The notes beneath the pieces are model-generated. The model worked only from the letters and a program-made list of their open reading frames with translations, made no database searches and was not told the DNA's origin. The translations under genes and the position numbers were made by a program. 64,000 nucleotides of DNA, taken from NCBI RefSeq assembly GCF_037975245.1, contig NC_092578.1, forward strand, positions 9,404,359-9,468,358, read 5' to 3'. The stretch comes from Apostichopus japonicus (taxonomy: Eukaryota > Echinodermata > Holothuroidea > Aspidochirotida > Stichopodidae). Shown piece by piece: positions 1 to 64,000 of this stretch (positions within the stretch are counted from its first letter, which is position 1; every line of letters starts with the position of its first letter).

Positions 1-2069
1 CAACATTATGGCTATGTTTTGAAGTGAGTTTATTCACGAGAAATGTGAATTTTCAAATTCTGAACATATATGGGGCTTAAAACCTTGAAAAGTGGGGCTG
101 ACGGGTATTGTGGGCCGCGACGTAGAATCACCTACAAAAGCAAAGACCCACAGGAGATGCGATCAGGTCGAACATGATGTGTGCCGGGTTGACAATCTTC
201 CAAAAGGTTATGGATGGAAAAAAAACTATTAGGAAATACTTGGTTCTCAGGCAAAAAGTGTACATCTGGTTGGTCATTTCAAGCCCGAGAAGTGCCGTTT
301 CCGGTGATCTGGGGGGTTTCAAAACGAGAAATTTTCTTGTACGCTGCGCGCCAACCGATGGTGGCGCTCCGCTTAGATAGTAATTCGCGCCCCCCGGGTT
401 TGAAAATCCTGGATACGCGCCTGGGTATATTTACTGCTTTAGAATTAGTGCACCATGTTTAGTGAATTCACGCGCGTTATGTCAGGTACCATAACGTATT
501 TTAATCAAACAATATATCCACATAAACTTGCCACGTTATTGAAACATTACAATCATCCGTCATATTTGCAGGGATGTGCCCAGGATTTCCTGAGTGTCGC
601 GGGTATACTGATCGCCGTCCTGGGGGAAGGGTCTAAGGGGGAGGGGTGACATTTTTGAAGGTGCTCAGTTGCCAAATGCTGGTACTTGTGTAGCTTTTTA
701 AGCACATAGACACAAGTAATAGTTTTGCTAACAATTGACAATGTTTTAATTATTTTTGTGAAATATATTACGTACCTGGTAAAAGTTATTAGTTTGCTTC
801 AAGGAGATTTTACATGCAAGGGACCGATTGAGAGCCGTAAGTAATGTTTCTCGTATGCGTAACTGATGCATTATTAGTCTTTACGATTTTGGCATAGGCA
901 GCTGGGCCCAATTTATGTTGAATATATTGTTAGGAATGTCGGGATTTTAGATGAAAATAGTGCTGGGCGGGATTCACAATTTTTAAGACAGTGCTGGCCG
1001 TTAATTTTTAGTGCTGGGCGGGGCCGCCCAGTGCCGCCCAGCGTGGGCACATCCCTGTATTTGGCCAGATTTCTTTCTCCATTTTTACAAGAGAATACAA
1101 CCTGGGCCATCGACATAAAGGCCATCAGAGATGGCCCCAATTTATAAAATGCTTTGTTTGCTAAAACTGCATTCCATGATGTTTTGGTATAATCAGATAG
1201 AAACATGCTGTTAGTGCATGGCAATATAAAATGTAATTTGAAGTCTGAATATGCATGAGCGACCATTGCTACTGTGATCGTAAGGAAATTGTAGTACACT
1301 GACCAAATTAAATCACACTAACACAAATCAGGATAGCGCCACCAAAAACGCATTGGTTTTTTTTCTTGTTCTTCTTCTTCTTAGTGCAAATGTGAATAAG
1401 CCTTGGAGGACTTGTGTAGACATATCCATGGACACGTAGAGATTTTCATCAGGATTACTATGCCTATTAGTAACAGTGTATGGTAAAGGATAAAATGCAG
1501 CAAAGGATTACGAAATACATAAAAGAATAGAGGAACATCAAAACTGTCAACCTCATCAAAGCATCTATTTGCGTATATGGTCAACAATTTAATGAAAACT
1601 ACCACTAATTACTGGACTGATGAGTTTTCAAATGATCCAACTAATATACCCTCCTATAGATTTTTTACCAAGTGAACTATTTCTTATGAGGAATGTAAAG
1701 AAGTTATCAAGATTCGTCTCCCAGATATAGGCCTATACTTCATATTAATGCTATATGCTTTCCTGTTATAACAAAAAAAAATTATTGCAGAACTCCATGT
1801 TATTTGTTATAGAACTTTATCGTCGACAAAATGAACAATCTCATCTATGAAAAAAATGCTCTAAAGTTCCTATAAGCGTTTTTGTCAGGTGATTGCAGCA
1901 TCATCACATAAATCTCCTAGTGTCCGATATAACTATCAGGTATGTATTATTGTACATATATATTATTCAAAAGTTTTTTCGTATATTGACTACTGACCTA
2001 CATATAGAGTCAAGTTTGATCAATTATGACGTCATACAAAAACGATATCAATCAAAATAAATAAAATGT
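1..2069. other. non-coding flank, no gene seen
   Basis: I see no coding exon here. The open frames are short, start at random and resemble no family I know. A GC-rich stretch at about 935-1055 is related to one near 63720-63850 (listed separately). The rest is AT-rich unique-looking DNA. Confidence 0.5.
935..1055. repeat. GC-rich dispersed repeat, copy 1
   Basis: The stretch repeats the words GTGCTGGGCGG and GCCCAG and ends in a GGGCACATCCCTG-like string. A diverged copy in the same orientation lies at about 63760-63850, ending GAGCAAATCCCTG. The shared order of GGGC-rich words and the common ending suggest a dispersed repeat. I cannot assign a family. Confidence 0.4.
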
Positions 2070-2215
2070 ACATGTGTAAAAGTAATGGGCCTGACGTTTC
2101 GATCCTGATCTTCTTCAGCCTCTGAAGAAGATCCTTCTAGGATCAGACCCTCTAACTTTTACACAGGCTCTTTAGTGGATAAGCAGTTTGCTAACAGTTT
2201 TGTTTTATTTTAAAT
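2070..2215 (-). repeat. PLE-end hairpin module
   Basis: Two inverted copies of a GACGTTTCGATCC / CTGAAGAAGATCC motif face each other over a 3-bp spacer. They are followed by the tail TTTTACACAGGCTCTTTAGTGGATAAGCAGTTTGC. Related modules occur near 2525, 54785 and 56465. Two of those adjoin sequence that belongs to a Penelope-like element, so this is probably a PLE terminal region. On the minus strand the order CTGANGA, short stem, GAAAC, GTC resembles a minimal hammerhead ribozyme core. Confidence 0.55.
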
Positions 2216-2519
2216 ATGTACATGTTAGAAAGTGGAATAACTATAATTTACCAGGGAATTGAAAATATATATAACGTTATTACCACATGCAACTCAAGAA
2301 TCCCTGAACAAAAATATATAAACGTGCATTACTGCTCCCCCCCCCCCCCCACCAGTGTACTTTTTATGGAACGCCAACAAGTCATAAAAAGTGCATGGTA
2401 ATAATATAACAGTACTCGATGATTACGTTAATTTCTTACAATTGAAAAACGATTATATTAAATTATTTACGATAATTAAGATGGATTATACATATGCATA
2501 CGAAATTCAAATTCTTTGT

Positions 2520-2963
2520 TAGCTGTGTAAAAGTAAGTGGGCTTCGATCTTAGCAGGATCTTCTTCACTGGCTGAATGACAAGTAACAGTAACAGAAGGT
2601 ACAAATACACGCACAGAATACAGACAATGAGCAGGGTGAACACAAAAGAGATAGATGTAAGAGGATTAGTAGACGAGGGATGGAGAGAAGAAAAACCCCA
2701 ACAGGGGTAAGAGGAGAGCTGGTAGGAGATTAACTGTATAGGGACAAAGAGAGGAATAAGGGAAGATGGTAGGGCATACACTGCAGAAGGAAAAAAGACA
2801 GGAAAGTGTGGAGAAAAGAGGTGGAAGAGAGCTAGTAGAAGAGGGGTGACAGAAGGCAAACGAGGGGTGGAGGGGGGGGAGCAGAAGAAAAGTTAGTCAT
2901 GTCCTTCCTGAAAGTTAAGCCCATGCATGGGTTGAGCAGTTCAAGGCGTTGAATCCATGCGTA
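2520..2963 (-). mobile_element. Penelope-like element, 3' part (split half)
   Basis: This GA-rich segment matches 59818-60145 in order: AATGAGC, GAACACAAA, AGATAGATGTAAG, GGATTAGTAGAC, GGATGGAGAGAAGAA and then TTAGTCATGTCCTTCCTG. In the other copy the sequence runs on into CTCTCTCTGCTGATTCG. Here that continuation is found only at 14842, on the far side of the 11.9-kb CACTA element. The segment is therefore the downstream half of a PLE whose GIY-YIG coding remnant lies at 14900-15283. It holds no intact reading frame. Confidence 0.75.
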
Positions 2964-2994
2964 CACTGTTAAAAATTTCTGTAAATTTACAGTT
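2964..2994 (+). repeat. CACTA left terminal inverted repeat
   Basis: It starts CACTGTTAAAAA and goes on with TTTCTGTAAATTTACAG. The right end read inward gives CACTGTTAAAAAAAATTCTG and then TTAAAATACAG. Match is exact for 12 bases, then imperfect to about 31 bases. Confidence 0.8.
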
Positions 2995-3029
2995 AATTCC
3001 TGTCGATTTTTACAGAAAAAGCCGGTTTT

Positions 3030-3361
3030 CTATATTTACATGTAAACGTCTGTTATTTTAACAGACGTTTTCTGTACAGCAAGTGGTTTACACAAAATTG
3101 TAGTATTTTTCCCTCCAAAGAAAATTTACAGGAAAATCCTGTAAAATTTTCCAGAATATGTCAGTTTTTAATATTTACATGTAAAATTCTGTGATTTTTA
3201 CAGACGTTTTATGTTACAGCAAGTGGTTTACAAAAAATTGTAGTATTTTTCCCTCCAATGAAAATTTACAGGATAATTCTGTAAAATTTTCCAGAATATG
3301 TCAGTTACATGTAAACTTATGTGATTTTTACAGACGTTATATGTGTCATGTACTTTACAGA
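3030..3361. repeat. CACTA left subterminal array (~130-140 bp unit)
   Basis: About 2.4 copies of a unit beginning TTTACATGTAAA start near 3036, 3176 and 3305. Each holds TTTTACAG / CTGTAAAATTTTCC words, a GCAAGTGGTTTACA block and a TTTCCCTCCAA block. CACTA elements usually carry such arrays as transposase-accessory binding sites. A T-rich run (about 3367-3389) follows. Confidence 0.75.
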
Positions 3362-4114
3362 ATAAGTTTTTTTTTTTTTTTTTTTTTTTGCAATCTAATG
3401 CATGTAAATTGGAATTTGAAGAGTGTTATACGAAAATATACTTGAAGGTGGAACACGTTACCAATATACAATGGTATACAACAAAATCCATTGTGCAGTA
3501 ACATTACCGTTTGGCAAAGAAAAGAATGAAATCCAACCATGAAGCTATTACCGATAGCTCCATGATCCAACCCACAATTACCAGTTAACTTTGTCCCTAC
3601 AGTCGTTTTCTGCCTTAGTGTTACATTTGAGCAACAACCCCCAACCCCGTGAGGCTCATCAATGACCCTTAATTATCCAGCGAACGAAACCAATGTGAAA
3701 GGTAACTTTGAAGGGTCTGTAGGTCAAATATGTGAAATCTAACCATTTAGAGTTTTAGAAACGAATTATTTGTAAATGCCTAACGTGTTAACTAATGAAA
3801 ACATAATTTTACAATAGATGGTACTGTTCCAATTGGTTTACCGTTTGTTTAAGGAGTATACAACTTCCGAAATCCTATCAAAACAATAACTGCTGTGAGC
3901 TGCCAAGAATACAATGCCCAGCCTTCAAGATGTAGTCTAATTTATTGTTATTTTATGTTAACTTGTATTGTCAGTAAAACGTGAACCGATGACAATTCCG
4001 TGTGCTCAATGTACGATCACTGGGTCACACACATGCAGCTTTTTATAGCTAAATGGGTCACCGAACGTATCAAAATGTTGTTAAATATGTCTAGTACAGT
4101 AAATGTCATTTCAT

Positions 4115-5036
4115 TCATCTGAACCGCCCCCCCCCCCCTTCAACCCCTCCTCCCATTCGACCCAACCGGTCTAACTCGATGATTGGCGTCAACGTGTCTG
4201 TAACAGCTATGACGTCTCGCGCACAGGCGGGAATTCTTTTGATACATTCTGGGCGGCTGCCGTTGGCTTTCCCGGAAAACTTGGCTACAGTCCAGCATGC
4301 AGTCACATGACCCAAGTTGGCGCGCGATGTCAGAACGTCCAGTACATGCTGCGCTGTTCTGTACATTATGATTGATCGCATCTCGCATTAACGTACGTAT
4401 GAAGTGTATAGATTGCACAATACAATACTACAGCGCTTCAAAGTACGTCTACACGAGAGGAAAACAACTGCCGTTGCTGTCCAGTAGGCTACGCACATTT
4501 CCACACCAGAACAGGACTTCATTGAGTACTTCGTCAGACGTGAGTGGTAAATTCATTTTAACCATATGCCACATTTGCATTATCATAATCAACAAAACAA
4601 CTTTGAAAGCCTGTCATAACAAAAAGTTAGTTTATATTTTAGTTCTTACCGTAGGGCCTAGCCTAGTACTACCGTTAGTTTGCCTATATAACGTAGACCA
4701 GACGAACGATAATTAAGAGTTAGACTATCACTATAGTAACACTGGCGCTGTATTAGACTACCTATCGTCACCCTACCGTGCATTTTGATATGTGCGTGTG
4801 AAGCTTAGCCTTGCTTCATGTTGTTTAGGTTAATATGATTTAAGGGTGGGTACATTGTAACTTGTAAGTTAATTGGTGCTGGTAGCCTGCATACATGGAT
4901 GATATTGGCTCTCATCTGGCATGTAATATGCAGTCTTTAGATTAGCCAAGGTTAATTAGACTTTTAGAACATGGCTGAATTTGAAAAGGCATAATTCATG
5001 TCTCTTTCAAATTATCAATAGTGAAGCAGGGCAGAA
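4115..5036 (+). promoter_or_regulatory. putative promoter / 5' UTR of the transposase gene
   Basis: A locally GC-richer block (about 4120-4400) with several CG dinucleotides precedes the transposase. A good splice donor, GAC|GTGAGT, sits at 4540, and an acceptor ending CAATAG at 5021 lies 15 bases before the ATG at 5037. This fits a short non-coding first exon spliced onto the coding exon. No TATA box is obvious. The intron is an inference from splice-site strings. Confidence 0.35.
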
Positions 5037-7770
5037 ATGTACACCTGTAAAATATGCAATACACTAACAGCTACTATCCGTGGCTATGTTGATCATGTGA
5101 GTTCCCATAGGAATATACCTCGAGTGAGATTTCCATGTTGTTTTGTTAATTGTGGCTATACCCTATCAACTTTTGCTGCAATGAAGATTCATGTGACTAG
5201 GCATCACCGCCATATTCAAAAGCAACAGCAGTTGCAGCAAAACTTCAGTCAGTTAACCTGTCATTGATTTGTATGTATGAAATCTGTCAAAAAGAACTCA
5301 CAGATCTGTCCTCATATTTGGCACACTTAAAAGCACATATTAGAAAAGGACAAGTTGTATCTTGTCCATATAAGAAGTGCAAAAGAGATTTTTCAAAAAC
5401 CAGTTCATTTACAGCACATTTGTCACGTCACAGAAACTGGTGAGCTGTAAACATTTTGGATAAATACAAACTTTCTACTCGTGATCATTGCTCTTTGGAT
5501 CAAGATATACCTCTAGACACTAACTGCTTTGATGTGTCTACCGAGACTGATAGATTTGTCATTGAAAATGACATAAGCTGTGATTTCGAAAACAGTAACA
5601 ATTGCCAAGGTAGGGTGCAAGAAACAGGTCAGTCTAGGCTTCAATTTCAACAAAATTTTGCCTTCTTTCTTCTGAAACTTCAGGCAAAACAACTTGTTCC
5701 ATCACAAACAATTCAAATGATTGTTGAGGAGCTTCAAACTATTCACAGTTTATGTCAACAAGATCAGGTTTTGAAAATTACTCAAAAATTGAGAGATGAG
5801 GGTTTAGCAGAAGAACGTATCAAATGTGTAGCCGATTATATGAATGAGATAGATGCATGGATTGCTATAGTTGTAAAGGAAAACTCAGGCGCAGCACTGT
5901 AGAAAAGAGTAATTTACTATAAATCAGCATTCAAGTTTGTTGCTCCAATTGCAATATCACTAGGGAGAGATTCAGCACAAAAAATGCAATACTATCATTA
6001 CATTCCAATCAAGGAGAGCATTCAATTGCTCCTTTCGGATGATTTTGTGTTGGGACAATGTCAAAGTAGGCACCAAAGTGAAGACTCATCTGTTCTTACT
6101 GACATAGTGGATGATACAGTTTTTAAAAAAAATAGTTTGTTTCAAAGTTGTGAAAGATCTTTGTCCATCATTCTCTATGAAGACTCATTTGAAATTGTAA
6201 ACCCACTTGGGTCGGCAAGAATAAAACACAAAATACTAGCAATGTACTTTACACTTGGAAACACCCAACCTGAGTACAGATCTGTTGTTGATGCAATGCA
6301 GCTTATGTTTTTTTGTAAAGAAGTTGATTTTAAGGTCTTTGGGCAGCAGAAGGTTTTTGAGAGAGTGATAAATGATTTGAAAACATTAGAGTAAGTTGGA
6401 ATAGAAACAAGTGACGGGGTGGTCTGGAAAGGTGCGCTGTCTTGTATATTAGGGGATAATTTAGGTTCCCATTGTATTGGGGTTTCATTGAGAGTTTTTC
6501 AGGAACTAACATGTGCCGCTACTGTTTAATAACTTCACATGACTTTAAATGTAACGCACCATATGCTGTTGGGAAGCCTAGAACCAAGGAGGAGTATGAT
6601 TCTTGCATTGCACACCTTGAAGATCATGAAGAAAATCATCATCAAGGAATTAAATTTAATTCATGTTTTAATTCTTTGAGGTATTTTCATGTGTGTGCAC
6701 CTGGTTTGCCACCATGCCTGGGGCACGACTTGTTTGAAGGAGTTGTTGATTACAATGTAGCCATGTTTATTCAATACTGGATTAAACAAAAACATTGGTT
6801 CACATATGCAGATTTGAATATAATGTTGGTACAGTTTAAATTTCAAGGACGCGATGGTACAGTTTAAATTTCAAGGACGCGATGCAAACAATAAACCTGC
6901 ATTTGTAAATTTATCAGGTAACCGCTTAGGTGGTCAAGCCGTTGAAAACTGGAACCTTTTGAGACTTCTTCCAATTATTTTGAGTGCATATGTTAAAGAT
7001 CATAATGACCTTGTATGGAGACTCTTTCTTCTTTTACGAGAAGTTGTTGAGTATGTGTGTTCTCCAAAGATTTCACATGAGCAACTTGCATATTTAAGGG
7101 TGATAATGGAGGAATACTTGACTGAGAGAAAACAACTCTTTGCTGATACTCCCTTCAGACCAAAACATCATTTCCTGAGCCACTATCCAGATTTAATTAT
7201 TAAGTTTGGACCATTAATGAGAGTGTGGACTCTATGCTTCGAAAGTAAGCACTCCTATTTCAAACGTTGTGCCAGATCTGCACAAAATTTCATCAATGTT
7301 ACACAGTCTTTAGCAAATCAACACCAGTACTTTCAAGCTTATAACAGCTCAGGGAAAATATATCCTGATAGATTGGTTATTGAAAATGCCACATCCCTCA
7401 ATATAGAATGCTTCATGCCTGAAATAAAGCATGCTTTGCAGGCAGCAAATGCAAAGTTTGATGATTCTGTTATCAGTGACAGAGTTAAGATGTTTGGCAC
7501 TTCTTACCAGAAGGGTTTCTTTGTAATATGTCAGTGTTCTGATACATGCTTTTCAAGTCTTAAATTGGGTTGCATTTTGTTTGTAGTTGTTGAAAGCCAA
7601 AAAGAACTATGTTTGAGTGCAAGCTCAATTATGGAACAACTAGGAGTATATAATGGGCCTTACAAAGAAACTTATAGTAAGCAAATGTGGCATATGAATT
7701 ATTCTGAATTGAGAAGGAACTAAAACCTTCACTTCCATTACTCAGGTCTGAGGTTCTCTTGTTAAAATGA
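5037..7770 (+). pseudogene. C2H2 zinc-finger / TNP2-like CACTA transposase, broken
   Basis: This intronless gene should excise and reinsert the element. The N-terminus has four C2H2 fingers: C-x2-C and C-x4-C types in 5037-5240, then C-x4-C...H-x3-H twice in about 5275-5440. A helical linker follows (5456-5900). The core keeps likely DDE residues: Asp in YEDSFEIVNPLGS (codon 6182), Asp in GDNLGSH (6455) and Glu in GHDLFEGV (6736). The C-x2-C pair after GDNLGSH (6514-6525) fits the cysteine insert of CMC-group transposases. In-frame stops lie at 5441 (TGA), 5900 (TAG) and 6392 (TAA). The frame shifts near 5262, 6478, 6857 and 7705. The shift at 6857 comes from a 28-bp tandem duplication. The last frame ends in TGA at 7768-7770, overlapping the ATG of the next gene. 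Domain identity comes from motif recognition, not a search. Confidence 0.85.
6829..6884 (+). repeat. 28-bp perfect tandem duplication in the transposase
   Basis: The 28 bases at 6829-6856 are repeated exactly at 6857-6884. Because 28 is not a multiple of three, the second copy shifts the frame. The residues VQFKFQGRD are read at the end of one frame and again at the start of the next. The exact identity suggests a recent event. Confidence 0.97.
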
Positions 7771-10700
7771 GCGTGTCAGAACAATCAGATGATACAATTT
7801 GTCTTGAAGATTTTGCTTTATCCATAATGCAGCATCTTCCTTCACTGCCACTTGAAATGGTGGACAAAGTAGTTGAACAGCTCCTGGCTGCTGGTGTGGA
7901 AAGTGTGTGCGATCTCAAGCTGATCACTGATGAGGACCTTTCCAGTGTACTGAAGCCAATACAGAGGAGAAAGCTGTTAATAGCATGGGCAAACAAGGCA
8001 GGTAAGCAGAAATATAATTGCACTTTCTAAATATGATTATCCTCCTTTTTTTGAGGAATGGAGAGGTGAAAGGGGAGGTTAAGAAGTAAGTTACAAGAGG
8101 AGATGGAAACATTTCTAAATAGTAAGTACATGTGATACACAGAAGTTTCTCTTATTGTCTAAGACAGTTGCTGGTACCACAAATTGAATAAGGAAACTGG
8201 TCTCATAGTACATCATTAGCATTTTTGTAATTCTCTAAAGAAAATTTTCTGGGTTAATTATTAGTATTATACATTAGATTTGAACTTTTTTTTAAGCAGT
8301 TTTCAAGTAGTGAGCAAATAGAAAACACCAGGTCAAACTAATGAAATGATACACCACATACCCAAACTAAAATATTTATCAACAAGAAAAGAGGAAACCC
8401 TTCTTTTCAATTCAAATTAAACATAGAACGTACGTTCTATGTTGTTTGTAGAGTATGATGAAGTTCATATGAGAGTATGACAAGGCTAAAGGTCACCTTG
8501 AAAAACAACCACTATGGGTTAGTATGGGGTACAGTACCTCTACTCTGGGATCATACTTGGCCCCCACTTTGGGGTCCAAATAAGCGGGCACTACGCAAAC
8601 GTCTGCAGTGACCAAATATCGCCATGGACTCAACAATTTGATATGTATGAGTGTTACTTTGCCCCAAAAACACTTGTATACCAATAATCAACAAAAATTG
8701 CCCCAATAATTTCACACTTTGGCTATACTGATTGAAAGATGCAGGGAACTGTGGCAATGGCTTGCTTTCCATACAGTATAAGAATACACCTCAACAACTT
8801 AACAAACTATGAAGCACGCCTTGTCCGATGCTTATGCACAAGGTCCATATGGCATACGGTACGGTGTGTACATGTGTACAAAGCCATTGCCTACGTCAAC
8901 AAACAAGCAGCGACTTAACCGAAACAGACCTGTCAGAGAATGCCCCTGTTGCCAATTGAAGATATGCTTGATTCGATAGATTGAGAGCTTGAGTGCTGCC
9001 CCTGTTTATTGTGTATATTATGTTATTTTATTGTGTTTATTGTGTTCTTTGAGTGTCCAAAAAACTAGTACCTTAATGCAATATATGTCTGTTATCAGGA
9101 AATAATTTATCAAGGTTGTTTATTCATTTCATATCATCTACTTTCATTGATGTGACATATTTTCATTCTTAAAGAAAAGTTGCTTGGATCAGCATCTTCA
9201 CAATCATCTGAACCCGACTCTGTGGCCAGTTCACCAGGATGCAGCTGGGTGCCCAGTTCAGCAGGATCAAGTCCAGCAGTGGTAATTGCAGATTGGGCAG
9301 AGTCATTTAAAGTTGATTGGGATAAAATGCCTAAAAGCCTCACAAAATCACTCCAGAAGAAACAGAGACCCACTCCCAAAGATCGGCGTGAAATGATCAG
9401 AATATTATGCAATGACATATATAATGAAAGTTGAGTCAAGTCCAGGACGAAAGCACCTTTCTATTATTGCACAGAAGATCGTTCGTGAGTTTCCAGAACC
9501 CTTTAAAGATGACATTGAAGGACTTGTTGTTGGTAGTGGATATGCATCCCTTCTTACACAGTTGGAAAACCGTATGAGCAATCTCAATAGAGGCAAATTT
9601 CACCTAAATGTTGGTTACCCCCTGTTTGTAGAGGGTGAACAGAATGAAGCACTAACAAAGAAGCGTAAACTCAGCACCTCACGCAGAGAAAAAAGACAGA
9701 TGACTTAAAGGTGATGCATGAACTTAACATATGGGATGACAATGAGTTTGTTTTCCTCATGAAAAATGTATTTCCAACCATCCGTGCCAAGATAAACAGT
9801 CAGCAAGTTCCTGTATGTGCTCTCCTTGATGAATATCCTTTCTTGTTTGAGGAGGTTGGGATGATGGGACATTTTGAAGATTTAGTGGGCATCAAACTGA
9901 AATCAGTTGAATTCAGAAGTTTCTGCAAGTGTCAGCAAAGAAGAAGAAGGAGGTGCAAAATATAATAGCTGATGTGGAGAGTGCTAAGAAGGAAAGTGGT
10001 GATCATTCCCCTGATGTTCCAGGACTTATTCTCCTCCTCCTCTGCAATCACCTTGGAGATAAATGGGATGATCTTTTCTACCTTGCAAAGGTAAGAAGAA
10101 GCTACCTTTATAAATCATTAAGCTTGTGAACTAGCACTATTTGTGAACTAGCACTATCAGAATAGCACTATTTGTCTGTGTTTTTCTCTGGTTTGTCGTT
10201 CTTACACTTACAGTTATGTAGATGTATTGGTCAAGTTGATTGACTTTATAACGATTTTCCTCTGCGATGTTCACTGTTTGTAGGTCAGCTGTAATTGTTG
10301 TGTATTGGGACTCTGAAGTCCAAAGTTCAGTACATCATATGCCATCAGTTGATTAAGATCTTCCCCATTGTCATCATTTTGATTTCAGGGATGCATATTG
10401 TCCCTCAGTTTCATTTATTTTATGTTATGCTTTGGAAGATACTACTGTTTTCCCAGATGGCATCTTGAATGTTTTGTCCCACATAATAAGATAAGTATTC
10501 CAAACAATTTTAATGTTCCTACATTTACATTATGTTCAGGAAACCAGTACTGTGCAGAATATTACTAAGGATCTGAAGTCAACATTCCCATGCATCATTA
10601 TTCAAGGTGAGAAGCATTTGGAGGATTTTGCTCTAATATGCATTTCCTCCAGTACATATACACTGCTCTTTTCCCCTTTTTGGTTTGGATGATAGTTGTA

Positions 10701-12618
10701 ACCTTTGAAATTTGTGATGGTGAGTATTTGTGCGTGTGTATGTATTTTACTGATGCCTACCTTGTAAACACAATTTCTCATGAAAGGAAGCTTAGATAGA
10801 TTTCATAGTTGGCATGTGGGTGTACCCGATAGAGTACAAGAAGCCTATTGTTTTTGGCAAAGGTCAAAGATCATTTGGGGTCAACAGAGGTGAAACTGTG
10901 AATACTTTGTAAACATGATATCTCAAGAAGGGAATCTTGGACAGATCTCATGTGGTATGTAGGTGTGTTCACTTGAATCAACAGTGGTCAAAATTTGAGA
11001 ATCTTTGATTAAAGAAACCTAGGAAGTTATATGTTGGCAAGTGTGTCAATGACACCTCATAGTGCACTATCACCTGTGGAAGACAAAGTCATGGGTCAAT
11101 CTGAGATTTAACTGGGAAAACTCTGTTACAGCATCAATTCAGCATGTATGTGTGCATTTGATGCTCAGCATGTAACATGAAACTCAAGAACTATAGCCCA
11201 TTTTTGACTTCATATGTGGTAAAAACATTTTGGTTGACCATTGCAACATTTTCAATGTCATTTTTGTGTTGCTGATCTAGGGTGCCTCAGTAAATCGATA
11301 TATCAGATAAACCGTTTTTTCTTTCATATCCACACCGACAAAAATGAAATCTGCCATCAACGAATATATCGAAATACATCCGAAGCAAACCTTGAATACC
11401 GGTAAAAATAATATTGAATAAAAAATAATGACCCATTAGTACACGCGAGTTGGAGTATATTCACGCTGCAACTGTTAAGTAGTGGTAGCAGTGGCATTAA
11501 CTTTAAATGAACATTCTCTTAATAGTTCTAATTGATATTTATTTTTTGCAGGTCCAAACATGTACACTGGAAGAAAGTTTATGTTGGCAGTAGATATGGT
11601 TATTGTTAATGACCACATTCAAACTTTTGAAAGTGCAATGATCATGCTGTTTGCAATGTTTTTCATCTAAAACATTGAGCATCCATCTGAAGGTGCAACT
11701 TTAATGGAGTTTATCCAGCGGTGAGTAGGCTGAAAGTACCCTAGTAATAGTTAACCATTGTTATTTTGTGTGGACATTCCCTTGACATGGAATGTAAGAG
11801 TGTATGCATATTATTAGCCACCTTCAAAAGATCAGCCGATCATAAAGGTACCAATATAGAAAAAAAATCAACAAATTGCAGTTAACTCAACTCCTGGGCA
11901 GATCATTGAAATAAATCATACTCTGTTCTCAGTTACAGCTGATTTACTTATTTTGTACTGTTTGTTGTGGTCCAAGAATAACAGCAGCTTTGGTAACCTT
12001 TTGTAAACATTGATGACCTTTACATAATTTTCACCAATGGAAAGTTAGTGTAAATAGTTGAATGGCATGTTTTATTATTTTGGAGAAGGGTGGGAATGTA
12101 TGAGTTTGGTTAATTACTGAGAACACCTTCACAATTTGTTACAACTATAGGGTATCAGCTTAAACTGAACAAAATTGAAATTAAAAGAGGATTCACAAAT
12201 TAGCTCTTCTTTTCAGATCATGATTTCCTAGAAAACTGTTGAATTCCAAAGGCTTGTAAATTAAGACAGGTAGCCATCTCAATTGCTTCTATCAACACCA
12301 GTGAGCACACATACAATTGGAAACTGAGTTGTGTCACATCACATATTTTGACCATATCTTACTATCATGTATGTCATACTGTAGTGTAAATTTGAGACCA
12401 AAGGAAATTAATTGTTAAATGGTTTAATAATTGCTAACTTATTTGAACTTTATGATTTCACAGTTCTAATTTTTGCTCCTCTTTGCAGCTGCTTTGTTGG
12501 ATTGAATCCAGAAAAGGGAAGAAAGACCCCCAAATCCAAGAAGAGCTATCCTGTCAACCCAAAAATTTTGGCTTTGGTTGGAAACCTGAAAGAATTTGAG
12601 TCAGATTGGACAGTCTAA
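7767..12618 (+). pseudogene. SAM-domain (SAMD3-like) second gene of the CACTA element, broken
   Basis: Five exons with GT-AG introns fit: 7767-8001, 9175-10090, 10540-10606, 11552-11720 and 12489-12618. All joins keep phase. Exon 1 encodes a SAM-like helical domain of about 70 residues (IMQHLPSLPLEMVDKVVEQL ... EDLSSVLKPIQRRKLL). Exon 2 has a Ser-rich linker, a KQRPTPKDRREMIRIL helix, then the blocks IIAQKIVREFPEPF, VVGSGYASL and YPFLFEEVGMMGHFEDL. The last exon has FVGLNPEKG and ends ESDWTV. These blocks recall SAMD3-like proteins annotated in fish. Frameshifts lie near 9430, 9690 and 9920, and an in-frame TAA at 11668-11670, so it is an unprocessed pseudogene. It starts inside the end of the transposase gene on the same strand, within the transposon ends. 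It may serve as the element's accessory DNA- or protein-binding factor, as the second gene of plant CACTA elements does; that role is inference. Confidence 0.78.
8420..8443. repeat. 24-bp perfect palindrome
   Basis: AACATAGAACGT is followed at once by its exact reverse complement, in intron 1 of the SAM-domain gene. It could be a dimer binding site or chance; nothing else marks it. Confidence 0.9.
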
Positions 12619-14010
12619 ATGCTTTTCAGGCACTTCCCATGATTCGTCACATTAGTCTGACAATTTGGTAACGTTGAATTATAAATCTAGGTCACTTAGT
12701 TGATTTAAGGTGTTCCTAGTTGAGAAAATGTTAGCGAGCCTCTTGAGCCTCCTGAACTGGAACCATTGACTCTCCAGCTACAGAGAAGTCTCATTTACAA
12801 ATGAACAGTTAAACATTTATACAGAGTTTAAACTATTGTGTTTAACTTTGTTGGTGGATATTTACAAGGTTTTACTTGTTGACAAACTTGTTACAGACTA
12901 TTATTTGGTGCTATTATGACACCTTTCCAATAACTCCATAAACTCTGAAACTCTTCCAAGCAGGTTCACAAATGTTAGAAAAGTTTTGAATCCATAATAG
13001 TTTCAGATGTCAAGTCATTCTGTTCATTTTGTTAATGCTATAAGCTTGATATCTAAATTATATTTTGTTGTCAAAATATAAAATCTCTATGCTAAATTTT
13101 AACATGAAATCTTTTCATAAAACTGCTCCTTCCACTCAAGCAGAAGCACAGGAATATAAGGACAACTTTTTTAATCATTTACGGGTACAAAGGTCAAATC
13201 ATTGTTTATATTTCTTTTGATCAGATGATTTACAATATCTTTGGTTAACAGATTAGTTAATCTTTATTCTTACCTATTGTAACATATCCTTGTCTTTAAC
13301 TTCCACTTTGAACTTTAAGAGCTAAAGAAGGTCACGAAAATTAGAAAAAGTATACAATCCTTATCAGCAATAGAGGAGTTACCACAGTTACAGGTATTAA
13401 TTTTCTGTGAACATTGATATGCCCATTAAAGTGAATATGGTATATGAGCGATATATTTAATACTGCTAGAACATTTAAAAATACATGAAATGAACATAGT
13501 TGTAATAAAGTTAAGTGAAGAATAGTGAAGACACCTAAGTTTCTGTGGTCACATAATACAGTGACCTTGAGTGAACTTTGCATACTTCAAGTGCATCTGT
13601 AAATAAGAGGGAAAGGAACTTTGTTGTAGAGCAATGAAAGGGCCAGGAACTAGCAGGTGTCAAAGCTTAGTGTTTTATGATCAGTCAATTGTGAAAACTT
13701 TCAGTGGCTGATCCAGGATTTCCTGAAGTGGCCGAAGAGACAAATATGGCCACATACAGACTTATCAGTATATTTCCAAACAATGAAAGTATCGTCTGTA
13801 TAACAAAACCTTTTCCAAAAGAAAGGCTGGGGCACCCAGCAAATACCCAGCCATCAATAAGAGATTGCCTTATGATGTTCAGTCTTATATATTACTTTAA
13901 AGGTTTTGACGTTCAAAAATATGTTTCAACAAGTTTTAAAGTTGTAAATAAAAGTTTCAGAGAACAATAAGTTGTTTTTTATTTTATAATCTCACTGATA
14001 ATAGTAATTC
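12619..14010. other. CACTA 3' non-coding region
   Basis: This follows the SAM-gene stop. I see no further exon. An AATAAA at 13947-13952 could end the transcript with a 1.3-kb 3' UTR. The open frame at 13704-13970 has no recognisable domain. Confidence 0.4.
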
Positions 14011-14019
14011 CATCTGACA

Positions 14020-14752
14020 GCCAATTTTACAGACAAAGACCTATTTATTGCAAGGAAAAAGACTATAGATAACATTAAAGACTAGACTTTACCTAAAAGA
14101 TACAGTAAATTAAAAGTCACAATACAGTTATTTTACAGAGAAAAAGACATACTGTATTTCAAGAAAAACTGTGTAAATAACCATTTCAGACTGTTTATTT
14201 TACATAGAATGTAGTGTAAAATAACGGCTATCATATAGTAATTTACGGATGAAAACTTTTATAATGCAAAGAAAAACTGTGAATTACGCTCTCATACTGT
14301 GTATTTAACATAGAATTCAGTGTAAAATTACGGTCGTCGTACAGTAATTTTACGGACAAAGACTTTTATAATGCAAAATAAAAACTGTATAATAACAGTT
14401 TAAACTGTTTATTTTACATAGAATATGGTGTAAAATAACGGTTGACGTACAGTGATTTTACGGACAGAAACTGTTATAATTGGGGGGAAAACTGTGTAAA
14501 TAACAGTTTCAGACTGTTTATTTTACATAGAATATGGTGTAAAATAACGGTTGACGTACAGTAATTTTACGGACAGAAACTGTTATAATTGGGGGAAAAA
14601 ACTGTATAAATAACAGTTTCAGACTGTTTATTTTACATAGAATATGGTGTAAAATAACGGTCGTCGTACAGTAAGTTTACGGACAAAAACTGTTATAATG
14701 AAAGAAATAAACTGTATAAATAACAGTTTTAGACTGTTTATTTTACATAGAT
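14020..14752. repeat. CACTA right subterminal array (~105-112 bp unit)
   Basis: The words CTGTTTATTTTACATAGAA, GTGTAAAATAACGGT and ACAGTAATTTTACGGAC recur about every 110 bases, with copies near 14192, 14299, 14405, 14513, 14621 and 14733. There are more diverged copies to the left. The unit differs from the left array, though both are rich in CTGT and TTTTACA words. Confidence 0.8.
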
Positions 14753-14807
14753 TATCTGCAGTTGGAAATAACAGACATTTCCTGGAAACTCTGCTGCCAG
14801 AGAAATT

Positions 14808-14838
14808 CTGTATTTTAACAGAATTTTTTTTAACAGTG
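14808..14838 (-). repeat. CACTA right terminal inverted repeat
   Basis: The sequence ends TTTTTTTTAACAGTG, the inverse of the left end at 2964, and is followed by the TA duplication at 14839-14840. Confidence 0.8.
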
Positions 14839-14840
14839 TA

Positions 14841-15345
14841 GTCTCTCTCTGCTGATTCGTACTAGGTCAGGGCGGCTACCTAAGGATTCAATCCCAGTTA
14901 ATGGTATAGTTGGGAAGGTTTAAGTGTTCTCCAACTGGGGTCACAGTCTTCATGGTGTTGACTGTGGATCTGTGACCATAGAATCGCTTCTTGAGGGTGG
15001 TTTGGTTTCACCAACATACTGGATGCCAGAGACTTTAAGAGATCAGATAGAGGACATTAGAGGTTGTGCAAGTGCTGTTACCCTTAGTCTTGTGTGTGAG
15101 TTGGGTGCTATGGATGGTGATGGAATTGGATTCAACAATGTGGTGGCTGCAGACGATGCATCTCGAAGTACTATCATATTTGAAAGTACCATGCTGAATG
15201 GATGTAGGGTTAGAAGTTGGAAGTGCAACAACAGCACGCACTGCAATGTCCCTCAGGTTGCCTGGGACGTCTGTAGGCAATGATGGGTTTTCAGGGACGG
15301 CTCGATGGAGTCTTTCTTTTTTATCTGCTAGAGTGGATCAAGAAA
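14841..15345 (-). pseudogene. Penelope-like element, GIY-YIG endonuclease remnant (split half)
   Basis: Read on the minus strand, 15283 down to about 14900 gives the C-terminal endonuclease region of a Penelope-like element. A Cys-containing stretch (CIVCSHHIVESN) is followed by TCTTSNVLYLIS, then YVGET (15018-15004), RFYGHRSTVNT (from 14986) and PVGEHLNLPNYTIN. At least two frameshifts and a stop break it. The reverse-transcriptase part is missing, so the copy is 5'-truncated at about 15345. The CTCTCTCTGCTGATTCG block at 14842 continues the half found at 2520-2963. The family is recognised from the YVGET...RF..HRS arrangement. Confidence 0.75.
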
Positions 15346-15374
15346 CCAGAATATTTTCTTCAGTTAACTTTTGC

Positions 15375-15695
15375 CTACCTCATTATCCTGTTATAAAACT
15401 TAACCATTTGATCTTGTGATCCTATCCTGAAACGGAATATTTTAGACCTTAATCATTTAGAGTAAAGCCCCCAAAAATAACAGAGAAACAGAGGTTCAAC
15501 AGCTGCCCATAATAGGGAAAAGTCGGTAACTAATCTACCTTACTATTTTGTTATCAAACTTAACCATTTCATCCGTGTGTCTATATGAAACGGAGTATTT
15601 TCGACCTTAATCACTTAGTTGATGTAGGCTAAAGCGAAAGAGAAAAAAACATGACACAGAGGTTCAACAGATGTCCATAATACGGAAAAGTAATA
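15375..15695. repeat. 160-bp tandem duplication, diverged
   Basis: CTACCT followed by AAACTTAACCATTT, GAAACGGA, TATTTT, GACCTTAATCA and CAGAGGTTCAACAG occurs at 15375 and again at 15535. The copies differ by many substitutions, so the duplication is old. Confidence 0.8.
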
Positions 15696-15699
15696 ACTT

Positions 15700-17054
<1,355 letters not shown>

Positions 17055-17064
17055 TATTTATAAG
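17055..17064 (+). promoter_or_regulatory. candidate TATA box for the EF-hand gene
   Basis: TATTTATAAG lies about 120 bases before the ATG at 17187, a usual distance for a short 5' UTR. No transcript evidence is available. Confidence 0.45.
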
Positions 17065-17186
17065 GGAGAACACGTTTACGCTTAATCAGATTCAAAATTG
17101 ATTACGAGGAGGAAGTATCTCTTAGAGGATTTTCTATTGTTCTTTCACAATTTTCAAAAGTAATTCTTGCAAAGTTAAAATAAACA

Positions 17187-17246
17187 ATGGCTCGCCTTGA
17201 AGTTTTTCTGTTTCTTGCTTTGGTGGCGGTAGCATCGACGTATCAG
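17187..17246 (+). CDS. EF-hand gene exon 1: signal peptide
   Basis: ATG in good context, then MARL followed by a run of Val, Phe, Leu and Ala, then ASTYQ. The donor CAG|GTAAGA follows at 17247. The exon is too short for an ORF search. Confidence 0.7.
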
Positions 17247-20200
17247 GTAAGACGAATTTTATGAATACGGTTTATACACTCTTGGCTCTGAAAAATGAGA
17301 ATTGATTCATGGAGAATATGTCCACAGTGGTATACCATTCAATGAATCAATACCTTACTTTTCTAATAGTGAAAATTTGTGCAGTTTTAGCTCAGTGTGT
17401 ATAAATATAAGCCAATATAGTTTCATCGTGTTAAGAGTATGTCGTATATTAAGTCACTTTTTGGATAGAGAATCATATGCCTATTCAATTTCCGAAAGCA
17501 AAAATCATTATTATGGAACCACTGAAACAAAGAGTGGATTCTCATTCTTTTAGATTAAGCATATTGAATTGTAAGGTCCCTTTTGCGATTTTGAAAGACA
17601 ATTCTACTTTCTCTTATGAAATAAATCCCAATGTTATGAATATACCCAATATGAAGTAATAAAATTAACTTCCTTTATATAGATAGACCTATTAAATGAC
17701 TTTCATTTTCATTGAAACTTCAAAATCCCAGAAGTTTAAAGGGATGGAGAAGTAACGATTTGAATTGAATCGTCTTAGGTTCCGTTTCAGTAAACTTACA
17801 ATATATCTAAATACGGCCTTCCTTTAATTTTTTTTTTTTTAACTTACCCGTCATTCCAACCCCACCCCAAAGCAGTTATGAGGTAAAGGTATTTACAATG
17901 GTGTACAGTAAGAGCGAAACCACCATTTGTGTTACCAGGGGGGGGGGGGGCGGCTAAGATATGCTGTCGTACGGGGTAGAAGTATAAGGGCACGAGTGGG
18001 TTCTAGATGCAAAATGCTGCTATATTTTGCACCTCCTGGAGCAATGCTTAAAATTTGTTAATGTAAATGGCGTATACATCATTTATGAAATATCACATAT
18101 GGTGTATATTTAATTATATTGATAACTTCAATTGAATTTTTCACTCTTGACCAGATCTGTTACCGATATAATCAATAAATGTGTGCGTGTAGATGTTATA
18201 CTCAGCAATAACGAGGCGTGATTTAATCACGTGCTTGTTTCTCCTCTTAATTTAGTTATGTATAAATTGGTATATCTTAGTAATGCAAATATAATGAAAA
18301 GTTTTATCCTAAAAAGTATTATCTACTATATGCTGGTTTGAAGCGGAGTAAGCCATTTTCACAGTTACTTAATGAAACATTTATTAGACATATTGGTAAA
18401 TATATGCTCCAGATAGAGTTTAACGTTTAACACAGTTATAAGCAAAGGTATAAAAATACTTGGAACACATAACACATAAAACAGAGTTAAAGAAGAACAC
18501 TTTTGGGTTACAGGGGTGGTGGATTGCGGTAGTTTGAGCGACGAAATCCTGAATACGTCTCTGCTATGTCAATACACATGCTCAAGCCGTCTATAAAGGG
18601 ACTATATTATGCCCCCACCCCGCCCCCACCCCACCCCCCCATCCACAGAGGTATATACACTTAAACTGCCACAACGTTTCAAACGTTACAACACAGTTTA
18701 ATCATTTCTCGGGTTTCTGTTTGGAAGACCTTTTCCTAATGATATTAATAACATTGGCAGAACGTATTGCGCTCCAAATGTTGCTGTGACATATCTAGTT
18801 AAGCCAGGTATGGTCTTTTGACGATTTCCCGATCATTTTAAGGAATGGTTCTTGTCGCTCCCATTCATAGTTCTTTAAATAAATATCTCTCATACCACGT
18901 TAAACAATTATTTGTTGTTTACTACAGCCTAGAGTTCTTATAGGAATGCCTAGCGATCGCAAAGTCCGATGTAAACTTGTCAAAGTCGTTGTCCTTATAA
19001 ATTGAAACTCATACTGCGCAAGTCAATTTCGATCGTAAAACTGTCTTGTTCATCCTAAAAATGTGTAAATGCCCAATGAGGTAAAATGTTGTATAAGGTT
19101 CGATTTTTCATTCAAAAGTGTTCAAACCCTCTCAGCGTTATATACGAATTGACATTGGGTGTAAACTTTACAACTAACATTAAACTGTATATAGAAGGTA
19201 AACATTAAGTAAGTGGCTTAATATAGTGGTATCATTTAATCGCTTCTTGGGTTTTCTTTTAAATTTGGAGATTAATACCGTATTTGAATTTCGAAGTAAA
19301 ATGTTCAAAATTTAAATATTTAGTAGAACCTTTGACAAAGTAAAAGTTTCGCGATAAAAACTTTCGTCACGTAAAGTAAAAAAAAAACTTCGACAAACCA
19401 TCATATTAAACAACCAATCAAACTAAACTAAACAACATATAACTTAATCTATTTCATGTACGACCCAACTCACCCATTTCTGTTTATTACATATGCATGG
19501 GTAATCATGTGGTAGCATGATAGTAATATATCTTCACACTTATCTTTGATTGCCAATTCTCCCCGTAGTTTTCGTTAAGTTTTCATCAAATTTTCTAAAG
19601 TAAACATGTCATTGTTATCCTCATACAGTTTTTTTTAGCTATAACCACATTTTGCTCAACATTGAGTTCATTTACCTTGTCCTCATTATAAAGAATCATT
19701 GTAATTGAAAAGGAACGAACTTTGTTAACAAGACAAAAAAAGAAGCAAATTAAGTTTTAAATAATTAATTTCATTTTGACTTTCTTGTTTACACTTATTT
19801 GACTCGCGTCTGTCTCTTTGATATCAAGATGAAAATAAAAATATAGGATAATGGGATAATAAACCACAATGTCATGTATCCAGGGATTTAACTAGCTCGA
19901 GGGGCTTATTAAATTATGTAAAAATTAATTTCATGCACCAGTTGTTACTGGAAACTGCAGTTTTATTAATATTTGTATATAAGGATATTCGCATCTTCAG
20001 CCTACTTTCAATAAATTGAATTGTGCCTAACTATCAAGTGTTATATCAAATCATTTATGAAATGGTACTCGAGTGTATAGGCCTATATGTGAATTAATTG
20101 AAAGGTCACGTTAGTTCAGGGTGGTACAACTTTGTTTTTCCAATTCTTTTTTAATAGTTCGCAATAGGCTTGGATATAGTCTTATTGAGTTTATATTAGT

Positions 20201-23200
20201 GCAGACCTTTCTAAAATTTCATTAATAATTATGTTGTGATTAGGTTTGACGTAAAGGGGGTGGGAGCGGGTCGGTGGATAAATTCCTCCTTGGGCCGAAT
20301 GAAAAGGCCCGGGGTCAATCAGGGGCCCTGGAAAATATGGGGTAAAAGAACTATAAATTCCCATATTCATAATATACTTGAAAATGAAGGATTCTCTATG
20401 GGCCCGTTTTCATTATTGCGGCAGCGGCCCGACCTGGCTGTCATGACGTCACTGACTATGATCTTACCGTAATATAGTTCTACTTGTAGAACCTGAAGAG
20501 TATTTTATGCGAATTCTGAGTTTTTCTACTGTCGGTACCTATTTTGAGAACGCGCTGTTGTTCTGCAGGCCTACGCTGACTGGCTCTGTAAATAAAACAC
20601 AGAGAGGAAACAGACATCGGGAAGGGTGGGAGGGGCGGGGTAGGGAGGGGGCTCACCGCAGAGTGCTGGTATACGTTCGGAGCAGGGCTATGTAGGGACT
20701 GACAAAACCGTTAACTGAAATTTTACAAAGTCTATATATACTGCTTTGTATTTTGTGGATTAACCGATACTATATGCTGTAAGCTCTTTAATTTACAAAA
20801 GATGGAAACATTTCACACTTTGATAGTTCTAATAGTACGGAATATTTTGAAGGGATGTATCGTTGGCTGAAGTCGATTGCTAAATTAGAACAATTTTGGT
20901 AATTTTCTGCGTCTTTATGATTAAAACAACATCCTTATAGCATTTTAACAATGGCGAAAATATGTTTTTTTTTCCTTTTGGTGGTCTATTGTGAATGCAT
21001 CAGGCAACAGCAGCGTGAATGACGTCATCAGGGCAATTCAGCTGTCAATGTTTCTTGTTTATAATAATATTTAACTCACTTCTAATATTTTACTCCCTTC
21101 TTTGCCGAAGAACGTAATATTTCTACAAAATAAGTTACATTTCTATTTGCAGAGTATATTGACAACTAAACAAACATTCCAGCTGTATTAGGTTTCAAGG
21201 ATAAATCCACAAAAAATATATATATAATAGAAAAATAAAGATTTGGAAGAAGATTTGCCGTTTCGATATCACAGACCACAAATTGTGATCCTTTCCTCCT
21301 GCATGGTAAAAAGGGGATAGCCAGTAAAAAGATTCAATCAACTATATCTTGAGATTCGAAAGAAAATGAGAAACGATTGAGATACGATTTTCAACTAATA
21401 AGTGTGGAACTTTAAGTGAGTATCACATTGTCTGACACTGAATTGAATGTCCCTTTAAAATCACCCTTGATAAATTAACCAAACATATTGAACCCATATA
21501 ATCCACTTCAATATTTTGTAACTAATATTTAATTATCTTCTCTACAGGCACCAAACTGGAACAACCCTTTATTCGTAAGTTATTCAATTAATTGTAACGA
21601 GCTAAGTAAACATTTCCCATACACTCGAGTTACGGTCTTTGTAAAGTGGGTGGGGGATTGGGAGTAAGATTATCCAAAAGTGGCTGTGAAATTTTTAATA
21701 ATTGAATGAATAATTTATGGAATGAATCATATCTGACGATGAATGATTTAAATTTCAATTATCATAATGTTACTGAAATGTTGGATGTATTTAATCCTCA
21801 TGTTTATATCGTTAAATGCTGAAATTTTCAAACAAGTTTATCAATTTAGAATAATTCTTCCTCTTCCAGATCTTTCAACAGTACGACTCTAATAGAAACG
21901 GAGAATTAGAATGGAACGAGTTGTTTGTAAGTATACGTACGTTATGAAGGTATGTGTTGCTGGGGGGGGGGGGGGCGGGGGCGGGATAATTAGAATGAAA
22001 CGAGTTGTTTGTAAGTAAAAGTACGTTATGGAGGTGTGTGGGGCGGGGAAGGGGGTCGGAAGAACTAGAATGGAACGAATTGTGTGTAAGTACCAGTACT
22101 TTATGAAGGTGTGGGGGCAGAATGTAACGAGTTGTTTGTAAGTAAAAGTACGGTATGAAGGTGTGTGGGTGGGGAGGGGGTGGCGGGAGAATTATAATGG
22201 AACGAGTTGTTTGTAAGTAAAAGTACGGTATGAAGGTGTGTGGGTGGGGAGGGGTTGGCGGGAGAATTAAAATGAAACGAGTTGTTTGTAAGTAAAAGTA
22301 CGGTATGGAGCTGGGGCGGGAGGCAGTGATGGTGGTTGTTTGCAATGAATGGTCACAAAATATTTCTTTATAATGGTGATAAAAAAGCTGCTGTTATCCT
22401 ATATTCATGAGAAGAAAGCGTACATTGTGTTCAGGTATTTTTTTTGTCATATTGGCGAGACGTGATAGAGACACACATTATTGTATGTTAAGTTTAATAA
22501 ATCGAGTAACGCTTATGGTAGAAGCTCCGACCATTCGGATTTGCTGTCGTCAGAACATCAAGAAAAAGAAACAAGCGTCCGTTTCATGACATAATATGCC
22601 TTTTATTTTCTTCTTTTTTTGCCAATATAAGACCTACTAATATAAATAACATGTTTTTACTCCTTTTCAAACAGGAGATGTTCCACTCATTCGGCAAAGT
22701 AAAATCAGTTGTAAGTTAATTCTTTTCCACTTAACATTATTGGAAGTTATAATCGAATACAATATTAACAACGTTGTGTTTGTTAAATTACAGATACATT
22801 GTGTTGTAATATAGTATTGAAAAGTGTTGAATTGTGTTGGGTTATAGGGCCTCAAAAATAATTTATGCAACCCGACAACATCCCATGCCACTTGGAGATT
22901 TCACCGATTTAATGTTTCTTCACACACAAGGCTGACGACTTGATCAAGTCTAAATATGACATCATCGAGCCATATGGACTTCATTTTTTTAACTTTTCGA
23001 TACTAATTTTGTCATTTTTTATTTGCTGTAATGAACTGTCATGGAATGTAACTTTCAAATACAATTGAAATATTGAAGCTCTTAACTTTACCTATAGGTA
23101 ACATTATACTGTTGATATTAATTTCGATGTTAACAATCGGTTAATACTCTACCTATTAATAGAAAGCAAAAGGTTGGTACTTTATCATAGCAGATTTACA

Positions 23201-26200
23201 AAATGACATCCTCCACATACGACTTTTAAAAGTAGGTTATCTCCCAAGAGGAACACATTTTGTTCTTTTCTGTTAACACTGTAAACACTGTTAACAATTT
23301 AAACATTGTCAACATTGTCAACACTGTTAACACTGTTAACACTGTTAACAGTGTTGACAGTGTTAACAGTGTTAATATAGTATATAATTATGTCTACCTT
23401 GAAAATATGAAAAGAAAACAAAAAGTAAGTGAAAAGATGTTTGTTTCTCTTAACTTTATGTGATATAATAATTCCCAAAGCGGAACACGATTGATCTCTA
23501 TCATTTAAGCTATTCATATGATGATTGGGGTTGGGTCTTATTTAGGAAGCTGCATTATATATCCCTCTGATTTGCACGCTTAATAGATTCTTTGACTTGT
23601 CTTATATCTGTAGTAGTAGTGTAGTAGAACTAATCCCCTTCATAAATCCTTTTCATATGTTCTATATAAACATATATTTACATATTTATATACTACACCT
23701 GCGTCGAACCAAGAAGTGTGTCCCATGTTGTTACCTTGCAGATGTAATTTTGTCGATGTGTCTTAATCTTGTAATGCTTAATCAACTTTTCCTCACCGTT
23801 TTTGTTTTTTTGAATACTTCCCAATTTTTCTCTCCTGCTAGAGGCGACGGCGAAAATTTGTAAAAGCTCTCACTAAGATGGTACCACATCCATTTTTTTT
23901 TGTTTATTTATATTTTGTCTCATTGAATGACATCACATTAATGCTTGGCTAATTTATGAACGTATCCCTCAACTCTTTTTTTAAATTTTTTTTATTATTA
24001 TTTAATATTTCCTCTTCATCTGTTTGTTTAATTCCTTTGGATTTGCATTTTGCATACTTTCATTTTGCTGTCTGACTCTGCAACAACAATGTTTCATTTT
24101 TGCTGTTTGCAATACACATCTTGCACATTTTTCATGCAAAACTACAAAATATGAATACAAAGCTTATTCTCCGACACATGCCATTAAATACATGTACTAA
24201 TTACACCCGTCAAACAATGGTCGGGTATAAAGCATCCTCCCATGCAACAGGCATGGTCATAGCTTCTCACAGATTAAAATTTAATAAACAAAGTGAGAGA
24301 GATTATTGTTCTTACTGGCAAAATTGACCAGTTTTGATGCCATCCAAATAAATGAAAAGAACTATTATAGTTAGTTATGAACCTAATTCTAAAACGTACC
24401 GGTATCATATGCGACGAACAAGTTTTAAAAAGACACTTTGTATAGTCAAGTCATATCTGTCTGATTTGTCATGCAAATGACTTACATTTCATATTTCTGT
24501 CAAACCTTGCCTGCTATATTAACCTTTACCTTCTACGCTTTGCGGCAGGCTTTCATGGAGGGGTTGGAAATCTGACTTTTGTAGTCAAGAATGTGCATGA
24601 CTTCCGCATCTTAACATTCAGCTCGATCACTGCATCCATGCATAATCTTACTTTACTCAAGTAACTGACAAAAGCAGCGTGAGCAATGAGACGATGGATT
24701 AAGGATGGGATGTTGAGGGACTGGGGGTGGGGGGGGGGGCTGGTGTTAGCCTGTTATGGGCTATTCTTAATCGATGGCGTATATTCACAGCTGGACAGAA
24801 CCCATGCGTCACCTTGAACCGTAATGCAATCCTTTTAGTACTATCTATTAGCAATGATAAAATCAGGTCATGCATGGGCTGAGTATGGAGTGATCTTATC
24901 ACCCATGGGCTTAAGTTGCTTGAAATTCCCGAGTCAGTTGGCCATGGCTTGTGACTTCATCATAAACATTTTGAGATCTCTGTTACCTCCCTCAACAGTA
25001 AGAAAGGTTGTTCACAAATTCGTCATACCTTTTACAAATCGCTAAAGACATAGAGCGAATATTCCCATAATGAGAAAAATGACTGCTTGAGTCCTAAACT
25101 GCTTAATGACCAAACCATTCGGGAAACTCATACCTTCCAACTAGTCTTAAATCTTAAATTTCTTTTAATAATTGGCATGTGATTGATTTCTTCTTATTAA
25201 TGGACTGGAGTCTTATTATTTTAATACTTTGAGGTCTTATTTACGGGATAGAGGACAGGATATCCATAGTTTACAAAACCAACAGAAATCCTTTTGTGAC
25301 AATTACGTGTGCATAATATGTGTTATCGAGTATAGTTTTTGAACATGCAGATATTACGTAATAATTCTGGTCTTGGCAAATGAGTTCTTGCAAATGGAGA
25401 CGGGACATTCATTTTCGAGATGTTTGTATCATTTTTTCCCTCAGATGATGACTTATGACAGAGACAGGAGTGGAACACTGAACCGATTCGAATTTTCAAA
25501 GGTACCGTTAGTACAAGACAACTAGCGGAATTAAATATACGTAGAATGTAAAAATATACAAGTAATGTCAGTACAAAGATATACACCACAAACTATGATA
25601 TATGACTCTGTCCTGTGCAGCTATTGCACATATGGCGTTCAATGTTTTATATAGTGTAAAAGACGATTTATTTGTCAAACCTACTTTAATTGAAAGAAAA
25701 GCACAATTGGATTTTACTGAGATATGACTGGTTTATCTTTGCCCATCCCTACACATCTGCTTGGGTACAGCTACTCCGTGATATCATTATCATATATACC
25801 CCTATCGGAAACGTGAACCTGGTGAAATCAACCGAAAATCCCTTCTTCTGTCTAGCATGGTAACACCGACCCAGTTCTTAAGACTCCTTTAGCTGCACTG
25901 CTACTTTGACGAGAGATCAGATTTGGTTATTATACGTATCATATACTGTATGTACGATAATTAGGTATGGTTAGACAATGAGAAAAACATGATTATGTTT
26001 TGAACAAAGCGATTGAACATATTGAGAACAACATGATTATAGTTTTGAACAAAGCGATTGTACATATTGATTATAATCAACTATTGTGCAATTTAAAAAC
26101 AAATTATTCCGAGTTGTTGTACCGGCTACCCTATCCGTCTTTTTGACATGCTCTCTATTTCTTCTCTCTTCATTGACGATTATATGAAACGAAAGCTACA

Positions 26201-26422
26201 AGGTTAATACATTATAACGCAAGAAATTACATTTCTGCATCAATAAATTTCACCCAATCATATTGCTTTGAATTTATTTATAAACTGAATTGTGATAGTA
26301 AGAAAACAAAAACAAATGAACGGTAGATTAACCAATGTCATTTCGTTCATTCTGATGATTGATTCTTAAATTAATTTCACTCACTGCAGGTGCAAAGAAA
26401 TGTGTTTTCAAGTGATAAATGA
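17187..26422 (+). CDS. small secreted two-EF-hand calcium-binding protein, seven micro-exons
   Basis: Seven exons join without any frame change: 17187-17246, 21548-21574, 21870-21926, 22675-22710, 23842-23880, 25445-25501 and 26390-26422 (stop TGA). Every exon length is a multiple of three. Most donors are GTAAG. The product is 102 residues. Residues 1-18 or so form a signal peptide (Leu/Val/Ala core, cut near ASTYQ). Loop 1 is DSNRNGELEWNE and loop 2 is DRDRSGTLNRFE, both 12 residues with D, N/D, N/S, Gly-6, Leu-8 and Glu-12 in the canonical EF-hand places. Hydrophobic helices flank each loop. It should bind two Ca2+ outside the cell or in the secretory path. The start has a good context (ACAATGG). 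Exon 5 is the least certain: its donor GTACCA is weak. I cannot name an orthologue. Confidence 0.72.
17247..21547 (+). other. EF-hand gene intron 1 (4.3 kb)
   Basis: No additional exon seen. It holds poly-G/C runs near 17940 and 18610 and a GC-richer patch with GGCCCG words at about 20270-20450. Confidence 0.5.
21870..21926 (+). CDS. EF-hand gene exon 3: calcium loop 1
   Basis: Acceptor CTTCCAG, then IFQQY and the loop DSNRNGELEWNE, ending in LF before donor GTAAGT. Its last ~20 bases and donor are the source of the minisatellite that follows. Confidence 0.8.
21905..22323 (+). repeat. 75-bp minisatellite made from an exon tail plus its splice donor
   Basis: The real exon end TGGAACGAGTTGTTT|GTAAGT (donor 21927) is followed by five more copies of the same exon-tail-and-donor string, with donors at 22011, 22086, 22138, 22213 and 22288. 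Each copy ends with a G-rich stretch. Spacing is 75 bases except for one shortened unit of 52 and a first unit of 84. All five extra copies keep GTAAGT. Confidence 0.93.
23271..23376. repeat. 9-bp tandem repeat that turns into its own inverse
   Basis: Units of AACACTGTT repeat to about 23350 and then continue as the inverse, GTTAACAGTGTTGACAGTG, so the tract can fold into a long hairpin. It lies in the intron between EF-hand exons 4 and 5. Confidence 0.9.
23842..23880 (+). CDS. EF-hand gene exon 5 (tentative): entering helix of loop 2
   Basis: A strong pyrimidine tract and TAG acceptor lead into RRRRKFVKALTKM, then donor GTACCA. Joined to the next exon (MMTYDRDRSG) it completes an amphipathic E-helix before the calcium loop. 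Phase 0 at both ends fits the gene. Confidence 0.55.
25445..25501 (+). CDS. EF-hand gene exon 6: calcium loop 2
   Basis: Acceptor TTCCCTCAG, MMTY, loop DRDRSGTLNRFE, then FSK and donor GTACCG. All calcium-ligand positions are filled. Confidence 0.78.
25980..26065. repeat. 45-bp tandem duplication
   Basis: ACATGATTAT, GTTTTGAACAAAGCGATTG and ACATATTGA are repeated twice in a row with few differences, in the last intron of the EF-hand gene. Confidence 0.85.
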
Positions 26423-26492
26423 AACAGTTTGATCGACAATGAACTGAATTAATTGAAAAATAGTGAGTGATGGGGTGAATCAGACTTTTCTA

Positions 26493-26498
26493 AATAAA
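26493..26498 (+). terminator. polyadenylation signal candidate of the EF-hand gene
   Basis: AATAAA lies 71 bases after the stop codon at 26420-26422. This gives a very short 3' UTR and supports the proposed last exon. Confidence 0.5.
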
Positions 26499-28639
26499 CT
26501 GTCAAACTCTTCACATGTTCATTAATGTTGAAAATATTTGATGATCATCTGAATTGAACACTATATTTGATATAGTCAAGTTAGTATAAGATCGCACTCG
26601 ACGGTACCACGACAACGCTGCATATGTCGTGCATTATTTGTGAAAGATTGACTCAAAATCCCATGTGGATTATTACTTAATGATATCAAGTTAAAAAAAT
26701 AAAGAAATATTTTTGGGTATTTGCCTTACTCTGGAAAAAAATGCTATCCAACTTGAAGCCTTTCTTTATTTTAATCCTTAAAGTCGGTTCTCGGAAGAAA
26801 TACTGTAAACTAAACCGTGTTAAATGCAATGGAAAATTGCTTTGAAAACAGTCTTTATTGCAAGGAAGGACACGTGGAAGTTGTGAAACTGTGACCAAAA
26901 AGCAATTTATTTCTAATCCTTGACCTTATAAATAGTAATGGTTCTTGCAACCATTTGGCTCTGTGATGTGTCCCGTGATCTATCGGAGCGCCACTATGAC
27001 GCCCAGGCAACAAACAATAACCTAAAATGTTACAAATGTGGTCTCCAGACACACATAAATAAAATATCACGTAGGATTAGCACCGATCATTACCTATAAT
27101 TCCCCAGAAAACTGTCGACGCCAGCTGGAGTAGACTTTCTCTGAAAAATACTGTTAAATTTGAATTAAATGTTCCTTTTGCTTTTTATTTGAAAGTGTTG
27201 GCGGTTGCTATGGAATGATTGTTTTATTGCTCTCATTTAGATTGTTATTATGTATTTATTCTTATTTCTGTGGTGGGAGGGGTGGAGTTTGGTCTGTAAT
27301 TTCCTCGAAGAACGTGTTTGTACGTTGGCACCCTAGTATGACGTAACTATCTCATTTCGTCGAAGGTTTCATTAGGTAAATAAATGTTGACGCAGTTTTA
27401 TATTGTAATTGTGTCTTCGTCAGTCTTAGATATGTATGACTTTGTCCAAACATAGAATATGGAGTTAGTCATATTAAGTTTAATAATCTTGTCTTATTGT
27501 TATTGCTCATTGGTAGGCTTTTCCCGTTTATCAAGATGGTAACATAATGGAAATGTTTGGTTAGAGACCGGAAGACTGGGTGAGACACATCCACATCAGA
27601 CAGCTGAAAGACAAAGACCAAACAACCGGGACAGACCACTGACGTCATCATTACGTCACCTTGGTCTATACGTGATAGGAAACCAGATACCAAACATGAA
27701 CGGACATATACGAGAAAACTTCGTTACCAGCTGTCGGTTGTGATAAGGAGGTTACAAGTGACTTGAGTAAAAACGTATCATCGTGCGCTGGAATCTTCTG
27801 CGCACACTACAAACGGACAGAAAGATACGACTTCAGACGCTACGGACAGAAGGACGAAACAGACAGACAGAAACACTAACAGATGGACGGACATTATCGA
27901 CGAACGGACACTACAGACAGACAGTAAACTGGAGACAGATGATTTTTGGCACGGATGATATTGGGGGGGGGGGGGATGAGAAAGGGGCGTTTCTGTCGAT
28001 CAGTTGAATTAATGTTCGTCTCGTTATATGGTAATGGGGCGGGAGGGGCGGGGGCGACTAGCCAAATCGCGGAGGGTAGGAGCAGATTCATCACTGCATC
28101 TATGCTTACTTCACTGAGATGGACGGACTACAAAGCCATTCAGTTACCACCCGACCAGAACGGATATTTACAATGGATGAAAAAACGAAACTGCAAGCTG
28201 GCAAATTTCGAGTTTGCAGAAGGGAGATTTGTCTCAAGCATTCTTCATTTCGGATTCACTTATTGAATTTAAAGATTGATAATGAGGCAATTTGTATAAA
28301 TTTGGACTAAATGAAGAAAAGACAAATGACAGAAGTTTCTTTTCGTGATTAAAGAGCCTGCGATTGACTGACTGGATTAAACTTAAACTCAGAAGCGAAC
28401 CATTGAAGACTGTACTTTACCTGAGAGTTATTTCTTTAAGTTACTGCCAGGTTATGGGAGTATTCTAAATAGTTACATAAGACGTCTTACAGAATTATCA
28501 TGAGTCACTTCATAGTCGAGTCTTTGCAAATGGTATATCCGACTGGTCTAATCATATTCGAATCATCGGTTTTGCTTCTATTGGAAGAAATGTTGACGAA
28601 CTTGTTCCAGTGACTTCGCTTTTGTGATTCATAACTCGG

Positions 28640-28770
28640 GTCATGACTCGTTACAGCACTAGGTAATAATAGTCATGACTTGTTACAGTACTATATACTA
28701 AGAGAGTCATGACCCGATACACTACTATGTACTAATAGTCATAACTCGTTACAGCACTAGGTAATAATAT
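28640..28770. repeat. 32-34 bp minisatellite, 4 copies
   Basis: GTCATGACTCGTTACAGCAC, TAGGTAATAATA and variants recur four times in a row, becoming more diverged inward. Confidence 0.9.
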
Positions 28771-28784
28771 AGCCACGACCTGTG

Positions 28785-29025
28785 AGGGTAAGTGGTCCAC
28801 CTGTTGCATAAATGGATACAGAGTGCATCTGTGACGTCACAACCATGTTTGCACTGTTGTAAATTCTGGGGTCTTTTATCACTTTCTCGCAACCTGTAAA
28901 CCAGTTATAATGTGCTTTGCTGAAGTCTTTTATAATTGTATTTTGCGGGTTACCAATCACAAATATATGTAAAAAAGTTCTGGACTATTCTTGTAACGTC
29001 ACCAACCAATATATATGTACACTCA
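28785..29025 (+). repeat. dispersed repeat, copy 1
   Basis: Order of shared blocks with 47082-47310: GTGGTCCACCT, CATCTGTGACGT, TCTCGCAACCTGTAAA, TGCTTTGCTGAAGT and CTGGACTATTCTTGT. The two are clearly diverged. Family not recognised. Confidence 0.55.
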
Positions 29026-30264
29026 TATTATCATCACATCACGAGTATGAAATTGTATGGTGGAGCATCTATAGTTTACAGATATTACCGATAAACAAGA
29101 TGAAATACTCTGATCTATTTTGCAACTTGATGGGGAACAGGAGAAAGGAATCTGTAAGACATCCGATATAGATGGATTTTGTTTTCTGTACCGATGTGAT
29201 GAACACTATTTTCCCTCCATCTGTCCATTTCTTCATTGTTGTAAGTTATATGATATTCTTATGTGTTGTTCGTTACATACATGATCATTTCTGTATTAAA
29301 ATGTGCTGATAAACATATCCGTTTTGAACTTGCTGTTTTCTTTGTTGCTTTAATCTTCTTTCTTTTTCTTTTTCGCTTTCTTTCGACAATGTCATTCCTA
29401 TTCCCTTCCTTCGTAAAACAAAACGAGAAGCATTTAATGACTGCTTTCTATCACAATGTCCAGCATTTAAGTATGTTAGAATACTATCATTGTCCTGGGA
29501 TGAATCTCCCCCCCCTCCCCTCCCCAAGGATTGATGAGGAAGGGTGACAGGAGCGTGGGGATGGCGGTGGGGATGAACTGGTTTGTATAGTTAAAGCAAA
29601 GATATCCAAAAATGAGCATTTGTATTTTCAATGACTCTTATAATGATTATTGTCTTCAACATAAGGCAAAACATATGTAATTGAAGGTGTAAAGTTCACA
29701 CACAATCAGAGGTATAATACTCCGTTAAAATATACGAATATATGAGTAGTAGAGACAATACCATATTCATGTTGATGGATACCATCACACAAGCTTGTAC
29801 ATGTAGTTTGTACCTCACCCCATCTGGATCCATTCATGTTTTTCATTTGTTGCACGACAAGGCTGTTGGGTATGAAATAGATGTCAACAAAATGAGCTCA
29901 CTCCCCATCCCCACCCCCCCCATCCCCTGTGAGAAACCTCTTCCGACGAGGCATTAACAAAATTTCATCAAAAGTCTGTTAAATCCAGTCTGTTAGGCTA
30001 GTGCTGTTATCAAGTATTGCTCTTGTATTTGAAGCTCTTATTCAAGTACAGTTTACATATCACAAGGAATATGATGAGACACTTCAAAATGAACCGAGCA
30101 ACAACATAACGTGATCAGCTTAACAACAGAAAATGAACTAACCAACACACTGTCCATCAGAAGTGAAACCATGAAAATGGACCGAAAATAAGAGCAGCTT
30201 TTCTCTTACAATAATTTAGAAGGCACTAAAATTACCAGAAATAGCACTTGACAAGAAATAATAT

Positions 30265-30280
30265 ACATAAATATAATATA

Positions 30281-30312
<32 letters not shown>

Positions 30313-30337
30313 GCATACATACATATATAACATACAT

Positions 30338-30371
<34 letters not shown>

Positions 30372-30382
30372 ATATACATATA
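30265..30382. repeat. TA/CATA-rich simple repeat
   Basis: Alternating TATATA with ATACAT and TATGTA interruptions. Confidence 0.95.
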
Positions 30383-31072
30383 TTTGTTGAATGACTGTTG
30401 AATGACTTTAATTTACAATAACAAATACTGTACTTGCAGCAGCTGCGAATTTACTAAAGAATGTAACATCCTGGTACTTATGTATACAATCAGTATTTAT
30501 CTTTATTTTAATAAGTTTGGTAATTTATTCAAAATAGTATCGACTGATAGAAAAATTTACACTTCAAAAAATAAAGAAATTGTGTAGTACTATGGCACCT
30601 ATCCTCATTGACAACGAATGCATCTTTACTGATATCTCATGAATATTTATGAGCTTTTCTCCCTTGAATTAGTTCCACCTACAAGAGCTATTAACGACAT
30701 TAACATTTCACAACCAGACTATTGGTAGAATTACAATAAAATGCAAGGAAAGAGTTTTTCAAATTATTACAAAATGTAACAGAAAGAACTGATTAATATT
30801 CAAGAACAGAAACATCTTTCTCCATATATTTAACATATTATTTAATATTAATCTGAATAAACCAAGTATCTTGAAACACCCAGGAGATTCAGAATAATAT
30901 AAAGTGCTCCATCGTTTTGGGACAATCACACAACAACAAGTCATCAAATTATTGACCAACATTATCCATTAGCAAAGTATCAATTTTTGACCAAAATAGT
31001 TTGTTATGAAAGCTGATGGATCCAAGGATTTAGACAAAGAAAGCCTCTTCCAAAATAAATAGAAAGAATACC

Positions 31073-31078
31073 TTTATT
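31073..31078 (-). terminator. possible distal polyadenylation signal of TTLL4
   Basis: On the minus strand GCAATAAAGG occurs 4.3 kb after the TTLL4 stop, with no exon or clear repeat in between. A nearer AATAAA at about 34174 is an alternative. Choice uncertain. Confidence 0.3.
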
Positions 31079-31079
31079 G

Positions 31080-34000
31080 CACTTAAAGTCATGTTTAATA
31101 AATGCTTACAATGCCCTATACAACAGCAGTGTCAAGTCAACACCAGACTAATACATATCATGTTAATCAAAATGAACAAGTGTTAGTTAAATCTTGCTGT
31201 GCTTGCAGTGTTTGTAAGTCTTCCCTTCCACAATATGACTTGAACATAGGATAAATTAGTAGCTTTATATGATAAGATACGATAGTATAGTTTGTATATC
31301 AACAAATACAATCTTACTTTGATCTTAATAAACACAGATGGATTGATTCGTAGACAAATCTACAAATTTGAAGTGGTGTCTGTAGTCCATAGGTGTAGGA
31401 GGGGGTGGGGTTGGGTTACCCCCCCCACCCCAAATAAGGTTTCCCTCCCTTAAAACAGAAGAGTTTTGACTATATCCTATTATCTTAGTTTGTGTATTAT
31501 TAGAGTCATCACATATGTTTTGTTAGGGAAAAAAAGATGATTTATCCTCATAAGATAATTTTTTATTTAAACTGTAGTACAGGCCAAGTTACCATCCATT
31601 ATCGAATAGTAAAACCTAAGGCTATAGTCCAAAGTCTTGTTTAGTACTGACAAACATATGCATGTTTGTAAATCACAACTGCAATAACACACTTTTTGAA
31701 CAGATACACCTGTAATGTTTTCACAGTAAATGTACCTCATTTGCATATAAGGTTTGGGCCAAATACTTAATCGTTCAAGAGCTGATTTTGAGATTGTAAC
31801 CTGACTGCAAATTGCCTATTAATATGTTTTTCAATGATACAAGTTTATAGCAATTATTATGGAACAGAACACAAATCTCACTTTTATAACAGAGACATTA
31901 ACCAGCAGATGGAACACTAGAAAAATGTTAAATTCAGGACAAAAATTAAGAAAATATCTTGAAGAAAAGTTTTTCCATAACTGGTATAGTACCAAGCTGA
32001 TGTTATGTTTAAATCATTACTTGGTGTAACAAGCTGCAAGATACCAATTTACTTTTGACAAGCAATGCATCAATTTTTAATATTGATTAGTTATAATGCA
32101 GTTCTACCAGAACATCACATGAGTCATGAATTCCTTTACATGAATGTATACCTTATTACTATACACTGAGTGTTCTGTGACATGATAAATAATGTCAAAA
32201 CATCCCTCCATGAGACTAGCAGTCAACAGGTTTTGTTGAAGTAGGACAGGTTGCATTAAACATCCTTATCAAAGCATAGCTTTCGCATCCCTCAATTTCC
32301 GCAAAGCAATTTTCGCCTCATTACATCTTGTCATCTCTTCTTCATCCTTACGTCCGACTACTAATTATTCACGGCTCAATGATCCGTATCCCGCGGAAAA
32401 TGTTATAAGGAAGAAACAAATCTGTCATTGTATAAGAATTAAGATATCTTCATCTGGATATTAAATCACATGTCTTAGTAATGTTTCATCATGGAATATG
32501 TATCAGTCATGAAACAATGACAACATACTACATCTAATAGTACAGTTGTAAGTACAAGTCCAGTACCTGTACTAAAGCTTAGAGCCTTATACTCATAGTT
32601 GTACCCATACTGAAGGCAATTATGTCTTTTTGTGTTCATACTGTTCCATTCCATATGCTACCCACAAAACATGAAAACAATAGGAGACTCAAAGAGTGGG
32701 GGGGAGGGCGGATGATATTCTGGTTTAACCATGAAGAGCAGTCGTTTACATCCATCCTGTCAAGACTAACCTTCCCTCTAGATTTATCCGTCCTTCTTCA
32801 AGAATTAATTTCCGGCATGGCACAAATACTGAACACAGATTAAACTGATAGTCAAGCTGGCCGAACACTGCCCCAACTCAACTCAGCTATAGGATTTGAC
32901 AGTCTGTGTAGACTTACAACCCACCCCCACACACACACTGAATAATTGATGGGCACACAAATGCTAAACTATTTTCCTGTGATTAATAACACTTTTTGAA
33001 ACTTGTAAGTTTTAGTCATGGACCACCACACACTGAATTAACTGCCGGTCTGGAATTAAAAACTAAATGTTGAGTTTTCCCTGACTGAAGCTGATATGAG
33101 TTCCAGCTGGCAATATCTCAATCAGTCATAGCAATAAGCACATTTCACAAATGTCGATGTTAACACGGTGGAGTCCGGTCACCTAATGTCCACTCTGGTC
33201 AGTACTGCTGGCTGTAGTAGCACTGTGTTTCCCAGACAGTAAGGCTTAACTCTATGGCAGAAACCAACAATAAGCAATTCAAATTTAAACAAACCTCAAA
33301 GTTATTATACCATTTATACAAGTTTAGAATAAATATCAATACTGTTTCAAGTTACTTATATTAAATAGTTTAAATTTCTTAGCAGTGTATATTCTTTGTA
33401 GTATAAAGTAATATAATCAAATAAAATAAGGCAACCTGTGGAGACAAGCAATCATGTAAGGGAAGCAAGTACGTTAATATTTCAATTTTAAGTAGCTTTT
33501 ACAAAGGCTGGTATTAGATTGAGTCAAGGCATTTTGTTTAAAACGAAACAATGAAATCATATAACAGAAAGACATAAGTATTAGAAGTTGCACAGACTTC
33601 AAAGAGAGTTTCAACACCAAAACTGAAACATGGTGAAGGAAAAACAAAACCCTTAAGAACAAACATTATTAATTCTAATGATCTTTTTTATAATTGCATA
33701 ACCAATGAATCTTTCATTTGATGAAATATCTCAAGGATTTTAATACGCATTCTTGTCTTTCTTATAAATCAAAACTCCTCTGCAATATGCTGAAAAATGC
33801 CACAAACCAGATCCAGAGGTACAAATTTACATTAGCCAATTAGACAAGGATATTTTCATCAGGATGAGGTATGGATTTAAATACCAATCATACATGAATG
33901 ATCTATATACTTCAGGCTATTTAAAGGTCAATTGCCAGTGAATTTTGCCTTTTGTCAGTAGAATAAGAAGGCACTGGCAATTTTCTGTCAGCAGATATTG

Positions 34001-35420
34001 GGAACTTAACTGCTTGGTAAGTGGATTCCACAACCGGCGGTTGAAGAAATCAATTTTCATACCTAAGGTAAGCCCTGTGTTAATGCTTTATATCAGCAAA
34101 TATAATCCGGCTGCTCTCCGATGCCTGTACAGTAACTGATGTTTGTTATAATTCAGAAAAACGGCAGTGAAAACTTTATTTTCGATAGAAGATGTCATTT
34201 GTAGGCAATGGCATTTTCTAGCATGTGGCTAAAACTTGTTAAAATTCTAGGCCTATCAGATTATCATAATGTGCGGAACCACAGCCATGATAAAGTGACA
34301 GACATGATAAAGTGTGGAATCACATTTCCATCCAAGATGGGATGAGAATGAACATTACCTACTCATGACGATGAACTGGGAACTTGCATCACCAAATCGG
34401 TTGTGATGCGAATTTTCATTATCAGACCCCACACTGTACGTACCCGGTACAAACACTTGTAATGACAAACCACCTCTGCGCCATGGATTTAATCGTTTTG
34501 TCCATTAACAAAGAAGCATGTTTGCATTTTCACTTGAGTATTACAATCTGATCTACCATTTATATCTTCACCGTGTAATTATCACCATAATTTGAAAACT
34601 TCAGAACTACACCGGAATATAACTACTATAACTGCTATAACTATTTTGTGGTTTTCATATATATTAAAAGGGAACTTTATATAATTAAGTTTAGATTGAT
34701 TACATAAATCCCTGAAGGTCCTAACTGAAGCATGCAGTGAAGTCGTCAAACAGTGTACTAATTGTGTCAAAAGATATTATCACACTAAGTGGTCCTCTGT
34801 TAAATTCGAAGATTGCTTTCTGAGTTTTATTCCTTGACATTGGTGATCAAAATTCATATTAATTTGCAGACATTCTCAAGGTCTAAATCAAATGGCATTT
34901 CTTTGTTTCCGATCTGAGACAATAATATTAGGGAAGCTTGACATGAAGAAAATTTTTAAAATACACCATCATATGACTGTCAGCTTCACAGGATCATGAA
35001 TAAATGTAAAAGCATTACACTGAATAATATCGAATCAAATTAACATCCTACTTTAACTGTTGCTGTGACGTAAGTTCCCTAAGATGGCTTTAACAGACTA
35101 CAAAACACCAATAAATATACCAGGTAGTATCAAACTTTTGTTTGGGAAACTTGTGTTCCCTACCTTTGTTTACACTGAACTGGTTCTTTTAACAATATAT
35201 TTCGCATTTTTCACCACAGTCGGTTTTTTCGGAGAAAGTTATCGCCCGTTCTGTGGTTCTTCTTCTTCTTTGTGGTGTCTTGCATCTTCGGCAGCAGACG
35301 GAATCTGCAGGGAACCTTGTACGATGGACACCGTTTCACGTTCATCTTGCTGTACGAGAGGTTAGGTGGACGATGATGATGATGATGATGCGTTGTCAAT
35401 GGGGATAGGTGCACGCCATG
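31080..35420 (-). other. gene-free stretch, possible TTLL4 3' UTR
   Basis: Unique-looking AT-rich DNA with no exon on either strand that I can support. It may be the TTLL4 3' UTR, intergenic DNA, or both. Confidence 0.3.
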
Positions 35421-55324
<19,904 letters not shown>

Positions 55325-55329
55325 CTGAA

Positions 55330-56460
55330 GAAAACAAAGAAAAAGCTATGTAGCTTCAAAGCGATAATTGAACACAGTTATTCTCTAAAATAGTTTTTCC
55401 ACACGACTTTGTGTTCGTCATATAAAGAGATATGCAGATGAGATGCAGATGAAAATGCAGATGAGATGCAGATGAAGTCATGTGCATCTGGAATGTGTAA
55501 GGAGACTCAGAGAGATGGAACTTTGAAGTCTGTCTTGTGAAAATATAATAAAACATATATGGGTCATTACATACACTGTATGGACCTTCTGAGCTTACAA
55601 AAAGCAAATCTAAACTGTGACTCTGTATGCACTAGTACAGCTTTTGACCATTCAATACACTTAGGTAGTCAGCACAGGTATCCCTTTTGTACATGTCTAT
55701 ACCAAAACACATCACTAGACTGTAACTTAGATCAAACACCCAGACTATTAAATCAGTTCCTCAGCTACAACAAAATAGACTCAATAAGAAGGTGTAAGAA
55801 GACTTCAATGGCCTAAAAGAACACCTGCACTACAAATTTATTAAAAGGACAAAAAAATGAAATGTGGTGAAGAATGTCATCCACAGGTGCTCTGCTATTC
55901 ATGTGAAGTTAAAAGAACATATTTAAAGGCACACTCTCAGCTAGGAAATTGCTAAAATCTAAAATCTTGTCTCAACGTATTCCCCGATTAAAAAATAAAA
56001 ACAATGCTGCCCTCTTCTCACAGCGGCAACATATTCATTTCTTTAATATGGCATTCTCATCCTTAGCTATAAACAGAATACGCAAATGGGTACCGTTACC
56101 GCGAAGGTATCCGGTTTCCGAGATTCTAATCTGCCTCTCAGTGTTGCGTAACCTATAGGCACACTGTGTACTGTGTGCTATTCGAGTTACGCAATTTTTT
56201 GATTCGCTATATGGAAGAGTGCATATTGTACTGCTGGGAAAACGCTATACCAGCTCGTAGGAGCAGGTAGTTGTTATGGAAAGTCATATGGGCCCGTATG
56301 ATCTCATGCTGCCGATTTTTGTTGGAGAAATTGCTGAAGAACTAAAATGCGAATAGTTTCGTCGTGTAATTCTCTATAAACATGTGACTGAATGTGTGCT
56401 GCTTGTGTACTGTTATTTGACGAAACGACTTGCTTCTGGCCTAACGTTCTTCAATACTTG
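55330..56460. other. TTLL4 intron, no exon seen
   Basis: Upstream TTL-domain exons (ATP-grasp N-part) must lie further on; I find none here. A 15-bp AGATGCAGATGA repeat lies near 55436-55478. Confidence 0.5.
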
Positions 56461-56462
56461 AG

Positions 56463-56555
56463 TTCAAAATAAAATAAAACTGTGAGCAAACAGCTTATCC
56501 ACCAGAGAGCCTGTGTAGAAAAAACACGCACATAATACAGACGGGTTAATGAGCG
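56463..56555 (-). mobile_element. second Penelope-like element, left half
   Basis: GAGCAAACAGCTTATCCACC, AGAGAGCCTGTGTAGA and CACGCACATAATACAGAC match the PLE module and the start of 2605-2625. The PLE continues at 59818 after the inserted element. Confidence 0.7.
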
Positions 56556-56565
56556 GGGTACACCC

Positions 56566-56690
56566 CTCAGTCCGACAAGTTTTCAGTCCGAAAAGTTTTC
56601 AGTCTGAAAATAAAATACACGTTTTCAGTCCGAAAATGAAATACACGTTTTCAGTCCGAAAATGAAATACACGTTTTCAGTTGGAGAATG
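56566..56690. repeat. MULE-like left TIR sub-repeats
   Basis: CAGTCCGA followed by AAGTTTTCAGTCCGAAAA and by ATACACGTTTTCAGTCCGAA recurs with a ~26-bp period, five times. Confidence 0.9.
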
Positions 56691-57050
56691 AAAGCATGCA
56701 GTTTTAATGCCATAATACCACCAATAAACAATGACAGCCCGAACTCGTAGTAAAGAAATCGATTGAATCTTTCGTATTATGTCTCACATCGCCGGTCTCA
56801 ACAAATACTTGGGACCCCTTAACAACTATCAGTTACAAACATATGTAATCCGTTCTTTGCTCCTTAATCTGCTTCCTGTATAGTCATGGTTTATTTGGTT
56901 CTAATTCCATCAATGCAATTTACACTTACCTAGCGTCATACTTTCATTGTGTTACATTTTGTACTTTTCATTCAACTGCCAAGTATTGCTGACGAAGGTC
57001 TCAATATATTTTCTAAAACTTTACTCCTTATTTGTCAGTTATGAGTCATA

Positions 57051-57055
57051 TATAT

Positions 57056-57099
<44 letters not shown>

Positions 57100-57114
57100 G
57101 TGTGTATATATATA

Positions 57115-57162
<48 letters not shown>

Positions 57163-57165
57163 TAC

Positions 57166-57201
<36 letters not shown>

Positions 57202-57227
57202 GTGTGTATATATGTGTGTGTGTATAT

Positions 57228-57277
<50 letters not shown>

Positions 57278-57310
57278 GTGTGTATATATGTGTGTGTGTA
57301 TATATATATT
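57051..57310. repeat. TA/TG microsatellite
   Basis: Long alternating TATA with TGTGTGTATA interruptions, in two similar higher-order blocks. Confidence 0.97.
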
Positions 57311-57607
57311 TTTTTGTTGTTGTTGTTGCTATTTTTGCAATTTAATAAAACAACATTCAAATACTTGAATATGTAGTACAAAATGCACAGAAGGTCCACT
57401 TTGTTGGGGCAGTTTTAGGTGATTTGTGGTTTTCCCCTTCATACCAAAGTTAAGTGTACCACTGCCCTTGGAAGTCACCCCCCCCCCATCCATAAACTGA
57501 ACCTTCAGACTCACACATAGACTCGTAGACCTGACGTCAAACTAGGTAAATTGTTATTTTTACAATTGGACACATTCTACTAGGAGCAGGGATACTAGGA
57601 GCAGGGA

Positions 57608-57608
<1 letters not shown>

Positions 57609-57651
<43 letters not shown>
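57609..57651. repeat. (ATT)n microsatellite
   Basis: About 14 ATT units inside the MULE-like element. Confidence 0.97.
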
Positions 57652-57653
<2 letters not shown>

Positions 57654-59387
57654 CGGTGGAGGGTGGGGCGTAAATGTTTGAAAATGTGATCATAACTAGA
57701 CCTCTAAATGCAATGATTATAAAGCAAACATTTAACTGATGTAATTTTGGACACTCCCTCACCCCTTCTCGGCCTCGTGCACCCCCTCACCCCCTTCTCC
57801 CCTCTTACACCCCTCACCCCCTTCTCACCCTCTTATATCCCCCTCGCCCTCGAACTCGATAATCTTGTTCATATACGATACTTTTTCTCTACATCTTCTA
57901 CAATACGTATCAGCAATAATACAACCGTCATCTTGTATGCAATTCAGAAAAGGCTATAAGAAAGCCTTGTCGTTAAACACTGGCAAGCAATAATTGATTC
58001 ATTTATCAACGTAACGTTAATTTAAGTTTGACTTGACAAGACTCTTCGACCGAGGAGCCGAGGATTATGGTTCATTTCGTCTTATATATTTACAAGAGGA
58101 ACAATTAAAAATCAGTAATCGCACAAAATGAACTAAACTCGGGCTATGATTTTTTTATGAGGTAGTAATAATCTTGAAGCGAGCGACTTTTTTTTTTTAA
58201 TATTGTAGAATTTTGAAGCCGTGGTTGCTTCTATCAAGATTGATAATTTGTACACAATGATCAGTTTAAAGAAACACATGACGATAAGAAACCCTTTGTT
58301 GTTCCTTTTAATTGTCTTTTATGGTGTTTAGAGATAATCGATTTCAAACTCATGTGTGCGGCCTTTGTACTCTCAGTAAGATGTATCTATTGAGACAGAA
58401 ATGTTCATATATATTGGCCATTCAAGTAATTCAACAGGCAATATAACTCAACTTCAAAACTCAACATAATACGGTATAAACGGGGAGGTTTTCTGCTGTC
58501 TCTTTAGATTATTACAATTTTTTTATTATTATCACCACAAGCATTGTAAATATACTTTGATTTAAATATATCTATTCTTAGAATTTTCTTATAAAGTTTC
58601 TTTATTGATATTTTTTATCGTCATATGGCTTTATCACTGCTTTGCATATATGCCTATTATTAATAAAAATGAGCAAGGTTCAGTATGGCCTATTTACGGT
58701 ATACAAAGAAAATTTTGAAGGAAAATGTAGAGAGATCTTTTAGAAACAAATCATCTTTTTTGATGATTAATTTTGAAAGTGTCTAAATGGTTTGTATCAT
58801 ATGACTAATTATTTCAGTTTTGAATATAATATTTCCGCGTAGACGTGTGTATTCCAGAAAGAAAAAGAAAGAAGTAGGTATTAAAATATTATTAAAAGTT
58901 ATCGCGTCCTCATATATACTTGTAACGAACATAATTTATTATGTGCAAATAAAGATTTATTTTCAATATTGTATCCCGTCACTGAACATTTATGTTAATT
59001 ATATCGTTTTCAATGTTACCTACATAAAAAGAACAGCGAATCAAATTTTATGAGATGCAGGTAAACATTTACAGATTTACAGATATACATCGAACGTAAC
59101 GTATACATGCGCATGTAGGGAATGGTTACCCCCGCCCCCCCAACTGTGCACGGACTCCCATGGGGTTTATGCGAGACCTGGATATGAGTATAAAAATTAA
59201 TTAGCAAACAGCATACTGCCTTGAGGGAAAACACTTTCTTCACCTTTTCCTCAGCTTATTCTATCCGAAACAACATATATAACTATATAACTATATATAT
59301 ATATATATATGTTGATACTAGTTGAGACTCATGGAACACTAGTAGTTGTAACTCGGAGTTTCATGCATTAAAGCGATCGTCAGACAA

Positions 59388-59389
<2 letters not shown>

Positions 59390-59466
<77 letters not shown>
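59390..59466. repeat. (TA)n microsatellite
   Basis: About 38 TA units next to the right TIR of the MULE-like element. Confidence 0.97.
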
Positions 59467-59469
<3 letters not shown>

Positions 59470-59519
59470 AATTTAATAATATATAGGCCTATATATATAA
59501 TGAACAGTATATATTTAAG

Positions 59520-59810
59520 CTCCGACTGAGAACGTGGATTTTATGAGAAAGTGGATTTTATTTTCGGACTGAGAACGTGTCGGACTGAAAACTCGTTTTT
59601 TCGGACTGAAAACGTGTATTTTATTTTCGGACTGAAAACGTGTATTTATTTTCGGACTGAAAATGTGTCGGACTGAAACTCGTTTTTTTCGGACTGAGAA
59701 CGTGGATTGTATTTTCGGACTAAAAACGTTTTTTCGGAGTGAAAACTCGTTTTTACGGACTAAAAACGTGTATTTTATTTTCGGACTGAAAACGTGTCGG
59801 ACTGACAACG
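59520..59810. repeat. MULE-like right TIR sub-repeats
   Basis: About ten copies of TTTTCGGACTGAAAACGTG and variants, the inverse of the left TIR. The right array is more than twice as long as the left, so the TIRs have expanded unequally. Confidence 0.9.
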
Positions 59811-59817
59811 TGTACCC

Positions 59818-60440
59818 TAATGAGCGTGGTGAACACAAAGAGATAGATGTAAGGGGATTAGTAGACAAGGGATGGAGAGAAGAATGAAAGATAAAAACCA
59901 ACAGGGGAAGAGGATAGGTAGGAGATAAACAGTGGAGGGACAAAGAGAGGATTAAGGGAATGGGTAGGAAATAAACTGGAGAAGGACAACAACAGAAAAG
60001 TGTGGAGAGAAAAAGGGGTGGAAAAACTATGAGAAAAGGAGTAATGGGGGAGGGGGGCAAGGGGAGAAGGAGGGGGAATGAAGAAAAGTTAGTCATGTCC
60101 TTCCTGATTGTTGAGCCCATGAGGTTGGTGCGAAGGCGTTGCATTCACAACCTCTCTCTGCTGATTCGCACTAGCTCAGGACGGCTACCCAAGGATTCAA
60201 TCCCTTGGGCCTATAGAGACATGTCGTTAATGGTATGGTTGCATAGCTCCCAACTCTCGAGAAGGCAAATGCTGGTCCATGCCACGAATTGCCATCCTGG
60301 GGGTGGGGTAAATGGGGGGTGTCTCCCTCCCCTTTTTACTTTTTTTGGAATCCTGGTGATGCCTACATGTAAAATGGTGGCACCTAGAAAGGCTTTTGTC
60401 ACCCAAAATTTTCTGAGAAATATGCAATAAATTGAATAGT
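59818..60440 (-). mobile_element. second Penelope-like element, right half
   Basis: A GA-rich block is followed by TTAGTCATGTCCTTCCTG, CTCTCTCTGCTGATTCG and GGATTCAATCCC, the order that the first PLE shows only after its CACTA insert is removed. On the minus strand ELCNHTINDMSL (about 60245-60211) resembles the end of PLE endonucleases. Rest degenerate. Confidence 0.65.
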
Positions 60441-63400
60441 AGGTGATAATTCATTCTTGCCCGTGGCATGAAAATGTTCGCTGCTGAAATGAAATATAGC
60501 CTAATTTGAGGTTCAAATGATGATGTAAAGGAGGTTTTATACTCTATTATGCTAAATGCTAAAGAAATGATGGTTGCAAAGTCCAAATTTGATGCAATTA
60601 ATTTATGTACACTTGTCAATTACAATGCAGGTTATTGGGATGCTTGCGTGGGTCAGGGGCTTTGGGTGTTAGAATGTGGGTCCAACCCGCGAATTGTGGG
60701 TCAGTTGGGAGCTCTGTGGTTGGGAAGGTTAAAGTGTTCTCCAAAAAAAACCAAAAGATGAATGACCTTCGGCACAGGGGGAAACTGGACTCCTCCAGCT
60801 GCCTTTACTACATTTTACTGCATTACTACAAACATATGGTGGCTTCCACGCCAACTCTCGACCAGAGTATGCTGTATTGGCCCCAAATAAACCAGATATT
60901 CAAATATGGTTACCTTTGGTCAAAGTTTTGAAACTGGTTTTATTACCACCTTCCAGGAAATTTACCTCACTGGTACATTCAGGCATCTTAATCTTATGCT
61001 TTCAATTAGAATGCCTTAGAACAATTTGGAAAGTAAAGACCTCTAGGAACATATTAAATATTCTAGCAATTATAGCATGCTAAATTGGGGCCAATACTAC
61101 ATAGCCCACCTTGAAAATATCCTGTAACCTACTCTGCATAAACACTATCTAATATGAAAGAAATGCTTTGGTTAAAGTATGAATATGGTCACTTGAACAT
61201 TAAGAAATGCAAGTGACATAGTGGTAAGTTTTCCCTGCTCATGGTTATTGTAGTTGAACTCAATGTAAGAACTGTACAGATGCAATCAATGTGTTAAAAA
61301 TAAAAACATGTTACAATACTGACTTACCTAATTTTAGAATAAGCAATACAAACAATAGCAGGGCAGTGTTCCAAATACGGAATGCAAGGACATACCCAAA
61401 TAAGGCTAGGAGACGCCATGCCTCCATTGTGGAACTTCTCCATGATAAGTATAGCAGCTTTACATGCAAAAGAACTTTTGCCAAAACTTCAGAAGACCCT
61501 ATAATGTCCCCGGCATTTCAAACAGCTCCATCTGCCACTATCTCCATCTGCCACTGGGCCTGACTGGGGTTCTCATGAGAGCACTGAATGAACTGTTTTA
61601 TCACTACTAGCTGCAAGTTAGAGTACCTCTTCAACACTCTATGACATCACAAAATGTTAAATTGATCTCACACAATACAAAATAAAGACAAGTTATCCTG
61701 TACCAACAATAAATAACCCAAGATCAATGTCACATTAGTTACTGGTATGACTGAACAAGCTACAGTAATTAAAAAGATCAGATATTACTATCATGGAAAG
61801 CCAAATAGTGTACAATAAAGTATGTAGTGAAACCAATATTCAATCATTTAGTTTATTAATATGACACAGTTGTAACTTTGATGACATCAATTATGTAGTT
61901 TACTTACACTATGAATGAACATGCAAATCAATGATAAATACTACAGAAAGGAGAAGGATACATAATGCACTGAATGCAATAATCAATGTTTGACACCATG
62001 GAGAAGATAAATTCTTATGATACATTGCACTAGCTTAGTAACTTCATTTCACTGAGACACCATGTTTGTTGTTGTCTGTTATGGTACAGTTTGTTCAATT
62101 GTCTTGAAGCCTTGTGATATCTAAATTCTGGATACTTGTTACTCCCATTGTCCACTCTTGTGTCCTTGATGAATGGTATTTAAATACTGTAAGCTGAGAA
62201 ACTGCTTTGACATCAGCTATTTCAAAATTGTCCGTATCCATGTTAACAACGTTCACTATGCAAATCCATAGCTTTCACTGGAGAACAAGAAATATGACAA
62301 TCATCTTACGTAAAGTAGAGAAGCACACATTTATTAATGAAACAATCCAACACAAATACTTCCAGTTCCAACCCTTATATCTGCTTGCAAAACATCCATC
62401 ATGCCATAACGCAATGCTGTGCTGTACTGTTCCTCTAAAGGATGTTCTGTACATCTGTAATGTGAAATGAAAATGGAAAAAAGACATATTTAAGGCATTG
62501 TGTGAGGACAGAAGTGTCACAAAGATATACCTGTTCAAATGATTTTCCAAGATATGATTTATTTGATTTTAATAGCAAAAGAGACATTCAGGCTCATGGC
62601 CAAGGTAACTGGGTTGGAGCCAGCATAAATGTTATGTTTGTTTATTCACTGAGATTGTAACTTGCATTCATTGTAATAATTAAAAATTATTGTTCAAATC
62701 TGGGTGAAAGTAGACCCCTTAATGATGCCCCTAACATGTTAAACTAAAAATATAGCTCACACTCAAAATTTGCCAAAAATGTCAATGTCTTTGCTGATAT
62801 GAAACTATATGCACATGACAACCTGATCAGATGACAACTACAGTATAGGCAGTTAAGAGTAACTATCTTTAAGCAGTGCAAGTACTGTACTGTATGTACG
62901 AATGATGCCACATCATCATGAAACATTAAAAGAAAACATAAAGAGAAAAGAATAAATGTGCAATTTTTTAACACAAACTGCTTCAGACAGGTAGGTAGCA
63001 CATTCTACAAGATTGGTAAATGTCTTTATTTTTCAGAGATAAGGAAAAATACTACAGGTACTGTTATCATTAACTTGTGGGGTTTGAACATTTTTGGGTC
63101 TCTCACATTTACAGACCTCCAGTGGCTGTATTAGCACCATATTTAGCACTACATGTCTATGTCATTAATATAACATAATACAATAAATGTATAAATGTGT
63201 CCAATGTCCTAAATCTGGTTAGTCATATACAGTCCTACAGTAGTAGACTGCAGACCTAGTTAAAATGTAGACTTATTTACAGCATGGAATGGTTACAGTA
63301 TGTACATAAAAAAATTACCAGTCTCCATTGGGGTATAGCTGCTGGAGTGCATTGCTGCATCAGCCTCTGTTGGGCATGGCCTTTCATTGAGGAACTGGTG

Positions 63401-63535
63401 TTATCTTTTCTGGTTGATCAGTTTGGATACCAACCTCTCGAGTTTCTTAATTGGGCACACACCTTCAACTGAATAAGACAAATAATACCGGGATGTGCAA
63501 AGTTAATAATATATCAGAATGCATACTGTACGCAT
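60441..63535. other. non-coding, probably TTLL4 intron
   Basis: No exon of TTLL4 or another gene recognised. A GTTGGGAAGGTTAAAGTGTTC string at 60719 matches 14910 and may be more PLE-associated sequence. Confidence 0.45.
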
Positions 63536-63539
63536 AGCA

Positions 63540-63850
63540 GGGAAGTGCTCATGAATATTTGAGTGCCAGGCAGATTGGGCGGTAGTGTGATCCACACCCT
63601 GGGAGAGGGATTTCATGGGTGGGGTACCCCCCCCCCCCCAAATGGACAAATTTGGCACATGAAGTATGCTTAGGTGGTGCTTTATTCCTATTCTGTGCCA
63701 TATATTCTCCCAGATTTTGGTTATGGTAAAACTTATTAAATTATCATCAAAAAGTGTTGGGCGAAAAAAGTTAAATACTGTTTGTGCGGGGCGGCATTCA
63801 GAACTGCTGGGCGTACAGTAGCTGCCCAGTGTGAGCAAATCCCTGACAGT
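63540..63850. repeat. GC-rich dispersed repeat, copy 2
   Basis: Contains GTGCGGGGCGGCATTC, CTGCTGGGCG, GCTGCCCAGTG and GAGCAAATCCCTG, similar in order to 935-1055. A C-run lies at 63628. Confidence 0.4.
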
Positions 63851-64000
63851 GTGAATTATATAACTTCCAACATAAATTACTGAATACCACATTTTGCCCT
63901 TCACTAAATAGTCAAAAATTCAAATCAATTTTGCAAACACAGAACAGTAATAACACTACTAGTTAATACAGAACTTTGCTATTGGCACCATAAATTCATC

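Follow-up and report, generated by a model that had tools for sequence, protein, structure and literature searches.

Plant En/Spm elements carry subterminal repeats, and the TNPA protein acts at the ends of plant Spm. Published accounts, in the parts available, further describe CACT ends and tandem open reading frames for a transposase and a second protein (PMC1636069; PMC4158355), as well as a 3-bp target-site duplication for plant CACTA elements (PMC4158355). Reports of CACTA-related animal elements go back to 2006 (DeMarco et al., PMC1636069). As far as excerpts of that description go, SmTRC1 and the other animal TRC elements combine a CACTA-type transposase with a tandem-repeat region and a 2-bp duplication assessed by comparison with paralogous repeats that are uncut, and two tandem open reading frames are found in one cloned transcript. 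A further relative, ESTA, comprises EnSpm-like elements of fungi with TA duplications and TET/JBP genes, and its RAG1-like transposase has C(2)C and H(3-4)H motifs (PMC12730594). The literature already covers CACTA elements of animals, 2-bp duplications and motifs common to RAG1. The element described here is a further example of this known animal type, and its interesting part is an accessory gene family.

The window analysed is a stretch of 64,000 nucleotides from Apostichopus japonicus (NC_092578.1, positions 9,404,359 to 9,468,358). It contains a unit of 11,875 bp (2964-14838) with two genes on the same strand (Table 1), which we read, with a probability of about 92%, as the decayed remains of an autonomous DNA transposon of the cut-and-paste type, from the EnSpm/CACTA-like (CMCT) group. 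This copy is dead, both genes being broken. The initial annotation had announced a complete two-gene EnSpm/CACTA element of 11.9 kb; the ends, coordinates, parts and both plus-strand genes stand, but since both genes are inactivated, "complete" refers to the presence of the two ends and all parts only and not to a working element. By description, the likeness to SmTRC1 extends to the animal host, the transposase, the repeat region and the presumed 2-bp duplication, whereas SmTRC1 is ~4.5 kb long with a 54-bp inverted repeat starting CCC (excerpts of PMC1636069); the present element measures 11.9 kb, has CACTG ends of 12 bp, and its second gene is spliced.

Table 1. Features of the element and of its uncut target-site paralog (positions in the window).
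Feature	Position	Strand	Basis or remark
Left TA, presumed 2-bp target-site duplication	2962..2963	.	3-bp duplication excluded
Left terminal inverted repeat CACTGTTAAAAA	2964..2975	+	12/12 vs reverse complement of right end
Left subterminal array, ~140-bp unit	2983..3344	+	rich in CTGTWAAA/TGTAAAA words
Gene 1, EnSpm/CACTA-like DDE transposase, N-terminal C2H2 zinc fingers, broken	5037..7723	+	read-through and tblastn vs homologs
First presumed catalytic Asp (P0002 D384)	6182..6184	+	D in 41/41 homologs
Second presumed catalytic Asp, GDNLG motif (P0002 D475)	6455..6457	+	D in 41/41 homologs
C(2)C motif CRYC	6514..6525	+	C495 and C498 in 41/41 homologs
H(4)H motif	7166..7183	+	H703 and H708 in 41/41 homologs
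Presumed catalytic Glu (P0002 E728)	7241..7243	+	E in 41/41 homologs
C-terminal region matching predicted BAH-like part of P0002 (residues ~770-897)	7352..7723	+	~20 residues shorter at end
Gene 2, SAM-like N-terminus and conserved core, broken	7767..12618	+	GT/AG reading and tblastn vs P0121/P0123
Right subterminal array, ~110-bp unit	14023..14755	+	
Right terminal inverted repeat	14827..14838	-	reverse complement of CACTGTTAAAAA, ends at 14838
Right TA, presumed target-site duplication	14839..14840	.	
Uncut paralog of target site	59819..60204	+	joined flanks align over 407 columns, 78%

The terminal 12-mer has one occurrence per strand of the window, and the two copies follow, over all 12 positions, the 5'-CAC..GTG-3' (CA..TG) rule that serves as a criterion for the EnSpm/CACTA-like members of the CMCT clade (PMC12730594). 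Subterminal repeats, a further criterion of this group, are present inside both ends as in plant En/Spm, with a 140-bp unit repeated 2.3 times at 2983-3306 and a 110-bp unit repeated 5.5 times at 14160-14755. The left region (2964-3380) holds six TGTAAAA and seven CTGTWAAA sites and the right region (14001-14838) twelve TGTAAAA sites; each of these counts was reached in 0 of 500 simulations. CACT ends and a tandem pair of transposase and second protein are likewise common to this element and plant En/Spm. Inverted ends and arrays had both been proposed initially and are borne out. The proposed TA duplication is presumed: TA flanks both sides at this one locus (duplications in the CMCT clade measure 2-5 bp), and the flanking triplets GTA and TAG match over 2 bp only, which excludes a 3-bp form. 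The uncut paralog differs at the exact site and is by itself no proof of a TA duplication. Self-comparison of the window (E 1e-5, matches of at least 60 bp) found no second copy of the element ends, and Rfam at gathering scores gave 0 matches in the window.

Gene 1 is interrupted by frameshifts between ~5213 and 5264 and at ~6470-6481, by stop codons at 5441, 5900 and 6392, and by a 28-bp tandem duplication at 6827-6882. Homologs number 409, of which 120 are listed. An acidic triad, with the C(2)C and H(3-4)H motifs between its second Asp and the Glu, is invariant in all 41 homologs compared and present in the window; the catalytic role of these particular acidic residues is presumed. The label "TNP2-like" given initially applies through the relatives: Pfam Transposase_21 matched 10 of the 41 homologs when hits up to E 5 were admitted (best 3e-05), matched 1 of 10 homologs at E <=0.01 (P0022, 23.8 bits, below the cut-off of 28.6), and matched 4 of 9 core slices (best 8.9e-06), whereas the window protein itself had no match up to E 1. 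No relatives were found in viral contigs searched with gene-1 and gene-2 alignments, in GTDB genome contigs searched with gene 1, or, as near matches, in plasmids searched with gene-1 DNA. The BAH-like tail may be related to plant DUF4216; together with the C2H2 fingers it distinguishes the animal relatives from plant En/Spm. Literature other than Repbase Reports yielded no link between BAH domain, CACTA and transposase.

Gene 2 consists of five coding exons (~7767-8001, 9175-10090, 10540-10606, 11552-11720 and 12489-12618), with frameshifts at ~9420, ~9681 and ~9911-9923, a TAA stop at ~11668 and, near 9681, a loss of about 18 residues relative to P0121. An acceptor-like splice site lies at 7745. 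A suggested relation to vertebrate SAMD3 found no support in the searches. No family model in Pfam or NCBIfam matched it (NCBIfam with 4 proteins at E 0.1). Sequence searches of the PDB gave only three matches for gene 2, at E 4-5, and a best E of 0.039 for one gene-2 N-terminus; Foldseek with a gene-2 model gave 16 matches up to E 10 and none at 0.001, and the effective coverage by VIA was residues 11-86 only. Outside Repbase Reports, titles and abstract openings revealed no published link of SAMD3 or the sterile alpha motif with EnSpm or transposons, and a literature search none of the SAM domain or CIDE with such transposons.

The ends could be chance inverted words, and an insertion or deletion of other origin could account for the empty-site alignment. 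When the window was simulated 200 times with a Markov (dinucleotide) model, inverted pairs that match perfectly over 12 bp, begin with CACT and lie 0.5-20 kb apart occurred at a mean of 0.51 per window, or 0.06 with matching 2-bp flanks, so that the ends alone are modest evidence. They become strong evidence through the uncut site. The flanks, once joined, align to it through the junction in a single alignment (316 of 407 columns identical, 35 gap columns), as expected from the initial claim that excision restores a continuous sequence. Taken alone, the left flank can be aligned no further than 2925, which leaves 38 bp to the element end, as a chance origin might have it, but the right-flank match begins at the fifth base outside the element and the joined alignment extends the left flank, with gaps, to ~2953. 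Moreover, the pair brackets a transposase gene and has arrays just inside both ends, and we give a chance origin almost no weight. The interrupted repeat had been called Penelope-like; the right flank carries an antisense GIY-YIG-like trace in this direction, at E 0.011 and 16.4 bits, below the cut-off of 22.6, with a query joined across a frame break.

Accepting a transposon, gene 2 might still be a captured or neighbouring host gene carried by chance in one copy. That it lacks a Pfam family would suit such an origin, as would P0152 of thrips, a protein named DNA fragmentation factor that joins a CIDE-N domain to the gene-2 core and illustrates how annotation can fuse host with element sequence. 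P0152 may itself have arisen when annotation merged a host gene and a transposon, and is a lead only. In the window, however, the ends enclose both genes, which are separated by 43 bp, and the pair recurs in the same order in joined models from a fish (P0150) and from a different gene pair of A. japonicus (P0153). The A. japonicus gene-2 clusters of 41 (P0121) and 17 (P0123) sequences, among which isoforms and duplicate records may count, are also as expected of a repeat, and a host gene is very improbable. The element could, on the other hand, come from a CMCT lineage outside EnSpm proper; one example would be an animal version of ESTA, which by description shares with it the presumed TA duplication, the C(2)C/H(3-4)H motifs and a RAG1-like transposase. 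ESTA takes its name from TA duplications and was identified through its similarity to RAG1 in HHpred, and EnSpm placement in the same study uses CAC..GTG ends together with 3-bp duplications (PMC12730594); the TA found here departs from the 3-bp plant type, and the Pfam tnp2 matches are weak. Yet ESTA was described from fungi, CACTG ends fit CAC..GTG, and 2-bp direct repeats are likewise present in the CACTA relatives of S. mansoni, Aedes and Tribolium, according to excerpts of PMC1636069. We consider a CMCT lineage outside EnSpm proper unlikely, if not negligibly so.

For an EnSpm/CACTA-like transposon, the product of gene 1 would have been a DDE transposase with a RAG1 fold, which cleaved at the CACTG ends and placed the element at TA within an old, degenerate copy of a repeat. 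Since the gene-2 ATG follows the gene-1 stop by 43 bp, gene 2 was probably expressed from the gene-1 transcription unit, a gene pair to which the tandem reading frames of the TRC transcript may be likened. For the accessory protein, binding to the subterminal arrays is most likely, possibly in an assembled form held together by its N-terminal module, and it may have helped pair the ends by analogy with TNPA of plant Spm, a role to which we give roughly even odds. Gene 2 is a concrete candidate for the TNPA equivalent of animals. One tentative and rather doubtful possibility is that an undescribed but conserved accessory family belongs to animal CACTA elements (cnidarians, arthropods, echinoderms, fish); its core would coat subterminal arrays and be preceded by a self-assembly module that can be exchanged (SAM-like, or CIDE-N in a thrips), next to a RAG1-fold transposase ending in a BAH-like chromatin-reading domain. 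Such a set of RAG-type cutter, chromatin reader and partner protein would parallel RAG1 with PHD-bearing RAG2, separately evolved. At this locus the anatomy of a transposon group can be followed from one end to the other; among the named matches, the proteins of this group are called "uncharacterized protein". With two such families tied into one mobile unit, many predicted animal genes could become recognisable as transposon parts.

The predicted structure of the gene-1 transposase has a RAG1-like core fold, with middling Foldseek TM-scores to RAG1 (0.33-0.37 by query length), and can serve as a structural reference in studies of how the V(D)J recombinase arose. At the sequence level gene 1 gave no match to RAG1, ProtoRAG or Transib: profiles of its core against the PDB did not reach RAG1, with only two matches at E 0.81-0.83. 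ProtoRAG has a 5-bp target-site duplication (PMC8289069, in part), compared with only 2 matching bp here, and a published clustering, in the portion available, places Transposase_21 and RAG1 in different clades (PMC3985635). Among the 60 listed of 108 gene-1 matches in the PDB, nearly all are zinc fingers. The zinc-finger region is also where the commonest Pfam match of the gene-1 homologs was placed, FOXP-CC, in 33 of 41 (best 2.9e-06, below cut-off).

The empty site is the strongest evidence for the boundaries of the element. When its flanks are joined, they align in one piece with an uncut paralog of the target repeat (316/407 columns identical, 35 gaps), which bears out the claim of the initial annotation that excision restores a continuous repeat. 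This alignment locates the junction, but not to the base. Taken by itself, the right flank starts to align with the uncut copy at its fifth base, and the match of the left flank stops at 2925; the joined alignment extends the left side to about 2953, with gaps. The element ends share CACTGTTAAAAA as inverted ends (12/12) and agree further inward, ungapped, at 14/20 and 16/30 positions. Both are flanked by TA; a 3-bp target duplication is ruled out by the flanks, GTA vs TAG. Such end pairs with matching 2-bp flanks occurred at 0.06 per simulated window (200 simulations). A GIY-YIG-like trace on the minus strand of the target repeat (E 0.011, below cut-off) is consistent with the Penelope-like label previously given to it but is no proof of that label. 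Past 60204, the uncut copy runs into different sequence of about 500 bp, foreign to the right-flank match, before a 26-bp match to the element's right flank (25 identical) begins at 60719. This suggests that the uncut paralog has undergone an additional, separate insertion or rearrangement.

Coordinates of the element, its parts and other repeats in the window
Feature	Position	Size or unit	Remark
Element	2964-14838	11,875 bp	
Left array		140-bp unit x 2.3	inside left end
Right array		110-bp unit x 5.5	inside right end
Gene 1 read-through	5037-7720		C2H2 zinc fingers and transposase
Gene 1 frameshifts	between about 5213 and 5264; about 6470-6481		one at each
Gene 1 stops	5441, 5900, 6392		
Gene 1 tandem duplication	6827-6882	28 bp	
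Uncut copy	59819-60204		empty site
Non-matching stretch	60205-60718	about 500 bp	inside uncut paralog
TA-rich microsatellite	16249-16593		long; Tyr-Ile repeat in several frames
Candidate fold-back repeat	23255-23426		
Tandem repeat cluster	36599-37377		minisatellite-like
Short tandem repeat	56567-56693; 59544-59813		CGGACTGAAAACGTG-like; inverted copies, 3 kb apart

Animal CACTA-related elements whose 2-bp duplications were assessed by comparison with uncut repeats have been published (PMC1636069), and the element itself is thus another member of a known group. A literature search, with Repbase Reports outside its scope, found no published description of the accessory (gene-2) family or the predicted BAH-like tail of gene-1 homologs.

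Of 409 gene-1 homologs found, 120 were listed; 58 of these were aligned and 41 of the aligned set realigned. D384, D475, E728, C495, C498, H703 and H708 (numbering of the homolog P0002) are invariant in 41/41, and all seven are also present in the window copy. This copy is broken, and its stops are not introns because a single tblastn alignment to P0002 traverses all three. Better-preserved copies exist, since the near-identical homolog P0001 (98% identity across 63% of the query) has an uninterrupted reading frame throughout the covered part. Pfam Transposase_21 was matched in 10/41 homologs (E up to 5, best 3e-05), in 1/10 homologs at E 0.01 or less and there under the curated cut-off, and in 4/9 core slices (best 8.9e-06); the Pfam search gave no such match for the window protein.

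Because tandem copies are mutually dependent, word counts in the arms demonstrate shared words, not proven binding sites: TGTAAAA, counted on both strands, has 6 sites in the left arm and 12 in the right vs 2 across the intervening 10.6 kb, arm counts matched in 0/500 simulations of each arm, and a further 23 sites are found outside the element. CTGTWAAA, a word containing the terminal CTGTTAAA, has 7 left-arm and 4 right-arm sites vs 1 between (reached in 0/500 simulations). For the shorter word CTGTWAA the corresponding counts are 12 and 4 vs 7 between, and 4/500 simulations of the right arm attained its count of 4.

Gene-2 relatives at 84-88% identity are from Apostichopus japonicus, which makes this species or a related sea cucumber the probable host. 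Two gene models join both genes. The fish model P0150 (1180 residues) has gene 1 (residues 4-709, 43% identity to P0002) followed by gene 2 (residues 713-1180, 28% identity to the A. japonicus homolog P0123). In P0153, from A. japonicus, a segment of 193 residues (97% identity to P0002) is joined to one of 93 residues (99% identity to P0123); this gene pair is not the one in the window. These can be wrong joins, yet this requires neighbouring genes on one strand. They are the sole joined cases by eye among the 28 of 33 gene-2 sequences viewed. Another gene-2 protein, P0152 from Frankliniella fusca, has a CIDE-N domain (above cut-off, E 1.6e-05) in the position of the SAM-like region of the others, either through a real swap or through an annotation join.

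Plant Spm requires both TNPA and TNPD, the latter stabilising TNPA on DNA, and tandem ORFs are reported in Spm TnpD and in SmTRC1 clone B4 (PMC1636069). For the present element, a RAG1-fold transposase would act at the CACTG ends in cut-and-paste transposition, which the gene-2 product, bound to the arrays, may assist. Directly upstream of the gene-2 ATG lies a CAG that resembles a splice acceptor and ends at 7745; alternative splicing of a single transcript for both genes is therefore plausible from sequence. Elsewhere in the window, a self-complementary segment in which CACTGTT words cluster on both strands is perhaps a fold-back repeat.
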